Positions 1 to 64,000 of a DNA stretch of 64,000 bases are shown piece after piece. The notes beneath the pieces are model-generated. The model searched no databases and was not told the DNA's origin. It worked only from the letters and a program-made list of their open reading frames with translations. The stretch's first letter is position 1. Each line of letters opens with the position of its first letter. The position numbers and the translations under genes are program-made. This DNA is from Halogranum gelatinilyticum (lineage in GTDB: Archaea; Halobacteriota; Halobacteria; Halobacteriales; Haloferacaceae), in assembly GCF_900103715.1 (NCBI RefSeq), contig NZ_FNHL01000001.1, forward strand, positions 310,001 to 374,000, read 5' to 3'.

Positions 1-1
1 G

Positions 2-1375
2 GACGGGATGTCCATCACCGTCGAGGACGAGGAGTTCGAGGACATGGAGATCACCGACGAGGACAAGCAACAAATAATCGAGATCTCCAACCGCGAGAAC
101 ATCTACGAGGACATGGTCGCCTCCGTCGCCCCCGCCATCTACGGCTACGACGAGGAGAAGATGGCCATGATCCTCCAGCTGTTCTCGGGCGTCACCAAAC
201 ATCTCCCCGACGGCTCCCGCATCCGTGGCGACCTCCATATGCTCCTCATCGGTGACCCCGGTACCGGGAAGTCCCAGATGCTTTCGTACATCCAGAACAT
301 CGCTCCCCGCTCGGTCTACACCTCCGGTAAGGGTTCCTCCTCGGCCGGTCTCACCGCCGCCGCCGTCCGCGACGACTTCGGCGACGGCCAGCAGTGGACG
401 CTCGAAGCGGGCGCGCTCGTCCTCGCCGACAAGGGGATCGCGGCGGTCGACGAGCTGGACAAGATGCGTCCCGAGGACCGCTCGGCGATGCACGAGGCAC
501 TGGAGCAGCAGAAGATCTCGATCTCGAAGGCCGGTATCAACGCGACGCTGAAGTCCCGGTGTTCGCTCTTGGGTGCGGCGAACCCCAAATACGGCAGATT
601 CGACCAGTACGAGCCCATCGGCGAGCAGATCGACCTCGAACCCGCACTCATCTCGCGGTTCGACCTCATCTTCACCGTCACCGACCAGCCCGACCCCGAA
701 CACGACGGCAAGCTCGCCGACCACATCCTGAAGACGAACTACGCGGGTGAGCTGAACACCCAGCGGACGCACGTGCCGACGTCCAAGTTCACCGAGGAGG
801 AGGTCAACTCCGTCACCGAGGAGGTCGCCCCCGAGATCGACGCCGAACTCCTCCGGAAATATATCGCGTTCTCGAAGCGCAACTGCTACCCGACGATGAC
901 CGAGGAGGCCAAGGCGGCCATCCGCGAGTTCTACGTCGACCTCCGCGCGAAGGGTGCCGACGAGGACGCGCCGGTCCCCGTGACCGCCCGAAAGCTCGAA
1001 GCACTCGTCCGCCTCGCCGAGGCGAGTGCCCGCGTCCGGCTCTCCGACGAGGTGTCCGAGGAGGACGCGACCCGCGTCATCGAGATCGTCCGGTCGTGTC
1101 TGCAGGACATCGGTGTCGACCCCGAGACGGGCCAGTTCGACGCCGACGTCGTCGAGACAGGCACCTCCAAGAGCCAGCGTGACCGCATCAAGACCCTCAA
1201 ACAGCTCATCAGCGAGATCGAAGAGGAGTTCGAAGAGGGCGCGCCGGTCGACGAGGTGCTCGACCGCGCCGACGAGATCGGCATGGGCCGCGACAAGGCA
1301 GAGGGCGAGATCGAGAAGCTCCGGCGGAAGGGCGAAGTCTACGAACCGAAGACCGACCATCTCCGCACGACCTGA
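2..1375 (+). CDS. mcm: Replicative DNA helicase MCM, C-terminal part (5' end outside window)
   Basis: The frame is already open at the left edge, so the N-terminal DNA-binding and zinc domain lies outside; about 457 residues of a usual ~700 are visible. They contain Walker A GDPGTGKS (bases 251-274), Walker B in AAVDELDKM (about 440-465), the MCM arginine-finger block ISRFDLIF (about 650-673) and a winged-helix-like C-terminal tail. Archaeal MCM forms a homohexamer that unwinds DNA at the replication fork. Haloarchaeal mcm genes often carry inteins at Walker A; this one is uninterrupted. The next gene starts 5 bases after the stop, suggesting one transcript. Identification is secure from the motifs. 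Confidence 0.97.
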
Positions 1376-1380
1376 GACCG

Positions 1381-1659
1381 ATGGACCGCATCTCCGCCCT
1401 CCGGAACGTCGAGGACGCGCTCCGCGCGTTCGAGCGCGGCGAGGCCGACCTCGCGGCGACCGAGGAGCAGGTGCTCACCGTCCTGCGGACCTACGCGACT
1501 GAGTTCGGCGACGACCCGCGGGCGGCCTACCGCGCGAGCGGCGACGAGGCCGTCGACGGAACCGTCGTCGTCGCCAGCTCCGAGCCGGAAGCACGGGCCC
1601 GCGTTCAGGAACTCCGAGAGGTCGACGACGCCCGCTTCGAGCTTCGACGCATCGAGTGA
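1381..1659 (+). CDS. Small conserved hypothetical protein downstream of mcm
   Basis: A 92-residue acidic protein of unknown function, starting with ATG 5 bases after the mcm stop and therefore probably co-transcribed with it. The first half looks helical and rich in Ala, Glu and Arg (ALRAFERGEADLA); a short beta-like segment (GTVVVAS) and a second helix (ARARVQELREV) follow. There are no cysteines, membrane segments or recognisable catalytic motif. I recall small proteins of this size beside mcm in other haloarchaea, but I cannot assign a role. Haloarchaeal codon usage and the tight spacing make it a credible gene. Confidence 0.75.
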   Translation: MDRISALRNVEDALRAFERGEADLAATEEQVLTVLRTYATEFGDDPRAAYRASGDEAVDGTVVVASSEPEARARVQELREVDDARFELRRIE

Positions 1660-1749
1660 GCGGCGTTTCGAGCCCTCGGTGGCGGAGATTGAAAGAAGGT
1701 AAACACTTTTGTCAGACGCTGGCCTACTGGATAGCTGTATCACACAGGA

Positions 1750-2379
1750 GTGACCGGCTTGGCAACACACATACCGGCGTCGGACGGCCACAGCGCGCTC
1801 GAGGATGCAGCCAGTGTCCTCTTTCTCGCGCCGTCGATCTCGTCGCAGGAAGACGAGGTCTGTACCAGCCTGCTTCGCTCCGACGACGCCGCACAGGAGA
1901 ACCTGCTGTGGGTGTCGTACACGAAATCCCCCGACGCGCAGCTTCGTCGCTGGCGCGAGCACGGCCACGGCCAACCGGCCAACCTCGGCATCGTGAGCGT
2001 CGGCGAGTCGACGCGGTCGGCCGCAGCGAGCGCGGGTGGCGGCGGTTCCACCGCTGGCCCGGTCGAAAGCGTTGCCAGCCCGAACGACCTCACCGGACTC
2101 GGAATCAGGCTCAACGAATATCTCCACCGCTGGGACGGCAACGACTGCCAGACCCGGGTCTGTTTCGACTCGCTGACTGCGATGCTCCAGTACGTCGATA
2201 TCGAGACCGCCTACGAGTTCCTCCACATTCTCACCGGCCGGCTCTACGGCGTCGACGCCGTCGCGCACTTCCACATGGACCCCAGCGCGCACGACGAGCA
2301 GACCGTCGAGCGGATCGCGTCGCTCTGTGACGCCGTCGTCGACATCACCGGCGACGACCGGGTCGTCCGCTCGCGGTAG
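1750..2379 (+). CDS. DUF7504-like protein, RecA/KaiC-fold without Walker A
   Basis: A 209-residue protein starting at GTG 1750; an AGGAG overlaps that start, and an in-frame TTG at 1759 with better spacing is an alternative. Its strand pattern resembles the KaiC/RecA-like domains of haloarchaea: VLFLAPS near the N terminus, LLWVSYT, LGIVSVGE, and VCFDSLTAMLQYVD in a Walker-B-like position. No GxxxxGK[ST] is present, so ATP binding is doubtful. A Gly/Ala-rich linker lies around residues 90-105. I associate this architecture with the haloarchaeal DUF7504 family, of unknown function, possibly a signalling or scaffold protein. It lies between mcm and minD on the same strand. Confidence 0.7.
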   Translation: MTGLATHIPASDGHSALEDAASVLFLAPSISSQEDEVCTSLLRSDDAAQENLLWVSYTKSPDAQLRRWREHGHGQPANLGIVSVGESTRSAAASAGGGGSTAGPVESVASPNDLTGLGIRLNEYLHRWDGNDCQTRVCFDSLTAMLQYVDIETAYEFLHILTGRLYGVDAVAHFHMDPSAHDEQTVERIASLCDAVVDITGDDRVVRSR

Positions 2380-2434
2380 GAGCATTTATTCATCGAGCAA
2401 CAGCTTTAATTTCTCGAAGCAGTGACGCGAGTCT

Positions 2435-2773
2435 GTGCTGCTGGTCGTCACGTACTCGCAGGCCGCCCGCGGAACGCTCCGAAACGTCTGTCGAACACAC
2501 GAGGAGACCGTCGTCCGTCGGTTCGGCCGGGCCGCCCTCCTCGACGAGACGGCCTTCGGAGCCTTCCTCGCGCTCCGACTGCGGGCCAAACACGGTGGTG
2601 ACGTACAGATCGAGGCGACGGAACCGTGGAACGAGTTCGCCGCCGTCGACAGCGAGGTTCGGGAGGCGGCCGTCGCCTACGAGAACCGGAGCGAGCCGAG
2701 CACGCCCTACGACAAGTTCGCCGCGGGGACCGACCACCCTGACACCGACAGCCTCCGCGACCGCGAGCTATGA
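2435..2773 (+). CDS. Conserved haloarchaeal hypothetical protein (112 aa)
   Basis: Starts at GTG 2435. The stop overlaps the ATG of the next gene (ATGA at 2770-2773), a sign of translational coupling. The protein begins with a beta strand (LLVVTYS), continues with an Arg-rich helical section (TLRNVCRTHEETVVRRFGRA) and ends with an acidic tail. There is no membrane segment or known catalytic motif. It belongs to the block of haloarchaea-restricted genes between mcm and minD (families I recall as DUF7855-DUF7857). Function unknown; coupling to the coiled-coil protein that follows suggests that the two products act together. Confidence 0.7.
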   Translation: MLLVVTYSQAARGTLRNVCRTHEETVVRRFGRAALLDETAFGAFLALRLRAKHGGDVQIEATEPWNEFAAVDSEVREAAVAYENRSEPSTPYDKFAAGTDHPDTDSLRDREL

Positions 2774-3771
2774 GGCGCGCCGACGAGTCGCGGCGGCGGG
2801 TTGAGGGGGTCGAGGGCGTCGACCTCCGCGACGAGGACGTCGACCTCCGCGACGAGGACGTCGCGCCCGACACCGTCCTCGCCGCGGTCCGCGGCGAGCG
2901 TGAGCGACCGCCGTCGCTGCGACACGGCCGTCTGTCGGGTTTCGAGCATACCGAAACGCCCGAAACCCCCGATGCTCCCCCAATTCCTGAAATCCCCGCC
3001 AGCCACGACGTGCTCGGCCACGTCGACGGCGACCTCCAGCCGTCGCTCCGTGTGTGGCTGGCGGCGGCTGCACGGTCGGTGGGTCGCGAGCCGCCGCAGC
3101 GGGCCGCGTACGACGACGTTCGGGCCGCACTCGACGACCTCGTCGTCCCGGACGTCGACGTGGCCGCCGCGCGTCGCCGGGTCGCCGAGGCGGGTGCCGA
3201 GGAGGCTCGCCTCCGGGAGGAGCTGGCGACGCTCCGCGGCCGACTCCAGGCACGCCGCGAGACGGACGCACCGACCGAGGGGGTCGCTGCCGAACTCGCC
3301 GAGACCGCGACCCGGCTCTCGGAGGTCGAGACCGAGCGCGTCGCGGCCGAACAGACGCTCGACCGCAGAGAGGCGGCGGCGCGCGAGGCCCGCGAGAAGC
3401 GAGAACAGCAGCTCGAACTCGAAGACAGAGCGGCCAACCTCCGTCGGGCGATGCGCGAGTCGCTCGCCGCGGCGGTCGCCCCCGCCTTCGCCGACGCTGT
3501 CGCCAGCGTCGCCGCCGTCGACTGCCTCTCGGTGGCCGTGGAGACTCCTCCCCCGACGGAGGGCATCGCCGACCCTGGCGCGTACGACGGTCCCGACGCC
3601 CTGGCCCAACTCGCGGCCGTCCGCGTCGCCGACCTCGACACGCCGGTCGTCGTCTCGGCGGCCGTCGCTGACGACGCCGATTCAGTTACCGACGACGCTG
3701 ACTCGGCTGCTGACGACAGCGTCGCCGACGCCATCGCCGAGGTGCTGGGGACGCCCGTCGTCCTGCTGTGA
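2770..3771 (+). CDS. Coiled-coil haloarchaeal protein of unknown function
   Basis: A 333-residue acidic protein whose ATG overlaps the previous stop. Near the N terminus VDLRDED is repeated twice, from a perfect 21-bp tandem duplication (2818-2859). A Pro/Thr-rich linker (about residues 58-78) precedes a helical region, and residues about 135-235 look like a long coiled coil (heptad-like Leu/Ala spacing, ELATLRGRLQARRE, EQQLELEDRAANLRRAM). The C-terminal third is Ala/Asp-rich and closes with a hydrophobic VLGTPVVLL. Unknown family (I recall DUF7856). In this mcm-minD cluster, a coiled-coil partner or adaptor for the MinD ATPase is a reasonable inference but unproven. Confidence 0.72.
   Translation: MRRADESRRRVEGVEGVDLRDEDVDLRDEDVAPDTVLAAVRGERERPPSLRHGRLSGFEHTETPETPDAPPIPEIPASHDVLGHVDGDLQPSLRVWLAAAARSVGREPPQRAAYDDVRAALDDLVVPDVDVAAARRRVAEAGAEEARLREELATLRGRLQARRETDAPTEGVAAELAETATRLSEVETERVAAEQTLDRREAAAREAREKREQQLELEDRAANLRRAMRESLAAAVAPAFADAVASVAAVDCLSVAVETPPPTEGIADPGAYDGPDALAQLAAVRVADLDTPVVVSAAVADDADSVTDDADSAADDSVADAIAEVLGTPVVLL
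2818..2859 (+). repeat. Perfect 21-bp tandem duplication inside a coding region
   Basis: Two identical 21-base units (2818-2838 and 2839-2859) encode VDLRDED twice. The unit is a multiple of three, so the frame is kept. Identity at all positions, including third bases, suggests a recent slippage or duplication event. Confidence 0.95.
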
Positions 3772-3801
3772 TTTAAATCCGAGAGCGCGGCCAGGAGGCC
3801 C

Positions 3802-4614
3802 ATGGACTTCGAGTGGACGACGGAGCACGTCGACGGCGTGACGCTCGTCGGCGTCCGGCTGGCGAACGAGACACCGACCGACCGCCGGATCCGGCTGGCG
3901 AACCGCCTCGATGGCCCGGTGTTGCCGCCGCGTCGCCACGGCGTGCCCGAGACCGGGTGGGAGGGAGAGCACTACGAGACAGTCGTCCCCGCGGGCGACC
4001 GTGTAGCCGTCGGCTACGCCTGTCCGGCAGCCGTCGCCGACCCGCCCGTGGAACTCGTCGCCGACGAGCGAGCACCGGACGCCGCACCGACTCCCGACGG
4101 GGACTCCTCGGCTGCGGCCGTCGTCCGGCGGTTCGGCCGTGCCGAGCCACCGCGTGACGCCGTGCCGACGCCGGAGCGTATCGACGCCCGGCCTGCTGAC
4201 GGGATGCCCGACGGCGACACGTCCGACGGGTCTGACAGCCCCGGTGTCGCCGATATCCGGCGGTGCGATGCTGTCGATGCTGCCGACGTTGCCGACCCTG
4301 CCGACGTTGCTGACAGTACCGACGTTGCCGACGGTACGGACGCGTCTGACACAGAACTCCCCGACGCGGTTTCGGCGTGGCTGGACGCCGTGGCCACGCG
4401 CATTGAACGCGCCGAGACCCTGACCGAGCCGTCCGTCCCGGAGGCGACTGCGACGCTCGCCGAGATGGGTGGTCTCGACGCGGTCGCCGACCTGCCCGAG
4501 ACGGTCGCCGACGACGCCGAGCAGTTGCGTGCCGTCGCCAGCCGCGCTGAGGTACTCGCCGAGCGCGCCGAGTCGACGGAGGTCGACCTCGCCCCACTCC
4601 GGAGGCTGGCGTGA
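3802..4614 (+). CDS. Conserved haloarchaeal protein with Asp/Ala repeat linker
   Basis: A 270-residue protein starting at ATG 3802. The N-terminal ~95 residues look like a compact beta-sandwich (FEWTTEHVDGVTLVGVRLAN; VPAGDRVAVGYACP). A low-complexity linker of imperfect DVAD repeats follows (about residues 150-185, from repeated GCCGACGTTGCTGAC-like units), then a helical C-terminal domain (about 190-270). No catalytic motif is seen; I recall the family as DUF7857. The stop overlaps the GTG of minD (GTGA at 4611-4614), so expression is probably translationally coupled and the product may partner the MinD ATPase. Confidence 0.72.
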   Translation: MDFEWTTEHVDGVTLVGVRLANETPTDRRIRLANRLDGPVLPPRRHGVPETGWEGEHYETVVPAGDRVAVGYACPAAVADPPVELVADERAPDAAPTPDGDSSAAAVVRRFGRAEPPRDAVPTPERIDARPADGMPDGDTSDGSDSPGVADIRRCDAVDAADVADPADVADSTDVADGTDASDTELPDAVSAWLDAVATRIERAETLTEPSVPEATATLAEMGGLDAVADLPETVADDAEQLRAVASRAEVLAERAESTEVDLAPLRRLA

Positions 4615-5273
4615 TTCTCGCCGTCACGGGCGGGAAAGGCGGGGTCGGGAAGTCGACCGTCGCGTACAACCTCGGAGCCGCGCTCGACGCCGTCGTCGTC
4701 GACGCCGACCTCGGGATGGCCGACCTCCCCGGCGGCCACGGGCCGGACCTCCACGACGTGCTTGCGGGGCGTGCCGACGCGGTCGAAGCCGTCCGTGAGG
4801 GTCCCGTCCGGCTCCTCCCCTGCGGCCGGTCGCTCGCGGGTGCCCGCGCGGCCGACGTGACCGAGTTGGTCGCCGCCGTCCAGGCGGTCGACCGCGAGTA
4901 CGGCGAGGTCGTCCTCGACTGTCCAGCGGGGATGCGCGCGGACGCGGGCGTTCCGCTCGCCGTCGCCGACGCTGCCGTCGTCGTCGCCTCGCCACGGCCG
5001 TTCGCCCTCGCCGACGCGGTGCGGACGCGGGAGTTGGCGCGGGAACTCGACGCGCCGCTGGTCGGTGTGGTAGTCAACCGCGCCGTCGACGAGCCACCCG
5101 TCGAGACCATCGCGGAGACGCTCGGCGCGCCCGTGACGACGCTCCCGGCGGACCCGCGGGTGGGCGAGTCGGTGTCCGAGGAGAAGCCTGTCGTCGACGT
5201 CGCACCCGACAGTCGTGCGGCGGCCGGAATCAGCGAGTTAGAAGCGGCGGTTCAGTCCTGCAGGTCGGTGTAG
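4611..5273 (+). CDS. minD: MinD/ParA-family P-loop ATPase (MinD1-like)
   Basis: A 220-residue deviant-Walker ATPase. Residues 6-14 are GGKGGVGKS with the signature lysine, followed by VVVDADLGMADLPGG (A' and switch I), LDCPAGM (switch II) and VGVVVNR. MinD/ParA proteins dimerise on ATP and organise cell poles, division machinery or chromosomes. The C terminus (ISELEAAVQS) could be amphipathic but is not a clear membrane-targeting helix. GTG start: it overlaps the preceding stop and GGAGG lies just upstream at 4601. The gene overlaps convergent tfb by 22 bases at its 3' end. By position it matches the haloarchaeal MinD1 group as I recall it. Confidence 0.9.
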   Translation: MILAVTGGKGGVGKSTVAYNLGAALDAVVVDADLGMADLPGGHGPDLHDVLAGRADAVEAVREGPVRLLPCGRSLAGARAADVTELVAAVQAVDREYGEVVLDCPAGMRADAGVPLAVADAAVVVASPRPFALADAVRTRELARELDAPLVGVVVNRAVDEPPVETIAETLGAPVTTLPADPRVGESVSEEKPVVDVAPDSRAAAGISELEAAVQSCRSV

Positions 5274-6124
5274 GTGTTGCGGAGCGTCACCGGCGTCACA
5301 CCGGCGACGTCGGCGGTCTCTTTCTGGGTGAGCGTCTCGTTCGCCGTCTCACTACGCTGCGCCGCGGTATAGAGACACGCCGCGGCGACGCCGCTCGGGT
5401 TGCGGCCGGTCGAGATGCCCTCGTCCGTGGCTTCGGCGGCGAGTTCGCGGGCCCCGCGTTCGACGTCCGACCCCACGTCGAGCTTGCTGGCGAACCGCGG
5501 GATGTACTCGACTGGGTCGATGGGACCGACCGGCAGCCCGAGTTCGCGGTTGAGCGCGTCGTAGGCGGCCTGTTGCTCGTCGGCGTCGGCGCGGGCGGCC
5601 TCGGTCACCTCGTCGACGGTGCGGGAGACGCCGGCGACGCGACAGGCAGCGTAGACCGCGGCAGCGGCGAAGCCCTCCAGCGAGCGGCCGCGCACGAGGT
5701 CCTCGCTCTGTGCGGAGCGGACGAGCGAGCAGGCGTGGTCGCGGACCTGCTCGGGCAGCGAGAGCGTGCTGACGAGCCGCCGAATCTCGGTGAAGGCGTA
5801 GACCTGGTTGCGCTCGCGCTTCGAGGAGATACGGGCGCGGTTGTGTTGCTTGCGCAGTCTGGCCATCTGCCGTCGCTTGCGACCCTTCAGCCGGGTCGAG
5901 CGGCCGATCTCGGTGGAGAGACCGCGGTCGTGGCGCGAGCGGGTGAGCGGCGCGCCGGTGCGTTCGGGGTTGGTGTCGTCGTCCGCGAAGGAACGCCACT
6001 CGGGACCGTGGTCGATGCGGTCCTCGGCGACGACGAGTCCGCACTCGCCGCAGACCGTCTCGTCGCCGTGGGCGTTCAGTCGTCCGTCGCATTCGGGACA
6101 GTTCGGAGAGCGTGCCTGACTCAT
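5252..6124 (-). CDS. tfb: Transcription initiation factor TFB (TFIIB homologue)
   Basis: A 290-residue TFB. The N-terminal zinc ribbon has CPEC and CGEC pairs; a B-finger/linker with GPEWRSF and GRSTRLKGRKRR follows, then two cyclin-fold repeats (LVSTLSLPEQVRDHACSLV and later KLDVGSDVERGARELA) and an HTH-like ending (ETADVAGVTPVTLRNTY). It bridges TBP bound at the TATA box and RNA polymerase. ATG 6124 is preferred over the adjacent GTG 6127. A TATA-like TTTAAA at 6153-6158 lies about 30 bases upstream, implying an almost leaderless mRNA. Haloarchaea carry several TFB paralogues; which one this is cannot be read from sequence alone. Confidence 0.97.
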   Translation of the reverse strand: MSQARSPNCPECDGRLNAHGDETVCGECGLVVAEDRIDHGPEWRSFADDDTNPERTGAPLTRSRHDRGLSTEIGRSTRLKGRKRRQMARLRKQHNRARISSKRERNQVYAFTEIRRLVSTLSLPEQVRDHACSLVRSAQSEDLVRGRSLEGFAAAAVYAACRVAGVSRTVDEVTEAARADADEQQAAYDALNRELGLPVGPIDPVEYIPRFASKLDVGSDVERGARELAAEATDEGISTGRNPSGVAAACLYTAAQRSETANETLTQKETADVAGVTPVTLRNTYTDLQD

Positions 6125-6200
6125 CACATCTCATACTTGGTCGCGCTGCCCCATTTAAAGACGGGACGAAACGCCGAAAACAACCCGACTGCACCGACCC

Positions 6201-6225
6201 GAACGTACCGGTGACCGGTACGTTC
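6201..6225. promoter_or_regulatory. Long perfect palindrome between divergent tfb and DUF7858 gene
   Basis: Arms GAACGTACCGGT and ACCGGTACGTTC are exact reverse complements separated by a single G. The element sits about 45 bases upstream of the tfb TATA box and immediately before a TATA-like TATAAT (about 6230-6235) of the plus-strand gene at 6288. Length and symmetry suggest an operator for a dimeric regulator acting on one or both divergent genes. Confidence 0.75.
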
Positions 6226-6287
6226 TGGCTATAATTTTCGAACACTCTCCAGTAAGTTTTAGTGCGACAAGGAACCAGCACGTCCCG

Positions 6288-6803
6288 ATGGGACTGGCGG
6301 ACATCGCCGAAGGAATCGAGGTGACGAGCGAGCAACGCGACCGCGGGCTCGCAACCGTCGACGACACGGACGGCTCGCTGGTCGAGCGGTTCGAGCCACA
6401 CGCCGACGACCTGCCGTGTACGCCCGAGGCGGCGGCGACGGCCGTCGAGACGCACACCACGGGGACGAGCGTCGGCGAGAGCGCGGAGCGAGCGGGAATC
6501 GCGCCGATGACGGCCGCGAAGGTGCTGCACCGCTGTGGCGTCGCGGGCGTGACCCCGCTGTCGCCAATGGCACGCGACGTGCTGCGCGACTGGCTCGGCG
6601 GCGAACTCTCGCGGACGGATGCCCTCGCGCTCACGGACGCGACGGAGGCGGAGTTCGCCCTGGCGACCTACATCGAGACGCACGAGAGCGTCGCCGAACT
6701 CGAAGAAGCGGTCGAAGGGACGCTGTCGCCGGAGACCAACGCGACGGTCGCGAAGCGAGACGTCCTGGGCGAGACGATGAGCAATCCCGGTTCAGTTCGC
6801 TGA
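6288..6803 (+). CDS. Conserved haloarchaeal protein with HTH-like segments (DUF7858-like)
   Basis: A 171-residue, mostly helical soluble protein divergent from tfb. It begins MGLADIAEGIEVT. Two stretches resemble helix-turn-helix units: TSVGESAERAGIAPMTAAKVLHR (about 66-88), and a C-terminal acidic region with LATYIETHESVAELEEAVEG. No enzyme motif is present. I recall this as a conserved tfb neighbour in haloarchaea (DUF7858). The upstream palindrome at 6201-6225 and two AT-rich boxes (about 6230 and 6255) suggest a regulated promoter. A DNA-binding role is an inference from the HTH-like pattern only. Confidence 0.72.
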   Translation: MGLADIAEGIEVTSEQRDRGLATVDDTDGSLVERFEPHADDLPCTPEAAATAVETHTTGTSVGESAERAGIAPMTAAKVLHRCGVAGVTPLSPMARDVLRDWLGGELSRTDALALTDATEAEFALATYIETHESVAELEEAVEGTLSPETNATVAKRDVLGETMSNPGSVR

Positions 6804-6812
6804 CCGGCCTCC

Positions 6813-7553
6813 TCACTCGGGGAGATACGACTCGACTGTCTCTCGAAGCCCTTCGTCGTCGAACTCGATAGCTAACTGCTCGTCGACAGCGACCTCGGTA
6901 GCGACGGCGACGGCGGGAGCGAACTCGCCGGAGTCGGCCAGACAGGCGGGAGCGTCGTCCGGTTCCGTGACGTCGCTTGCGGGGACCGTCGCGTCGGCGT
7001 CGTCGATGGCTCCTCGTGTCGACAGCGTTGCGGCCGCCGTCACGTCGAGGTCACGGAGCCGCCCTCGCATCTGTTGGAGAGCGTCCGCGCCGTGCCGTGT
7101 GCCGGGCGTCACGAGCACCACGCGGTCGACGCTCGTCACGGCCGCGACAGCCTGGTTCGCGGCGACGGGCGGCGTATCGACGAGGACGTGGTCGAACCGC
7201 TGGGCGGCCTCGGCGACGCGCTCTTCGAACCGCTGGGCGGCGTCGGCGGTCTTCGCCCGCGCCAGTCGCTCGAAGGGAGCAGAGACGGGACAGCAGGCGA
7301 CGCGGCCGGATGTGTCGACATCGAGGTCTACCAGACCAGCGTCGAGCGGTTCCGCCGACTCGGTGACGAGGGTCGTCAGGTCGGGGTCGATACGCCCCGA
7401 GACGTAGTGGCTGAGTCCCTGTGTCGCGTACGCGGCGTCGAGGACGGCCACGTCGCGGCCGTCGCGGGCGAGCATGGCCGCGAGTTCGACGGCAGTCCGT
7501 GTCGTTCCCGCGCCACCTGTCGCACCGACGAGTGCGGTCGTCGTTCCGGGCAT
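6813..7553 (-). CDS. MinD/ParA-fold protein with degenerate Walker A
   Basis: A 246-residue protein with the ParA/MinD layout: an N-terminal P-loop-like GATGGAGTTRT, VAVLDAAYATQG (switch I position), VLVDTPPVAANQA (Walker B/switch II) and VVLVTPGTRHGAD. Both lysines expected in KGGxGKT are replaced by Thr, and Arg follows, so nucleotide binding is questionable or unusual. Atypical walls of this kind are known in the TadZ/CpaE branch, which localises secretion and pilus machinery. The C terminus (LAIEFDDEGLRETVESYLPE) is acidic and helical. It converges with the DUF7858-like gene, only 9 bases between stops. Role unknown; a pseudo-ATPase scaffold is possible. Confidence 0.82.
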   Translation of the reverse strand: MPGTTTALVGATGGAGTTRTAVELAAMLARDGRDVAVLDAAYATQGLSHYVSGRIDPDLTTLVTESAEPLDAGLVDLDVDTSGRVACCPVSAPFERLARAKTADAAQRFEERVAEAAQRFDHVLVDTPPVAANQAVAAVTSVDRVVLVTPGTRHGADALQQMRGRLRDLDVTAAATLSTRGAIDDADATVPASDVTEPDDAPACLADSGEFAPAVAVATEVAVDEQLAIEFDDEGLRETVESYLPE

Positions 7554-7606
7554 AGACGAGTTTGCGCCGCTCCTCGGATTAAAATTCTTCGCTGGGCGGC
7601 GTGATT

Positions 7607-8029
7607 TTACGACTCCGCGATGGCGGCTTCGATGTCGTCGAACTCCGCGTCGCTCAGGTCCGGCCGGTCGCCCGCGACGGCGTGGATAGGACCGCCGCCG
7701 TCGCCGTCGAACCGCGGGACGAGATGGACGTGGACGTGCGGGACTTCCTGGCCGGCCGCTTCGCCGTCGTTGATGCCGACGGTCGTCGCGTCGGCGTCGA
7801 CCGCGGCCTCGACGCGCGGGGTCAGCTCGTGGACCGCGGCGAAGAGGTCGCTCGCGACGTCGGCCGGGAGGTCGTCCAGCCGCGCGTGGTGCGCTTTCGG
7901 GATGACGAGCGTGTGACCGCGAGCGAGCGGGTTGACGTCGAGGAAGGCCAGTGTCGTCTCCGTCTCGTGGACGACGCGGCCGGGGATGTCGCCTGCGACG
8001 ATGCTACAGAAGATACAGTCATCGGACAT
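7607..8029 (-). CDS. HIT-family nucleotide hydrolase
   Basis: A 140-residue histidine-triad protein. The motif HVHVHLVPRF (around residue 103) carries the catalytic histidine triad, and the N-terminal CIFCSIVAGDIPG has the Cys pair typical of zinc-binding HIT proteins of the Hint/PKCI type. LDVNPLARGHTLVIPK is the usual substrate-pocket block. HIT enzymes hydrolyse nucleoside phosphoramidates or dinucleoside polyphosphates in the cytoplasm. Length matches the family. It is transcribed in the same direction as the MinD-fold gene, about 50 bases ahead of it. Exact substrate unknown. Confidence 0.93.
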   Translation of the reverse strand: MSDDCIFCSIVAGDIPGRVVHETETTLAFLDVNPLARGHTLVIPKAHHARLDDLPADVASDLFAAVHELTPRVEAAVDADATTVGINDGEAAGQEVPHVHVHLVPRFDGDGGGPIHAVAGDRPDLSDAEFDDIEAAIAES

Positions 8030-8085
8030 GGTTCGACGGTCGAACGCGTGCAGTAAGAAGGTTTGCCGAGGCGGGGGATACCCAG

Positions 8086-8316
8086 CTACTCCGTGAGCGG
8101 GAGCAGGATACCGAAGAGGAACGGCGAGACGAGCGCGATGGCGACGCCGATCATCTCCATATCAGTGAAGAGGACCGACTCCCAGGCCGGGAGCGGACCG
8201 AAGAGTGCCGGGCCAGCGACGTGGCCGAGCGCGCCGAGCGCGAACAGGGCGACGCCGAAGGCGAAACTGGTCTTGGTCAAGCGTGGATAGTCGAGGTTAC
8301 CGTAGCGACCTGCCAT
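8086..8316 (-). CDS. Small two-helix membrane protein (DUF7860-like), copy A
   Basis: A 76-residue protein, ATG at 8316, beginning MAGRYGNLDYPRLTK. Two hydrophobic helices follow (about residues 18-38 and 50-72), ending in FGILLPLTE. It is clearly paralogous to the gene at 8679-8909, with the same length, the same RYGxxDYxRLTK start and the same PLTE end. No functional motif is apparent. I associate it with a haloarchaeal DUF7860 family. An AT-rich TATATCC stretch about 25 bases upstream (8340-8348) may be the TATA region. Function unknown. Confidence 0.8.
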   Translation of the reverse strand: MAGRYGNLDYPRLTKTSFAFGVALFALGALGHVAGPALFGPLPAWESVLFTDMEMIGVAIALVSPFLFGILLPLTE

Positions 8317-8394
8317 GACTGAGCGTACTTCGGTGGCGATTATATCCTTTTTGAGAGCGAAAGACTCACAACCGCCGACCGTGCTCCTCGGAGT

Positions 8395-8652
8395 ATGTAC
8401 GAACTGTTGGTGGAGACGATGCCGGAATTCGTGGCGATCGCGTTCTTCACGGTCGGCGCGGGCGCGCTCTCGTCGCTCGGCCTCTATCTCGAAGAACTCG
8501 CCCTCGAGACGCTCGCGGCCGGCCAGACCACGCTCGGTCTCTGGTTCGCCTGCTTCGGACTGGTGGCGTTCTACTTCGGGCTGTATCTGTTCGGCTACTC
8601 CGAACTCCTGCCGCGCGTGAGCAGCTATCTCGACCCCGACACGACGCGATAA
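8395..8652 (+). CDS. Small membrane protein between two paralogous genes
   Basis: An 85-residue plus-strand protein. ATG 8395 opens MYELLVETMPEFVAIAFF, with hydrophobic segments at about 11-35 and 44-68 and an ending in SSYLDPDTTR. It is probably an inner-membrane protein with two helices. It lies between, and opposite in orientation to, the duplicated DUF7860-like genes. I recall similar haloarchaeal proteins but no function. The shared upstream AT-rich tract (8338-8350) could serve both this gene and the divergent copy A. Confidence 0.72.
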   Translation: MYELLVETMPEFVAIAFFTVGAGALSSLGLYLEELALETLAAGQTTLGLWFACFGLVAFYFGLYLFGYSELLPRVSSYLDPDTTR

Positions 8653-8678
8653 GAGACTGTAATCCGTTTTTCGGCCGA

Positions 8679-8909
8679 CTACTCCGTGAGCGGCAGCACG
8701 ATTCCGAAGAGGAAGGGCGCGGCGAACGCGAGCGCGACACCGAGCAGTTCGAGTTCGACGAGGAACGCCAGCGTCCATCCGGCGACGCCACCGAACATCG
8801 CGGCAGCGGCGGCCTCACAGAGGCTCCCCAGGGCGAAGAGGCTGACACCGACGGCGACGCCACCTTTCGTCAGTCGGTGGTAGTCGCGGTCCCCGTAACG
8901 CCCGGTCAT
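8679..8909 (-). CDS. Small two-helix membrane protein (DUF7860-like), copy B
   Basis: A 76-residue paralogue of the protein at 8086-8316: MTGRYGDRDYHRLTK start, two hydrophobic helices and FLFGIVLPLTE at the end. The middle of the protein differs most (Ala/Gly-rich with an acidic ELELLG), while both termini are conserved, which suggests that the ends carry the functional contacts. The two copies flank a plus-strand membrane gene. A duplication followed by divergence is the simplest history. Function unknown. Confidence 0.8.
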   Translation of the reverse strand: MTGRYGDRDYHRLTKGGVAVGVSLFALGSLCEAAAAAMFGGVAGWTLAFLVELELLGVALAFAAPFLFGIVLPLTE

Positions 8910-8963
8910 CTGTTCCGTTCTGTGTGCGTCTCTCCTAAAACCGTTGTGAGACGTGTCCTGTCC

Positions 8964-9824
8964 TCAGAGCGCGTCGGCGACGCTCCCGGCGACGGAGACC
9001 GTCGAGACGTCGCGCTCGATGGTGTCGGTGCCGTAGAGTCCGGCGACGCCCGCCGAAGCGAGTTTCGTCCGCGCGTTGGCGGCGAGTAGCGGGTGGACGC
9101 AGGTGACGTAGACCCGGCCGACACCCCGCTGATGCAGCACTTCGATGGACTCGCTCATCGTCGACCCGGTGGCGATGATGTCGTCGACGAGGACGACGTC
9201 TCGTCCCTCGACGCTCGCGTCGCTCGGGCTGATCTCGACTGCACCCGTCTCGTAGTCGCGCTCCTTCTCGAAGTAGTCGGTGTCGCCCGCGCCGTAGGCG
9301 TCGCGGACGGTCTCGGCGAGTTCGACGGCACCCGCGTCGGGCGAGAGGAAGAGCGGGTCGGCGAGTTTCGGCGGCAGCGGGTCGGCGAGCGCGGGCGCGG
9401 CGTCGACGTTCTCACAGGGGACGTCGAAGAACTCGGAAATCCCCGGCTCGTGGGGGTTGACGAGCAGCACGCGGTCCGTCCCGGTGCTGACGGCCTTGGC
9501 GACGGCGCGGGCGGAGACGGGCTGGCCGGGCTTGAACGCCGAGTCCTGTCGCGCGTAGCCCATGTAGGGGATGACGGTCACGACCTCGTTGACCCCGGCC
9601 TCGCGGGCGGCGTCCTGCAGCTGGAGCAGTTCGAGGTGGGCGTCGCTGGTCGTGGTCGAGGCGACGACGACGGCGCGCTCGGGTGTCTCCTCGGCGAGTG
9701 CGTCGGCGGCGGCGAGGAGTTCGCCGTCGGGGAAGGTACGGTACTCGGCTGTCGCCAGCGGTTCGCCGGTAGCCTCGGCGAGTGCCGCGGCGAGTGCCTG
9801 TGAGGTGGAGCCGGGCAGTATCAT
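8964..9824 (-). CDS. prs: Ribose-phosphate pyrophosphokinase
   Basis: A 286-residue PRPP synthetase making phosphoribosyl pyrophosphate from ribose 5-phosphate and ATP for nucleotide, His and Trp biosynthesis. Visible: MILPGSTSQ start, FPDGE, YMGYARQD (ATP/flexible-loop region), LVNPHEP, and the PRPP-binding signature VVLVDDIIATGSTM. Length fits the short archaeal class. ATG 9824 is chosen over an in-frame GTG 12 bases upstream because homologues begin at MILPG-like sequence. rpiA, which supplies its substrate, is at 58952-59638 and not linked. Confidence 0.96.
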   Translation of the reverse strand: MILPGSTSQALAAALAEATGEPLATAEYRTFPDGELLAAADALAEETPERAVVVASTTTSDAHLELLQLQDAAREAGVNEVVTVIPYMGYARQDSAFKPGQPVSARAVAKAVSTGTDRVLLVNPHEPGISEFFDVPCENVDAAPALADPLPPKLADPLFLSPDAGAVELAETVRDAYGAGDTDYFEKERDYETGAVEISPSDASVEGRDVVLVDDIIATGSTMSESIEVLHQRGVGRVYVTCVHPLLAANARTKLASAGVAGLYGTDTIERDVSTVSVAGSVADAL

Positions 9825-9914
9825 AGTCGAGGCCACGACGTTCGGCGTTAAACCGGTTTTCGTTGCCCGTGCGTGCGAGAACCGTTCGCGCGGGGTCGCG
9901 ACGGGCCGCGCCGA

Positions 9915-10775
9915 TTACCGGACGGCGAGTCCCGCCACGCCACGAACCCCGAGGACCTGCGTCTGCCAGCCGTCGCCGGCGTCGACGAGGAGGGTACCAG
10001 CCTCGGTCACGGCGAAGACCGCGCCGGGCGCGTAGGCGACGTCGACGACGGGGTCGTCGGTCGGCAGGTCGGCTTCCTGCCACTCGTCGTCGACCTTCGC
10101 GTAGACCGTCGTCCCCGCGATGGCGTGGGCGCGCTCGAAGCCGTCGCCCGAGACGGACCGGAAGACGCCGTCGAGGACGTCCATCCAGCCGTTGCCGAGC
10201 GTGTAGAGTGACTCGCCTGTCGCTGCCAGCGGAACGCCGCGACCGGCCACGTCGCGCACGTCGTCGAGACCAGCATGAGAGAGGTCGCCGTCGCCGACGC
10301 GGTAGACGCCGTCGGCGGCGGCCACGAGCGGGCCGTCGATGGCGCGGACGGTCTCGACGTGGCCGAGCGTCTGCCACGCCAGTTTCTCGGCGGCGTCGGC
10401 GTCGGCCGCATCGAGGTCGGTGAGGTCGACCTCGTCGGCTCGTTCGGGGTCGTAGCGGGCCACCCAGCCGTCCTCGTTGGCCGCGAGGAGGTCACCGTCG
10501 TGGAAGCCGACGGCGACGGCGGGGCCGAAGCCGGTCGGCTCGAACTCCTCGTCGCCGACTGCGAGGTCGACGTCCTCGTCGGTGGCGACGGCGACACGCT
10601 CGCCTTCGGCGGCGATTGCGCGGGCGGTACAGCGGTGGGCGAGGCCGAACTCGCCGACGCGGTCGCCGGAGACGTCGACGGCGACGACGCCGAGTTCGCT
10701 GGCGACGAAGACCTCCACCTTCCCCGCCTTGTCGCTGTAGACACGCTTCTCCTCGATGGTGTCGTCGTTGGGCAT
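9915..10775 (-). CDS. HVO_0234-type beta-propeller protein
   Basis: A 286-residue protein of short beta-strand repeats: LGVVAVDVSGDRVGEFG, AIAAEGERVAVATDEDV, VAVGFHDGDLLAANEDG, AIDGPLVAAADGVYRVGDG, DVAYAPGAVFAVTEAG and so on. This gives roughly six to seven blades, each with a conserved hydrophobic strand followed by acidic or Gly turns. It matches my memory of the NCBI family named HVO_0234 beta-propeller. No signal peptide is seen, so it is likely a cytoplasmic scaffold or binding protein. ATG 10775 opens MPNDDTIEEKRVYSDKAG. It follows prs on the same strand, about 90 bases away from it. No enzymatic residues are evident. Confidence 0.82.
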   Translation of the reverse strand: MPNDDTIEEKRVYSDKAGKVEVFVASELGVVAVDVSGDRVGEFGLAHRCTARAIAAEGERVAVATDEDVDLAVGDEEFEPTGFGPAVAVGFHDGDLLAANEDGWVARYDPERADEVDLTDLDAADADAAEKLAWQTLGHVETVRAIDGPLVAAADGVYRVGDGDLSHAGLDDVRDVAGRGVPLAATGESLYTLGNGWMDVLDGVFRSVSGDGFERAHAIAGTTVYAKVDDEWQEADLPTDDPVVDVAYAPGAVFAVTEAGTLLVDAGDGWQTQVLGVRGVAGLAVR

Positions 10776-10886
10776 TGCGAGCGAATTCACGTCGCTCGCG
10801 CGAAAACCTTCCGGCAGCCGCGTCGGCAGACTCGAGTCGGATGGAAAACGGACGGATTGACATGGGCGACCCGCCAACGGGGTCGT

Positions 10887-11519
10887 ATGCCTCCCGAAGA
10901 GAGTCTCCTCTCGCGGTTCCTCCATACGAAGTCGGGACCGCTCATGGTCCTCCGCGAGACGCTCAGTACCGTCCTCCTCGTCGCGCTCGTCGGCCTGCTG
11001 CTCTTCTCGGTCAGCGGCCTCTGGCCGCCGATGGTCGCCGTCGAGAGCGGCAGCATGCAGCCGAACATGGTCCGCGGTGACCTCGTCTTCCTCACCGAAC
11101 CGGGGCGGTTCGCTCCCAGCGCGGCGGTCGGCGAGACGGGCATCGCGACGACGGAGAGTGCCGCTGCGGCCGGGTCCGGCGGGACGTTCGGCGTCGCTGG
11201 CTCGGTCGTCGTCTACGATACACCCAGCCACCCCTCGCCCATCATCCACCGGGCACGCTTCTGGGTCGACGAGGGCGAGAACTGGTACGACGAAGCCGAC
11301 AAACGCTACATCAGCGCCGAGAACTGCGAGGAACTGCTGAACTGTCCGGCTCCCAACGCGGGCTTCGTCACCAAGGGCGACGCGAACAATCGGTACGACC
11401 AGGCCAACGGGCTGGCCGAACCGGTGCGGCCCGCGGAGGTCCGGGGACTCGCTCGCTTCAGGATTCCGGCTCTCGGCTGTATCCGGCTCGGCTTCGGGCC
11501 GAACAGCTGTTTCGCCTAA
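10887..11519 (+). CDS. sec11: Type I signal peptidase (archaeal Sec11-like)
   Basis: A 210-residue membrane protease that removes signal peptides from Sec-exported proteins. One transmembrane helix (about residues 23-45, TVLLVALVGLLLFSV) precedes the catalytic serine motif ESGSMQPNM. The archaeal His-containing block (PIIHRARFWVDEG) and the Asp region (FVTKGDANNRYD) follow, consistent with a Ser-His-Asp mechanism as in eukaryotic Sec11. ATG 10887 is preferred: the long in-frame extension upstream is only the antisense of the propeller gene. A Gly-rich insert (AAAGSGGTFG) sits before the His block. It ends 2 bases from the convergent SWIM gene. Confidence 0.93.
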   Translation: MPPEESLLSRFLHTKSGPLMVLRETLSTVLLVALVGLLLFSVSGLWPPMVAVESGSMQPNMVRGDLVFLTEPGRFAPSAAVGETGIATTESAAAAGSGGTFGVAGSVVVYDTPSHPSPIIHRARFWVDEGENWYDEADKRYISAENCEELLNCPAPNAGFVTKGDANNRYDQANGLAEPVRPAEVRGLARFRIPALGCIRLGFGPNSCFA

Positions 11520-11521
11520 CG

Positions 11522-11944
11522 TCAGAGGAACTCGCGGACTTCGGAGTACCACATATCGTGGTGGTCGACCTCGCCTAACGCCTCGGCGACGTCGACGGCG
11601 AGGACGTGCCAACACCGCTGGTCGGGGTCCTCGGGGTCGAGGTTGTAGGAGCTGTCCTTACAGGTGCAGCCGCCGCCCTCGACGACGTACTCGTCGTCGT
11701 AGCCGACGACGACGGTGAAGTCGCGGTACTCCTTCACGCGCTTTTCGGAGACGGCCTCCAGCGCGCGCATCCCGCGGTTGCCGTGGGTGGAGACGATGGT
11801 GTCGACTATCGACGGGGTGAGCTTGCCCGCCTCGCGGAGCGCCGCTCGCCAGTCGTCTCCCTCGGTCACGGGCGGTGGTTTCGGGGGCGCTGACAAAACA
11901 GGTTCGGTGCTAGAGGTTCGTGCCGGGTTCGGGTCTCGGCTCAT
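11522..11944 (-). CDS. SWIM zinc-finger protein
   Basis: A 140-residue protein with a C-terminal SWIM signature CTCKDSSYN...CWH (CxCxnCxH, residues about 93-114). SWIM domains bind zinc and usually mediate DNA or protein interaction; in archaea they occur in small proteins linked to recombination (the Shu/Sws1 relationship) and in unknowns. The N-terminal part is a Pro/Ser-rich leader; helices follow (SIVDTIVSTHGNRGMRALEAV). It is convergent with the signal peptidase gene (2 bases between stops). Role not known. Confidence 0.85.
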   Translation of the reverse strand: MSRDPNPARTSSTEPVLSAPPKPPPVTEGDDWRAALREAGKLTPSIVDTIVSTHGNRGMRALEAVSEKRVKEYRDFTVVVGYDDEYVVEGGGCTCKDSSYNLDPEDPDQRCWHVLAVDVAEALGEVDHHDMWYSEVREFL

Positions 11945-12519
11945 GCTCTGGAACTCGAACCGCTCGTCTGGTGTGCTCTCCGAGATGCAGGCTACTCAGC
12001 AAAGCCCTCGCGCTTTGCATATCCACCAGGTCCACACAGCACCGCGCCGATCCTCCCCCATGTGGGCGCGCCGTCGCGCGCCCAGTGCCCGTGGATTGGC
12101 CAACCGGTATGGCGCGTGGCTTCGCGCCGTCTTGTCGGCGCGAGCCACTCGTGCGAGGGACGACTGAGTGAGCGAAGCGAACGAAGGAGTCGGCTGGGGA
12201 GGGTGTGGCTGCTGGGGGCGGGATTGAAAGGGGACGCGTTGTCGACGAAGGAAGGCGACGCAAGCACCGCAGGAGCGAACGAAGTGAGCGACGAGGAGCG
12301 CGGCGAGCCTCCCGAGTCGACAGCGCGTGGGCTTTCAGAGTGTACTCTGCGTCGACACCAACATAGAGAAAGACCGCGTGGGCTTTCGAAGAGTCCACAC
12401 ACCAATTCTCCCTACCGACTACCCGAGCGAAGAGACGTGGAAGACTCCACACTCACCCGACGAACCCGTATCAACCTCGTACCGGGCGACTTTTCGCCGT
12501 CGCCCCCAGTCCACGTCAC
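11945..12519. other. Long intergenic region (575 bp), no convincing gene
   Basis: No reading frame here has haloarchaeal codon character. It contains GAGCGAAG-type purine-rich words (around 12166-12190 and 12278-12300), a 13-bp direct repeat CGCGTGGGCTTTC at 12324-12336 and 12375-12387, and a near-palindrome AGAGT-GT-ACTCT at 12337-12348. It presumably holds the promoters of the SWIM gene (left end) and trm1 (right end). Confidence 0.6.
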
Positions 12520-13647
12520 ATGAACGTAAGCGAGGGCGGCGTCGACGTGGAGGTCCAGTCCTCCCGCGACGGTGCCAGCGAGGGCGCAGGCGACGGGGTG
12601 TTCTTCAACCCCACCCAGGAGTTGAACCGCGACGTCACGGTCGCGGCGCTCCGGGCCTACCAGGAGCGAGAACCCCGCGTCGAGACGTATCTGGACGCGA
12701 TGGCCGCGAGCGGCATCCGCGGCGTGCGTGCCGCCGCCGAGGGCTACGACGTGACCTGCGCCGACATCGACGAGGAGGCCGTCGCCCTCGCCGAGTCGAA
12801 CCTCGCGCGCAACGACCTGTCGGGTCGCGCGGTCGAGAAGGACGCCAACGTTCTGCTGCACGAGGAACTGTTCGACGTGGTCGACATCGACCCGTTCGGG
12901 ACGCCTATCCCCTTCGCCGACGCCGCCTTCGCCAACGCCCGCAACCTCGTCTGTGTCACCGCGACCGACACCGCGCCGCTCTGTGGCGCGCATCTCCAGA
13001 GCGGGATTCGGAAATACTCCACCGTCCCGCGCAACACCGACTACCACGCCGAGATGGGGCTTCGAGTACTGATCTCCGCGATGGTCCGCACGGCCGCCCG
13101 CTACGATGTCGCTGCCGTCCCGGTCCTCTCGCACGTCTCGCGACACTACGCCCGGACGTATCTCGAACTCGACCACCGCGCGACTCGCGCCGACGCGCTC
13201 GTCGAGCAGCTGGGCCACGTCTACCACTGCGAGGACTGTCTCTACCGCGAACACGAGGTCGGCCTGCATGCCCATCCCATCGAGACCTGCCCGCACTGTG
13301 AGGGCACCCGGATGCTCACCGCCGGACCCATCTGGCTTGGCGACATCGCCGATAGCGACTTCGCCCGCGCCGTCCACGACGAGGTGACCGACGACATGGG
13401 CGAGGCCAAGAAGGCCCGTCGGCTGCTCGACACCGTCGCCGACGAGCTGTCGACGCCGACGAACTACGACCAACACCGCCTCTGCAAGCAGTGGGGCGTC
13501 CCGGCCAACTCGATGGACGACTTCCTCGCGGACCTCCGTGCGGCGGGCTACGAGGCGAGCCACGCCCACTACTCCGGTACGTCGTTCAAGACCGACGCTA
13601 ACGTGGCCGAGATCTACGAGGCCGCGGCTCCCGAGAAGGACACGTAG
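12520..13647 (+). CDS. trm1: tRNA (guanine26-N2)-dimethyltransferase
   Basis: A 375-residue SAM-dependent enzyme that forms N2,N2-dimethylguanosine at tRNA position 26. The hallmark [12 protein letters not shown] is near the N terminus; the SAM-binding [16 protein letters not shown] and catalytic [11 protein letters not shown] (class I MTase motif IV of the Trm1 family) follow. A zinc-binding CEDC...CPHC pair (about residues 232-265) and a C-terminal winged-helix-like region complete it. Length matches archaeal Trm1. The ATG follows a long intergenic region, and no neighbour is clearly linked functionally. Confidence 0.96.
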
Positions 13648-13705
13648 ACCGCCGAATCCCCGGGCAGCCGCCGGTTACTTATAACAACGCGGCGAACAGT
13701 TCGGC

Positions 13706-14974
13706 GTGTCATCAGTCTCCCTCTCCAGTCCCGCGGACGTCCTCTCGGTCGGTCGGACCGTCCTGCAGACGATCAAAGAGCGCGAGGTGACGTTCATGGC
13801 GGCGAGTATCTCCTACTACTCGTTCGTCTCGTTGATTCCGCTGCTCGTGCTCGCGGTCATCGTCGCCATCTTCGTCGGCGGCGACACACTGAAGGCCGAT
13901 ATCCTCTCCTACGCCGAGACCAACCTCCCCGCTGGCTTCGACCTCATCCGGGGGGCACTCGAAGCCGAGACCGCACAGGGCGGGCTCGGCCTCGTCAGCC
14001 TGGCCCTCACGCTGTGGGGCGCGCTCAAGATCTTCCGCGGCGTCGACGTCGCCTTCTCGCGCATCTACGGCTCGGAGGCGGGAAGCATACTGGACCAGGT
14101 CCGTGACGGGCTCGTCGTCCTCGGTGCCATCGGTCTCGGCGTCGCCGGTATCGGCGTGCTGACCTCGGTGATGGCGCTCGTCGACCTTCCCTTCGTCGAC
14201 CTCATCAGTCCGGTCATCCTGCTCACGACGCTCTGTGTCGCCTTCTTCCCGTTCTACTACGTGCTCCCCGACGTCGGGGCGTCGCCGAGAGAGGCACTGC
14301 CGGGGACGATCTTCGCGGCCGTCGGCTGGACGCTCTTGGGGACCGGTTTCGGTATCTACGCAGGCTCGACCTCGGGTGGCGAAGCCGGCGGGGCGGCCGC
14401 TGTCGGCGCGATCCTCCTCCTCCTGACCTACTTCTACTTCTCTGGCATGTTACTCCTCACCGGCGCGGTCGTCAACGCGGTTATCGGCGGACGGGTCGTA
14501 GACCGGCAGGTACAACAGCCCGCGGGGAGACAGTTCGGACAGACGGATATGAGTGAGGAGGACGGCACCGAGACCACACGCCGCGACGTCGAACCGGCCG
14601 GAGCACCGGACATCAACGAACTCGAAGACCGCATCGAGGAGCTACAGGCCGACCTGGCCGCCTTCGAGCGCGACGTCGACGACCGCACGGTCAAGAAACC
14701 CGAACTCGAGTCGGAGATGAAGCGGTACGTCCGCGCGAAGATGCGCCGGGGCCACGCCCGCGGCTGGGGTCCCTATCTCGTCCTCCTCTACGGGACGGTG
14801 CTGACGCTCGGGGCCTTCTTCACCTTCCAGAACGGCCTGCTCGCCATCGCGGCCATGCTCATCATCTTCCTGTCGACGCTGGGTCTCTATGCCCTCTTCA
14901 TCATGGTCGGTCTCGGCCTGAACCTCCTCAGCGTCCCCGCGAAAGCGGCCGGAAAGGTCCGCGAGAAACGGTAG
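13706..14974 (+). CDS. YihY/virulence-factor-BrkB-family membrane protein
   Basis: A 422-residue integral membrane protein, GTG start 13706. The N-terminal ~270 residues carry six hydrophobic helices with the family blocks FMAASISYYSFVSLIPLL, GALKIFRGVDVAFSRIYG and LLTYFYFSGMLLLTGAVVNA. This family was once annotated ribonuclease BN, which is wrong. A soluble acidic segment with a short coiled coil follows (INELEDRIEELQADLAAFE, about 305-325), then two C-terminal helices (about 355-410), an extension typical of haloarchaeal members. Role in the cell is not established; transport is often assumed. Confidence 0.87.
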   Translation: MSSVSLSSPADVLSVGRTVLQTIKEREVTFMAASISYYSFVSLIPLLVLAVIVAIFVGGDTLKADILSYAETNLPAGFDLIRGALEAETAQGGLGLVSLALTLWGALKIFRGVDVAFSRIYGSEAGSILDQVRDGLVVLGAIGLGVAGIGVLTSVMALVDLPFVDLISPVILLTTLCVAFFPFYYVLPDVGASPREALPGTIFAAVGWTLLGTGFGIYAGSTSGGEAGGAAAVGAILLLLTYFYFSGMLLLTGAVVNAVIGGRVVDRQVQQPAGRQFGQTDMSEEDGTETTRRDVEPAGAPDINELEDRIEELQADLAAFERDVDDRTVKKPELESEMKRYVRAKMRRGHARGWGPYLVLLYGTVLTLGAFFTFQNGLLAIAAMLIIFLSTLGLYALFIMVGLGLNLLSVPAKAAGKVREKR

Positions 14975-15036
14975 TCGCCGCCGCGCACGTCCCTCGCGTT
15001 CACTCCACTTACACCACCTCTCACCACCTCTCTCCC

Positions 15037-15957
15037 ATGCGCGGACTCGGCATCTCCGAACTCTTCGCCGCCACGCCCGACGTGCTCGTCCTCGTCTTCG
15101 CGCTCCTCACGCAACTCGGCGACCCGTGGTTCCTCCTCGTCCTCGTCGTCCTTCTGTACTGGCTCGCTCCCGCCTCTCTCACCGCCGAGCCGCGCCGCAC
15201 AGGCGCGCTTCTCGTCGGTCTCGCGCTCGGCGCGCTCCTCCTGACGGTCGCTCTCAAGAGTTTCTTCAGCCTGCCGCGGCCGCCCGGCGCGGCGTCGGCG
15301 ACGCCGCCCGCGTGGCTTCCCGCACTCGTCGCCCCCGTCTTCGAGAACGTCGCGACCGGGACGGGCTTCGGCTTCCCCAGCGGCCACGCCATCGGTACCA
15401 CTGTCGTCTACGGCGGGCTCGCGACGCTCCTCGACGTGTGGAACCGTCGCCGCCGCGTCGCTGCCGCCGCGACCGTCGTCGCCGTCGTCGGTCTCTCGCG
15501 GCTCGTCCTCGGCGTCCACTACGGCGTCGACATCGTCGTCGGCGTCGCGGTCGGACTCGCGTTCCTCGTCGGCGCGCTCAGGGTCGCCGACGGCCGACCC
15601 GACCGCCTCTTCGGCGTCGTCGCCGCCGTCGGTCTCCTCGCGCTCGTCGCCGCCGCGGTCGGTGGCCACGCCGCGGAAGTCCGTGACGCGGTCGCCGGTC
15701 TCGGTGGGGCACTCGGCGGACTGGTCGCACTCCGGCGTGTCGGTCCCGACGAATTCGCCGAGATCGTCGGAGTCGCCCAAGTCGCCGACACGCCGATGTC
15801 ACCGGCCGTGGCCGTCGTCGGTCTCGCCGTCACGGGCGGACTCTGGGCGGGGGCGGCGGCGGTGCAGCCGACGCTGCCGGTCACGTTCGTCGTCGTCGCG
15901 GTCGCCGTCGCAGTCGTCGTCGCCTATCCGCGGCTGGTGGCCGTCGTGCGTCGGTAG
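15037..15957 (+). CDS. PAP2-superfamily membrane phosphatase
   Basis: A 306-residue polytopic membrane protein with the three acid-phosphatase motifs: KSFFSLPRP (C1), PSGHAIG (C2) and SRLVLGVHYGVDIVVG (C3, with catalytic His and Asp). Such enzymes dephosphorylate lipid phosphates or polyprenyl pyrophosphates at the outer membrane face, recycling lipid carriers for glycosylation. The C-terminal ~110 residues add further hydrophobic helices of low complexity. It is the third plus-strand gene in a row but is separated by about 60 bases from the YihY gene. Substrate unknown. Confidence 0.9.
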   Translation: MRGLGISELFAATPDVLVLVFALLTQLGDPWFLLVLVVLLYWLAPASLTAEPRRTGALLVGLALGALLLTVALKSFFSLPRPPGAASATPPAWLPALVAPVFENVATGTGFGFPSGHAIGTTVVYGGLATLLDVWNRRRRVAAAATVVAVVGLSRLVLGVHYGVDIVVGVAVGLAFLVGALRVADGRPDRLFGVVAAVGLLALVAAAVGGHAAEVRDAVAGLGGALGGLVALRRVGPDEFAEIVGVAQVADTPMSPAVAVVGLAVTGGLWAGAAAVQPTLPVTFVVVAVAVAVVVAYPRLVAVVRR

Positions 15958-16062
15958 CTGCGTGTGGCTCCGTGTTGCGCTGGAGACGGCCGTCCCGAGC
16001 GACGATAGCCGTGGCTCGCGGCGGAGTCGACGATAAAAAAGGCGGTTCTGAAGCGAGCCGAG

Positions 16063-17427
16063 TTAGAACTTCTCGAGGTACTGGTCGAGTTCCCACTGCG
16101 AGACGTCGATGCGGAACTCGTCGTACTCCTGGCTCTTGGCTTCGACGAACTTCTCGTAGACGTGTTCGCCGAGTGCGTCCTGGACGACCTCGTCGGATTC
16201 GAGAGCCGTGATGGCCTCGCCGAGGTTCGACGGGAGCGTCTCGATGCCGTACTCTTCGCGCTTCTCTTCGTCGAACTCGTAGATGTTCTCGCGGACCGGG
16301 TCGGGTGCTTCGAGACCCTTGTCGATGCCGTCGAGACCGGCGTGGATGAGCGCGGCGAAGGCGAGATACGGGTTACACGACGGGTCCGGGAAGCGAGCCT
16401 CGATACGGGAGGCTGCCGGGACGCGTGCGGCCGGCTTGCGGATGAGTGCCGAGCGGTTGCGGTCGGACCACGCGATGTAGACAGGTGCCTCGTAGCCGGG
16501 CACCAGCCGCTTGTAGCTGTTAACCGTCGGGTTGGTGACGGCGGCGAGCGCGGGCGCGTGCTCGAGGATACCGGCGAGGAACGAGTGGGCCGTGTCGCTC
16601 AGGTTGAACTCGTCGTCGTCGTCGTGGAACGCGTTCTCGCCGTCCTCGGTGAACAGCGAGATGTGCGTGTGCATCCCGGAGCCGTTGATGCGCGGGATCG
16701 GCTTCGGCATGAACGTCGCGTGCAGGTCGTGCTGCGCGGCGATGGCGCGGACGACCGTCCGGAAGGTCCCGACGTTGTCGGCCGTGGTCAGCGCGTCGTC
16801 GTACTCGAAGTTGATCTCGTGCTGCCCCTGGGCGACCTCGTGGTGGGAGGCCTCGATCTCGAAGCCCATCTGCTCGAGACCGTAGATGATGTCACGACGG
16901 ACGTCCGAGGCGAGGTCCTTCGGCGCGAGGTCGAAGTAGCCACCGGCGTCGTTGGTCTTCGTCGTCGCGCGACCCTCTTCGTCCTCTTCGAACAGGAAGA
17001 ACTCCGGCTCGGGGGCGGCGTTGACCTGATAGCCCATCTCTTCGGCGCGCTCGATGGCACCCTTCAGGATGGTCCGCGGGTCGCCCTCGAACGGCTCGCC
17101 CGTCGAGGTGTTGATAACGTCGCAGATGAGACGCGCCGAGCGGCCGTCGCGCCACGGGAGAATCGCGAACGTCGACGGGTCGGGCGTGAGACGCATGTCG
17201 GACTCCTGAATGCGTACGAACCCTTCGATGGAAGACCCGTCGAAGTAGATGCCTTCGGTGAACGCCTTCTCGGCCTGTGTGGCCGGGACGGCGACGTTTT
17301 TGACGGTGCCGAGGATGTCAGTAAACTGGAGGCGGAGGAAGTCGACATCCTTCTCTTCGATTTCGTCGACGACGGCCTGTGCTTCGGCACTGAGACCACC
17401 GTCGGGTGCTGTGTTTTCGTCCGTCAT
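16063..17427 (-). CDS. glnA: Glutamine synthetase (type I)
   Basis: A 454-residue enzyme making glutamine from glutamate, ammonia and ATP. Family blocks: [37 protein letters not shown] (metal ligands), [23 protein letters not shown] and [19 protein letters not shown]. No Tyr adenylylation site of the NLYDLP kind is evident. Start MTDEN at 17427 is chosen because the TATA box (TTTATA, 17459-17464) lies about 32 bases upstream; the longer frame to 17454 would begin upstream of the transcription start. lrp is divergent and probably regulates it. Confidence 0.97.
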
Positions 17428-17458
17428 GTTCTGGACATTGGTTACCGAATACACCCAG

Positions 17459-17464
17459 TATAAA
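17459..17464 (-). promoter_or_regulatory. TATA box of glnA
   Basis: TTTATA on the minus strand, flanked by further A/T (ATAAAATC upstream), 32-37 bases ahead of the glnA ATG. Archaeal TATA boxes act about 25 bases upstream of transcription start, so the leader would be only about ten bases. Confidence 0.7.
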
Positions 17465-17502
17465 GATTTTATCGGCTAGTGCAAACCCCGCGGGTCGCTC
17501 AC

Positions 17503-17526
17503 AGAATTGGATATTCGTAAAATTCT
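17503..17526. promoter_or_regulatory. Candidate Lrp operator between glnA and lrp
   Basis: Inverted repeat AGAATT (17503-17508) and AATTCT (17521-17526) separated by 12 A/T-rich bases. It lies about 75-100 bases upstream of glnA and within 30-50 bases of the lrp start, overlapping the likely lrp TATA region. This is where an autoregulating Lrp that also controls glnA would bind. Promoters are AT-rich anyway, so this is a candidate only. Confidence 0.45.
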
Positions 17527-17553
17527 AATGGGGCGAGAGAGACCCTAGGTGTA

Positions 17554-18012
17554 ATGACGTACGAAAACCTCGACGCCAAACTCATCAATGCACTCCTCGG
17601 CGACGGCCGAGCCAGCCTTCGGAGCCTCGCGGAGAAACTCGACGTCTCCGTCACAACCGTCTCGAATCACCTCCGAGATCTCGAAGACGAAGGTGTCATC
17701 GAAGGATACACACCGAAGATCAACTACGACGCACTCGGCTACGACGTCACGGCCATCATCCAGCTCAAGGTCGAAGGGAGCAAGCTCCCGGACATCACCG
17801 AGCGACTCCGCGAGGAGAAACAGATGATCTCGGTCTACGAAGTCACCGGCGACTACGACGTCATCGCCGTCGGCAAGTTCACCGACACCGACGGGATGAA
17901 CCGCCAGATCAAGGCGCTGCTCACGGACGCGGACATCCGCGAGTCCAACACCAGCGTCGTCCTGAACTCCGTCGTCGAGAACGAGCAGTTCCAGCTCGAC
18001 ATTCAGGAGTAG
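17554..18012 (+). CDS. lrp: Lrp/AsnC-family transcriptional regulator
   Basis: A 152-residue regulator. The N-terminal winged HTH ([43 protein letters not shown]) is followed by a RAM/ActR-type effector domain with [17 protein letters not shown]. Lrp-type proteins form dimers to octamers and respond to amino acids. The gene is divergent from glnA; in haloarchaea an Lrp next to glnA is thought to regulate it. An AT-rich tract (17517-17526) about 30 bases before the ATG suggests a leaderless mRNA. Effector unknown; glutamine or another amino acid is inferred from context. Confidence 0.95.
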
Positions 18013-18025
18013 ACCGCCGCACTCA

Positions 18026-18088
18026 CTCTCGTAGCTTCACAGCCGACAGCGATGTCTCTCGCTCTCGCAGCCTCACAGCCGACAGCGA
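18026..18088. repeat. 27-bp direct repeat after lrp
   Basis: Two copies, 18026-18052 and 18062-18088 (period 36), share CACAGCCGACAGCGA and differ at two positions. The repeat lies between convergent lrp and the small zinc protein, in a place where termination signals would be expected. Confidence 0.85.
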
Positions 18089-18091
18089 CGC

Positions 18092-18247
18092 CTACACCAG
18101 ATAGTCGGTGATGTTGTCCATGTCGGTTCGGCAGAACGGGCAGCGGTAGCGCGTACTGAATCCCCCCGAACGCACTGTCGTCGTCTTTCCCTCCAGTTCG
18201 TGCATCCCGATGTCCCGGCTACAGTCGGGACAGTGTATCTTGGGCAC
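18092..18247 (-). CDS. Small zinc-ribbon protein (HVO_0758-like), 51 aa
   Basis: A 51-residue frame, GTG at 18247 opening MPKIHCPDCSRDIGMHE, with two Cys pairs, CPDC (6-9) and CPFC (36-39), that fit a small zinc ribbon. The remainder is KTTTVRSGGFSTRYR and an acidic tail DMDNITDYLV. It strongly resembles the haloarchaeal micro-protein family I recall as the HVO_0758 zinc-finger family. A TTG 9 bases upstream is an alternative start. Such proteins are generally proposed to bind nucleic acid or protein partners; function unknown. Convergent with lrp. Confidence 0.85.
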   Translation of the reverse strand: MPKIHCPDCSRDIGMHELEGKTTTVRSGGFSTRYRCPFCRTDMDNITDYLV

Positions 18248-18448
18248 GTGTACCAAGAACCGAAACAGCGGGTTAAATCCTCCGCTAATTGTAACGGATG
18301 TTTATCTTTCTTCTTGACTAGACAGTCGTCTCACACGAACGCTTCGGGCTGATGCCCGCAGGGGGCTCTTAGAAGTCGGCCTGCGAACACCTTTTACTCG
18401 CTCACTCCGTTCGCTCGCAAACTGTCGATGAAAAGACCGCAGGACCGC
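18248..18448. other. Intergenic region between small zinc protein and aminopeptidase
   Basis: About 200 bases without a gene. The left part is AT-rich (around 18272-18325, TAATTGTAAC, GTTTATCTTTC) and would hold the promoter of the zinc protein. The right part carries the aminopeptidase 3'-end relic and a CTCGCTCACTCCGTTCGCTCG purine/pyrimidine-skewed tract. Confidence 0.55.
18369..18390 (-). repeat. Relic copy of the aminopeptidase 3' end
   Basis: Read on the minus strand, 18369-18390 matches the last ~21 bases of the aminopeptidase gene (18449-18469), including the TAA stop, with two substitutions and one inserted base (shared core GACTTCTAA). The copies are separated by an 80-base offset containing a CGCTC-rich tract and CCTTTTAC. 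Unlike the similar cases at 33435 and 63083, the frame is broken here. Confidence 0.6.
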
Positions 18449-19531
18449 TTAGAAGTCGTCCTCGAAGACGAAGGTGCCGTCGCGCTGGACGACCTCGCCG
18501 TCGACCTCGATGACCGACTCCTCGCTCATGTCGACGATCATGTCGACGTGTTCGGCGCTCTCGTTGAGTTCGTTCTCGTCGCCCACGGTCTCGGGGTAGG
18601 CCGACCCGACGGCCATGTGGACGGTGTCGCCCATCTTCTCGTCGAAGAGCATGTTGTAGGTGAACTGGTCGATGGCGCGGTTCATGCCGATACCGAGTTC
18701 GCCGAGGTAGCGCGCGCCCTCGTCGGTGTCGAGGATGCCCGTCAACAGCTCCTCGTTGCGGTCGGCGCTGTGGCCGACGACCTTGCCGTCCTCGAACGTC
18801 AGGCGCGCACCCTCGATCTCGCGGCCGTAGCGGTACAGCGGCATGTCGAAGTGGACCTCGCCCTCGACGCTGTCCTTGACGGGCGCGGTGAAGACCTCGC
18901 CGCCGGGGAGGTTCTTCTCGCCGTAGTCGTTGAGCGTCGAGTTGCCCGCGACCGACATCGTCAGGTCGGTGTCGTCGCCGCTTCTGATGCGGACCTCGTC
19001 AGCGTCGTCCATGATCTCGACCATCTGCGCCTGGAACTCGCGCTGCTCGTCCCAGTCTTTGTTGACGGCGTCCCAGACGAAGTTCTCGTAGCCCTCAGTG
19101 CTCATACCCGCGAGTTGGGCGTAGCCACCCGTGGGATACTGCGTGAGACACCAGCGCGTCGAGAGCCGTTCCTTCTGGACCGGCTGGTAGGCGCGGCGGT
19201 AGGCGGCGTTGGTCTCGGGGGCGACGTCGCTCTTCTCGGAGGGGTTCGGCCCGGCACGGGCGAGGATGACGACGTCGGCCTCCTCGTACATCGCGAGATG
19301 GTGACTTGGCGTGTCGAAGTCGTCCTCGCGTGCGCGAAGGAACGCACGGTCGGCACGGTCGGAGTAGTTCAGATAGAGCGGGTTCGCGCCGCGGTCACCG
19401 ATGAGCTCGTGGAGGGCGACGCCGAGGTCCTCGGCTTCCGACGGGAGGTAGACAACGACGTTGTCCCCCGCCTGGATGTCTGTCGAGTGGTCGACGATGA
19501 TTTCTGCGTGTTCACGGATTCGCGCGTCCAT
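18449..19531 (-). CDS. M29-type aminopeptidase
   Basis: A 360-residue cytoplasmic metallo-aminopeptidase of the thermophilic M29 (AmpS/AmpT) family. Supporting blocks: AGDNVVVYLPSEAEDL, the metal-binding region GGEVFTAPVKDSVEGEVHFDMPLYRYG, GARYLGELGIGMNRAIDQFTYNMLFDEKMGDTVHMAVGSAYPET (Glu, His and Asp ligands), and HVDMIVDMS near the end. It removes N-terminal residues from peptides. ATG 19531 (MDARIREHAE) is preferred over upstream in-frame starts, which lack conservation and run into the promoter. The extreme C terminus FEDDF is echoed downstream at 18369. Confidence 0.92.
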   Translation of the reverse strand: MDARIREHAEIIVDHSTDIQAGDNVVVYLPSEAEDLGVALHELIGDRGANPLYLNYSDRADRAFLRAREDDFDTPSHHLAMYEEADVVILARAGPNPSEKSDVAPETNAAYRRAYQPVQKERLSTRWCLTQYPTGGYAQLAGMSTEGYENFVWDAVNKDWDEQREFQAQMVEIMDDADEVRIRSGDDTDLTMSVAGNSTLNDYGEKNLPGGEVFTAPVKDSVEGEVHFDMPLYRYGREIEGARLTFEDGKVVGHSADRNEELLTGILDTDEGARYLGELGIGMNRAIDQFTYNMLFDEKMGDTVHMAVGSAYPETVGDENELNESAEHVDMIVDMSEESVIEVDGEVVQRDGTFVFEDDF

Positions 19532-19653
19532 AACGGTTCTTCCGAGGGCCGGGGGATGGGCCTTTCGGGTTCTCGTGCCCTTCGAAACCAACGGGCGCTC
19601 ACACTGCTCACGTGGTCTCTATATGCTCAGCCAACGACATCTGTGTCGTGGCA

Positions 19654-20529
19654 ATGTCTTCCGACTCTCGCACTCCGCTCACCACGTTCACCGTCTCCCG
19701 CCAGACCGCGCTCGAGTGGACCGGCCTCGGCACCGCCGGCTTCGTCGTCGCGCTGTTCGTCCTCGGCGGTCTCTACGGTGTCGTCCACGGCACGGCCTCC
19801 CTCGGCGTCAACGTGGACGCCGAGAACGTCGGCGGCGTCGCCGTCGGTGGTCTCGTCCTCCTCGTGCTCTCGGCCGGACTCATCGTGGTCCACGAACTGC
19901 TCCACGGCGTCGCGATGAAACGCTACGGCGGCGACCCCCGCTACGGCGCGGGCATTGCCCACTTCGTCCTCCCGTACGCCTACGCGACGAGCGACACCGA
20001 GTTCACCCGAAACCAGTTTATCGTCATCGCGCTGGTGCCGCTCGTCGTCATCACGGCTGTCGGCGTCCCGGTGATGCTCGCGTTCGACCTCCCCATCCTG
20101 CTCGTTCCCCTCGCGCTCAACGTCGGCGGCGCGGTCGGCGACCTCTGGATGGTCCGCCTGCTGCTTCGCTATCCCGCAGACGTCGACGTCCACGACGACG
20201 TGACCGGGCTCCGCGTCTTCGGCGACGCCGAGTTCGCCCCCGTCGACAGTCCGCGGACCGTCCTCCGGAGCAGTCTCGTCGGCTTCGGCGTGGTCCTCGG
20301 GTTGAGCTTCCTCGCGGCCATGCTCGCGCCGATGCTCCTCGACATCGCCGGTGTCACGTCGCTCTCGCTGGGTCCCGCGGGCACCCCGTGGAGCCTCCTC
20401 CAGTTCGAGAGCGGTCCCGACGGCTTCTCCAGCACGTTCGGTCTCGGCGGTCTCCTCGGTCTGAGCGCGGCTGCCGGTCTCGCCTACGGCCTGCTCACGG
20501 CCGGTCGCGGCCGACGCCGCTCGGCCTGA
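19654..20529 (+). CDS. DUF3267 membrane protein with HExxH-like motif
   Basis: A 291-residue membrane protein. Helices are at about 22-45 and 58-78, then VVHELLHGVAMKRYGGDPRYG (an HELLH zinc-protease-like motif of the DUF3267 family), then several more hydrophobic segments to the C terminus. The LLxGG and PYAYATSDTEFTRNQF blocks are usual for this group, which resembles site-2 protease-like folds, but proteolytic activity has not been shown. ATG 19654 is preferred to the in-frame GTG at 19612. Function unknown. Confidence 0.83.
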   Translation: MSSDSRTPLTTFTVSRQTALEWTGLGTAGFVVALFVLGGLYGVVHGTASLGVNVDAENVGGVAVGGLVLLVLSAGLIVVHELLHGVAMKRYGGDPRYGAGIAHFVLPYAYATSDTEFTRNQFIVIALVPLVVITAVGVPVMLAFDLPILLVPLALNVGGAVGDLWMVRLLLRYPADVDVHDDVTGLRVFGDAEFAPVDSPRTVLRSSLVGFGVVLGLSFLAAMLAPMLLDIAGVTSLSLGPAGTPWSLLQFESGPDGFSSTFGLGGLLGLSAAAGLAYGLLTAGRGRRRSA

Positions 20530-20562
20530 ACGCTGTTCACGACCACGACCTATTTCCACTCA

Positions 20563-20577
20563 CCCCCGAATTGGGGG
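20563..20577. promoter_or_regulatory. G/C inverted repeat just before threonine aldolase start
   Basis: CCCCC and GGGGG arms around GAATT, ending 2 bases before the ATG at 20580. A TATTT box at about 20550 would place transcription start at or near the ATG, so the repeat probably lies between TATA and start as DNA rather than in the mRNA. It is a possible operator. Confidence 0.45.
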
Positions 20578-20579
20578 AC

Positions 20580-21599
20580 ATGATCGACCTCCGCAGCGAC
20601 ACCGTCACGATGCCGAGCGACGCCATGCGTGATGCGGCCCGCGACGCCGACGTCGGCGACGACGTCTACGGCGACGACCCGACCGTCAACGAACTCGAAG
20701 CCCGCGCCGCCGACCTCGTCGGCACCGAAGACGCCCTCTACGTCCCGACGGGCACGATGGGCAACCAGATCGCCGCCCGCACGCACACCCAGCGGGGCCA
20801 AGAGATCCTCGTCGACGACCAAGCCCACGTCGTCAAGTGGGAACTCGGCGGTCTCGCACAGCTCTCGGGACTGCAGGTCCGCACCGTCGACTGCGGCGAG
20901 CGCGCCGTGCCGACGCCCGAGCAAGTACGAACGAACCTCGTCGCCGAGGACCTCCACCGCCCCGGCACGGGGCTGCTCTCGCTCGAAAACACCCACAACA
21001 GTCGTGGCGGTGTCGCCGTCCCGGTCGAACACGTCGAGGCCGCCGCGGAGGCGGCCCATGCTCACGACGTGCCGGTCCATCTCGACGGCGCGCGCGTCTT
21101 CAACGCCGCTATCGCCCTCGACGTCGACCCGAAAGAACTCGTCGAACCGGTCGACAGCGTGATGTTCTGTCTCTCGAAGGGACTCGGCGCGCCGGTCGGC
21201 TCCATCGTCGCTGGTACAGAGGAGTTCGTCGCTCGCGCGCGTCGCACGCGCAAGCTCCTCGGCGGTGGGATGCGACAGGCCGGCATCATCGCCGCACCCG
21301 GCCTCCTCGCGCTCGACAACGTCGACCGCCTCGCGGATGACCACGCCAACGCCCAGGCACTCGCGGACGGGCTGGACGACCTCCCGGGGCTTTCGGTCGC
21401 CGACCCCGACACCAACATCGTCGTCGTCGACAGTGAGGGTGCGGGCATGACGGGTGACGCGTTCGCCGAAGCCTGCACCGAGGCGGGTGTCGGCTGCGGC
21501 GCGTTCGGCGAGCACACGACGCGCTTCTGTACGAACTGGGACGTCTCCCGCGAGGACGTCGACGCGGCGGTCGACCGCATCGCCCGCGTCGTCGCGTAG
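20580..21599 (+). CDS. L-threonine aldolase (low-specificity, PLP-dependent)
   Basis: A 339-residue fold-type I PLP enzyme that cleaves threonine or allo-threonine to glycine and acetaldehyde. Start MIDLRSDTVTMPSDAMRDA and GDDVYGDDPTVNELE are diagnostic; VPTGTMGNQIA, HVVKWELGG, ENTHNSRGG and HLDGARVFNAA follow. FCLSKGLGAPVGS carries the PLP lysine. RKLLGGGMRQAGI is the usual C-terminal block. The ATG is 2 bases after a G/C inverted repeat. The ACT-domain gene begins on the base after its stop, implying an operon and possibly amino-acid-responsive regulation. Confidence 0.95.
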   Translation: MIDLRSDTVTMPSDAMRDAARDADVGDDVYGDDPTVNELEARAADLVGTEDALYVPTGTMGNQIAARTHTQRGQEILVDDQAHVVKWELGGLAQLSGLQVRTVDCGERAVPTPEQVRTNLVAEDLHRPGTGLLSLENTHNSRGGVAVPVEHVEAAAEAAHAHDVPVHLDGARVFNAAIALDVDPKELVEPVDSVMFCLSKGLGAPVGSIVAGTEEFVARARRTRKLLGGGMRQAGIIAAPGLLALDNVDRLADDHANAQALADGLDDLPGLSVADPDTNIVVVDSEGAGMTGDAFAEACTEAGVGCGAFGEHTTRFCTNWDVSREDVDAAVDRIARVVA

Positions 21600-22007
21600 A
21601 TGGGGCCGTTGGACCCCGTGGCGGTCTTGGACGACTGCACCGTCGAAGTCGCCGCCGAACGCTACGCCGTGGTCACTACGGATGGCGAGTGCGACGTCTC
21701 GGGGACCTTCGCGACCATCGACGACGGCCGAGAGGTGACGCACGTGCTCACCGAGACACGGCTGGCCGAGAGTCGAATCGAGACGCTCGACGTCGAATCC
21801 GGCTGGACGCTCCTCACCTTCGACGCCGTCCTGCCGTTCGACCTCGTCGGCTTCCTCGCCGTCGTCGCCTCGGCACTCGCCGACGCCGGGGTGTCGATCT
21901 TTGCACTCTCGGCGTATTCGACGGACCACGTACTGGTCAAAGAGGACGACGTGGAGACCGCGCTGGCGACGCTCGCAGAGTTGGGCTGTGAAATTCGGCG
22001 GCTGTGA
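21600..22007 (+). CDS. ACT-domain protein
   Basis: A 135-residue protein starting at the very next base after the threonine aldolase stop. The C-terminal half has an ACT-like beta-alpha-beta pattern: WTLLTFDAVLPFDLVGFLAVVASALADAGVSIFALSAYSTDHVLVKE, with the Gly/Ser loop AGVSI that usually contacts an amino-acid ligand. The N-terminal half (CTVEVAAERYAVV) is probably a second, degenerate ACT-like unit, as in CASTOR/YkgK-like proteins. An amino-acid sensor for the upstream enzyme is a reasonable inference; no catalytic domain is present. Confidence 0.85.
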   Translation: MGPLDPVAVLDDCTVEVAAERYAVVTTDGECDVSGTFATIDDGREVTHVLTETRLAESRIETLDVESGWTLLTFDAVLPFDLVGFLAVVASALADAGVSIFALSAYSTDHVLVKEDDVETALATLAELGCEIRRL

Positions 22008-22017
22008 GCGTCTCGGT

Positions 22018-22530
22018 TCAGAACAGCGCGTAGCCGTTGAGTTGGACGATGCTGTAGTTCAACACGGTCGCGAAGCAGCCCCACAGGAGGTAGGGGACGA
22101 GCAGGGCGGCCGCCCGGCGGTCGACCCGCGCGAACGCGGCGATGGTACCGACGACGGCGACGACGAGCGCGAGGATGATCCAGAGGGCGAGGACCGGCCG
22201 CTGGAGGGTGAAGAACGCGGGCGTCCACGCCACGTTGAAGACGAACTGGCCGACGAACGCGCCCAGTGCGAGTTTGACGTCCTGTCGCTCGATACCGACG
22301 TTCCAGACGCGCCAGACCGCGATGCCCATCAGCGTAAACAGGAGCGTCCAGACGACGCCGAACGTCACCGGCGGCGGATAGAACCAGGGTTTGTCGAGCG
22401 CGGCGAACCACGCGCTGTTCGGGCCACCGAGGACGGCCGGGACCGCGCCGACGATGTTGACGAGGACGACGAAGCCGACGAGCGTCGCCCAGTCGCGACG
22501 GCCACTGGGGAGGCCGCGTGTGAGTTCCAT
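22018..22530 (-). CDS. tspO: TspO/MBR-family membrane protein
   Basis: A 170-residue, five-helix tryptophan-rich sensory protein. The signature NSAWFAALDKPWFYPPPVTFGVVWTLLFTLMGIAVW lies in the first half; NVAWTPAFFTLQRP and ALLVPYLLWGCFATVLNYSI follow. TspO proteins bind porphyrins and cholesterol-like ligands and are implicated in stress or light responses. The gene is convergent with the ACT gene and downstream of the histidine kinase, separated by about 40 bases, so co-transcription with the kinase is possible. Confidence 0.94.
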   Translation of the reverse strand: MELTRGLPSGRRDWATLVGFVVLVNIVGAVPAVLGGPNSAWFAALDKPWFYPPPVTFGVVWTLLFTLMGIAVWRVWNVGIERQDVKLALGAFVGQFVFNVAWTPAFFTLQRPVLALWIILALVVAVVGTIAAFARVDRRAAALLVPYLLWGCFATVLNYSIVQLNGYALF

Positions 22531-22569
22531 AGCTCCTGTTGGACGGCCGCGAGCCTGAACGTTGCGTCT

Positions 22570-24870
22570 TCAGACCTCGAACTCGAAGCGCGCGCCGCCC
22601 CCGTCGTCGCCGCCGACCGAGACCGTCCAGCCGTGGGCTTCGGCGATCTGTCGGACGATGGTCAGGCCGAAGCCCGTCCCGTCCGTCGTCGTCGTGTAGC
22701 CCGTCTCGAACACCTCGTCGCGCTCGGCGACGGGGATGCCGTGGCCGTCGTCCTCGACGGCGAACCCCTCGGCGGTGCCCTCGATGCGGACGGCCGACGC
22801 CTCGCCGTGTTCGATGGCGTTCCGAAAGAGGTTGCCGAGCAGTTCGACGAGCCGCGGTTCGTCGGCGTCGAGTGTCAGGCCGGTGTCGACGCTGAGGGTT
22901 GCGTCGGCGGTCGCCAGATGCGTCCAAGCCTCGCGGGCAGCCTCGTCGAGGTCGATCCGGCTCGTCTCGCCGACGACCTTCCCCTTCCGGGCGAGCGTCA
23001 GGAGGTCCTCGACGAGCGCGTTCATCCGGTCGAGCGCGTCGGCGACGCGCTCTAACTCCGCTTCGCCGCCGGTGGCCGTCTCGCGCGCCAGTTCGAGATA
23101 GCCGTCGGCGACGGTCAGCGGGTTCCGCAGGTCGTGGCTGACGATGCTCGCGAACTCGTCGAGCCGTTCGTTCTGTCGCCGGAGCTGCCGTTCCCGCTCT
23201 TTCTGCTCGGTGACGTCGGTGTAGATGGCGTACCCCCCCGAGTTCGTCTCGTCGAGGCTGATGGGGACGACGTGGAGGAGGAAGTCCCGCGGGCCGTCGG
23301 CGGTCTCGCGGCGGACCTCCGCACGGAGGCTCGTTCCGGACTTCAGCCCCTCGTTGAACGTGTTCGCCTCCGTGGCGACCCCGTCGGGGACGATGCGCTC
23401 GTCGATGTTCTCGCCGACGACCTCGTCGGCTCCGTAGCCGAAGACCCGCTCGAACGCCGAGTTGACGCGTTGGACGATGGGTTGGCCGCCCTCGAACTCG
23501 AAGGCGATGGCGGCGTCCGGGATGTTCTCGAACAGCGCGTCGAGGCGGTCGCGCTCGCTGCGAAGCCCCGACTCGGCCTCGATCCGCTTCAGCGTCGCCG
23601 TCACGTGCGAGATGAGCAGCTCCGCCAGTTCGAGGTCGGTCTCGTCGAACCGCCGGGTGTCGCGTGCGACCGCCTGGAAGACGCCCACGTCGTCGATGGG
23701 GACGCTGATGCCCGACCCGAAGACGCCGGAGACGGGTTCGGCGACGGAGTCCTGCTCGATGTCCAGGGTCAGCCGCGACTCGCCGGTCCGGTAGGTCTCG
23801 CCGAGTGCCCCGCGGCCCATCTGGAGTCGGCCGACGTCGACCGGGTCGTCGCGAGCGGCACCCGCCGCCGTGACGAACTCCCCGTCTTCGACGACGAAGA
23901 CGTAGCTCTGGTCGAACTCGAGTATCCCTTCGGCGACCTCGACGGTCCGTTGGAACAGGTCCTCGACGCTCCGGGCGGAGACGAGGTCGGTGACGCCCTC
24001 GTGCAGGCGCGTGATCTTCCGCTCTCTGATGCGGATGCTCTGTTCGGCTTTCAGCCGCGTCAGGGTCTCGGCGACGTGGCCGATGAGCAACTCGGTCAGC
24101 TGGAGGTCCTGTTCGTCGAACATGTCCGGCTCCGTCGCGACGGCCTGAAAGACGCCGTGGTCGCCGATGGCGACGCTGATACCCGACTGGTACTCCGAGC
24201 GGGCCGGTTCGACCTCCGAGGCCTCTTCGACCCGGCGGACCAGCTGTGACTCGCCGGTCCGGTAGGTCTTCCCGGCGATTCCCTCGTCGATGTGCATCGT
24301 CCGCGCACCGCGTTCGGGCGCGTCCGACGAGACCGCTCGCGGGACGATCTTCTCGCCCTCGACGGTGCCGACGTAGCAGATGTCGAACTCGAGGATGTCG
24401 TTGGCGACGTCGACGGTCCGCCGGTACAGCTCGTCGGTCGTCGTCGCACCGACGAGTGTGGTCGTCGCGTCGTGGAGGGCCGTGACGCGGTCGGTGCTCT
24501 CGCGGAGCTGCTGGCGCGTCTCGTGGCCGGTCACCCACCGCAGTTCGTCGAGGAGATGGCTCCGGGTGTCGGCGTCGGTCTCCCCCGGCCGGACGTAGCC
24601 CGCGATGTGCTCGTCCTCGATGAACGCCGAGAGGGGCATCTCGGTGACGACGATGACGGGAATCCGGCCGCGCTTGACGGTCTCGACGACCCCTGGGTCG
24701 AGATTCGGGTCAGTGACGACGAGACAGTCCGGTAGCCGCGCGCCGTTCGCCGGAGCCGACGCTCCCGGCAGACCGACCTGGAGATCGACCTCCGAAACGT
24801 CGGCGAGGAGGTCCGAGAGGGTCGAATCGGTGTCGGCGACGGCTACGCGTAACGGCACTGTCGGTGTCAT
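22570..24870 (-). CDS. Sensor histidine kinase with two GAF domains and a PAS domain
   Basis: A 766-residue soluble kinase. Domain order: a degenerate receiver-like N terminus (LRVAVADTDSTL ... IPVIVVTEMPLSAF ..., about 1-125); GAF-1 (YRRTVDVANDILEFDICYVG); GAF-2 (FQRTVEVAEGILEFDQSYVF); PAS (RLDALFENIPDAAIAF ... ERVFGYGADEVVG); HisKA with the phospho-His in FASIVSHDLRNPLTV; and HATPase (NLFRNAIEHG, EDDGHGIP, TDGTGFGLTIV). The two GAF units look like an internal duplication. No transmembrane helix is seen, so input is probably cytoplasmic (small molecule, light or redox). Start MTPTVPLRVAVAD at 24870 is chosen; TTATG at about 24917-24921 may be the TATA region. No response regulator is adjacent. 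Confidence 0.92.
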   Translation of the reverse strand: MTPTVPLRVAVADTDSTLSDLLADVSEVDLQVGLPGASAPANGARLPDCLVVTDPNLDPGVVETVKRGRIPVIVVTEMPLSAFIEDEHIAGYVRPGETDADTRSHLLDELRWVTGHETRQQLRESTDRVTALHDATTTLVGATTTDELYRRTVDVANDILEFDICYVGTVEGEKIVPRAVSSDAPERGARTMHIDEGIAGKTYRTGESQLVRRVEEASEVEPARSEYQSGISVAIGDHGVFQAVATEPDMFDEQDLQLTELLIGHVAETLTRLKAEQSIRIRERKITRLHEGVTDLVSARSVEDLFQRTVEVAEGILEFDQSYVFVVEDGEFVTAAGAARDDPVDVGRLQMGRGALGETYRTGESRLTLDIEQDSVAEPVSGVFGSGISVPIDDVGVFQAVARDTRRFDETDLELAELLISHVTATLKRIEAESGLRSERDRLDALFENIPDAAIAFEFEGGQPIVQRVNSAFERVFGYGADEVVGENIDERIVPDGVATEANTFNEGLKSGTSLRAEVRRETADGPRDFLLHVVPISLDETNSGGYAIYTDVTEQKERERQLRRQNERLDEFASIVSHDLRNPLTVADGYLELARETATGGEAELERVADALDRMNALVEDLLTLARKGKVVGETSRIDLDEAAREAWTHLATADATLSVDTGLTLDADEPRLVELLGNLFRNAIEHGEASAVRIEGTAEGFAVEDDGHGIPVAERDEVFETGYTTTTDGTGFGLTIVRQIAEAHGWTVSVGGDDGGGARFEFEV

Positions 24871-25002
24871 CTGACGGAACGTATCGATTACCGGAACCAT
24901 GACAATCGGCAGCATAAGGGTTGTGGTGGCCTCGTCGCCGCGACAGCCCGGAACTCGGATTCCCGGAACTGTTTTACCCGGGCGTCGGCCACATAAAAGA
25001 CA

Positions 25003-27771
25003 ATGAGCGAACTCGAGTCGGAGTATCGCCTCGAATACTTCGAGGAGAACGACTTCGTGCGAAAGGAGTGTCCCTCCTGCGGGGCGCATTTCTGGACGCG
25101 CGACCACGACCGCGAGACGTGCGGCGAACCGCCGTGTGCAGACTACAGTTTCATCGACAACCCGGGCTTCGACGAGGCCTACACCATGGAGGAGATGCGC
25201 GAGGCCTTCCTCTCTTTCTTCGAGGACAACGACCACACGCGCATCGACCCCTATCCGGTCGCCGCCAACCGCTGGCGCGACGACGTGCTCTTGACGCAGG
25301 CATCTATCTACGACTTCCAGCCGCTCGTCACCTCCGGAGAGACGCCCCCGCCGGCCAACCCACTGTGTATCTCTCAGCCGTGTATCCGGATGCAGGACAT
25401 CGACAACGTCGGCCGGACGGGCCGGCACACGATGGCCTTCGAGATGATGGCCCACCACGCCTTCAACGCCCGCGAGGAGGCCGCGGGCGACTACGCCTAC
25501 GAGGGTGAAGTCTACTGGAAGGACGACACCGTCCGCTACTGTGACGAGCTGTTCGAGTCGATGGGTGCGAACCTCGACGAGATCGTCTACATCGAAGATC
25601 CGTGGGTCGGCGGCGGCAACGCCGGCCCCGCCATCGAGGTCATCTACAAGGGCGCAGAGCTGGCGACGCTCGTCTTCATGTCGATGACGCAGGACCCCGA
25701 AGGCGAGTACGAACTCAAGGACGGCAACCGCTACACGCCGATGGACACGTACATCGTCGACACCGGCTACGGGCTGGAGCGGTGGACGTGGATGAGCCAG
25801 GGGACCCCGACGGTCTACGAGGCGGTCTACCCCGACATGATCGCCTTCCTGAAGGAGAACGCGGGTATCGAGCACTCAGAGGAAGAAGAGCAGCTCATCC
25901 ACCGCGCCGCCAAGCTGGCGGGTCACATGGACATCGACGAGGCCGAGGACATGGACGTCGCCCGCGACAACATCGCGGACAAACTCGGCGTCAACGTCAG
26001 CGACCTCACGACGCTGATGCGCCCCCTCGAGGACATCTACGCCATCGCCGACCACTGCCGTGCACTCGCCTACATGTTCGGCGACGGCATCGTCCCGTCG
26101 AACGTCGGCACGGGCTATCTCGCCCGGATGGTGCTCCGCCGCACGAAGCGTCTGGTGGACAACGTCGGCATCGACGCCCCGCTGGACGAACTCGTCGACA
26201 TGCAGGCGAAACGCCTGAAGTACGACAACCGCGACACCATCCGCGACATCGTCCGCACCGAGGAGCGCAAGTACCGCAAGACGCTCGAACGCGGCAGCCG
26301 CCGCATCGAGCAGCTCGCCGACGAGTACGCCGGAACGGGCGATACCATCCCGACCGACGACCTGCTCGAACTCTACGACTCCCACGGCATCCAGCCGGAC
26401 ATGGTCAAGGAGATCGCCGAGGAGCGCGGGGCCGAGGTCGACGTACCCGACGACTTCTACTCGCTCGTCGCCGCCCGCCACGACTCCGAGCAGGCGTTCA
26501 AGGACAAGGACGACACCGACGACCGGCTCTCTGACCTCCCGGACACGGAGAAGCTCTACTACGAGGACCAACAGCGCACGGAGTTCGAGGCGGTCGTCCT
26601 CGACGTCTTCGAGCGCGAGGAGGGCTACGACGTCGTCCTCGACCAGACGATGTTCTATCCCGAGGGCGGTGGCCAGCCCGCCGACAAGGGGACGATGACG
26701 AGCGACGAACTCACGGCGGAAGTCTCGGACACGCAGATCCGCGACGGCGTCGTTCTCCACCGGACGGATCGGGACCCCGGCAAGGGCGAGTTCGTCCGCG
26801 GGCAGGTCGACGTGACCCGTCGCCGTCGGCTGATGCGCCACCACACGGCGACCCACGTCGTCGGCTACGCGGCCCGGAAGGTCCTCGGCGACCACGTCCG
26901 GCAGGCCGGTGCCCAGAAGGGGACGACGAGTTCCCGCTTCGACATCACCCACTACGAGCGCATCACCCGCGAGCAGGTCAAGGAGATCGAACATCTCGCG
27001 AACGAGATCGTGATGGACAACCAGCCGGTCAAACAGGAGTGGCCCCACCGCCACGAGGCCGAGGAGAAACACGGCTTCGACCTGTATCAGGGTGGCATCC
27101 CGCCGGGCACCAACATCCGGCTCATCCACGTCGGCGACGACGTGCAGGCCTGCGGTGGCACGCACGTCAAGCGGACGGGCGACATCGGCTGCATCAAGAT
27201 TCTCAACACCGAACCGGTGCAGGACGGCATCGAGCGCATCACCTTCGCCGCGGGCGACGCTGCCATCGACGCGACCCAGCGTACGGAGGACGCGCTCTAC
27301 GACGCCGCCGAGGTGCTGGACGTCACGCCGCAGGAAGTGCCCGACACGGCCGAGCGCTTCTTCACCGAGTGGAAGGAGCGCGGCAAGACCATCGACCGCC
27401 TGAAGGACGAACTCGCCGAGGCCCGCGCCGCGGCCGGTGGCGACGAGATGGACATCGAGGGCACGCCCGTCGTCGTCCAGCGGCTCGACGGCGACACCGA
27501 CGAGCTGCGGAAGATGGCCAACGCCTTCGTCGACGAGGGGAAGGTGGCCGTCCTCGGCAGCGCGGACGGCGGCAGCGCGATGTTCGTCGTCGGCGTCCCC
27601 GACGGCGTCGACGTCAACGCCGGTGAACTCGTCGGCCAGCTCGCCCAGCAGGTGGGCGGTGGCGGCGGCGGCCCGCCGGACTTCGCACAGGGCGGCGGTC
27701 CCGACGCCGACAAACTCGACGAGGTGCTGGACGACGTGCCGGAGCTGTTGAAGCAAGCGTTGGATGCATAA
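25003..27771 (+). CDS. alaS: Alanyl-tRNA synthetase (archaeal type)
   Basis: A 922-residue enzyme that charges tRNA-Ala. The archaeal-specific N terminus contains [23 protein letters not shown] (possible zinc). The aminoacylation core has [33 protein letters not shown] and [12 protein letters not shown]; the editing domain shows HHTATHVV and the zinc ligand block [16 protein letters not shown]. The C-Ala domain ([18 protein letters not shown] and then DHHA1-like) ends in a Gly-rich tail with VGGGGGGPP. Full family length. The frame opens with ATG, and the TTTACCCGGG upstream may include a TATA element. Confidence 0.97.
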
Positions 27772-27793
27772 CACCTGAAACGGCGTCGTCCAC

Positions 27794-27977
27794 GCGCCTC
27801 CTCGTGAGGCGCGGACACGCTGCCGTGGAAGTGTCTCCCGAAGCGACGTCACGCAGGTGACCCTCTGTGGTCACCGACGTGCTGTCGCGGAGGTGCAGCC
27901 TGACGCGGCACGACACACGCGACCCTCCGTGGTCGCCGACGTGCTGTCGCGGAGGTGCCGCCTGACGCGAGACGACG
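27794..27977 (+). repeat. 62-bp tandem repeat (three units), each with a hairpin
   Basis: Units are in register at exactly 62 bases. Unit 1 carries the hairpin GCGCCTC/GAGGCGC (27794-27812), unit 2 GGTGACC/GGTCACC (27856-27875), unit 3 GCGACC/GGTCGC (27919-27936). The arms change but pairing is kept. Units 2 and 3 are about 85% identical by eye; unit 1 is more diverged. Between hairpins, units 2 and 3 also contain a CGCG...CGCG/AGG...CCT stem. It could be a structured RNA or a series of termination/processing hairpins. Confidence 0.85.
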
Positions 27978-28057
27978 CCCCCATTTTCCCTAACCAGCCG
28001 AAATCGACTCGACCCCCGCGCAGTCACTCGTTTTCAGACTCTGGGAATCGGTCCGGG

Positions 28058-28063
28058 TTTATA
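28058..28063 (+). promoter_or_regulatory. TATA box of first doxX gene
   Basis: TTTATA 42-47 bases before the ATG at 28105, predicting a roughly 15-20-base leader that carries the GAGGTGA ribosome-binding site at 28092-28098. Spacing is the same as in the second doxX gene. Confidence 0.65.
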
Positions 28064-28104
28064 CACATCTCCCGGCACAACGCCCATATGTGAGGTGAAG
28101 ACTG

Positions 28105-28650
28105 ATGGCGACTACCCAAGCGCCGGAGACGGTGACGATGGACCGACTGACGAACGCACTGCAGCTCGACTACGCTGAGGGCGTCGCGGGCTACGTGATG
28201 GTGATGGTCCGGCTGCTCACCGGCTGGTGGTTCCTGCACGCCGGTGTCGGGAAGCTGATGGCACCCGAACCCTTCAACGCCGCTGGCTGGCTGGTGCAGG
28301 GGACGCAGGGCGCGCCGATTCACGGCTTCCTCGCGTGGGCGGGCCAGACGCCGTGGATGCTCGAGATCACGAACTTCATGGTGCCGGTCGGTGAGACGCT
28401 CATCGGTCTCGGGCTCATCGTCGGGGCGATGACGCGGCTGGCCGCGTTCTTCGGGGGCGTCCTGATGGTGTTCTTCTACCTCGGGAACGCCGCGTGGGCC
28501 AACGGCTACGTCAACGGCGACCTGCTCGGCCTGCTGATGTTCGTCATCGTCGGGACGTTCGCCGCGGGTCGCATCCTCGGGCTGGACGCGATCATCGAGC
28601 GCACCGAGTTCGTGAAGCAGTGGCCGAAGCTCCGGTATCTGTTGGGCTGA
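28105..28650 (+). CDS. DoxX-family membrane protein, copy 1
   Basis: A 181-residue protein with four hydrophobic helices. The family blocks are VRLLTGWWFLHAGVGKL, PWMLEITNFMVPVGETLIGLGL and AAFFGGVLMVFFYLGNAAW; the end is PKLRYLLG. DoxX/DoxD relatives include thiosulfate:quinone oxidoreductase subunits and DoxX-like partners of redox enzymes; here no DoxA or sulfur enzyme is adjacent, so substrate is unknown. It is closely paralogous to the next gene (28911), with long stretches of near-identical DNA in the third helix. Confidence 0.9.
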   Translation: MATTQAPETVTMDRLTNALQLDYAEGVAGYVMVMVRLLTGWWFLHAGVGKLMAPEPFNAAGWLVQGTQGAPIHGFLAWAGQTPWMLEITNFMVPVGETLIGLGLIVGAMTRLAAFFGGVLMVFFYLGNAAWANGYVNGDLLGLLMFVIVGTFAAGRILGLDAIIERTEFVKQWPKLRYLLG

Positions 28651-28802
28651 CGCCCACAGCCCGCTCCGCAGTGGTCACACCAAGCCACACCCGGCAGCCG
28701 ACTCACACCACCACACTCGTTCTCCTCGCCGTCTGTTTTCGACGCCGCCGTCGCTGTGAACCCGAACCTGCAGACCCGCTTCGCTGTCCGCGTCGCACCC
28801 GG

Positions 28803-28846
28803 TTCTCACTCGATTCTCACTCGATTCTCACTCGATTCTCACCGGG
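28803..28846. repeat. 11-bp tandem repeat upstream of second doxX promoter
   Basis: TTCTCACTCGA is repeated three times exactly (28803-28813, 28814-28824, 28825-28835) plus a partial fourth unit. It ends about 17 bases before the TATA box of the second doxX gene, a suitable place for an iterated activator or repressor site. Confidence 0.9.
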
Positions 28847-28862
28847 AGAGAACCACTCTCTG

Positions 28863-28868
28863 TTTATA
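28863..28868 (+). promoter_or_regulatory. TATA box of second doxX gene
   Basis: TTTATA (in TGTTTATATTCTC) 43-48 bases before the ATG at 28911, matching the spacing seen upstream of copy 1. Expected transcription start is around 28890. Confidence 0.7.
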
Positions 28869-28910
28869 TTCTCAATCGGCGCGACTGTCTATCTGTAAGA
28901 GTGAATCATC

Positions 28911-29429
28911 ATGACTACCCGACAAGCGAACTGGTTCGGCCACAGCATCGATTTCGACTACGCAGCCAGCGTCGCTGGCTACACGACGGTCCTCATCCGC
29001 CTCGTGACCGGCTGGTGGTTCTTCCACGCCGGGTACACGAAGCTCGGTGGCTTCGACGCGAGCGGCTGGATGGTCAACGCCACGCAAGGCTCGCCCATCC
29101 ACGGCTTCCTCGTGTGGGCCGCGGGCACCCCGTGGATGCTCGAGTTCACGAACTTCATGATTCCCGTCGGTGAGACGCTCATCGGTCTCGGTCTCCTGGT
29201 GGGCGCGCTGGTCCGCCTCGCGGCGTTCTTCGGGGGCGTCCTGATGGTGTTCTTCTACCTGGGGAACGCCGACTGGGCCCACGGCTACGTCAACGGCGAC
29301 CTGTTCGGCCTGCTGATGTTCGTCATCGTCGGTGTCTTCGCCGCGGGCCGTATCTTCGGCCTCGACGCGATCATCGAGAAGACGGCGACCGTCCGCCAAC
29401 GGCCGGTACTCCGGTACCTGCTCGGCTGA
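28911..29429 (+). CDS. DoxX-family membrane protein, copy 2
   Basis: A 172-residue paralogue of the preceding gene: VTGWWFFHAGYTKL, SPIHGFLVWAAGTPWMLEFTNFMIPVGETL, AAFFGGVLMVFFYLGNADW and a C-terminal PVLRYLLG. The N terminus contains WFGHSIDFDYAASVAGYTT. Four predicted helices. It is preceded by its own TATA box and an 11-bp repeat, so the two copies are probably transcribed separately and may be differently regulated. Physiological role unknown. Confidence 0.9.
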   Translation: MTTRQANWFGHSIDFDYAASVAGYTTVLIRLVTGWWFFHAGYTKLGGFDASGWMVNATQGSPIHGFLVWAAGTPWMLEFTNFMIPVGETLIGLGLLVGALVRLAAFFGGVLMVFFYLGNADWAHGYVNGDLFGLLMFVIVGVFAAGRIFGLDAIIEKTATVRQRPVLRYLLG

Positions 29430-29481
29430 ACTCCCCCATCGCCGCGGCCGTCATCGACGGCTGCGGTGACACTTCCTGCTC

Positions 29482-29781
29482 ATGAACGAACACGAACTCC
29501 TGACGTTCGTGGTCCTCGCGAAGACGACGACGCTCGTCCTCGGTGGACTCATCGCCGTCCTCGCGTACCGCGCGAGTCGGCGACAGTCCTCGACGACGCT
29601 GCGGGCGTTCGCCCTCGGCTTCGGCATCGTGACTCTCGGCGTCGGCGTCGTCGGCGTCCTGACGCTCGTCACCGGCGGACTCCGTCCGGGCGTCCTCGTC
29701 GAGAGCGTGGTGACCACGACCGGTTTCGGCGTCCTCTGGTACTCGCTGTACGCGGAGGAAGTCCGTCCGATTCGGACGTAG
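29482..29781 (+). CDS. Small three-helix membrane protein (DUF7521-like)
   Basis: A 99-residue protein, ATG 29482. It has hydrophobic segments at about 8-26, 43-64 and 70-90 and a short basic loop YRASRRQSS between the first two. I recall haloarchaeal proteins of this pattern as DUF7521, often beside HTH regulators, but no regulator is next to this one. It follows the DoxX gene on the same strand by about 50 bases and may be co-transcribed. No catalytic motif. Confidence 0.75.
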   Translation: MNEHELLTFVVLAKTTTLVLGGLIAVLAYRASRRQSSTTLRAFALGFGIVTLGVGVVGVLTLVTGGLRPGVLVESVVTTTGFGVLWYSLYAEEVRPIRT

Positions 29782-29820
29782 CCCCGATTTTTTCCACAGT
29801 ACCGTCCGCAGACGGCTTCG

Positions 29821-29900
29821 ACGACTAACCGGTGGACTCGATGGCCAATCGGTGGCTTCGATGGCCAATCGGTGGCTTCGATGGCCAACCGGTGGCTTCA
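29821..29900. repeat. 20-bp tandem repeat (four units) before hydrolase gene
   Basis: Units start at 29821, 29841, 29861 and 29881. Units two and three are identical (ATGGCCAATCGGTGGCTTCG), the fourth has two changes, the first is degenerate at its 5' half. Each has GCCA...TGGC (or ACCGGT) symmetry. They end 26 bases before the hydrolase ATG and contain in-frame ATGs, so they may be operator iterons or an N-terminal repeat extension. Confidence 0.9.
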
Positions 29901-29926
29901 ACGGCCCGCTCACCGACTCTTCACCC

Positions 29927-30712
29927 ATGCCAACTGCACGTAACGGCGGTGTCTCGCTCTTCTACGATTCGGACGGCGACGGCGAGACCGTCGCTTTCGT
30001 CGGCGACGTCGGCTACGGGGCCTGGCAGTGGGGATGGCAACACGCCGCTGTCGCCGGCCCGTACGAAAGTCTCGTGTTGGACCTCCGCGGCTCGGGTCGC
30101 TCGGACGCGCCCGACGGTCCCTACACGGTCGGCGAACTCGCCCAGGACGTCGAAGTCGTCCTCGCCGACCACGGCGTCCGGAAGGCCCACCTCGTCGGTG
30201 CCGGTCTCGGCGGGATGGTCGCCATGCAGGTCGCACGCTCCTCGTCGCGGGCGAAGAGCCTGACGCTCGTCGGCACCGCCGCCTCGGGCGCGGACCTCGA
30301 CCTCTCGCGGCTCTACGGGACGCCGACGAACCCCCAAGAACTGCGCTCGTCGCTTGACGCTGCCCTCTCGCCCGACTTTTTCGCCGAGCAGCCGGACGTC
30401 GTCGACCAGATCGTCGCGTGGCGCGGCGAGGAGGACGCCGACCGAGCGGCGTGGGAGGCTCAGGCCGCCGCCGTCGACGGGTTCGACATCTCCGATACGC
30501 TGTTCGAGCTGACGACGCCGACGCTCGTGCTCCACGGGACCGAGGACGCCGTGTGGCCGGCCGAGCGCGGCCGCAAGCTGGCGGAGGGGCTGCCGCGCGG
30601 TGACTTCTCCGCCGTCGACGGCGCGGGCCATCTCGCGCACGTCGAACACTCCCGCGTCGTCAACGACCGGCTGCTCGACTTCCTCGCCGAGCAGGCAGAC
30701 GACGCCGAGTGA
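29927..30712 (+). CDS. Alpha/beta-hydrolase fold protein
   Basis: A 261-residue hydrolase. LVLDLRGSGRSDAP is the oxyanion/HG-like region; AHLVGAGLGGMVAM occupies the nucleophile elbow, where GxSxG is expected, but here the central residue is Ala (GAGLG), so catalysis is doubtful unless the alignment is shifted. Later blocks VLHGTEDAVWPAERG (Asp) and DGAGHLAHVEH (His) are normal. Start ATG 29927 (MPTARNGGVSLFYDSDGDG) is preferred over an in-frame start inside the upstream 20-bp repeat. Substrate unknown. Confidence 0.82.
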   Translation: MPTARNGGVSLFYDSDGDGETVAFVGDVGYGAWQWGWQHAAVAGPYESLVLDLRGSGRSDAPDGPYTVGELAQDVEVVLADHGVRKAHLVGAGLGGMVAMQVARSSSRAKSLTLVGTAASGADLDLSRLYGTPTNPQELRSSLDAALSPDFFAEQPDVVDQIVAWRGEEDADRAAWEAQAAAVDGFDISDTLFELTTPTLVLHGTEDAVWPAERGRKLAEGLPRGDFSAVDGAGHLAHVEHSRVVNDRLLDFLAEQADDAE

Positions 30713-30765
30713 GTGCGACCGTCCGCGGCTAAAGAGTTATCACCGACCACGAGTGTTGTGAACGT

Positions 30766-31365
30766 ATGTCTCCACGGCCAGCCGACGGAGCCGATGGTGC
30801 CGACGAAGCCGACGACCCTGATGGCCCGGACGGCCCGGACGGTCCGGACGAGACCGCAACCGGGCGGGACGCGGACGGGCGGCCGTGGTACGACGACAGC
30901 ACGGGCCGCCTGCTCGTCCTCGGCTACCTCCTCGGGACGCTCGCGTTCGTCGCAGTGACGGTCGGCGTCCCAGGGGAGTCGTCACCGCAGTCGTATCTGC
31001 TGGGGACGGGGTTCGCCGTCGTCGTCCCCCTCCACGTCTACGTCTTCGCCGTCCTCGGCGGTCTCGGCTACGTCTTCACGCGGCTCGTCAGGAACTTCGA
31101 GGAGGAGACGGCCTCGCTCGTCCGCGCGGGACTGACCGTCGTCGCCGCACTCCCGCTCGGTGCTGGCGTCTATCTCCTCTCGGCCGTCATCGTCCCCGAC
31201 GCCGCGACGGCTGACAACCAACAAGCGAGGGTGCTGCTCGCGGGCATCGTCTTCCTCTCGGGACTCTACGTCAATCTGACCTACAAACGGCTGGGCGCGT
31301 TGGCGAAGCGGCTCCTGCCGCGGGGTCGCACCGCCGACCGCCGTGGTTCAGAGAGCGACGACTGA
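30766..31365 (+). CDS. Membrane protein with acidic repeat N terminus
   Basis: A 199-residue protein. The first ~40 residues are low complexity, with DGPDGPDGPD from 9-base repeats around 30826-30850. Four hydrophobic helices follow (about 47-67, 82-105, 118-140, 150-170) and a basic C-terminal tail (KRLLPRGRTADRR). No motif is recognised. The long cytoplasmic or external acidic head is typical of salt-adapted membrane proteins. Stand-alone transcription is likely (gaps of 50-75 bases on both sides). Confidence 0.7.
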   Translation: MSPRPADGADGADEADDPDGPDGPDGPDETATGRDADGRPWYDDSTGRLLVLGYLLGTLAFVAVTVGVPGESSPQSYLLGTGFAVVVPLHVYVFAVLGGLGYVFTRLVRNFEEETASLVRAGLTVVAALPLGAGVYLLSAVIVPDAATADNQQARVLLAGIVFLSGLYVNLTYKRLGALAKRLLPRGRTADRRGSESDD

Positions 31366-31439
31366 CCGCGTGTCACGAGGACCGGCAGAAGCCCCTCCGA
31401 ACCCAAGGCATTTTCCCGCTGGTCGTGTTCCGTGTTACA

Positions 31440-32144
31440 ATGACCCGATTGCGCGTCGCCCTCCTCGACGCCTCACACAACGACGAGAGTACGAAACGTA
31501 ACTTCCGGCGGGAACTCGACGCCGACCTCGTCGAGTTCGACGCCAGTGGCGGCCAGATTCCCGACCACTTCGACTACGACGCCGTCGTCGTCACCGGCTC
31601 GCGCTCCTCCGTCTACTGGGACGAGGAGTGGATCGGCAACCTCGTCGGCTACGTCGCCAACGCCGACGAGCGCGACATCCCGCTGCTCGGCGTCTGTTTC
31701 GGCCACCAGGTCGTCGCGGCGGCCCTCGGTGGCAGCGTCGAGGACATGGGTGCGTTCGAACTCGGCTACAACGAGATCGAGCGGACCGAGAACGACCCGC
31801 TCTTGGAGGGTGTCGGCGAGCAGTTCACCGTCTTCACCAGCCACGGCGACGCCGTGACCGAACTTCCGCCGGGCGCGACCGCCATCGCCACGAACGAGTA
31901 CGGCAACCACGGCTTCCGCAAGGGCCACGCCTTCGGCGTCCAGTTCCACCCGGAGTACGACACCGCGACTGCCGAGAAGATCGCCAAGAGCAAGGAGGAG
32001 TTCCTCGGCGAGGAACGGGTCCAGTCGGTCCTCGCTGGCATCACCCCCGAGAACTACGACGCCGCGTGTGAGGCAAAGCGGCTCTTCGACAACTTCGTCC
32101 GCTACGCCGAAGACGTGCGCAAAGCGTCGACGGCGGCGGCGTAG
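31440..32144 (+). CDS. Class I glutamine amidotransferase-like protein
   Basis: A 234-residue GATase1-fold protein. The nucleophile elbow is GVCFGHQVVAAALGG (Cys about residue 87), followed by ELGYNEI, FTSHGDAVTELPPG, and FGVQFHPEYD with the catalytic His. It resembles the stand-alone GMP-synthase-like amidotransferases of archaea. No synthase domain is attached and no guaA-like gene is near, so the acceptor reaction is unknown. ATG 31440 (MTRLRVALLDASHN) is chosen from the family start. Confidence 0.9.
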   Translation: MTRLRVALLDASHNDESTKRNFRRELDADLVEFDASGGQIPDHFDYDAVVVTGSRSSVYWDEEWIGNLVGYVANADERDIPLLGVCFGHQVVAAALGGSVEDMGAFELGYNEIERTENDPLLEGVGEQFTVFTSHGDAVTELPPGATAIATNEYGNHGFRKGHAFGVQFHPEYDTATAEKIAKSKEEFLGEERVQSVLAGITPENYDAACEAKRLFDNFVRYAEDVRKASTAAA

Positions 32145-32234
32145 CTCGGCTGTCGTTCTCTCCGTCGCCCTGCCGTCCGTTCGACGAGGCAACACTTGCG
32201 AATACTTTTCACCGGACGGTGCCGAAGAACCTTC

Positions 32235-33398
32235 ATGCTCGATTACGTGGATTTGGAGCAGGACCTCGACGCCGAAGAGCGGATGATTCGCGACACGGCG
32301 CGGGAGTTCGTGGAGCAAGAGGTCCGGCCGGACATCGGCGAGCACTATCTGGAGGGGACGTTTCCGACCGAACTCATCCCGGAGATGGGCGAACTCGGCT
32401 TCTACGCGCCGAACCTCGACGGCTACGGCCTGCCGAACGTCAGCGAGACGGCCTACGGACTCTTGATGCAGGAACTGGAAGCCTGCGACTCCGGCCTGCG
32501 CTCGATGGCCAGCGTGCAGGGCGCGCTGGTTATGTATCCCATCCACGCCTACGGGAGCGAGGAACAGAAAGAGCGGTGGCTCCCGAAACTCGGCACCGGC
32601 GAGGCTGTCGGCTGTTTCGGTCTCACGGAACCCGAACACGGCTCGGATCCGTCGGCGATGGAGACGAGAGCGGAGAAGGACGGCGACGGCTACGTCCTCA
32701 ACGGCGCGAAGACGTGGATCACGAACTCACCCATCGCTGACGTCGCCGTCGTCTGGGCGCGCGACACCTCTGCCGACGACACGCCCGTCCGCGGCTTCCT
32801 CGTCGAGACCGACCGCGACGGCGTCTCGACGGACGAGATTCACGAGAAGCTCTCGCTGCGGGCCTCCATCACGGGCGAGATCGCCCTCGACGACGTTCGC
32901 GTGCCCGAGGAGAACGTCCTGCCGGGCGTCGCGGGGATGAAAGGCCCGCTGTCGTGTCTCACGCAGGCGCGCTTCGGTATCGCGTGGGGTGCAGTGGGTG
33001 CTGCCCGCAACTGCTTCGAGACGGCCCGCGAGTACGCCAAAGACCGCGAGCAGTTCGGCGGTCCTATCGCTCGCTTCCAGCTCCAGCAGGACAAACTCGC
33101 CGAGATGGCGACGCAGATTACGACGGCCCAGCTGCTCGCCTACCGCCTCGCGGAGTTGAAAGAGCGCGGCGACCTCCGCCCGCAGCAGGTCTCGATGGCC
33201 AAGCGCAACAACGTCCGGATGGCCCGCGACCAGGCGCGGATCGCCCGCGAGATGCTCGGCGGCAACGGCATCACGACCGACTATCCGCCGATGCGACATC
33301 TCTCGAACATGGAGACGGTCTACACCTACGAGGGCACCCACGACATCCACACGTTGGTGTTGGGGCAGGATCTCACGGGGATTTCAGCGTTCGAGTGA
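32235..33398 (+). CDS. Acyl-CoA dehydrogenase, glutaryl-CoA dehydrogenase-like
   Basis: A 387-residue FAD flavoprotein. The order is the N-terminal helical domain, CFGLTEPEHGSDPSAMETRA (FAD/substrate), KTWITNSPIADVAVVWA, VPEENVLPG, and the C-terminal domain with ARFGIAWGAVGAARNCFE, REQFGGPIARFQLQQ and METVYTYEGTHDIHTLVLG; Glu in YEGT is the catalytic base. EHGSDPS and YEGTHDI favour the glutaryl-CoA dehydrogenase subgroup. Electrons normally go to ETF; the membrane Fe-S fusion at 36070 is a plausible downstream acceptor. The stop lies in a 60-nt hairpin and the C-terminal codons are repeated downstream. Confidence 0.94.
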   Translation: MLDYVDLEQDLDAEERMIRDTAREFVEQEVRPDIGEHYLEGTFPTELIPEMGELGFYAPNLDGYGLPNVSETAYGLLMQELEACDSGLRSMASVQGALVMYPIHAYGSEEQKERWLPKLGTGEAVGCFGLTEPEHGSDPSAMETRAEKDGDGYVLNGAKTWITNSPIADVAVVWARDTSADDTPVRGFLVETDRDGVSTDEIHEKLSLRASITGEIALDDVRVPEENVLPGVAGMKGPLSCLTQARFGIAWGAVGAARNCFETAREYAKDREQFGGPIARFQLQQDKLAEMATQITTAQLLAYRLAELKERGDLRPQQVSMAKRNNVRMARDQARIAREMLGGNGITTDYPPMRHLSNMETVYTYEGTHDIHTLVLGQDLTGISAFE

Positions 33399-33431
33399 CT
33401 GTATCACGAGAACACCTGAAATCCCCGTGAG
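33372..33431. repeat. 60-nt hairpin spanning the acyl-CoA dehydrogenase stop codon
   Basis: Outer arms CTCACGGGGATTTCAG (33372-33387) and CTGAAATCCCCGTGAG (33416-33431) are perfectly complementary. Inside them GTTC/GAAC and GTGA/TCAC pair around tandem GA/GA mismatches, with loop CTGTA. The TGA stop (33396-33398) sits at the tip. It may be a terminator, an mRNA-stability element, or one arm of a small inverted duplication. Confidence 0.9.
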
Positions 33432-33434
33432 CCG

Positions 33435-33482
33435 ACTGGTATTTCGGCGTTCGAGTAGTTCTGTCTCTCACCGTTCGAGTGA
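33435..33482 (+). repeat. Two degenerate copies of the acyl-CoA dehydrogenase 3' end
   Basis: 33435-33458 reads T-G-I-S-A-F-E-stop, the same last residues as the gene, with only synonymous changes and TAG for TGA. 33467-33482 (CTCAC joined to CGTTCGAGTGA) is the same gene end with an 11-base internal deletion. Neither has a coding context of its own. Confidence 0.85.
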
Positions 33483-33576
33483 CTTGCCGACGCGTTCCGC
33501 TGTTGTGCGTGAGCTTTGCCAACACTACGCATACTTTTGTCAGAACGTCTCGTACACTTAGATGGAGGAACCATAG

Positions 33577-33858
33577 ATGACTGAATCGGCCCACGGCCAG
33601 CCGGTCCCGCTCGACCTGACGCTCGAAGAGCGGTGGGTCGCGCACGCGGCCGTCCTCAGGGCACTCGAAGGTGCGGAGGGCGGCAGCGACTGGTGTGACG
33701 TGAGCCTCCTCGAGACGGTCGAACGGAGCGACGAGTTCATGCCTGCCGAACTCCGCGCGCTCCGGACAGCCCTCACGAGATATCTGGTCGACGCGCCGCC
33801 GCGCGACCGCGAGGTCGTCGAGTCACTCCTCGACACGCTCGACGCCGCCCTCGCGTAA
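33577..33858 (+). CDS. Small conserved haloarchaeal protein (93 aa)
   Basis: A 93-residue helical protein, preceded by GGAGG at 33564-33568, an unusually clear ribosome-binding site 8 bases before the ATG. It contains LTLEERWVAHAAVLRALEG, LLETVERSDEFMPAELRALRTALTRYLVDAPPRDREVV and a Leu-rich end. No catalytic residues or metal sites are evident. I recall haloarchaeal homologues (DUF7853-like) without function. Its 3' end converges with the DCC-family gene (about 30 bases). Confidence 0.75.
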   Translation: MTESAHGQPVPLDLTLEERWVAHAAVLRALEGAEGGSDWCDVSLLETVERSDEFMPAELRALRTALTRYLVDAPPRDREVVESLLDTLDAALA

Positions 33859-33888
33859 CTCGCCGGTCCCCGCCGACCCCGCCAGCCC

Positions 33889-34245
33889 TCACACCGAGTC
33901 CCGACTGACGAGTTTGCCCCACCACGCCCGCCGGTCGGCCGCCCAGCGGTACGCTTTCTCTCTCGTCCCCGCGTAGCCCGGCACGCCGCGCAGCGCGCCG
34001 AAGACCTCCTGTGCCGCCGGGTCGAGCCGGGCGAGAATCTGTTCCGTCGCCTCGCCACAGGAGTAGACGGCGTCGTCGGTCAGGAGATGGACACACCGCT
34101 CGTAGTTCGCTGGCAGCCGGACCAGCTCCTCGCGGCCGAGATCGGAGAAGCCGACCAGCTCGAAGTCGCCGTGGCGGTCGGCGAACGCCGCCGACCACGT
34201 ACAGAACCCACAGTCGTCGTCGTAGACGATCCGGGGTCTCGTCAT
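33889..34245 (-). CDS. DCC-family thiol-disulfide oxidoreductase (DUF393)
   Basis: A 118-residue protein with the family's RIVYDDDCGFCTWSA start (CxxC at 12-15) and VHLLTDDAVYSCGEATEQIL plus GYAGTREKAYRWAADRR blocks. DCC proteins are thioredoxin-like and probably mediate thiol-disulfide exchange, though partners are unknown. ATG 34245 is chosen over GTG 34254. It sits in the redox-flavoured segment of the window together with a cupin and a ferritin-like protein. Confidence 0.92.
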   Translation of the reverse strand: MTRPRIVYDDDCGFCTWSAAFADRHGDFELVGFSDLGREELVRLPANYERCVHLLTDDAVYSCGEATEQILARLDPAAQEVFGALRGVPGYAGTREKAYRWAADRRAWWGKLVSRDSV

Positions 34246-34328
34246 CGCATCCACCCTCCGTCCGCGGGTCGACAGTCCATACTCCCACTTGGCACCGGAC
34301 GGACAAAAGCCCGTCCGCTCTATTGGTC

Positions 34329-34811
34329 CTACTCCTCGCCCTCCCAGTAGGAGACGGCGTCGTCCTCGCGGAAGTAGCCGTGGACGGTCCGCTCCCCGTC
34401 GCCGCCGGGTGGCGACCCCGCGAAGACGCCGACCTTCCCCGAGTCGGGGTAGACCGTCACGTCCGGGTCGCCCATCGTCGACACGGCGAGATACCGCAGT
34501 GGGTCGTCGCCGTCGTTGATTACGCGATGGCCGCCGGTCTCTCCCGCGGGAAGCGCGACGTAGTCGCCAGCGCGGAGCGGGTGGCTTCCGTCGCCGAGGC
34601 GGAGCGTCCCCGCTCCGGCGAGGACGTACAGTGCCTCCTCGTTACCGGTGTGGTAGTGGAAGGGCCACGACTTCGCTCCCGCCGGGAGTTCGTAGAGGCT
34701 ACAGCCGAGTCGGTCGCCACCCGCGGCCGCGGCGAGCCTCTTCCGCCGGAACTCTGTCTCGCCGTGGTGCGTCTCGGTCCACTCCAGGTCGGCCTCGTTC
34801 GTCGGCTCCAT
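34329..34811 (-). CDS. Cupin-domain protein
   Basis: A 160-residue protein with a single cupin barrel. Motif 1 is FHYHTGNEEALYVLAGAGTLRLG (metal ligands His, His, Glu) and motif 2 is GETGGHRVINDG (His). The C-terminal extension VTVYPDSGKVGVFAG is usual for the haloarchaeal RmlC-like subgroup. Metal-dependent binding or isomerase/dioxygenase activity is possible. ATG 34811 (MEPTNEADLEW) is preferred; an in-frame ATG three codons upstream is the alternative. Confidence 0.9.
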   Translation of the reverse strand: MEPTNEADLEWTETHHGETEFRRKRLAAAAGGDRLGCSLYELPAGAKSWPFHYHTGNEEALYVLAGAGTLRLGDGSHPLRAGDYVALPAGETGGHRVINDGDDPLRYLAVSTMGDPDVTVYPDSGKVGVFAGSPPGGDGERTVHGYFREDDAVSYWEGEE

Positions 34812-35026
34812 AGCTCCCATGTCACTCAGTGCACAGTTGAGTCTTCGGTGGCTGTCCCGTAGCTGCCCCGCGCTCCGCTTCACACGCCTCGCAGGGCACC
34901 GTCGCCACCGACGTCGGTCTCGCCGACGGCGTCCGTCCGGTCGACGCTCCCGACGTCCTCGCGAGTCGCGTCTGAACTTCCCCGGCGGATACCTATTTGT
35001 CTCTCGCGTGTGACGCTTTGGACGTA

Positions 35027-35482
35027 ATGACCTCTCAGGAAGTCACCGACCTGCTGAAGAAAGCGTACGCCGACGAGATCGAGACCGTCATGAACTATCT
35101 GACGAACTCCATCATCCTCGACGGTGTCCGCGCCGAGGAGATCAAAGAGTCCCTCCAGACCGACATCCAAGAGGAACTCAACCACGCCGAACTGCTCGGC
35201 CAGCGGCTGAAACAGCTCGACGAGCGTCCGCCCGGCTCCGCCGAGTTCACCGCGAACCAGCACAGCCTCCAGCCGCCGGAGGACAGCACGGACGTCCTCT
35301 CGGTCATCAACGGCGTCCTCGACGCCGAGGAGGACGCCATCTCGACATACCGCGCGCTCATCAACGCCGCCGAAGAAGCCGACGACCCCGTGACAGAGGA
35401 CCTCGCCGTGACGGTGCTCGCCGACGAGGAGGCCCACCGCACGGAGTTCCGCGGCTTCAAGAAAGAGTACGACAACAACTAA
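35027..35482 (+). CDS. Ferritin-like di-iron protein
   Basis: A 151-residue four-helix bundle. ADEIETVMNYLTNSI and QEELNHAELLGQRL supply E and ExxH ligands in the first half, DAEEDAISTYRALI and DEEAHRTEFRGF in the second; this is the rubrerythrin/ferritin di-iron spacing. It probably has ferroxidase or peroxide-detoxifying activity and stores or handles iron in the cytoplasm. ATG 35027 is preceded by ACCTATTTG at about 34991-34999, near the right place for a TATA box of an almost leaderless mRNA. Confidence 0.92.
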   Translation: MTSQEVTDLLKKAYADEIETVMNYLTNSIILDGVRAEEIKESLQTDIQEELNHAELLGQRLKQLDERPPGSAEFTANQHSLQPPEDSTDVLSVINGVLDAEEDAISTYRALINAAEEADDPVTEDLAVTVLADEEAHRTEFRGFKKEYDNN

Positions 35483-35527
35483 CGCCCCACCCGAAGGGCT
35501 TTGGCGACCCCGGCTGTCCGTGTCGCC

Positions 35528-36067
35528 ATGCCCGGTCCCGTCTTTCTCACTGGCGACGACGTGACGTTGAGAACCGTCGAACGCGACGACCTCGACTTCC
35601 TCCAACGGAACCGAAACCATCCGGCCGTCCGGCGGTGGATGCCGCGGGTCCAGCCTGAGAACCGCGAGCAGCTCGAAGCGGACTTCGAGGGCTACATGTC
35701 CGACACCGGCGGCGTGAACCTGCTCGCCTGTGTCGACGGCGACGCCGTCGGCTTCTGCTCGCTGTTCGACGTGAACCACGATTCGGGCCGTGCGGAGCTC
35801 GCGGCGTGGGTCACCCCCGACGCGCAGGGAGCGGGATACGGGACCGAGGCGGCCGAACTCCTCGTCGAGTACGCCTTCGCGGAGCGTCGGCTCCACAGAC
35901 TCGTCGCCGGAGCACTCGCGACGAACGAACCGTCACGGGCCGGACTGGAAACGCTCGGCTTCGTCGAAGAGGGTCGCCAGCGCGACCAGTATTTCGTCGA
36001 CGGGGAGTACGTCGACCGCGTGCTCTACGGGTTGCTCGAATCTGAGTGGCGAAACGGAGCGTCGTAG
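35528..36067 (+). CDS. GNAT N-acetyltransferase (RimJ/RimL-like)
   Basis: A 179-residue acetyl-CoA-dependent acetyltransferase. VTLRTVERDDLDFLQRNRN is the RimJ/L N terminus; VTPDAQGAGYGTEAAELLVEYAF is the acetyl-CoA-binding motif A (QGxGxGTEA), and RLHRLVAGALATNEPSRAGLETLGFVEEG is motif B. Members acetylate protein N termini (ribosomal proteins) or small amines. ATG 35528 is chosen by comparison with family starts. Convergent with the Fe-S fusion gene, with two bases between them. Confidence 0.93.
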   Translation: MPGPVFLTGDDVTLRTVERDDLDFLQRNRNHPAVRRWMPRVQPENREQLEADFEGYMSDTGGVNLLACVDGDAVGFCSLFDVNHDSGRAELAAWVTPDAQGAGYGTEAAELLVEYAFAERRLHRLVAGALATNEPSRAGLETLGFVEEGRQRDQYFVDGEYVDRVLYGLLESEWRNGAS

Positions 36068-36069
36068 CC

Positions 36070-38232
36070 TCAGTCGTCGGCCGTCGCCGGGCCGCCGCCG
36101 AGTTCGTCCGTGCTCATCGCGCCCTCGCGAGCGGCTCCCGTGTCGAGTGCCTCGACGATGAGTTCGGTGATGTCGACGATCTCGATGTCGTCTTCGAAGT
36201 CGCCGGTCTTCCGGCCGTCCTCGTACATCGTCCCGCACATCGGGCAGGCGACGACGAACTTCTCGACCGCTGCACCGGCCTCCGTGTCTTCGAGTGCCTC
36301 GCGGAGCCGCTCCTCGCTCGGCTTCGACTCCTCTTCGAGGTCCATCCAGAGACCGCCGCCGCCGCCGCCACAACAGAAGGAGTTGTTGCGGTTCCGCGGC
36401 ATCTCCGCGAGGTCGACGCCGGTCGCTTTGATGACTTCGCGGGGAGCCTCGTACTCGCCGTTGTACCGGCCGAGGTGACACGGGTCGTGGTAGGTGACGC
36501 TGTAGTTCAACTCGGTGCCGTCGAGACCGAGCCGTCCCTCGTTCACGAGCGTTTCGACGACCTGCGTGTAGTGGTAGACCGGATAGTCGAACTCGGTGTC
36601 CATCTCCGCGGCCATCTCGGGATATTCGTTTTTGAACGTGTTGTAGGAGTGGGGGTCCGTACAGACGATCTTCTCGAACTCGCAGTCAGCGAAGGCCGCG
36701 ACGTTGTCCTCGACGAGCATCTCGTAGAGCCCTTCCTCGCCGACGCGGCGGACGTCGTTGCCGTCGTGCCGTTCGTCCTCGTAGAGGATGCCGTAGGAGA
36801 CGCCCGACTCGTGGAACAGTCGCGCGAGCGACCGGGCGACCCGCTGGTTCCGCTCGTCGTAGGAGGGATACTCGCCGACGTACCAGAGGAACTCGACGTC
36901 CTCCTCGCGGGCGTCGGGAACCTCGAAGTCCAGCTCGTCGGTCCAGTCGCCGCGCTTGCGCTCGGGTTCGCCGAACGTGTTGCCGTTCTGGAAGACGTTC
37001 ATCATCGACTCCTGGACGGTCTCCTGCATCTGGCCCGTCTCGGTCAGCCGGCGGTTCATCTCGGTGAAGTGGCTGAGATGTTCGATCTCGACCGGGCAGG
37101 CGTCCATGCAGGCCATACAGGCCATGCAGGATTCCATCGACTCGGAGGCAATCACAGAGGTACCGCCGTCGGCGACGATGTCGACGGATTCCGTGCGCCC
37201 GGCGTCGAGGTCGTCACGGTACTGTTTCAGGTCGAGGATGACGTCCCGTGGGTCGAGGTTTCGTCCCGACGCCTTCGCCGGACAGACCGACGAACACCGG
37301 CCACATTTCGTGCAGGCGTCCATGTCGAGCATCTGTTTCCACGAGAAGTCGTCGGCGGAGGTGTAGCCGATGTCGTCGGGCGCGAGGTCCGCCGGGACGC
37401 CCGGGAGGCGTTTGCCGGCCTTCTCGTCGCGGGTGACGACGTTGGCGAACGAGGAGAGCATGTGGAACGGCTTGGCGTAGGGGATGAGCGCGACGAAGCC
37501 CAGTGCGAGCAGGGCGTGAGACCACCAGCCCCACCAGTAGAGGCTCTCGGCCATCGCGGGGGTCATCCCGGCGGCGTCGAAGACGAGCGCGCCGAAGTAG
37601 CCGACGAAGCTCACCGTCTCGAACTCGGGGAAGCCGGTGCCGACGATGCGGAACGCCTCGATGACGTAGCCGCCCACTCCGAGGAGAAAGAGCGTCCAGA
37701 TGAACGCGTCGTCCTCAAGGGAGGTGTGTTTCCCCCACAGGCGGTGGTTGCGGACGACGTAGCGGCGGTAGATGGCCATGCCGACGCCGACGACGAAGAG
37801 CAGTCCCATCGCGTCCATCACCAGCGAGTACGAGAGGTAGAAGTCGCCGACGAAGAAGGACTGTTCTTGCCCGGTCAAGAGGGCGGTGAGGAGTCGGTAG
37901 CCGTCGATGTCGATGGCGAGGATGGTCGTTCCGATGAGGAGGGTGAGAAAGCCCCAGAGGATGAAGGCGTGCATGATGCCTCCGTAGAGGTCGCGGTCGA
38001 ACTGCTTCTCGTTCGAGAGGACGACCTTCGCCGACCAGGCCACGCGCTCGCCGAGGTTGTCGAGCCGGTCGAACCAGTCGTCGGTTCCCTTCGTGTAGCG
38101 GGCGAACCGTTCGTAGACTCCGTAGAGGAAGACCAAGACCGCCATGGCCGCGAGACCGTAGAACAGGGCCTTCCCGACCGGACCGATGGTCCAGAACGTT
38201 TCCCGCGTCACGGTCGATTGCAGGAATATCAT
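36070..38232 (-). CDS. Cytochrome b/HdrD-type Fe-S fusion, likely ETF:quinone oxidoreductase
   Basis: A 720-residue membrane protein. N-terminal helices (about 20-45, 85-110, 130-155, 180-205, 240-265) resemble a NarI/HdrE di-heme cytochrome b. Two 4Fe-4S clusters follow (CTKCGRCSSVCP and CMACMACMDACP), then two CCG domains, the first degenerate, the second with HDPCHLGR and NSFCCGGGGGG plus CPMCG. This fusion matches the family (Rv0338c-like) implicated as ETF:menaquinone oxidoreductase. ATG 38232 (MIFLQS) is preferred over TTG 38238. The acyl-CoA dehydrogenase at 32235 suggests it takes fatty-acid electrons into the quinone pool. Confidence 0.88.
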   Translation of the reverse strand: MIFLQSTVTRETFWTIGPVGKALFYGLAAMAVLVFLYGVYERFARYTKGTDDWFDRLDNLGERVAWSAKVVLSNEKQFDRDLYGGIMHAFILWGFLTLLIGTTILAIDIDGYRLLTALLTGQEQSFFVGDFYLSYSLVMDAMGLLFVVGVGMAIYRRYVVRNHRLWGKHTSLEDDAFIWTLFLLGVGGYVIEAFRIVGTGFPEFETVSFVGYFGALVFDAAGMTPAMAESLYWWGWWSHALLALGFVALIPYAKPFHMLSSFANVVTRDEKAGKRLPGVPADLAPDDIGYTSADDFSWKQMLDMDACTKCGRCSSVCPAKASGRNLDPRDVILDLKQYRDDLDAGRTESVDIVADGGTSVIASESMESCMACMACMDACPVEIEHLSHFTEMNRRLTETGQMQETVQESMMNVFQNGNTFGEPERKRGDWTDELDFEVPDAREEDVEFLWYVGEYPSYDERNQRVARSLARLFHESGVSYGILYEDERHDGNDVRRVGEEGLYEMLVEDNVAAFADCEFEKIVCTDPHSYNTFKNEYPEMAAEMDTEFDYPVYHYTQVVETLVNEGRLGLDGTELNYSVTYHDPCHLGRYNGEYEAPREVIKATGVDLAEMPRNRNNSFCCGGGGGGLWMDLEEESKPSEERLREALEDTEAGAAVEKFVVACPMCGTMYEDGRKTGDFEDDIEIVDITELIVEALDTGAAREGAMSTDELGGGPATADD

Positions 38233-38316
38233 ACTCAATCACCCGGATAGTGAACGGTTAAATCTTGCCACCGGATGTGGGTCGTGTCTCCCGGTATCCC
38301 GCCGCCGCCCCGGGGT

Positions 38317-39021
38317 TCAGAACAGTACGCTGACAGCAAGCACTGCCGCGAGCGCAACCGCGGGCGCGTCGAGGCGGGTGAACCGAAGCGGGGGGAGCGT
38401 CGGGTTCCACGACAGACACCGTGCCTGCATCGCGAGACCGAGTGTGTCCGCCCGCTGAAACGCGCGGTTCAGCCCCGCCGTCGCGACGAGTTCCATTCGT
38501 TCGTGGACCGGCCGCTCCTCGCCGAGACGGGCTGCGATGGCCTCTCGCGTCCGCGCGAGGTCCGACTGCAAGAGGGGGAGAAACCGGAAGACGAGCCCAA
38601 CGCCCATGCCGAGGAACTGGCCGGGCTTTCCCGGCACACTCCGCTGGATGGCCGCCCGCGAGTCGCGCGGCGCGGTCGTCCGCACGTAGGCGGCACTGAC
38701 GAGAAGTACGAGGAGCACCCGGTAGCTCGCGAGTGACGTCTCGCGGGCTTCGCTCACGACGAACCACGGCGCGCCGAGCGTCGCGCCCGCGACGAGCGGG
38801 CCGACGACGAGGAGGGGCAGTGCGTACCGGAACTCCCAGAGTGCCGTCGTCGGCGACAGGCGAGAGAGACCGAGCAGCACGGCCGTGAGACCGGTGAGGA
38901 CCGCCAGCCCCCGCGGTGTCGTGTGGGCCACCGCCGACGCGACGAACGTGATCTGCAACAAGAGCTTCGTCCGCGGGTCGAGGCGGTGGGCGAGCGAGTC
39001 GCCGGGGCTGTAGGTGAGCAT
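38317..39021 (-). CDS. ecfT: ECF transporter transmembrane subunit EcfT (BioN-like)
   Basis: A 234-residue protein with the conserved start YSPGDSLAHRLDPRTKLLLQI, several hydrophobic helices and a cytoplasmic coupling region AMQARCLSWN (the Ala-Arg motif that contacts the ATPase). It forms the scaffold of an energy-coupling-factor importer. Gene order bioY-ecfA-ecfT on one strand, gaps of 6-12 bases, identifies this as the biotin system rather than a shared group II module. Confidence 0.93.
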   Translation of the reverse strand: MLTYSPGDSLAHRLDPRTKLLLQITFVASAVAHTTPRGLAVLTGLTAVLLGLSRLSPTTALWEFRYALPLLVVGPLVAGATLGAPWFVVSEARETSLASYRVLLVLLVSAAYVRTTAPRDSRAAIQRSVPGKPGQFLGMGVGLVFRFLPLLQSDLARTREAIAARLGEERPVHERMELVATAGLNRAFQRADTLGLAMQARCLSWNPTLPPLRFTRLDAPAVALAAVLAVSVLF

Positions 39022-39027
39022 GATCAG

Positions 39028-39789
39028 TCAGTCGGTCCCGGTGTCGGCGACGTCGCCGACGCCGCCGGGGTCGTCGTCGGCTCCGGCTGCGGTGGGTACC
39101 CGGACGTTCAGGCCCGCGAGGTCCGCGAGCGCGCCCTGGGGGTCGTCGTCGAGGACGACTCGGCCGTCGGCCATCGCGACGACCCGGTCGGCGAGTCCGA
39201 GCACGTCCCGCAGGTCGTGGGTGACGACGACGACGCCCGTCCCGTCGGCGTGGAGTTCCCGTAAGCGGGCGACGACCGACCGGCGGGCCGGTTCGTCCAA
39301 GCCGGTGAAGGGTTCGTCGAGGACGAGATGGTCCGGCTCCATCGCCAGCGCGCCCGCGATGGCGACCCGCTCGCGCTCGCCGCCGGAGAGTTCGTGGACG
39401 CTCTCTCCTGCTCTCTCGTCGAGGTTGACCGCGGCGAGTGCCTCGGCAACGCGGCGGTCGATTTCTTCTCGGGAAAGGCCCAAATTCTCCGGGCCGAAGG
39501 CGACGTCCGCGCCGACAGTGGCGGCGACGAGCTGGTCGCGCGGCTCCTGAAACACCATGCCGACGGCGGTCCGGGCGGCGACGAGGTCGTCTCGGACGGC
39601 CGTTCCGTTGACCAACACCTCCCCTTCGTCCGGTTCCAAGAGGCCGTTGAAGTGGCGGACGAGCGTGCTCTTGCCGGAGCCGTTGGCCCCGACGAGCAGG
39701 AGGAACTCGCCGTCAGGGACGGAGAGGGAGACGTCGTCGACGGCGACGGTGTCGCCGTAGCGGTGGGTCAGGCCGCGGGTCTCGATCAT
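39028..39789 (-). CDS. ecfA: ECF transporter ATP-binding subunit (BioM-like)
   Basis: A 253-residue ABC ATPase. Walker A is GANGSGKSTLV, the Q-loop VFQEPRDQL, signature LSGGERERVAIAGAL, Walker B HLVLDEPFTGLDEPA and the H-loop VVVTHDLRD. It is the single EcfA that energises biotin uptake with BioY and EcfT. Starts MIETRGLTHRYG. The intergenic gap to ecfT is 6 bases, to bioY 12 bases, consistent with one operon read from the bioY promoter. Confidence 0.95.
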   Translation of the reverse strand: MIETRGLTHRYGDTVAVDDVSLSVPDGEFLLLVGANGSGKSTLVRHFNGLLEPDEGEVLVNGTAVRDDLVAARTAVGMVFQEPRDQLVAATVGADVAFGPENLGLSREEIDRRVAEALAAVNLDERAGESVHELSGGERERVAIAGALAMEPDHLVLDEPFTGLDEPARRSVVARLRELHADGTGVVVVTHDLRDVLGLADRVVAMADGRVVLDDDPQGALADLAGLNVRVPTAAGADDDPGGVGDVADTGTD

Positions 39790-39801
39790 CGTCGCTCGAC
39801 C

Positions 39802-40386
39802 TCAGTCGGCGGCGATAGCGTCAGACCGGACGATGCCGACCGCGGCGGCGATCTTGAAGGCCTCGGCGGGGATGAAGGCGGCCGCGCCGCCGACGAAGGC
39901 CTCCGTCACGCTCAGGCCGAGCACCGCCATCAGCCCGGCGATACCGAGGGTGTAGATGACGACGACGCCGAGGACCATCGCGCCGACGAGCGTCGGGAGG
40001 CTCGCCTCGCGGTAGTCACGGAGTGCCGGGCCGCGGTGGACGACGAGACCGACGACCGCGGCGGCGACCGGATACGACCAGAGATAGCCGAGCGTCGGTT
40101 CGGCCAGCAGGACGCCGAGTCCCGCCGAGCCACCGGCGAAGACCGGCGCGCCGACCGCGCCCGCCGCGAGATAGAGGAACATCGCGGCGGCACCCCAGAC
40201 GGGTCCGAGCATGATGCCCGCGAGGAAGACGCCGAGCACCTGCAGGGTGATGGGTGCGGGCGAGAGTGGGTTCGGGAACGAGACGAAGGCGAACGCGCCC
40301 ATCAACGCGGCGAACAGTGCCGCTCGGGCGAGGTTGACGACGGCCTCGTCGCCGACGAGGTCGACGGAGTCGGTGGATGTTGCCAT
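39802..40386 (-). CDS. bioY: Biotin transporter substrate-binding subunit BioY
   Basis: A 194-residue S component with six hydrophobic helices. AALFAALMGAFAFVSFPNPLSPAPITLQVLGVFLAGIMLGP is the BioY signature (the PxxITLQ block). AGGSAGLGVLLAEPTLGYLWSYPVAA and AFIPAEAFKIAAAV follow. It binds biotin and couples to EcfA/EcfT. ATG 40386 has GGAG about 3 bases upstream on the minus strand (GAGAGGAGATATG). First gene of the operon, under a probable BirA operator at 40401-40428. Confidence 0.95.
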   Translation of the reverse strand: MATSTDSVDLVGDEAVVNLARAALFAALMGAFAFVSFPNPLSPAPITLQVLGVFLAGIMLGPVWGAAAMFLYLAAGAVGAPVFAGGSAGLGVLLAEPTLGYLWSYPVAAAVVGLVVHRGPALRDYREASLPTLVGAMVLGVVVIYTLGIAGLMAVLGLSVTEAFVGGAAAFIPAEAFKIAAAVGIVRSDAIAAD

Positions 40387-40400
40387 ATCTCCTCTCTCTC

Positions 40401-40428
40401 GTAAACCAGTTTGAAACCATCGGTTGAC
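40401..40428 (-). promoter_or_regulatory. BirA-type biotin operator upstream of bioY
   Basis: GTAAACC, 14 bases, GGTTGAC: an imperfect palindrome matching the bacterial and archaeal BirA signal (TTGTAAACC-spacer-GGTTTACAA) in its inner seven bases. The spacer itself contains GTTTGAAAC, another inverted repeat. Located 15-42 bases before the bioY start, where repressor binding would cover the core promoter. The ligand would be a BirA with an HTH domain encoded elsewhere. Confidence 0.72.
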
Positions 40429-40500
40429 AGCAACTCGTCCAGTGTCCCCAACTCTTTTGGGAACAGCCTTTTGGTCGTTCCCGCGTTGTAGTCTGTACCA

Positions 40501-41100
40501 ATGGACGAGAAGACTGCTGAGCTCCGTGATATCTTCATCGACGCGACGGGGTCGGACACGGTGACGGAGAGTCAAGAGGAGACTCGTGGCTCGCTCACCG
40601 AGGATGGCACTGGCGCAGGGGAACGGCTCGCGGAGATCATCGGCACGATGCGCGACAAGTACAGCTTCGTCTCGGAACTCGACGACGACGACCTCCAGGA
40701 GGTCGTCGAACGGTTCTACGACGGCGAGACGGACGCCGACATCGCTGACGCGCTCGGCACCGACGAGGAGACCGTGTTCAACGCCCGGATGGACCTCCAT
40801 CTCGTCCGCGCGGACGACCGCGAGGCACCCTTCCCGTTGGACGACCTCCGCGCGCTCCTGGTCGAGGAGGCACCGCTCGACGAGCGCGCCGAGGTGCTCG
40901 GTGCCGACGAGTCGGTCGTCACCCACTACACCGAGGTCGTCGAGGCGGACCTCGAATCGACCCGCGCGAACGACCGCTTCCGCGACGAGTTCGAGGAACT
41001 GCTGACGGACTCGGCGCTGACGAACCGGATGGCGCGGGACGCCCGCGAGGACGGGCTTCACGACGCGACCGAGGACATCGAGACCGACGTCTCGTTCTAA
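40501..41100 (+). CDS. Conserved haloarchaeal protein (Cmi4-like)
   Basis: A 199-residue acidic, helical protein divergent from bioY. It opens MDEKTAELRDIFIDATGSDTV, then an HTH-like stretch LQEVVERFYDGETDADIADALGTDEETVFNARMDLHLV and a second one RAEVLGADESVVTHYTEV. I recall this N terminus as conditioned-medium-induced protein 4 of haloarchaea, a name without a mechanism. The tandem HTH-like pattern suggests nucleic-acid binding or a sigma-like fold, but evidence is weak. A T-rich tract at about 40452-40470 may hold its promoter. Confidence 0.75.
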   Translation: MDEKTAELRDIFIDATGSDTVTESQEETRGSLTEDGTGAGERLAEIIGTMRDKYSFVSELDDDDLQEVVERFYDGETDADIADALGTDEETVFNARMDLHLVRADDREAPFPLDDLRALLVEEAPLDERAEVLGADESVVTHYTEVVEADLESTRANDRFRDEFEELLTDSALTNRMARDAREDGLHDATEDIETDVSF

Positions 41101-41219
41101 CCGGGGTTTTTGCGACGGCCGTTCGCCCCAGCCGTGCGCATCTCTCTCCCTCTTTCTCTCCCCTCGACGGCCCACGTCCACCTCCACGTTCAAATACGAG
41201 GACGCGGCCACCTCACGTC

Positions 41220-41897
41220 GTGTCCGACCTCGTCTCCTTCGGCGACCTCGCTCGCGCGACGTACTGCCCGCGACAGCTCTACTACGCCCGCCGCGACGAC
41301 GACCGAGCACCACCGCCCGCCGTCGACGAGGCAAAAGAACTCGCCTTCCAGTATCCGGAGCTTCGCGACGCCAGCGACGCGAAACTCCGCGACCTCCCTG
41401 TCGCCGTCGCCCCCGAGAGCTACCGTGCGGCACTCGGCCGTCTCGCCGCCCGCGACGACTGGGACGCGCTGACGGACCCGACCCGGCGCGACACCCTCCT
41501 GACGGGGAAGGACTGCCGCGGTGTCGCACACAAACTGCTCGATCCTTCCGGAGCCGACGACCCGCCTGTGCCGGTGCTCGTCTCGCCCGGCACGCCCCCT
41601 GAACGGGGCGTCTGGGAGCCACAGACCGTCAAGGCCGTCGCAGCCGCGAAGGCCCTGTCGTGGGAGCGCGAGCGTGAAATCCCGACCGCGCTCGTTGAGT
41701 ATCCGACCCACGGCGTCGTCCGCACTGTTCGGCTGACGACGCGCAAGAAGGCCGTCTACCGAACGGCACTCCGGACGGTCCGGGGGCTGGACGGGCCGCC
41801 GCCGCGGCTCCGCGGCAGCGACAAGTGTGACAGCTGTGACTACCGGAGTCAGTGCGGCGTCAAAACGCGGTCGTTGCGGTCGTTACTCGGGCTTTAG
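41220..41897 (+). CDS. Solo Cas4/Dna2-like nuclease-family protein
   Basis: A 225-residue protein. YCPRQLYYAR near the N terminus and CDSCDYRSQC at the C terminus provide the four cysteines of the Cas4 Fe-S cluster. PVLVSPG and AKALSWEREREIPTALVEYPTHGVV are where RecB-like motifs fall, with the Glu-Lys catalytic pair less clear than in canonical Cas4. GTG 41220 start. No cas genes or CRISPR array are nearby, so it is a stand-alone member, perhaps acting in DNA repair. Its stop overlaps that of convergent sua5 by 4 bases. Confidence 0.85.
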   Translation: MSDLVSFGDLARATYCPRQLYYARRDDDRAPPPAVDEAKELAFQYPELRDASDAKLRDLPVAVAPESYRAALGRLAARDDWDALTDPTRRDTLLTGKDCRGVAHKLLDPSGADDPPVPVLVSPGTPPERGVWEPQTVKAVAAAKALSWEREREIPTALVEYPTHGVVRTVRLTTRKKAVYRTALRTVRGLDGPPPRLRGSDKCDSCDYRSQCGVKTRSLRSLLGL

Positions 41898-42478
41898 TGC
41901 TCGGCCAGCCACGCCTCGATGGCGTCGGCGTTCGCGCCGCGTCGGTGGACCGTCCCCGAGCCGGGGTCGACCACGGTGCTCTCGGTGCCGGGCGTCTCGC
42001 CGCCGTCGACGACGGCACCGGCCCCGTCGCGGATGCGGTCGTCGAGGTCCGCTACGCGAAGGACGCTCGGCGAGCCGCTGACGTTGGCACTCGTCGCCGT
42101 CAGCGGGCCGGTCTCACGGAGCAGTTCCAGTGCAGTCTCGTGGTCGGGAATCCGAACCCCGACGCGCTCCTTCCCCGAGACGAGGACGTCCGGCACGGTC
42201 TCGCGGCGTTCGACGACGACCGTGACGGGACCGGGGAGGAACTCGCGCATGAACGCCTCCTCCCGCTCGGTCGGTCGGGTGTACTCCAGTGCGGTGTCGA
42301 CGTCAGCGACGCCGAACGACAGCGGCTTGTCGCGGCTGCGTCCCTTCAGCTCGAAGACGCCTTCGACTGCCTCGGCGTCGAGTGCGTCCGCTCCGAGTCC
42401 GTACACCGTCTCCGTCGGGTAGACGACCGCCTCGCCGCGTTCGACGGCGGCGACAGCGTCGCGTACGTCCGCTCGCAT
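41894..42478 (-). CDS. L-threonylcarbamoyladenylate synthase (Sua5/YrdC family)
   Basis: A 194-residue enzyme making threonylcarbamoyl-AMP from Thr, bicarbonate and ATP for tRNA t6A37. VVYPTETVYGLGADAL, FELKGRSRDKPLS, FLPGPVTVVVERR, VGVRIPDHETALELLRETGPLTATSANVSG and STVVDPG are all present. Length corresponds to the YrdC/short form without the extra Sua5 domain. ATG 42478 (MRADVRDAVAAVERGE) is chosen. It overlaps the Cas4-like gene by 4 bases at its 3' end. Confidence 0.95.
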   Translation of the reverse strand: MRADVRDAVAAVERGEAVVYPTETVYGLGADALDAEAVEGVFELKGRSRDKPLSFGVADVDTALEYTRPTEREEAFMREFLPGPVTVVVERRETVPDVLVSGKERVGVRIPDHETALELLRETGPLTATSANVSGSPSVLRVADLDDRIRDGAGAVVDGGETPGTESTVVDPGSGTVHRRGANADAIEAWLAEH

Positions 42479-42522
42479 GGCTCTCCGTTGGCGGCGGCCG
42501 CTCGAAAAGCTGCTGACTTGGC

Positions 42523-43032
42523 CTACGTGTGCGACCGGACTGCGTCCTCGACCTCGTCGTAGTCGGGGAACGAGGGCCACTCCTCGGCGACCCACGCGTA
42601 CTGGACTGTCCGCTCCTCGTCGAGGAGGAAGACCGCCGGCCGCGGCTCGCGGATACCGGCCATGCCGTCGAGTTCGTGGTCGATGCCGTACTCACGGGCG
42701 ACGTCGGCGCTCGGGTCCGAGAACAGCCGGTAGTCCATCCCTCGCTCCGCGATGAGCTGTTTGTGGGCGTAGGGGTCGGAGATGGAGCAGCCGACGACCG
42801 TGACGTGCTCGCCGAGCTCGCGGTCGCGGAGTTCGTTCCAGATGTACGTCGCGGGGAACGCGCCGTCCATCGGGTAGAAGACGAGCAGGACCGGTCCCTC
42901 GTCGGTCAACGAGGAGAGCGAGCGGCTCTCCCAGTATTCGGTGTTGACGAGCGGGCGGGTGAAGTCCGGTGCCTGTTCGCCGACGTCGACGTGGTCGGCT
43001 GCGCCCAGCTCGACGACGTCGAAGTCGACCAT
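42523..43032 (-). CDS. Redoxin-domain protein lacking the peroxidatic cysteine
   Basis: A 169-residue AhpC/TSA-fold protein: VGEQAPDFTRPLVN, LLVFYPMDGAFPATYIWNELRD, VTVVGCSISDPYAHKQLIAERGMDYRLFSDPSADVAREYGI and RPAVFLLDEERTVQYAWV. In active peroxiredoxins the position after FYPxD reads TPxCT; here it is FPAT, with Ala where the peroxidatic Cys should be. So it is probably not a classical peroxidase. The ATG overlaps the stop of the glutaredoxin gene by one base, so the two are translationally coupled. Confidence 0.88.
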   Translation of the reverse strand: MVDFDVVELGAADHVDVGEQAPDFTRPLVNTEYWESRSLSSLTDEGPVLLVFYPMDGAFPATYIWNELRDRELGEHVTVVGCSISDPYAHKQLIAERGMDYRLFSDPSADVAREYGIDHELDGMAGIREPRPAVFLLDEERTVQYAWVAEEWPSFPDYDEVEDAVRSHT

Positions 43033-43295
43033 TATGCGGCACCCCCGTAGGTCTTCTCGAGATAGTCGACGATGTTGGCGGATTCGGACATCGTCACGCC
43101 GGTGCTGTGGTCCTCGATGGCCGGAACCGACCGCTTGCCACTGATCCGCTTGACGACGTTGCGGTCCGAGTGCATCGGCTCGACGAACCGCGACCGATAG
43201 TCGACGTCGCACTCTTGGAGCTTGCGGACGACACGTTCGCAGTACGGGCACGCTTGCAGCCGGTACAGCGTGATGGTTGGCTCGTCGTCTGACAT
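43032..43295 (-). CDS. Glutaredoxin/GST-N-terminal-like protein
   Basis: An 87-residue thioredoxin-fold protein. TITLYRLQACPYCERVVRKLQ carries the CPYC active site; RSVPAIEDHSTGVTMSESANIVDYLEKTYG contains the cis-Pro (VPAI) and the glutathione/gamma-Glu-binding SESANI loop. Haloarchaea use gamma-glutamylcysteine rather than glutathione, so that may be the reductant. The stop TAA shares its last base with the ATG of the redoxin gene. ATG 43295 (MSDDEPTI) chosen. Confidence 0.93.
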   Translation of the reverse strand: MSDDEPTITLYRLQACPYCERVVRKLQECDVDYRSRFVEPMHSDRNVVKRISGKRSVPAIEDHSTGVTMSESANIVDYLEKTYGGAA

Positions 43296-43474
43296 GGATG
43301 TCTCTTCGTCCGTGAGTCGCCTAAGCCCTTCGCTCGCGGGCATCCGCGTGGGACGCCGACGCCGGTCCACTCGGTTCCCCGACTCTTTCAGCCCGCTCGG
43401 CGACCCTCGGACCGGCTTCTCGCGCTCCCGGAGGGTAACCCTTAATTCTCGCCCCCGTCAAGGTCAGGTGTTAC

Positions 43475-44872
43475 ATGGGTTTGCCGCTGTCAGTTACTCC
43501 TCTCGCCGTTCCCGGACAAGTCACGCAACTGTTGCAGTTGCTACCGATTGACGACACGTCAGTGACGATTGCCGGCATCGTCGCAATCGTCGTCCTCACC
43601 GGACTGTCGGCGTTCTTCTCCTCGTCGGAGATCGCGATGTTCTCGCTCGCGAAGCACCGCGTCGACTCGCTCGTCAACGACGGTGTTCCGGGTGCTGAGG
43701 CGGTCAAAGACCTGAAAGACGACCCACACCGACTGCTGGTGACCATCCTCGTCGGGAACAACATCGTCAACATCGCGATGTCGTCCATCGCCACGGGGCT
43801 GTTTGCCATCTACCTCTCGCAGGGGCAGGCGGTGCTCGCGGCCACCTTCGGCATCACGACGCTCGTCCTGCTGTTCGGGGAGAGCGCGCCGAAGTCGTAC
43901 GCCGTCGAGAACACCGAATCGTGGGCACTGCGCATCGCCCGGCCGCTGAAGCTCTCGGAGTACGTCCTCATGCCGCTGGTGATCCTCTTCGACTACCTGA
44001 CCCGTGTCGTCAACCGCGTCACGGGCGGCCGCTCGTCCATCGAGACCTCGTACGTCACTCGCGACGAGATCCAGGACATGATCCAGACCGGCGAACGCGA
44101 GGGCGTCATCGAGGAAGAGGAACGCGAGATGCTCCAGCGCATCTTCCGCTTCAACTCCACCATCGCCAAGGAGGTCATGACGCCGCGACTCGACGTCACG
44201 GCCGTCCCGAAGGACGCGACGCTCGACGAGGCCATCGAGACCTGTGTCCAGTCGGACCACGAGCGCATCCCGGTCTACGACGGCAATCTCGACAACATCA
44301 TCGGCATCGTCAACGTCCGGAACCTCGTCCGCCAGAAGTACTACGGCGAGGGCGAGGGCACGCTCATCGACACGGTCCAGCCCACGCTGCACGTCCCCGA
44401 GTCGAAGAACATCGACGAACTGCTCCAAGAGATCCAGGAGAACCGGATGCAGATGGTCATCGTCATCGACGAGTTCGGGACGACCGAGGGCATCATCACC
44501 CTCGAAGACATGGTCGAGGAGATCGTCGGCGACATCCTCGAAGGCGACGAGGAGGAACCGTTCGAGTTCCTCGACGAGGACACGACGCTCGTCCGCGGCG
44601 AGGTCAACATCGACGAGGTCAACGAGGTGCTTGAACTCGAACTGCCCGAGGGCGAGGAGTTCGAGACGCTTGCTGGCTTCATCTTCAACCGCGCCGGTCG
44701 CCTCGTCGAGGAGGGCGAGGAGATCGCCTACGGCAGCGTCGTCATCCGCATCGAGCAGGTCGACAACACTCGCATCATGAAGGCGCGCATCACGAAACAG
44801 GACGTCGACGAGCCCGACGAGGACGACGAAGAGACCGACGAGCAGGAAGCCGAAGTCGAGAGCGGCAACTAG
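43475..44872 (+). CDS. Hemolysin C/CorC-type CBS-domain membrane protein
   Basis: A 465-residue protein with an N-terminal DUF21 membrane domain (helices about 30-50, 85-110, 115-135, 150-170; SAFFSSSEIAMFSL and LVGNNIVNIAMSSIAT are typical), a CBS pair (VMTPRLDVTAVPKDATLDEAIE and IVIDEFGTTEGIITLEDMVEEIVGDI) and a CorC_HlyC C-terminal domain (LAGFIFNRAGRLVEEGEEI). This family is linked to magnesium/cobalt efflux. The acidic tail (DEPDEDDEETDEQEAEV) is halophilic. A probable TATA (CTTAATTC) lies about 30 bases before ATG 43475. Confidence 0.93.
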   Translation: MGLPLSVTPLAVPGQVTQLLQLLPIDDTSVTIAGIVAIVVLTGLSAFFSSSEIAMFSLAKHRVDSLVNDGVPGAEAVKDLKDDPHRLLVTILVGNNIVNIAMSSIATGLFAIYLSQGQAVLAATFGITTLVLLFGESAPKSYAVENTESWALRIARPLKLSEYVLMPLVILFDYLTRVVNRVTGGRSSIETSYVTRDEIQDMIQTGEREGVIEEEEREMLQRIFRFNSTIAKEVMTPRLDVTAVPKDATLDEAIETCVQSDHERIPVYDGNLDNIIGIVNVRNLVRQKYYGEGEGTLIDTVQPTLHVPESKNIDELLQEIQENRMQMVIVIDEFGTTEGIITLEDMVEEIVGDILEGDEEEPFEFLDEDTTLVRGEVNIDEVNEVLELELPEGEEFETLAGFIFNRAGRLVEEGEEIAYGSVVIRIEQVDNTRIMKARITKQDVDEPDEDDEETDEQEAEVESGN

Positions 44873-44925
44873 TCGCCGCACAGCTTTTTCGTCGCGCGCG
44901 TCCCCTCTCTGCGTGACTGGTCACC

Positions 44926-45858
44926 GTGACTCTCCCATCTTCCACATCCGACGGCGACGCCGACACCGAGGGCCGAACGCACACGGACCCCGACGCCGCG
45001 TTCGGTGCGTTGAGCGACCCGGTCCGCGTCGACATCGTGCGCGTCCTCGCCGACCGTTACCGCGAACAGCCCGACGACGCGGTGCTCTCCTTCTCGACGC
45101 TCCGCAAAGGCGTCGATGTCGCCGACTCGGGACGCTTTCTCTACCATCTGAAGCAGCTGCTCGGGACGTTCGTGGCGAAGGTCGAGGGCGGCTACCGCCT
45201 GACCGAGGCCGGGCACGCGGTGGTCGCCGCCATCCTCGCCGGGACCTACACCCGTCGCGAGTCGGTCGGACCCACCGAACTCGACAGCGACTGTCCCCTG
45301 TGTGACGCCGGCGTCTCCGGCCGCTACGCCGACGGCGTCCTCCGGGTCGCCTGCGCGGACGGCCACCCACTGTTCGTCTGGAGTCTCCCGCCGAACGCGG
45401 CGACCGGTCGGTCGATTCCGGAGCTCGTTGCCGTCGCCCGACTCAACCTCTCGCATACGGTCGAGCTGTTGCTCGCTGGCGCGTGTCCGGGCTGTTGGGG
45501 GACGGCGACGACTCGCCTGACCGGTCTCGGCGACGAGAGCGAGGAGGTCTCACCTGGCTTTCGGGCGACCTGTGACACGTGCGGGCTGCGGGTCGTCGGC
45601 CCGGTCGGGTTCTGTCTCCTCACGCAGCCGGACGTGGTCGGCTTCTCCCACCACCACGGCGTCGCTCCGAGCGAGCGGTATCTGTGGGAACTCCCCGTCG
45701 TCCAGCGCGACGCGGCGACCGAACTCGCTGGCGACGGGTCCGAGGAACCACCGGGGGCGACGGACGCTCGCGTCCGTGTCGCCGTCACGCTCGGCGGCGA
45801 GACGCTCCGTGTCGACCTCGACGAGACCGCACGCGTCGTCTCGACGGCCGTCGAGTGA
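44926..45858 (+). CDS. ArsR-like winged-helix protein with C-terminal Cys-rich domain
   Basis: A 310-residue protein, GTG 44926. The N-terminal wHTH is FGALSDPVRVDIVRVLADRYREQPDDAVLSFSTLRKGVDVADSGRFLYHLKQLLG; residues about 120-290 form a domain with CPLCDAGVSGRY, CADGHP, CPGCWG and CDTCGLRVVG, four Cys/His clusters suggesting zinc sites. I recall the pairing as DUF7347 (HTH) and DUF7351 in haloarchaea. Probably a transcription regulator with a metal- or redox-sensitive effector domain. Target unknown. Confidence 0.87.
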   Translation: MTLPSSTSDGDADTEGRTHTDPDAAFGALSDPVRVDIVRVLADRYREQPDDAVLSFSTLRKGVDVADSGRFLYHLKQLLGTFVAKVEGGYRLTEAGHAVVAAILAGTYTRRESVGPTELDSDCPLCDAGVSGRYADGVLRVACADGHPLFVWSLPPNAATGRSIPELVAVARLNLSHTVELLLAGACPGCWGTATTRLTGLGDESEEVSPGFRATCDTCGLRVVGPVGFCLLTQPDVVGFSHHHGVAPSERYLWELPVVQRDAATELAGDGSEEPPGATDARVRVAVTLGGETLRVDLDETARVVSTAVE

Positions 45859-45865
45859 ATGCACT

Positions 45866-45878
45866 AATATCAGATATT
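45866..45878. promoter_or_regulatory. Short perfect palindrome upstream of M23 peptidase gene
   Basis: AATATC, A, GATATT: six-base arms about one base, inside a 45-base AT-rich stretch (45859-45900) that is strikingly unlike its GC-rich surroundings. It is 56 bases before the M23 ATG and 8 bases after the preceding stop. It probably overlaps the core promoter. Confidence 0.55.
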
Positions 45879-45933
45879 CAATAGAAAATTCCTTCGCCAA
45901 ACGTTGAACCCCGTCGCCGCCGCTCTTTCTGTC

Positions 45934-47001
45934 ATGACCGAAACTCCTCCATCGGCAGACGCCGACGCTGGCGACGCTGGCGACGCCGCCGACGGCCACC
46001 GGCCCAGCCTCCGCGACCGCTTCCCCGACCCGTCGCTGTTCGCGGTTCTCGGCTTCCTCTCGGTGCCGGGCTATCTCTCCGACTCGCTGTCGCCGCTCCG
46101 CGTGTTCGCGCTCTGTTTCCTCTTCGCGCTCTGGCCGCTCGTGCGGACGGCACTCCCCACGCCCGACGACGGGAGTCCGACCGACTGGGTCGAGGGCGGG
46201 ACTCCCTCGATGTGGCCAGTCTACGTCTCCATCGCGTACCAACAGCTCAATCCGTTCGTGCAACTGCAGGGGCTCCGCCAGCTGGCAGGTCACGTTCCCA
46301 TCCTCCTGCGGTACCGCGGCCGACTCCCGCGTCCCGACCGCTACGAGCAGTCGACCTCGTTTCGTCTCCCCTTCGACGGCGAGTGGACCGTCATCGGCGG
46401 CAGCACCGAGCGCGCCCAGTCGCACTCGTGGGACATCCTCACCCAGCGGTACGCCTACGACTTCGTGATAACCGACGAAGCGGGACGAACTCACACGGGC
46501 GACGGCTCGTCGCCCGAGGACTACTACTGCTTCGGCGAGCCGGTCGTCGCCCCCGCCGACGGCGTCGTCGTCGCCGCCAGCGACGGCCACCGCGACTACC
46601 ACCGCGCAGGCGGCTGGCTCGACCCGACCCAGCGGGACATCCGGGGGAACTGGCTCACCATCGAACACGACGGCGGCGAGTACAGCGTCCTCGCACATCT
46701 CCAGCAGGGGAGCGTCGCAGTCTCCGCGGGCGACCGCGTCGAACGAGGCCAGCAGGTCGGTCGCTGTGGCCACTCGGGGAACTCGACGGAGCCGCATCTC
46801 CACGCTCACGTGCAGGACCGGCCGGGGTTCTTCCGGGGGATGGGGCTGCCGGTCGCGTTCGACGACGTGACGACGCGGGTCGGCCTGTCGGACGAGCGGA
46901 CTGCTCACGGTCGAACGTACGTAACCGCGGGGCAGCGGGTCGAACACCGCACGTCGGATGAAAACTCCGAGACAGATGCAGATGCGGATACCGACCCTTA
47001 A
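45934..47001 (+). CDS. M23-family (LytM-like) metallopeptidase
   Basis: A 355-residue protein. One or two hydrophobic helices (about 38-75) anchor it; the catalytic domain has AQSHSWDILTQRYAYDF (His/Asp), GEPVVAPADGVVVAA, GNWLTIEHDGGEYSVLAHLQQGSVAVSAGDRVERGQQVGRCGHSGNS and the HxH motif EPHLHAHVQD. M23 enzymes cut Gly-containing peptide bonds in bacterial murein; haloarchaea have none, so the substrate must be something else (secreted proteins or glycine-rich S-layer segments). ATG 45934; the 3' end overlaps the convergent phosphate transporter gene by 4 bases. Confidence 0.92.
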   Translation: MTETPPSADADAGDAGDAADGHRPSLRDRFPDPSLFAVLGFLSVPGYLSDSLSPLRVFALCFLFALWPLVRTALPTPDDGSPTDWVEGGTPSMWPVYVSIAYQQLNPFVQLQGLRQLAGHVPILLRYRGRLPRPDRYEQSTSFRLPFDGEWTVIGGSTERAQSHSWDILTQRYAYDFVITDEAGRTHTGDGSSPEDYYCFGEPVVAPADGVVVAASDGHRDYHRAGGWLDPTQRDIRGNWLTIEHDGGEYSVLAHLQQGSVAVSAGDRVERGQQVGRCGHSGNSTEPHLHAHVQDRPGFFRGMGLPVAFDDVTTRVGLSDERTAHGRTYVTAGQRVEHRTSDENSETDADADTDP

Positions 47002-48191
47002 AAGAGCGCGTCGACGCCGAGAAACACCGTGTAGCTCACGCCGAGTGCGAGTGCGAGCGAGCCGATCCACGCCAACACCGTATAGACCATCTTCTGTCGG
47101 CTGACGCCCGCACCGCCAGCCGCGTAGCCGCTGCCGACGATGGCCGAGACGATGATCTCGTTGAACGAGACGGGAACGCCGAGCGCGACGGCGGCCTGTG
47201 CGATGGCGAAGGAGGGGATGAGCGCGGCGATAGAGCGGCGCGGTCCGAGCGAGGAGTAGTCGCGTGCGAGTGCCTTGATCATCCGGGGCGCGCCCGTCCA
47301 CGACCCGGCCAAGAGACCGAGACCGCCGCCGACGAGCAGGGCGATGAGGGGGACGGTCACGTCGTCGAGCAGCGGGACGAGCGGGCCGATGGCCAGCCCG
47401 ACCTGACTGCCGCCAGCGGAGAAGGCGACGAGACCGCCGAGCGCGAGCAGGAACCGCCGTTGGCCGCGGGCCTCGTCGGCTGCCATATCCTGGTAGAGGA
47501 GGCCGCCCGCGAGCAGCGCGGCGAGGAGTGTCGCGACGATGACGCCGCTGTCGACACCGAGCACGGGCGGCAGTGCGAGCAGGTCGCTCGCGACCTGCGC
47601 GATGGAGCGCGGGCCGTCGCCGTCGCCGAGGAGCGCGAACTGGATGGTCGCGACGAGCGCGCCGACGATGCCACCCAAGATCGGGACGGCGATTCGTTCT
47701 TTGACGCGCTCACTGCGGAGGGTCCGTGCGGTCGCGTAGGCGACGCCGCCGCCGACGAAGGGGACGAGCACCCACAGCGTGACGATCTGTTGGTATTTCG
47801 CCCACGCGGGGTCGCCGCCGAGCGCGAGACCGACGCCGACGACCGCGCCGGTGACGGTGAACGCCGTCGCGATGGGGTAGCCCGTGAAGACGCCGATGGC
47901 GACGAGACCTGCCGCCGTCAGGAGACCGACGACCGCCGCCGTCGCGGTCAGCGTCTGGCCGACGATCAGCTCCGTCCCGATGGCGTTCGAGACGTTCTGG
48001 CCCTGGAGGACAGCCCCCAAGAAGCCGAGCAGGCCGACGATGAACCCGGCGCGCATGACCGAGATGGCGTTTGCGCCGACGGCGGGGGCAAAGGGCGTCG
48101 ACCCGGAGGAGCCGGCACCGATGGCCCACGCCATAAAGAGGCTGGCGAGCGCGGCGACGGCGAAGGTCGCGACGACCGCGGTGGCGACCAT
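46998..48191 (-). CDS. pitA: PiT-family inorganic phosphate transporter
   Basis: A 397-residue polytopic membrane protein with two inverted phosphate-permease repeats: VGANAISVMRAGFIVGLLGFLGAVLQGQNVSNAIG near the N terminus and VPVSFNEIIVSAIVGSGYAAG near the C terminus. A central cytoplasmic-like linker is very short. PiT proteins import phosphate with H+ or Na+. The GANDVANA consensus is replaced by GANAISV, so a related anion cannot be excluded. Downstream of a 57-residue membrane protein (gap about 63 bases) with which it may be co-transcribed. Confidence 0.9.
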   Translation of the reverse strand: MVATAVVATFAVAALASLFMAWAIGAGSSGSTPFAPAVGANAISVMRAGFIVGLLGFLGAVLQGQNVSNAIGTELIVGQTLTATAAVVGLLTAAGLVAIGVFTGYPIATAFTVTGAVVGVGLALGGDPAWAKYQQIVTLWVLVPFVGGGVAYATARTLRSERVKERIAVPILGGIVGALVATIQFALLGDGDGPRSIAQVASDLLALPPVLGVDSGVIVATLLAALLAGGLLYQDMAADEARGQRRFLLALGGLVAFSAGGSQVGLAIGPLVPLLDDVTVPLIALLVGGGLGLLAGSWTGAPRMIKALARDYSSLGPRRSIAALIPSFAIAQAAVALGVPVSFNEIIVSAIVGSGYAAGGAGVSRQKMVYTVLAWIGSLALALGVSYTVFLGVDALF

Positions 48192-48254
48192 CAGCGGTCG
48201 CTCCGTTCGCGCGCGGTGTGTTCGTGTGCGAACGAGTCGGGTGGTGTGGTCATC

Positions 48255-48428
48255 TCAGTTCCCACGACGGCCCTGGTCGTACCCTTCGCGGAGTCCGGTG
48301 AGCGTCCGTCTGATGAATAGATAGCTGAAGAAGACGAACAGGAGCATCACAATAAGAAGCCCGGTAAAGACGGGGTTGGAGAGAAGGAAGTCGACGATTC
48401 CTCCACCCTGGAGCGCGACGAGAGACAT
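48255..48428 (-). CDS. Single-span membrane micro-protein (57 aa)
   Basis: A 57-residue protein, ATG 48428 (MSLVALQGGGIVDFLLSN), with one hydrophobic helix (about 20-42, GLLIVMLLFVFFSYLF) and a basic tail RRTLTGLREGYDQGRRG. It immediately precedes the phosphate transporter gene on the same strand. I recall haloarchaeal short membrane proteins of this type (DUF7859-like). An accessory subunit of the transporter is a reasonable inference, not demonstrated. Confidence 0.72.
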   Translation of the reverse strand: MSLVALQGGGIVDFLLSNPVFTGLLIVMLLFVFFSYLFIRRTLTGLREGYDQGRRGN

Positions 48429-48587
48429 ACGGCACCCTTCCGTCGGCGGCTCCAAAGCCGTTTCGGCGTGGCTGTCGCCGACTCGTGGTCACAGGTTCAC
48501 GGTCGCCGACTCGTGGGTCGCTGGCGAGCACGCCTTCGGGCGACACGAGGAGAAGACTCATGCCCCCGGACTCGGTAGCCGTCTCCG

Positions 48588-49490
48588 ATGGCGGACATTT
48601 TGCCCTCCACGTCCGACCTCGACGGGCCGGAGAGTGACGACCCCCGAGTCATCGGCGTCGACAGCGACGCCGCGGACGACCTCCTGGCCGCGCTCTCCTC
48701 GCGGACCGCCCGTCGACTGCTCTCTGAGCTTCACGAGGAGCCTGGCTCCGCGAGCGACCTCGCCGACCGCGTCGACACCTCTCTGCAGAACGCCCAGTAC
48801 CACCTCGAGAAACTCGAATCGGCGGACCTCATCGAGGTCGGCGACACGGTCTACTCCGAGAAGGGCCGCGAGATGAAGGTCTACGTCCCGGTCGACCGCG
48901 CGCTCGTCGTCGTCGCGGGCCGCGAGGAGGACACCACCGGTCTCCAGACGACCCTCGGCCGACTGCTCGGCGGCGTCGGCGTCCTCGGGGCTGCGAGCCT
49001 CGTCGTCGACCGTCTCGCCGGCGGGCCGACGAGCCGACTGTTCACGAGTGGTGGTGCCGGTGCCGGGGGTGGTGGCGACGCTGGCGGTGCACAGTCGACG
49101 AGCGGTGGCTCCGGCTCCGCAGACGACGGCGCGGCAGGTGGCGCGGAGTCGACGACGACGGACACGTCGGTCTCAGTGGAATCGACGGACGTGGAGACGG
49201 CGACGCCCGAGCCGACGAGCACGACCTCGGAGCCGGGCATCTCCATCGCCGAGGAGACGACGCAGGCGGCGACCGAGACACCGCAGGCGACCGCCGAGCC
49301 GACGGCGACGGCCGCTCCGGAGGCGACGCAGACGGCGACCGAGACGGCGGCGCGGGTGACCGACTCGGCGGTCAGGGCGGCCGACCCGACGCTACTCGAC
49401 AGCCTCGCGACGTCGCCCGGCGTACTCTTCTTTCTCGGCGGGCTGACGGTGCTCTTGGTGGGGATTCTGCTCCTCCGAGCGCGTAGGTAA
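48588..49490 (+). CDS. Membrane-anchored winged-helix regulator-like protein
   Basis: A 300-residue protein. Residues about 25-105 form an ArsR-type wHTH (LLAALSSRTARRLLSELHEEPGSASDLADRVDTSLQNAQYHLEKLESADLIEV; TVYSEKGREMKVYVPV). A hydrophobic stretch (LLGGVGVLGAASLVV), a long Gly/Thr/Glu low-complexity linker (about 155-265, repeats of TATAAPEATQTATET) and a C-terminal transmembrane helix (VLFFLGGLTVLLVGILLLRARR) follow. So the DNA-binding head is probably tied to the membrane, as in haloarchaeal membrane-associated HTH proteins. Target genes unknown. Confidence 0.83.
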   Translation: MADILPSTSDLDGPESDDPRVIGVDSDAADDLLAALSSRTARRLLSELHEEPGSASDLADRVDTSLQNAQYHLEKLESADLIEVGDTVYSEKGREMKVYVPVDRALVVVAGREEDTTGLQTTLGRLLGGVGVLGAASLVVDRLAGGPTSRLFTSGGAGAGGGGDAGGAQSTSGGSGSADDGAAGGAESTTTDTSVSVESTDVETATPEPTSTTSEPGISIAEETTQAATETPQATAEPTATAAPEATQTATETAARVTDSAVRAADPTLLDSLATSPGVLFFLGGLTVLLVGILLLRARR

Positions 49491-49738
49491 AACGGCTGTT
49501 TGTGCTTACCAAGTGTATTTGAGATAACACCGCATAGCAAGAGGTGCGCACGCCCGCTTCGGCCCTCCACTCCGTGGAGAACGCCCCCACGTCTCCACGT
49601 GGATGACAGCCATCCGACGGCCAGTGTGTGAACCGGTCCCGTCACGACGAGGCGGGCGGCGCGTCCCCACCCCTCTCCCACTGCCCGACTCCCGCTGCTT
49701 CGGTCCTCCCTCATCTCGTCTGCCGGATCACAATCTCA
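49491..49738. other. Intergenic region with three consecutive hairpins
   Basis: No gene seen in 248 bases. The left part (TGCTTACCAAGTGTATTTGA) is AT-richer and follows the wHTH gene stop. Hairpins occupy 49565-49615. The remaining part to 49738 is CCTCTCCC-rich. Confidence 0.6.
49565..49615 (+). ncRNA. Possible structured RNA or terminator: three adjacent hairpins
   Basis: CTCCAC/GTGGAG with a 3-base loop (49565-49579), CCACGT/ACGTGG with a 4-base loop (49587-49602), and GGATG/CATCC with a 5-base loop (49601-49615, sharing two bases with the second, so the two exclude each other). The spacing is too regular to be obvious chance, but no RNA family is recognised. It could also be a relic of a TnpB right-end RNA. 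Confidence 0.4.
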
Positions 49739-50251
49739 TTACTCCGCGAGAATCCTGAACTCCTCGAAGACGTCGCCGTCCGGCGTGACGAGTCGGCCGC
49801 GCAGCCCACCTGACATCTCCTCTAGCTCCGCGTGGGCCAGCCGGTTTCCTCGTGGCTGGGCGTGGCTCCCCGGATTCAGGAGGGGGAGCGGCCCCGTCGC
49901 GTCGAAGCCCGGCCGGTGGCTGTGGCCGAAGATCACGGCGTCGGCGTCGCGTTCGCGGCCGAACAGCGTGAGTTCGGTCGCCCCGCCGCGACGGGTGTGG
50001 GTGACGGCGAAGCGGACGTCGCCGTACTCGACGGTGCGTGATTCGGGGATACGGCTCCGAATCCCGGCGTCGTCGTTGTTGCCGTAGACCGCTCGCAAGA
50101 CGTCGGCCTCGTCGTAGAAGGCGTCCAGCACGCTCTCGGTGATAAAGTCGCCGGCGTGGACGACGAGGTCGGCCTCGCGGACGGCGTCGAGCGTCCGGCC
50201 GGTCAGTCGGTGGCTGTCGGTGCTGTGGGTATCGGAGACGACGACGAGCAT
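49739..50251 (-). CDS. YfcE/MJ0936-type metallophosphoesterase
   Basis: A 170-residue calcineurin-like phosphoesterase. MLVVVSDTHSTD (metal ligands DxH), VVHAGDF, VYGNNDD and FGHSHRPGF (GHTH-like motif) are all in order; VTHTRRG supplies another ligand. These small enzymes hydrolyse phosphodiesters in the cytoplasm, with physiological substrate unknown. ATG 50251. Divergent from the CDF transporter with about 135 bases between. Confidence 0.95.
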   Translation of the reverse strand: MLVVVSDTHSTDSHRLTGRTLDAVREADLVVHAGDFITESVLDAFYDEADVLRAVYGNNDDAGIRSRIPESRTVEYGDVRFAVTHTRRGGATELTLFGRERDADAVIFGHSHRPGFDATGPLPLLNPGSHAQPRGNRLAHAELEEMSGGLRGRLVTPDGDVFEEFRILAE

Positions 50252-50385
50252 GAGGAGTCGTAGGACGGCGGGCTACTGAAAGCTGCCGTCGTCGTCGCGT
50301 TCGACGGAGGCGGCCACGCCGTCCGGACCTCTCACTCGGCCGAACGGTCGGAACCGTTAACCCCGACCCTCGTGAGTCGTCGCGT

Positions 50386-51330
50386 ATGGCAGGCAGCAAA
50401 TCGGTCGTCATCGCCGCCCTCTTCGCCAACGGGGCGATTGCGATTCTCAAGTTCTTCGCCTTCCTCCTGACCGGCAGTCCCTCGATGCTCTCGGAGGTCT
50501 ACCACTCCATCTCCGATACGGGCAATCAGGTGTTCCTCCTCGTGGGTATCCGCTACAGCGGGAAGGAGCCGGACCAGGAGCATCCCTTCGGCTACGGCAA
50601 GGCACAGTTCTTCTACAGCTTCCTCGTCTCCGTGTTGCTCTTCGGTATCGCGGGCTGGGAGTCGGTCAAACACGGCTACGACGCGATCATGCATCCCCAC
50701 AGCGCGAGCCTCGACCCGGTGACCATCCTCGGCATCGGGCCGTTCCCGCCGTGGTACGTCTCGGTCGTCGTCCTCCTCGGTGCCATCGCGTTCGAGACCT
50801 ACGCGTTCGTCAAGGCCAACGACGAACTCCAGCGGCAGATCACGGAGTACGGCTGGTCGGGCATCCCCGAGGCGTTCCGCAAGACCAGCGACGTGACGAC
50901 GCTCACGGCGTTCACCGAGGACACCATCGCGCTCGCGGGGGCCGCCATCGCCCTCGTCGGCATCCTGCTCACGCAGTTCACGGGCAACCCGCTCTTCGAC
51001 GCCGTCTCCGCGCTCCTCATCGGTCTCATGCTCATGGGATTCGCCGTCGCGCTGGCGTGGGAGAACAAGCGACTCCTGCTTGGCGAGAGTCTCGACTCCA
51101 GCGTCGAAGAACGGCTCCGCGCAGTAATCAACGACCACCAGGGCGTCACGCACATCGACAGCTTCCGGACGATGTTCGTCGGCCCGGCGAAGGTACTGGT
51201 GGCGGCAGAAGTGAGTTTCAACGACGACCTGGTGACGGGTGCTATCGACGAGGACATCGAACAGATCGAGGGGAAGTTGAAGAACGCGGACAGTCGGGTG
51301 AAGATGATCTACATCGAACCCGAGGTGTGA
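50386..51330 (+). CDS. Cation diffusion facilitator (SLC30A9-like)
   Basis: A 314-residue metal-ion/proton antiporter with six hydrophobic helices. EVYHSISDTGNQVFLLVG in helix 2 keeps HxxxD. Helix 5 reads TAFTEDTIALAGAAIAL, with ED instead of the HxxxD of zinc-selective members; this is what the SLC30A9/ZnT9 branch shows. The cytoplasmic C-terminal domain (RAVINDHQGVTHIDSFRTMFVGPAKVLVAAEVSFNDDL) is ferredoxin-like. Likely exports Zn2+, Co2+ or a related cation. ATG 50386 (MAGSKSVVIAALFANG). Confidence 0.95.
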   Translation: MAGSKSVVIAALFANGAIAILKFFAFLLTGSPSMLSEVYHSISDTGNQVFLLVGIRYSGKEPDQEHPFGYGKAQFFYSFLVSVLLFGIAGWESVKHGYDAIMHPHSASLDPVTILGIGPFPPWYVSVVVLLGAIAFETYAFVKANDELQRQITEYGWSGIPEAFRKTSDVTTLTAFTEDTIALAGAAIALVGILLTQFTGNPLFDAVSALLIGLMLMGFAVALAWENKRLLLGESLDSSVEERLRAVINDHQGVTHIDSFRTMFVGPAKVLVAAEVSFNDDLVTGAIDEDIEQIEGKLKNADSRVKMIYIEPEV

Positions 51331-51391
51331 GTCGGAAGCCGTCGACGACACGCAGCAAGCTTTCTTGTCTGTTGACACACACGTGTGTCCT

Positions 51392-51559
51392 GTGTCCGAC
51401 CGATTCGCGCTCAAAACCACGCTCGCCGGTGTGCAGGCGACCCTCCTCGGCGTACTCTTCGTGACGTTCTTCGAGAGTGTGTTCCCGCTCCCGTTGGTCG
51501 GTTTCGTACTCGGAATCTTCGGAACAGGACTGTTCGTGCTCGGTATCCGAGCGGGATGA
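51392..51559 (+). CDS. Small two-helix membrane protein (55 aa)
   Basis: A 55-residue frame, GTG 51392, opening MSDRFALKTTLAGVQ with two hydrophobic segments (about 9-28 and 33-52) and a Pro-containing turn FPLPLVG. It lies about 60 bases downstream of the CDF transporter and could be co-transcribed. Codon usage and hydrophobic pattern favour a real gene but there is no motif. Start could also be the in-frame ATG/GTG nearer 51365. Confidence 0.6.
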   Translation: MSDRFALKTTLAGVQATLLGVLFVTFFESVFPLPLVGFVLGIFGTGLFVLGIRAG

Positions 51560-51770
51560 CGCGAGCGAGAGTGTGCTTCGACTCGCTGTCGACGAAGCGG
51601 TTCGGCCCGACGACCACGTGCCATACCTGCTGGTCAGTTCACGGGCACTGAGTGCGTGACGGTGCGCCTGGAGGGGGAACGTCGAGCGCACGAGGATTTC
51701 ACCGAATAGTCCGCGTCGAAGAGTCGTAAAAACCGTCGTCAGCGGTAGATGGCCTCTGTTTCGTCCCGGC
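51560..51770. other. Intergenic stretch (211 bp), nothing recognised
   Basis: Convergent 3' ends of the small membrane gene and rfcS flank it. No frame with haloarchaeal bias, no obvious tRNA or repeats. A short AT tract (TCGTAAAAACCG, about 51722-51733) is the only deviation. Confidence 0.5.
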
Positions 51771-52742
51771 CTATTCGTCCAGCGCGAGCGACGCGAGCAG
51801 TGCCTCTAACTGCACCTGCTCGTTCGCCCCTTCAGTGATGCGGTAGTCGGCCTCGCCGATGCGTTCCATCAGCCGGACCGTCTCGCGCTGGCTGAGCCCG
51901 AAGTCCCACGCGCCGCGGTGCAGTTGGTCGATGATGTCGCCGCCGGCCATCCCCGTCTCGGTGAGGAGCGTATCGAGTGTCGAGCGCGCGCGGGCGAAGT
52001 CGCCATCGATTGCGGCGGTCACCATCGACTCGATCTCCTCGGGGCGGGCGGTACTCGTAATCATGTAGACGGCTTCCTCGTCGACGACGTCGCCCGTCGT
52101 CGCCGCCGCCTGCAGGGAGTTGATGGCGCGGCGCATGTCGCCGTCGGCGGCGTAGACCAGCGCGTCCAGCCCCTCGTCGGTCATCTCGATGCCTTCGCGG
52201 TTCGCGATCTTCCGAATCTGGCCCGCGACGGCGTCGTCCGAGAGCGGCGAGAACCGGAAGACCGCACACCGCGACTGGATGGGGTCGATGATCTTCGAGG
52301 AGTAGTTACACGAGAGGATAAAGCGGGTGTTGTCCGAGAACTGCTCCATCGTCCGGCGGAGCGCGGACTGGGCGTCCGAGGTCAGCGAGTCGGCCTCGTC
52401 GAGGAAGATGATACGGTAATCGTGGCCGCCGAAGGAGGCGCGGGCGAAGTTCTTGATGCGGTCGCGGACGACGTCGATACCGCGTTCGTCGGAGGCGTTG
52501 AGTTCGAGGAAGTTGCCGCGCCAGTCGTCGCCGTAGACCTCGCGGGCGATGGCGGTCGCGCAGGTCGTCTTGCCGATGCCCGCGGGACCGGCAAAGAGGA
52601 GATGCGGCAGGTCGTGCTGGGCGATGTAGCTCTCCAGGCGGTCGACGATGTCCTCCTGTCCGTACACGTCGTCGAGCGTCTGCGGTCGGTACTTCTCGAT
52701 CCAGATCTCGCGGCCCGGCGACGAACTCTCGGCCTCGCTCAT
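51771..52742 (-). CDS. rfcS: Replication factor C small subunit (clamp loader)
   Basis: A 323-residue AAA+ protein. [20 protein letters not shown], Walker [36 protein letters not shown], Walker [23 protein letters not shown] and the SRC motif ([10 protein letters not shown]) are all intact, with the C-terminal collar domain to residue 323. It loads PCNA with RfcL. No intein, though rfcS inteins occur in related species. ATG 52742 ([20 protein letters not shown]). It is near samp2, on the other strand. Confidence 0.97.
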
Positions 52743-52829
52743 ACCCGTTGTAGGTGCGGGTCGCCTGATAAACTCCCCGAGAGTAGTCGCCCGACTTATC
52801 TCACCCCCGGCCGACGACTCGGACGAACC

Positions 52830-53825
52830 ATGCGCCGTCCCCGCCCCACGACGCTCGTCGCTGCCCTCCTCGTCGCGCTCGTCGTCGGTGCGGGCGCGCT
52901 CGCCGTCGCGACACCCCCCACCGTCGTCGGAGGCGGAGGCGAGACCGTCCGAGGCGGCCAGGTCGCGAGCGGCGAGACCGTGGTCGTCGCCGGGACCGTC
53001 GAGGGTGACCTCCGAGCCTACGGCGTGACCGTCGTCGTCAGGGGCGAGGTCACGGGCGACGTGCAGGCGTTCGGCGGCACCGTCCGCCTCGCGGGCGACG
53101 TCGGCGGCAGCACCGTCGCCTACGGCGGCCGGGTCGTCGTCGCCGAGAACGCCACGCTCTCGGGACCGCTCAACGCCGGCGGCGGGAGCGTCCGGCTCGC
53201 TGGCACCGTCGCCGACGACGTGCAGGTCCTCGGCGACCGTGTCGTCCTCGCCGAGGGAGGCCGGGTCTCCGGGGACCTCGTCTACGACGCCCGCCTCGCC
53301 GACGAAGGGGGAACCGTCGTCGGCACGCTCGACCCGACCAGTCGGTTCCTCGGTCCCCTCGGGACGCTCCTGCGACTGACTCGGTTCGCCCCAGTGCTGG
53401 TCCCCGGTCTCGCCGCGCTCGTCGGTCTCGCCGGAATGCAGTGGCTCGGGATGTCCGTCGCGAGCGTGACTCGTCGACACCACGGGCGGCTGCTCGACAG
53501 CCTCCTGACCGGTCTCGTCGCGGTCCTGACGCTCGTCGTCGTCGCCGTCCTCCTCGCCGCCTCGCTCGTCGGACTGCCCGTCGCGGCCGTCGTCCTGACG
53601 CTCGGTGTCACCCTCGCGCTCGCCGGTCTCGCGGCCGGACAGGTCGCACTCGGCTCCCGGCTTCTCGCTGTCGTCGACCGCGACGGTGGACAGGTAGCCC
53701 CGCTCGTCGGTGCCGCCGCGGTCACCCTCGCGTGGCAGGTTCCGGTCGTCGGCGTGGCCGTCCCGACTATCGCGCTCCTGACCGGACTCGGCGCGCTCGT
53801 CGCCGAGACGCGCGGCCAGCGGTGA
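52830..53825 (+). CDS. Bactofilin-like beta-solenoid protein with membrane domain
   Basis: A 331-residue protein. Residues 1-30 form a signal-like hydrophobic segment ([16 protein letters not shown]). Residues about 40-160 are short repeats ([83 protein letters not shown]), the bactofilin-type beta-solenoid pattern. Four hydrophobic helices follow (about 185-205, 222-250, 255-280, 300-325). The longer frame upstream is antisense to rfcS. Probably a membrane-anchored polymer or surface protein; no known partner. Confidence 0.85.
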
Positions 53826-53885
53826 ACCGGGGGCGAGCGAGCCACAGACGGCAACGCTGAAACGGCCGCACGACCGAGCGGACGT

Positions 53886-54116
53886 ATGAACGTCACCGTC
53901 GAAGTCGTCGGTGAGGAGACCCACGAGGTTTCTGTCCCCCCTGACGGCACCTACGCCGACCTCCTCTCGGCCCTCGACCTCTCGCCGCACGAGGTGTCGG
54001 TCCTCGTCGACGGCCGTCCCGTCCCCGAGGACCAGCCCGTGGAGACGGACCACGTGAAGGTGCTCCGACTCATCAAGGGCGGCGCGCCGTGCCCGCACGA
54101 GGACACTGTCGAGTGA
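53886..54116 (+). CDS. samp2: Ubiquitin-like modifier SAMP2, extended past diglycine
   Basis: A 76-residue beta-grasp protein. [36 protein letters not shown] and [10 protein letters not shown] match SAMP2, which in H. volcanii ends at GG after 66 residues (my recollection). The GG is here at residues 65-66, and [10 protein letters not shown] follows before TGA. SAMP2 is conjugated to lysines and needed for tRNA thiolation; both require a free C-terminal glycine carboxyl, so a protease would have to trim this form. TGA overlaps the ATG of the acetyltransferase gene (TGATG). Confidence 0.88.
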
Positions 54117-54496
54117 TGGCCGAGGGTAGAGAGACCGTCCGCATCAGGGCTGCGACGGCCGACGACCTCGTCGCCGTCATGCGACTGTTCGACGCCGCGG
54201 TCCTCGAAGCCGACGCAGGCGAGGTCGGGGACCGAATCAGTGACGGGAGCGTCCTCGTCGCCGACGCCGACGGCCGCGTCGTCGGCGCGCTCGCGCTCGA
54301 CGGGAGCCACGTCGACGCCGTCGCCGTCCAGAAAGAGCGTCGTGGCCGCGGTATCGGGAGGCGGCTGGTCGAGGCAGCGGCCGACGCCGTCGACGGCGCG
54401 CTCACCGCTGACTTCGACGACAGCGTGCGGCCCTTCTACGACGCGCTCGGTTTCGAGGTCGAACGGCGGGACGGTCGGCTGTGGGGTCGGCTGTAG
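54116..54496 (+). CDS. GNAT-family acetyltransferase
   Basis: A 126-residue enzyme. [19 protein letters not shown] (N-terminal), [22 protein letters not shown] (acetyl-CoA motif A, R/QxxGxG/A) and [15 protein letters not shown] (motif B) are clear. ATG 54116 is within TGATG overlapping samp2, implying translational coupling. A link between acetylation and SAMP2 is suggested by this overlap but not known. Substrate unknown. Confidence 0.9.
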
Positions 54497-54540
54497 GTGG
54501 CGGAAACAGAGCTATAGGTCTCGGTCGAGGAGTGGCCAGT

Positions 54541-54747
54541 ATGAACGAGAAGTACGGCCTCGGTGTGCTCGGCTGGCTGCTCGTCGCAACCATCCTCGTC
54601 GTGGTCGTCGTCGACGACGCCTACACCTGGCTCCAGCAGGGAACCGTTCCCGGTCTCGAGTTCTTCGCGCTCGGCGTGGCCGCCGTCATCGTCGTCGCGC
54701 TCGGCGTGCGGAGTATGCAGGCTCACCGCCCGCCGCCGGGTCAGTGA
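54541..54747 (+). CDS. Small two-helix membrane protein (68 aa)
   Basis: A 68-residue protein, ATG 54541 (MNEKYGLGVLGWLLV). Helices are at about 6-25 and 36-55, with a tail MQAHRPPPGQ. DDAYTWLQQGTVPG joins the helices. No family recognised. It ends 4 bases from the convergent phosphohexomutase stop. Confidence 0.7.
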   Translation: MNEKYGLGVLGWLLVATILVVVVVDDAYTWLQQGTVPGLEFFALGVAAVIVVALGVRSMQAHRPPPGQ

Positions 54748-54751
54748 GTGC

Positions 54752-56125
54752 TCAGAGCAGCGCGCTGACCAGCTCGCGGCCGTCGGCGAGCAGTGCTTCC
54801 ACGCGCTCCTCGCTCCCGGCTTCGGCGTAGATACGCATCGCCGGCTCCGTCCCGCTCGGGCGGACGAGGAGCCACGAGCCGTCGTCGAGCAGGAGCTTGA
54901 AGCCGTCGAGCGTGACGACCTTCGCCACCTCGCGCCCGGCGACCGACTCCGGAATCTCGCTTTCGAGGTCCGAGAGGACGCGCTCTTTCTCGTCGTCGGG
55001 GCACTCCAGGCTGACCTTGTCGGCGACGATGTCGCCGTGTTCCTCCAGCAGGCGGTCGACGCGGCTGTCGATGGACTCCTCGCTGGCTGCCGCGCCGGCG
55101 ACGAGCGACATCAGGACGCCGTCCTTCTCGCGGATGTGGCCGCGGACCGAGAAGCCGCCGGACTCCTCGCCGCCCATCAGCACGTCGTGTTCGCCCATCG
55201 CCTGCGCGACCCACTTGAAGCCGACGGGGGTCTCGTAGACCTCCTCGCCGTGCGCCTCGGCGATGCGGTCGATGAGGAACGTCGTCGAGACCGTGCGGAC
55301 TGCTGGCCCGGAATCCGATTCGAGGAGATAGTCGTAGACTGCGGCGAAGAAGAGGTTCTCGTCGAGGAAGCCGCGCTCGGGCGTCGCCAGCGCGAGGCGG
55401 TCGGCGTCGCCGTCGTTGGCGACCCCGAAGTCCGCGTCGTGTTCGCGGACGGCCTCGACCAGCCCTTCGAGGTTCTCCGCGCTCGGTTCCGGCGAGTTTC
55501 CGCCGAACGTCGGGTCCTCGTCGGTGCGGAGCGTGATGACTTCCGCACCGGCGGATTCGAGGAGTTCGTCGGTCACGCCGCGGCCGCTGCCGTGCATCGC
55601 GTCGTAGACGACGGTGAGCCCCGAGAGGTCCGCGTCGGCGAGGTCCCGAGCGTGCTCGGCGTGGTCGGCGACGAGGTCGACGCGGTCGATAGAGCCGTGT
55701 TCGTCTTCGGGCAGGAAGTCGGGTTCGCGGAGGTTCGCCTCGATCTGTTCGGTCACCTCGGGCAGTGCGGGCGCGCCGTCCTCGGGGATGAACTTCACGC
55801 CGTTGTACTCGGGCGGGTTGTGCGAGGCCGTGACCATCAGTGCGCCGGCGCACTCACGGGAGACGATGGCCCACGCCGTCACGGGCGTCGGCGAGTCGCG
55901 CTCGGGGAGAATCACGTCGAAGCCGTTTCCGGAAAGCACCTCGGCGAGACTCTCGGCGAAGCCGGGCGAGGTCTCGCGGGCGTCGTAGCCGACGACGACC
56001 GGCTCGTCGTGGCCCTCGTCGCGGAGATAGTCGGCGACCGCCTGTCCGACGATGCGGACACGGTCGTCGGTGAAGGTGTCCAGTGTGGCACGCCAGCCGT
56101 CGGTACCGAAAGAGATCTCGTCCAT
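54752..56125 (-). CDS. Phosphohexomutase (GlmM/ManB/Pgm superfamily)
   Basis: A 457-residue alpha-D-phosphohexomutase. FGTDGWRA, VVVGYDARETSPGFA, ALMVTASHNPPEYNGVKF (active-site Ser), GVANDGDADRLAL (metal loop), GGEESGGFSV (sugar binding) and LLVRPSGTEPAMRIYAE (phosphate binding) are all present in order. Haloarchaea have several paralogues; the substrate (glucose, mannose or glucosamine phosphate) cannot be fixed from these motifs. ATG 56125 is used. It runs convergently towards the small membrane gene at its 3' end. Confidence 0.95.
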   Translation of the reverse strand: MDEISFGTDGWRATLDTFTDDRVRIVGQAVADYLRDEGHDEPVVVGYDARETSPGFAESLAEVLSGNGFDVILPERDSPTPVTAWAIVSRECAGALMVTASHNPPEYNGVKFIPEDGAPALPEVTEQIEANLREPDFLPEDEHGSIDRVDLVADHAEHARDLADADLSGLTVVYDAMHGSGRGVTDELLESAGAEVITLRTDEDPTFGGNSPEPSAENLEGLVEAVREHDADFGVANDGDADRLALATPERGFLDENLFFAAVYDYLLESDSGPAVRTVSTTFLIDRIAEAHGEEVYETPVGFKWVAQAMGEHDVLMGGEESGGFSVRGHIREKDGVLMSLVAGAAASEESIDSRVDRLLEEHGDIVADKVSLECPDDEKERVLSDLESEIPESVAGREVAKVVTLDGFKLLLDDGSWLLVRPSGTEPAMRIYAEAGSEERVEALLADGRELVSALL

Positions 56126-56258
56126 ACGAGTCACTCCCGCCGCCCGGCCAAAAAACCATCTCCCGGCGTAAGCCTCCCCGACGGGCTTCGTGCCAGCTGA
56201 CTGTTGATTTCTACGGAGAGGCGACGAGTTTTAACCCGGTCGTCACGGATAAACGCCA

Positions 56259-56816
56259 ATGACGACAGTCGTCGCCGTCTGTGGCAGCCGTCGGGCAGGC
56301 AGCTACACGAAGATCGCACTCGAACACGCACTCGCCGCCGCCGAGCAGGCCGGTGCCGAGGTCGACCTCCTCGACCTCGGTGCCGTCGACCTCCCGCTCT
56401 ACCACCCCGACGAGGACGTCCAGGGCGACTCCGCCGCGCTCGTCCGCCGAGTCCGGGAAGCCGACGGCGTGATTCTCGGCTCACCCGTCTACCACGGGAC
56501 GCTCTCCTCGACGCTGAAGAACTTCCACGACTACTGTTCGGGCGACGACTACGAGGATACCGTCGTCGGCCTGCTCGTGACCGCCGGTGGCGCGTCCCAT
56601 GGGGCGACGCTCGAACATATGCGCTCGACCGTCCGCAACGTCCACGGCTGGACGATTCCCCAGCAGGTGGGTATCCCTCACGCCTCCCGTCAGTTCGAGG
56701 ACGGTGAATTCGTCGACGAGGGCCTCCGCAAACGAACCGAAGAACTCGGACTACTGGTCGCCAAACACGCCGCCGCAGTCAGTCAGGGGAAATCGCCTCT
56801 CGCTGTCGACGACTGA
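56259..56816 (+). CDS. NADPH-dependent FMN reductase-like flavoprotein
   Basis: A 185-residue flavodoxin-fold protein. TTVVAVCGSRRAGSYTKIAL (FMN phosphate loop), VILGSPVYHGTLSSTLKNFHDY, VVGLLVTAGGASHGATLEHMRSTVRNVHGW and GIPHASRQFED are typical of the FMN_red/WrbA-ArsH-like group. It reduces flavin, quinone or chromate-like acceptors with NAD(P)H. ATG 56259; its TTTTAA (about 56231) may be the TATA box. The last nine codons are echoed twice downstream in tandem. Confidence 0.93.
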   Translation: MTTVVAVCGSRRAGSYTKIALEHALAAAEQAGAEVDLLDLGAVDLPLYHPDEDVQGDSAALVRRVREADGVILGSPVYHGTLSSTLKNFHDYCSGDDYEDTVVGLLVTAGGASHGATLEHMRSTVRNVHGWTIPQQVGIPHASRQFEDGEFVDEGLRKRTEELGLLVAKHAAAVSQGKSPLAVDD

Positions 56817-56821
56817 GGATT

Positions 56822-56875
56822 ACTCGTCGTTGCCGACGACCGAACGCCACTCGTCGCTGCCGACGACTGAAGACC
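56822..56875 (+). repeat. 27-bp tandem copies of the FMN reductase 3' end
   Basis: Units 56822-56848 and 56849-56875 (period exactly 27). In the gene's frame they read LLVVADDR and TPLVAADD-stop, resembling the real C terminus SPLAVDD-stop. The second unit keeps an in-frame TGA. The gene's own 3' end (56795-56821) is the first, more diverged unit. Confidence 0.85.
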
Positions 56876-56891
56876 ACCCGTCGCAGACGCG

Positions 56892-57149
56892 TCAGCGGTC
56901 GGCGACGGCCGACGACGCAACCAGCTGCTCTTTCTCCCGGCGCGTCAGCTGTTTGATCTCGTACTCGCGGCTCATCGCCCCCGACTTCGAGTCGAACGAC
57001 TCGGTGTGGACCAGTTCGACCGGCGTCCGCCCGCGGGTGTACTTCGCGCCCGTCCCGTCGTTGTGCTCGTCGACGCGTCGCTCGACGTCCGTAGTGTAGC
57101 CGGTGTAGTAGGTGCCGTCGTGACACTCGACGATGTAGACGTAGTGCAC
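56892..57149 (-). CDS. GIY-YIG nuclease-domain protein (UPF0213-like)
   Basis: An 85-residue single-domain protein. [46 protein letters not shown] contains the GIY-like YVY, YTGYT and catalytic Arg/Glu positions (ERR, and [18 protein letters not shown]). Stand-alone GIY-YIG proteins of this size occur widely with unclear roles, possibly in DNA repair. GTG 57149 (MHYVYIVEC) is the family start; an in-frame ATG at 57182 is upstream. Confidence 0.93.
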
Positions 57150-57266
57150 GGCCGGACAACGGGTCCGGGGCCGATAAGGCACCCGGAACCCCCGGCCGTG
57201 ACTGCGGTGGATCAGGTATTGGCTTCGCGTGGTGGTTGTGTCCGTTGCGTTACCTGGCTCAGTTGA

Positions 57267-57413
57267 TTATGCGCGTGCACGCTGTCGTGCGACTTCCGCG
57301 ATACCCGCGTTTGCCGAGCAGTTCGGGCAGGCGAAGACCTGGCCCGTCTCGTCGGCGAACACGCGTGCGAAGCGTTCCGACACGTGCGACCCGCAGTGGT
57401 CGCAACTTGGCAT
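57267..57413 (-). CDS. Small zinc-ribbon protein (DUF7563-like), 48 aa
   Basis: A 48-residue protein, ATG 57413 (MPSCDHCGSHVSERF), with Cys pairs CDHC (4-7) and CPNC (33-36), ending AEVARQRARA. I recall closely similar haloarchaeal proteins as DUF7563. A helical basic tail follows the zinc site, consistent with nucleic-acid contact. The upstream Z-DNA-like tract (57478-57501) and an AAATAGG element lie in its promoter region. Confidence 0.82.
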   Translation of the reverse strand: MPSCDHCGSHVSERFARVFADETGQVFACPNCSANAGIAEVARQRARA

Positions 57414-57477
57414 AGTTGTCCGGCATCCACCGTTGCCGGTGTCCGTCCCTATGAGTCGCATACCCAAATAGGTTCCC

Positions 57478-57501
57478 CGTGTGTGCGCGCGTGTGCGCGC
57501 G
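57478..57501. other. 24-bp alternating purine-pyrimidine tract
   Basis: From the C at 57478 the bases alternate pyrimidine-purine without a break (CG and TG steps only) to 57501. Such tracts adopt Z-DNA under negative supercoiling and elevated salt. It lies between the small zinc protein and larB, about 65-90 bases upstream of the zinc protein start. Confidence 0.8.
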
Positions 57502-57606
57502 GAACCGGCAACGTGTGCCGGATTACCACGTCAGCAGTTGACGAGTGCCGACCTCACCGTTCGGACGTCGGCAGGCGATGCCCGTTTCTCCCCCGACCGG
57601 CGACGC

Positions 57607-58368
57607 TCAGGCGTCGCGCGCGCCGTCGACGGCGCGTGCGACCAGTCCGGCCTGTGCTCCGGCGACGAAGCCCGCGCCGATGTTGACGACCGAGATGATG
57701 GTACACGACTGGAGCATCCCGTCGAGTGCCGCCCGCCCTTCGCCGCCCGCGCCGTAGCCCGTTGGCACCGGCAGGCCGATGACTGGCGTGTCGACCAGCC
57801 CGGCGACGACCGTCGGCAGCGCGCCCTCCCGCCCGGCGGCGACGATGAGCACGTCCGACTCGCGGAGCGTGTCGAGATGGTCGAGCACGCGGCCGAGATG
57901 GGCGACCCCGACGTCTTCGACGAACTCCACGGTCGCGCCCATCTCGCGGGCGATGACTGCGGCCTCGCCAGCGACCGCAGCGTCGGATGTCCCGCCGGTG
58001 ACGATGCCGACCGTCGCGGCCAGCGTCGGCCCCTCGTAGCCCTCCTCGTGGACGACGACCGTCTTCGCGCGGTGGTCGTGGTCGACCGAGACGTCCTCAC
58101 CGTCGAAGCGGTCGTGGAGGGCGGTCACGTCGTCCTCGTCGGTGCGGGTGACGATGGCTCTGCCCGTGGTCTCGACGGCCGTCGCCGCGAGGTCACTGAT
58201 CTCTGCCGGAGTCTTTCCCTCCCCGAGGATGGCCTCCGGAACTCCGCGTCGTTGCTCGCGAGCGGCGTCGAACCGGCCGTTGTCGGTCGTCGCGTAGCCA
58301 CGTAGCTGTACTTCGGCGTCCGCCGGTGAGAGGTCGCCAGCGGCGACGGCGTCCAGAATATCGCGCAT
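57607..58368 (-). CDS. larB: LarB-like carboxylase for nickel-pincer cofactor
   Basis: A 253-residue protein. RDILDAVAAGDLSPADAEVQL is the LarB N terminus; the C-terminal AIR-carboxylase-like domain contains VGIVTGGTSDAAVAGEAAVIAREMG, DVLIVAAGREGALPTVVAGLVDTPVIGLPVPTGYG and ISVVNIGAGFVAG. LarB carboxylates nicotinic-acid adenine dinucleotide in pincer-cofactor synthesis for lactate racemase. larC and larE are not in this window, so the pathway is incomplete here. ATG 58368 (MRDILDAVAAGD). Confidence 0.9.
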   Translation of the reverse strand: MRDILDAVAAGDLSPADAEVQLRGYATTDNGRFDAAREQRRGVPEAILGEGKTPAEISDLAATAVETTGRAIVTRTDEDDVTALHDRFDGEDVSVDHDHRAKTVVVHEEGYEGPTLAATVGIVTGGTSDAAVAGEAAVIAREMGATVEFVEDVGVAHLGRVLDHLDTLRESDVLIVAAGREGALPTVVAGLVDTPVIGLPVPTGYGAGGEGRAALDGMLQSCTIISVVNIGAGFVAGAQAGLVARAVDGARDA

Positions 58369-58588
58369 ACGCCGCTGTCGGCACTATACCTACTCGTAGC
58401 TGTCGTTTCGTCCGCTCGCCCGCTCGTCCGCCGGACGTGCCGGATGGTGAGAAACCGTGGCGTGACCCGCGGCCCGACGCCCCAGTAATCGTAAGGTTCG
58501 GAGCCTACATCCGGGTCGCGTATAAATCCGTTGACTGTCAAAGCCGGTATTGTGGCTCCACAGCGTCTGACGGGCTGTTTCAGGAAAT

Positions 58589-58600
58589 CTTATATATAAG
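58589..58600 (+). promoter_or_regulatory. Strong palindromic TATA box of DUF1931 gene
   Basis: CTTATATATAAG is a 12-base palindrome centred about 26 bases before the ATG at 58621, the classical distance to a leaderless start. It is by far the best TATA match in the window, fitting an abundantly expressed small protein. Confidence 0.88.
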
Positions 58601-58617
58601 GCCTCGGTAGACGAGGC
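58601..58617. promoter_or_regulatory. Inverted repeat between TATA box and DUF1931 start
   Basis: GCCTCG and CGAGGC with loop GTAGA begin on the base after the TATA palindrome and end 3 bases before the ATG. If the mRNA is leaderless the repeat is not transcribed, so it is more likely an operator for a dimeric protein than an RNA hairpin. Autoregulation by the histone-fold product is one possibility. Confidence 0.65.
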
Positions 58618-58620
58618 TGC

Positions 58621-58788
58621 ATGGCAGACCTCATTGTCAAAGCAGCCGTCAAGGAGTACCTCGATGACAAGAACGTTGCGTCGGACTTCTACGACGCACT
58701 CGACGAGGAAGTGAAGGAACTGCTCGACGACGCAGCACGTCGCGCAGAAGACAACGACCGCAAGACGGTCCAGCCGCGCGACCTGTAA
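58621..58788 (+). CDS. DUF1931-family histone-fold protein (55 aa)
   Basis: A 55-residue protein, MADLIVKAAVKEYLDDKNV, then SDFYDALDEEVKELLDDAARRAEDNDRKTVQPRDL. Archaeal histone proteins have the same helix-loop-helix-loop-helix layout, and VQPRDL matches the region where histones carry their terminal loop. DUF1931 proteins are small, often abundant in haloarchaea, and possibly DNA-associated. The 3' Arg/Lys content is modest, consistent with an acidic halophilic surface. Strong TATA box and leaderless start indicate high expression. Confidence 0.9.
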   Translation: MADLIVKAAVKEYLDDKNVASDFYDALDEEVKELLDDAARRAEDNDRKTVQPRDL

Positions 58789-58951
58789 ACTCGGCTCGCA
58801 ACGCTTCTTCACTTTTATCGCCGACTAACCCGACGAGTGACGGCTGTATCCTCCGAACCCCGTTCGTCGGTCTCTCCCGCGCTCCCGATCTTTCTCGCTC
58901 CCGGCCTCTCGCTCCCGGTCTCTCACCTCTGACGCTCTCTCGCTTCTTCCG

Positions 58952-59638
58952 CTACAGTTCGTGAACCGTGACGCCCTCGCCGGTGCCGACGTGGACCTCG
59001 TCGGCCAGCCCGACGAACAGCCCGTGTTCGACGACGCCCGGCGTCTCCGAGAGCGTCCGTGCCAATGCCGCGGCTGCCTCGATGGCACCGAAGTCACAGT
59101 CGAGTACGAGGTTGCCGTTGTCGGTGACGACGGGGCCGTCCTTGTGTTCGGCGTCCCGCAGCACGGGGTCGCCGCCCGCGGACTCGACGGCCGACGCGAC
59201 GGTCGTCCGCGCGGCCGGGAGCACCTCGACCGGGACCAGATGGTCCAGTGTCTCGACCTCTTTCGAGGGGTCGGCGACGACGACGAAGCGGTCCGCTGCC
59301 GCGTCGACGATCTTCTCCCGTGCGTGCGCGGCACCGCCACCCTTGATGAGGTCGCCACCGGCGACCTGGTCGGCTCCGTCGATAGCGATGTCGACGCCGT
59401 CGACCTCGTCGAGGTCGACGAGCGGAATTCCGGCCTCGCGAGCCAGTTCGCGCGAGGCGAAGGAGGTCGGAACGCCCCGGATGTCCAGCCCCGAGTCGAC
59501 CGCCCGGCCGAGCGCGCGGATGGCGTGTGCGGCGGTGCTGCCGGTGCCGAGACCGACGACGGTCCCGTCGGTCACGAGGTCCGCTGCACTCTCCCCGGCG
59601 TCGCGCTTCGCGGCGTCGCTGCCGCCTGTCGTCTTCAT
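58952..59638 (-). CDS. rpiA: Ribose-5-phosphate isomerase A
   Basis: A 228-residue enzyme interconverting ribose 5-phosphate and ribulose 5-phosphate. GTVVGLGTGSTAAHAI (phosphate loop), VPTSFASRELA, DIAIDGADQVAG (catalytic Asp), LIKGGGAAHAREKIV and VTDNGNLVLDCDF are the RpiA blocks; the ending FVGLADEVHVGTGEGV is typical. ATG 59638 (MKTTGGSDAAKRDAGESAA). It feeds PRPP synthesis by prs and, in haloarchaea, the ribulose-monophosphate-like pentose route. Confidence 0.96.
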   Translation of the reverse strand: MKTTGGSDAAKRDAGESAADLVTDGTVVGLGTGSTAAHAIRALGRAVDSGLDIRGVPTSFASRELAREAGIPLVDLDEVDGVDIAIDGADQVAGGDLIKGGGAAHAREKIVDAAADRFVVVADPSKEVETLDHLVPVEVLPAARTTVASAVESAGGDPVLRDAEHKDGPVVTDNGNLVLDCDFGAIEAAAALARTLSETPGVVEHGLFVGLADEVHVGTGEGVTVHEL

Positions 59639-59775
59639 ATCTCCATCTCCCGGTCGGCACCCAAAAACCGCCCGGTGAGCGGGGAGACCGTCTCTACACG
59701 GCTCCCGCCGACTCACCCGTCTGGCTGCCCACGAGCGCACCACAGATATTTGTCACTTCGGCGTCGAGGCTCCGT

Positions 59776-60231
59776 ATGGTCCCCCTCCCACTGGCACTCT
59801 CGTCGCTCGCCGTCCGCTGGGCGCACGTCGTCGGCATGGCGGTCGCCCTCGGCGGCGCGACGTTCGTCTGGTTCCTGCTCCGCGAGACGGACGGTGACAC
59901 CGCCCTCTCCTCGACCGCACTGACGGCCGCGACGGGCTACGAACGGCTCTTCTGGGCCGCGATGGGGTTGCTCGTGATGACCGGCGTCGGCAACCTCGGC
60001 AGTCTCGCCCCGGGAATTCCCGGCGGCGAGTGGTCGGCGACGCTGACGGCCAAACTCCTCTTGGTCGCCGCCGTCGTCCTCGGCTCGCTCGTCCGCAGCC
60101 TGCTCGTCGTCGAAGCCCGCCGCGAGCGAGCCGAGACCGTCGCAGCCGACAGCCTCAGACGAAGTTACGCGGCTACGACGCTCGCACTCGCCGCGGTGGT
60201 CGTTCTCGCGGAGGTGCTCGCCCATGGCTGA
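59776..60231 (+). CDS. CopD-like membrane protein
   Basis: A 151-residue protein with four hydrophobic helices. VRWAHVVGMAVALGGATFVWFLL (His in the first helix as in CopD), YERLFWAAMGLLVMTGVGNL, LTAKLLLVAAVVLGSLVRSLL and a C-terminal helix. CopD-family proteins are associated with copper uptake or haem-like ligands, but the copper motif is incomplete here. The gene overlaps the next by 8 bases (60224-60231), which shows translational coupling. Confidence 0.82.
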   Translation: MVPLPLALSSLAVRWAHVVGMAVALGGATFVWFLLRETDGDTALSSTALTAATGYERLFWAAMGLLVMTGVGNLGSLAPGIPGGEWSATLTAKLLLVAAVVLGSLVRSLLVVEARRERAETVAADSLRRSYAATTLALAAVVVLAEVLAHG

Positions 60232-60793
60232 TGCTGCGTCCGCTCCCCCTGACGTCACTGGCTCGGCTGACTCCGCCGACCCGCTGCTCGCCTTTGTCCT
60301 CGCGACGTTCCACACCGCGCTGTTCACGCTCGTCCCGGTCACGCTCCTGCACTGGACGGACGCGCTCGGCGACCTCCTTGGCGGGCTGTCGACGACGGTC
60401 GGACTCGCGCTCTACGCGCTGCTCTGGGCGACGACGTGGTGGACGAACCGCCGGCTCCTCGCGGAGACACCCTTCACCCGCGGAGCCGAGTGGCCGGTGT
60501 TGAAAGCGTCGGTGAAGTGGGGCGGCGTGACGGGGAGTCTGTTCTTCCTCGAACTGGTCGGCGTCATCGTTTTGGAGGCCCTCGCAACCGGTGAGGTCGG
60601 GACGCCGGAGCCGACGGCGGTGCTCTTCCTGCTCACGTTCGTCGGGCTTGCCACGCTCGTCGCGTTCGTCGTCGGCGCGCTCGTGGGTGTGGTGCAAGCC
60701 GCTCTCGACCTGCTCGCGCTCCGCGTCGTCACCGACATGCTGTCGTCGACGGCGTCGACCGTCCCGGACTCGCCGACCGGGCCGAGCGAGTGA
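60224..60793 (+). CDS. Membrane protein coupled to CopD-like gene
   Basis: A 189-residue membrane protein, ATG 60224 within the end of the preceding gene. Hydrophobic segments lie at about 22-42, 55-75, 95-120 and 133-160. The N terminus is Ala/Asp-rich. PVLKASVKWGGVTGSLFFLELVG is in the middle. No motif is recognised; coupling suggests a complex with the CopD-like protein. Family unknown to me. Confidence 0.75.
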   Translation: MADAASAPPDVTGSADSADPLLAFVLATFHTALFTLVPVTLLHWTDALGDLLGGLSTTVGLALYALLWATTWWTNRRLLAETPFTRGAEWPVLKASVKWGGVTGSLFFLELVGVIVLEALATGEVGTPEPTAVLFLLTFVGLATLVAFVVGALVGVVQAALDLLALRVVTDMLSSTASTVPDSPTGPSE

Positions 60794-60844
60794 GTCGGCT
60801 TCCGCCGCCTGAACGGTTATCCGCTTGTCGCCCGACATCCGCGT

Positions 60845-61534
60845 ATGCCACGAACTGCCGTCGTCGCCGGTGTCGGTCCCGGACTCGGCGCGTCTATCGC
60901 CCGCAAACTCGCCAGCGAGGACTGTCAGGTCGCGCTGCTCGCGCGGTCTGTCGACTATCTCCAGGAACTCGCCGACGAATTGGGCGAGGGCGCGCTCGCC
61001 GTCCCGGCGGACCTCGCGGAGCCTGCGGAGGTTCGCGACGCCTTCGCGACCGTCCGCGACGAACTCGGCGCGGTCGACATCCTTGTCAACCACGCCAGCG
61101 GCTCGGCGTGGAAGGGCCTGCAGGACCTCTCGGTCGACGAGTTCCAGGGCGTCTGGGAAGTCGCCGCTCGCGGCGGCTTCGTCTGCTCGCAGGAGGCGCT
61201 CTCGGATATGCTCGCCGGCGACGGCGGGACGGTGATCTTCACCGGGGCGACGTCCTCGGTTCGAGGCCGTGACGGCGCGCTCGGCTTCTCCAGCGCGAAG
61301 TTCGCGGTCCGCGGGATGGCCGAGTCGATGGCGCGGGAGCTGGGTCCCGAGGGCATCCACGTCGCCCACGTCGTGTTAGACGGCGGGATTCTGCCGCCCG
61401 ACCGCGAGGTAGCGAACCCGGAGGAGTATCTCGACCCCGACGCCATCGCCGAGAGCTACTGGCAGCTGGTCGAACAGGACGAGAGCGCGTGGACCTTGGA
61501 ACTGGACCTGCGGCCACACGTCGAGGAGTTCTGA
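60845..61534 (+). CDS. SDR-family protein with Phe at the catalytic Tyr position
   Basis: A 229-residue Rossmann-fold protein. VVAGVGPGLGASIARKL is the dinucleotide site; NHASGSAWKG corresponds to NNAG. The catalytic YxxxK region reads GFSSAKFAVRGMAESMARELGPEGIHVAHVVLDGG, so Phe replaces the usual Tyr but Lys is kept. This F-for-Y form is common in this SDR subgroup, so it may bind NAD(P) but catalyse poorly, or use a different residue. ATG 60845 (MPRTAVVAGVGPGLG). Confidence 0.9.
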   Translation: MPRTAVVAGVGPGLGASIARKLASEDCQVALLARSVDYLQELADELGEGALAVPADLAEPAEVRDAFATVRDELGAVDILVNHASGSAWKGLQDLSVDEFQGVWEVAARGGFVCSQEALSDMLAGDGGTVIFTGATSSVRGRDGALGFSSAKFAVRGMAESMARELGPEGIHVAHVVLDGGILPPDREVANPEEYLDPDAIAESYWQLVEQDESAWTLELDLRPHVEEF

Positions 61535-61580
61535 TTCTGAGCGTCGGTGGCCGCCGTGACGGCCACCGCAGGAAGGCAGC

Positions 61581-62705
61581 TTACAGCCGGTCCAACACGG
61601 CCTCGGGGTCGTAGGCGAGCGAGAGCGCGCGAGACCGGCCGCGGCCGCCGACGTCGGTGTAGGCCGCTTCGATGATTCCGAGCTGGTCGAGTTTGTTGGT
61701 GATCTCCGAGTAGCGGGTGTAGCCGAGTCCGGTGTCCTCGTGGAAGGCGTCGTAGACCTCGCCGGCCTGCTCGCCGTCGTGTTCGGCGATGACGCGGACG
61801 AGCGCAGTTTCGGATTCTGAGAGACCGCGGAGGCTCCGCGAGAGATGGATATACTTCGACTTCTCGTAGGCTTCCTCGACGTCGCCGACGTTGACCGTCC
61901 GACTGGCGCGCATCTCGGCGTTGAGACCGGCACGACGCAGGAGGTCGATACCGACCCGGAGGTCGCCCTTCTCGGCGGTCAACTCGGCGACGCGGTCGAG
62001 TTCCGGCGTCCCGACGACGCCCTCGTGGAAGCCGCGCTTGGCACGTTCTCTGAGGATGTCGACGATGTCCCGCTCGTCGTAGACCGGGAAGTAGACCTCC
62101 TCGGGCCGGAAGACGCTCTGGACGCGCGTGTCGAGTTCCTCGATGACGTCGAGCGAGAGGTCCGAGGAGATGATGATGACGCCGATGCGCGCCCCGGAGT
62201 GGGCCTCGTGGGCGCGGAGCAGCGAGTAGAGGGTGTCTGAGGCCTCGTTCTCGTAGAAGAGGTAGTTGACGTCGTCGAGTGCGACCACGAGCACCTCGTC
62301 GTCCTCGACGAGACGGTCGGTGATCTGGCCGAAGAGCTTCTTGAACGAGATACCCGAGGAGGGGGGTTCGTAGTCGAAGATGGCCTCGAAGATACGCGAG
62401 AAGACGGCGTAGCGTGTCGAATCCACTTGGCAGTTGACGCGGACGTTCCGCACGTCGGTCTCGGCACTGAGTTCCCCGAAGAGCTTCTGGACCGCCGTCG
62501 TCTTGCCGGTGCCGGGCGGTCCGCTGACGATGGTGTTGAGGGGACGGGAACCGCGAACCGCCGGACGCAGAGCGTACTTCAGGCTCTGCATCTGGCTCTC
62601 GCGGTGTTTGAACGACTCCGGAACGTAGTCGATCTCGAAGACGTGCTCGTCACGGAACACCGACTCGTCCCACGACAGCATCCCCTCCTCGGGGTCGTCT
62701 GGCAT
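61581..62705 (-). CDS. orc: Orc1/Cdc6-family replication initiator
   Basis: A 374-residue AAA+ protein. Walker A TIVSGPPGTGKTTAVQKL, VRVNCQVDSTRYAVFSRIF, Walker B LVVALDDVNYLF, LDTRVQSVFRPEEVYFPVYDERDIVDIL (arginine finger region) and C-terminal wHTH (AGEVYDAFHEDTGLGYTRYSEITNKLDQLGIIE). Haloarchaea have many paralogues; this one sits in a context I recall for H. volcanii orc2. No origin recognition boxes are visible in the 130 bases upstream. ATG 62705 (MPDDPEEGMLSWDESVF). Confidence 0.95.
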   Translation of the reverse strand: MPDDPEEGMLSWDESVFRDEHVFEIDYVPESFKHRESQMQSLKYALRPAVRGSRPLNTIVSGPPGTGKTTAVQKLFGELSAETDVRNVRVNCQVDSTRYAVFSRIFEAIFDYEPPSSGISFKKLFGQITDRLVEDDEVLVVALDDVNYLFYENEASDTLYSLLRAHEAHSGARIGVIIISSDLSLDVIEELDTRVQSVFRPEEVYFPVYDERDIVDILRERAKRGFHEGVVGTPELDRVAELTAEKGDLRVGIDLLRRAGLNAEMRASRTVNVGDVEEAYEKSKYIHLSRSLRGLSESETALVRVIAEHDGEQAGEVYDAFHEDTGLGYTRYSEITNKLDQLGIIEAAYTDVGGRGRSRALSLAYDPEAVLDRL

Positions 62706-62833
62706 CACTTTCACCACGCCTCGGTGACTACTTAACCGTTTGCCACACGCGGAGTGAAAGTGAAACTCTCTACGACGTTATCTGGAAAAAGCCGGGGTTC
62801 GACTGCGGTTCGGACGTGACGGTGTGCGTCCGG

Positions 62834-62992
62834 TCAGGCGTTCGCCATCCCCTTGCGGACGTCCTTGTCGCTCATGGACATCCCGTGTTTGTCCTGGGCG
62901 TGTTCGCGGACGATGTGGATGACCTCACCCTCCTCGTTCGCCCGAATCATGAAGTCGCAGTCTTCCATCGTACACTCGAACTGTTTTGCCAT
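62834..62992 (-). CDS. DUF1059-family small protein (52 aa)
   Basis: A 52-residue protein, ATG 62992: MAKQFECTMEDCDFMIRANEEG, then EVIHIVREHAQDKHGMSMSDKDVRKGM. The two Cys (7 and 12) and two His (31, 36) form a C-x4-C...H-x4-H zinc-finger-like pattern, the DUF1059 arrangement. It lies upstream of and in the same direction as orc, with about 130 bases between. Function unknown, possibly a zinc-binding regulator. Codon usage is normal for the genome. Confidence 0.88.
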   Translation of the reverse strand: MAKQFECTMEDCDFMIRANEEGEVIHIVREHAQDKHGMSMSDKDVRKGMANA

Positions 62993-63038
62993 GTTAGTTC
63001 ACCGCATGAGAGAACGACGCCAAAGAACATAATTCTCG

Positions 63039-63070
63039 CCCTGAAACCCCGAAATTCGAGAGTTTCAGGG
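63039..63070. repeat. Inverted repeat upstream of DUF1059 gene
   Basis: CCCTGAAAC (63039-63047) and GTTTCAGGG (63062-63070) are exact reverse complements. The 14-base centre contains CGAA-A-TTCG. It lies about 47-78 bases before the DUF1059 start and may act on its promoter, or be part of a dispersed element; the words CTGAAA-CCCCG recur at 2987 and 33416. Confidence 0.8.
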
Positions 63071-63082
63071 AATACAGACAGA

Positions 63083-63139
63083 ACTCAGGCCAGCGGCGTC
63101 CGCTCGACGACCGTTCCGTTGACTGTCGGATACTGTTCG
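63083..63139 (-). repeat. 57-bp copy of the radical SAM gene 3' end
   Basis: Matches 63260-63316 at an offset of 177 bases with four differences. Read on the minus strand both give E-Q-Y-P-T-V-N-G-T-V-V-E-R-T-P-L-A-stop; all four differences are third-position synonymous changes. No further homology upstream on the minus strand. Confidence 0.92.
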
Positions 63140-63261
63140 GACGCGACCTTTTACGCTGCGCTCGCTCCCGCTCGCTCGGTAAAAGCTCGGCCAAAAGCCC
63201 GCGTCGACCCCTCTGGGGTCTCCTTGGCCCGCTCGCTCCCGTCGGTCGCTCGCGGTCCGAC

Positions 63262-64000
63262 TCAGGCCAGCGGTGTCCGCTCGACGACTGTTCCGTTGAC
63301 CGTCGGATACTGCTCGACAATCTCACCCTTCTCGACGTCGCCCTCGGTGACCATCTCTTCGAGGAGCCACCACGCGAGTTCGACGTGTTCGGACTTGACG
63401 GTGTAGAAGTCTTCCGGCACGCCGAGGTCCTGAAGCCGCTGTTCGGTCACCCAGGTCTTGCCGTAGACGATAGTGCCGTCGTCGGTGATGTCGTCGAACT
63501 CCCGACGGATGTTCTTCGCCATGCGCTTCAGGCGGTTACGGTGCTGGGCGGCGTCCTTGAAGACGCTCGTACAGAAGTAGACGCGTTCGTGGTCGCCCAT
63601 CTCGTCGAGGATGGCTTCTTTCGAGCCGTCGACGGCACTCATGTGGCCCTCCTGCAGTTCGTAGCCCTCCTCCTGCATTCTCCTGTAATTCCCGTCGGAC
63701 ATCTCGAACTCGTTGATGTTACAGAACTCCGCGGCACCCTCGTCGAGGAAGTCGAGGAACTCCTGTTCGGCGCGGATGCCCGGAATCTCGAAGGCGGGCG
63801 TCAGCCCCTCCTCGCGAGCGATGTGGAGAATCTCCTCCCACTCCGTGCCGTGCATATCGCCCCAGAGCTCGTACGGCGGGTGGAAGCGGATCTCGTCGAG
63901 ACCGGCCTCCGAGAGGCGGCGCATATTCTCGCGGCCGCCCGTGATGCCCGTGTAGAGATGCGTATGGTGGTCCTCGCCGAACTCGTCTTTGAGCAGCGAG
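63262..64000 (-). CDS. Radical SAM protein, C-terminal part (5' end outside window)
   Basis: The frame is open to the right edge. Visible residues include HHTHLYTGITGG, ENMRRLSEAGLDEIRFHPP, EWEEILHIAREEGLTPAFEIPGI, FLDFLDEGAAEFCNINEFEMSDGNYRRM and GSKEAILDEMGDHERVYFCTSVFKD; this is the barrel half of an archaeal radical SAM protein. The CxxxCxxC cluster motif should lie upstream, beyond the window. The C-terminal region FDDITDDGTIVYGKTWVTEQRLQDLGVPEDFYTVKSEHVELAWW may be a substrate domain. Specific reaction unknown. Its 3' end is duplicated downstream. Confidence 0.85.
   Translation of the reverse strand, partial: SLLKDEFGEDHHTHLYTGITGGRENMRRLSEAGLDEIRFHPPYELWGDMHGTEWEEILHIAREEGLTPAFEIPGIRAEQEFLDFLDEGAAEFCNINEFEMSDGNYRRMQEEGYELQEGHMSAVDGSKEAILDEMGDHERVYFCTSVFKDAAQHRNRLKRMAKNIRREFDDITDDGTIVYGKTWVTEQRLQDLGVPEDFYTVKSEHVELAWWLLEEMVTEGDVEKGEIVEQYPTVNGTVVERTPLA

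Follow-up and report, generated by a model that had tools for sequence, protein, structure and literature searches.

SAMP2, a ubiquitin-like protein of haloarchaea, is often encoded with residues beyond its diglycine and is probably made as a precursor

An Extended SAMP2 Gene in Halogranum gelatinilyticum

Like ubiquitin in human cells, archaeal ubiquitin-like proteins (Ubls) seem often to be synthesised in precursor form. Haloarchaeal SAMP2 is usually described as already ending in Gly-Gly. We collected SAMP2 loci from a genome scan, order- and family-level searches and targeted fetches and removed duplicates, which left 284 distinct loci in a sample that is not random: it covers two families densely and other families sparsely. 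SAMP2 stops at Gly-Gly in 169 of these loci and does not in 115: 81 encode 2-24 residues beyond the motif and 34 encode 125-225, as in-frame fusions to whole enzymes. Proteolytic Ubl maturation is therefore probably widespread in haloarchaea, which to our knowledge lack eukaryotic-type deubiquitinases. One of the extended genes lies in the window, the stretch of 64,000 nucleotides of Halogranum gelatinilyticum DNA analysed here, and the best reading of its ten-residue extension is a dispensable pro-peptide that would be removed by the desampylase JAMM1.

The gene (53886-54116, plus strand) encodes a complete SAMP2 and, as the earlier note had claimed and the translation confirms, ten further residues before the stop. 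Residues 1-63 cover the full Pfam profile PF21965 (E=3.2e-33), and the ThiS profile is matched as well (E=1.4e-4). The protein is colinear with Haloferax volcanii SAMP2 in PDB entry 4hrs (E=1.4e-29), and entry 2l32 was also matched. Its beta-grasp core, residues 1-66 (53886-54083, plus strand), ends in LRLIKGG, and the Gly-Gly at residues 65-66 (54078-54083) aligns with the last two residues of 4hrs, where the chain ends. The colinearity and the position of the motif read from the sequence alone are thereby borne out, as is the statement that H. volcanii SAMP2 ends there. The putative cleavage site follows base 54083, and the extension, the presumed pro-peptide, occupies 54084-54113. The TGA stop (54114-54116) shares one base, in the form TGATG, with the start codon (ATG, 54116-54118) of a GNAT acetyltransferase gene (54116-54496, plus strand; PF13508, E=3.4e-12). 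Further downstream, a small open reading frame on the minus strand (56892-57182) resembles, by eye, a GIY-YIG nuclease domain protein.

With two other genus members, which match records of Halogranum rubrum and H. amylolyticum, the genus comparison comprised three species, the window genome included. A sequencing error or frameshift as the source of the extension was rejected, because the reading frame is intact and both congeners carry in-frame tails. Their tails, SASSPDGSESR and RSAHED, are unrelated to that of the window: the SAMP2 cores are 86-91% identical and the GNAT proteins 60-65%, but the tails do not align. Comparison of C-terminal codons among relatives, which the earlier note had put forward as a check, thus gives an extended state common to the genus and a sequence that is not, as expected for a discarded pro-peptide.

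The TGATG overlap with the next gene is present in all three genus members, which could imply that the tail is a selected regulatory element, namely a controlled stop, a metal-binding CPHE motif or a timing device coupled to GNAT translation. Such a role is hardly credible, since tail length and sequence differ completely both within the genus and across genera and since overlap-coupled expression is common in haloarchaea; CPHE as a conserved motif was rejected because it is unconserved within the genus. In haloarchaea, genes that overlap as TGATG or ATGA are coupled by termination and reinitiation (PMC6728339), and the overlap in the window fits ordinary translational coupling of this type. 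The controlled stop or programmed tail function suggested from the overlap is not supported, as the tails are unconserved and scattered: 24 of 71 genus-level groups include extended forms, and comparison of tails within the genus and across these groups gave no indication of a regulated stop at the end of SAMP2. As the stop can be moved only together with the next start, the overlap may also explain why the tail stays in frame up to the GNAT ATG.

Proposed Maturation by JAMM1

The window genome (3.77 Mb, 99.7% complete) contains no second SAMP2, extended or not, as only one match exceeds the Pfam cut-off; two ThiS-family genes lie at other sites. The activating enzyme UbaA requires the carboxylate of a C-terminal glycine. 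The encoded SAMP2 has no free C-terminal glycine, and the mature protein could have one only after cleavage. The genome encodes a UbaA-like E1 (ThiF family, E=9.2e-83; G000:C1:609025-609729) and two JAMM proteins (PF14464), of which JAMM1 (L111) has an intact catalytic motif, HSHPESPAQPSATD, with the pattern HSHP...S..D. JAMM genes were found in 47 of 47 genomes checked and UbaA in 14 of 14, but JAMM also occurs where SAMP2 has no tail and its presence does not discriminate.

A single SAMP2 above the Pfam cut-off was likewise found in all 37 extended or fused genomes checked, and the extended copy must therefore serve UbaA. One genome, G413, has two SAMP2 copies of equal score (C1:3326-3541 and C1:3939603-3939818) near both ends of one contig, which are either a real duplication or an assembly overlap.

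Experimental precedents exist for the cleavage step. JAMM1 of H. volcanii (HvJAMM1) cuts SAMP1-MoaE exactly behind Gly both in vitro and in vivo, a step that activates it (PMC4443979), and it can hydrolyse both kinds of SAMP1-3 linkage, linear and isopeptide (PMC4048286). CsJAMM cuts the SAMP precursors of Caldiarchaeum subterraneum (PMC6043591). No report on cleavage of haloarchaeal pro-SAMP2 was found in the open-licence literature that was searched. The earlier claim that a maturation protease is needed is supported by inference from the sole SAMP2 copy, the UbaA and intact-motif JAMM genes and the HvJAMM1 precedent (PMC4443979).

We consider it likely that pro-SAMP2 is cut by JAMM1 after Gly66 and that a stop codon which is almost free of constraint has drifted, so that neighbouring genes could fuse. 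The window gene would encode a SAMP2 precursor, from which JAMM1, a zinc metalloprotease and the haloarchaeal desampylase, would remove the ten-residue tail to be discarded. The exposed glycine carboxylate would then be adenylated by UbaA for sulfur carriage (tRNA thiolation) and sampylation. Because the protease would act on SAMP2-GG almost whatever follows, the position of the stop codon would be nearly free in haloarchaea. Drift of the stop would produce tails that are short and unconserved, in many cases constrained solely by the overlap that couples translation to the next gene, and its loss, on several occasions, would have joined SAMP2 in frame to an AhpC/TSA peroxiredoxin-like protein or a GNAT. 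We infer here that cleavage takes place, that JAMM1 performs it and that the released enzymes can work alone. If processing by JAMM1 is true, the enzyme has a second, biosynthetic role beside desampylation.

Alternatively, extended SAMP2 might never be processed, having lost its modifier and sulfur-carrier functions or being no more than a solubility or regulatory domain within a fusion. A degraded fusion without Gly-Gly does exist (L133, from a genome that is 72% complete), but all other extended or fused loci keep the motif, no second SAMP2 accompanies the extended gene and UbaA is kept in the genomes checked. We therefore regard the lack of processing as quite improbable.

Residues Following Gly-Gly in Short Tails

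Gly-Gly is kept in all 284 loci, the 34 domain fusions included and L133 left out as degraded, and the residues that follow it vary. Two features of these residues were nevertheless recurrent, both drawn from phylogenetically related sequences. Firstly, tails of one residue are absent from the 284 distinct loci, while tails of two residues occur in 32 loci from 13 genera. The deficit was first noticed in 220 loci and then re-examined in 128 new distinct loci, a few of which repeat species already seen from another collection; this later sample contained no one-residue and 16 two-residue tails. Collapsed to genera, the counts are smaller (13 versus 0), and with equal odds for the two lengths, finding one-residue tails in none of 13 genera would have p ~1e-4, a value that ignores kinship and is indicative only. 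Secondly, 84% of the extended loci (97/115) have Ser, Ala, Thr, Gly or Cys at P1', as against about 50% at P2'-P4', and acidic residues are few. As judged from these sequences, both features point to an endoprotease, and the absence of one-residue tails fits one that would need substrate beyond P1'.

The same tails are short, rich in small residues and probably disordered, and might be trimmed easily by general proteases or a carboxypeptidase instead of JAMM1, with Gly-Gly itself halting the trimming. This seems unlikely, as trimming should tolerate one-residue tails best, which is the length missing from the 284 loci, and it cannot free folded peroxiredoxin or GNAT domains.

Fusions of SAMP2 to Peroxiredoxin and GNAT

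In the long forms SAMP2 runs on in frame into the gene behind it, within a conserved operon of the order SAMP2-(Prx)-GNAT. In unfused genera the same peroxiredoxin (Prx) or GNAT has a gene of its own behind SAMP2, in many cases with an ATGA overlap. A comparative-genomic study of 2010 also places GNAT next to arCOG00535, the SAMP2 family, in Halobacteria (PMC2948915).

Of the 18 distinct Halorussus loci, 17 have an AhpC/TSA peroxiredoxin as the fused partner, as do fusions in genera g14, g16 and g28. Such fusions comprise L013, L016, L017, L023, L027, L030, L039, L115, L117-L122, L128 and L203 in Halorussus, and further L130, L132 and L140-L142. Gly-Gly is intact in these and LRLIKGG is invariant in the 21 Prx fusions aligned, while the linkers vary in length and sequence. 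All 21 members of the fused domain match PF00578, and the fold is backed by Foldseek (PDB probability 1.0, TM up to 0.8 depending on the target). An AlphaFold2 model of a Prx fusion has pLDDT below 50 at residues 63-77, which span Gly-Gly.

The GNAT of the type encoded in the window is joined in frame to SAMP2 in each of the 11 genomes sampled from genus g17 (L168, L175, L192, L193, L196, L200, L215-L218 and L222) and in one g21 species (L364). In an AlphaFold2 model of a GNAT fusion, pLDDT dips to about 62 at Gly-Gly. Both models place the motif in a linker of low confidence, which counts in favour of processing. L364 has an internal Met before the GNAT domain, from which internal initiation of GNAT may be possible.

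The Prx tree needs five changes between the fused and unfused states, four of them forced by well-supported branches; one of the five involves the doubtful L133 and another is a secondary split in Halorussus (L134). SAMP2 was thus joined to Prx on at least two or three occasions, and to GNAT probably on two. In L134 (genome G244) Gly-Gly is followed by Ala-Val and a stop, with Prx in another frame, an apparent reversal of the fusion. L133 (genome G292) is a SAMP2-Prx fusion whose SAMP2 half lacks the C-terminal strand along with Gly-Gly, and is either a degraded gene or an assembly error. Recoding of TGA was considered for candidate fusions flagged with one TGA but is unnecessary: no stop interrupts the L140 fusion, and in L123-L125 and others SAMP2 ends at Gly-Gly and the Prx gene is separate.

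Comparison with Known Ubiquitin-Like Precursors and Fusions

Eukaryotic pro-ubiquitin, ubiquitin-ribosomal protein fusions and SUMO precursors undergo obligatory C-terminal processing after Gly-Gly. The haloarchaeal fusions resemble those of ubiquitin in having cargo proteins joined to the C-terminus, but processing of the eukaryotic precursors is done mainly by cysteine proteases, unlike that proposed here. Many polyubiquitin genes terminate with a single additional residue, which is the very length absent from the 284 SAMP2 loci. A SUMO precursor is also mentioned in PMC12645042.

Among archaea, a close parallel is C. subterraneum, in which the SAMP precursors Csub_C0702 and Csub_C1603 and CsUb-pre are processed by CsJAMM or CsRpn11 (PMC6043591). 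In both groups an archaeal Ubl has residues after Gly-Gly (nine in CsUb-pre), and in haloarchaea it would likewise be cut behind the motif by a JAMM-family protease. Caldiarchaeum belongs to another archaeal lineage and its tails were reported as single cases, whereas in haloarchaea the tail may be absent, varies widely and in some cases gives way to a whole enzyme. The fusions also recall MoaD/SAMP1-MoaE (PMC4443979, PMC8832034), in which a sulfur-carrier beta-grasp protein is joined in frame to a neighbouring enzyme and release by JAMM is known. MoaE is the direct partner of MoaD, however, while here the ThiS/Urm1-like SAMP2 is joined to a peroxiredoxin or a GNAT, and archaeal Ubl-MoaE fusions were found to be restricted to Crenarchaeota (PMC4443979, PMC8832034).

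The available parts of the 2010 study on archaeal Ubls describe an association with the peroxiredoxin 'OcmC' in Thermococcales and MoaD-MoaE and Ubl-Cgi121 fusions, and contain no mention of SAMP2-Prx or SAMP2-GNAT fusions or of SAMP2 tails (PMC2948915). The searchable open-licence literature yielded nothing further on SAMP2-peroxiredoxin fusions or on ubiquitin-like proteins of Halorussus, and as far as it shows, recurrent SAMP2-enzyme fusions are undescribed. A Ubl precursor is ordinary in kind; its extent in haloarchaea is unrecognised and the fusions deserve experiments. The origin of modifier precursors and of modifier-cargo fusions, a long-standing question, becomes directly testable in culturable species.

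Lastly, the fusions may have a meaning of their own. In Halorussus and the other fused genera, SAMP2 and Prx or GNAT could form a latent pair in a strict 1:1 ratio, with JAMM as the control point that frees both, reflecting an old tie between Urm1-type proteins and peroxiredoxins as in yeast Urm1-Ahp1; we regard this as a speculative and rather doubtful possibility. Urmylation of Ahp1 (PMC7016264, PMC12645042) likewise links a sulfur-carrier Ubl to a peroxiredoxin, but the link forms post-translationally, as an isopeptide bond with a lysine in a different type of Prx, whereas the haloarchaeal link is an encoded linear fusion to AhpC/TSA in few genera. The natural fusions allow testing whether SAMP2, peroxiredoxin and GNAT act together. 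The C-x-x-C motif of Prx is present in 15 of the 22 fused members and in 34 of the 41 separate ones, with S..C in five fused members and C..S in one. The loss of one cysteine in several fused Prx domains of Halorussus suggests, from the motif, that their redox chemistry may be altered.
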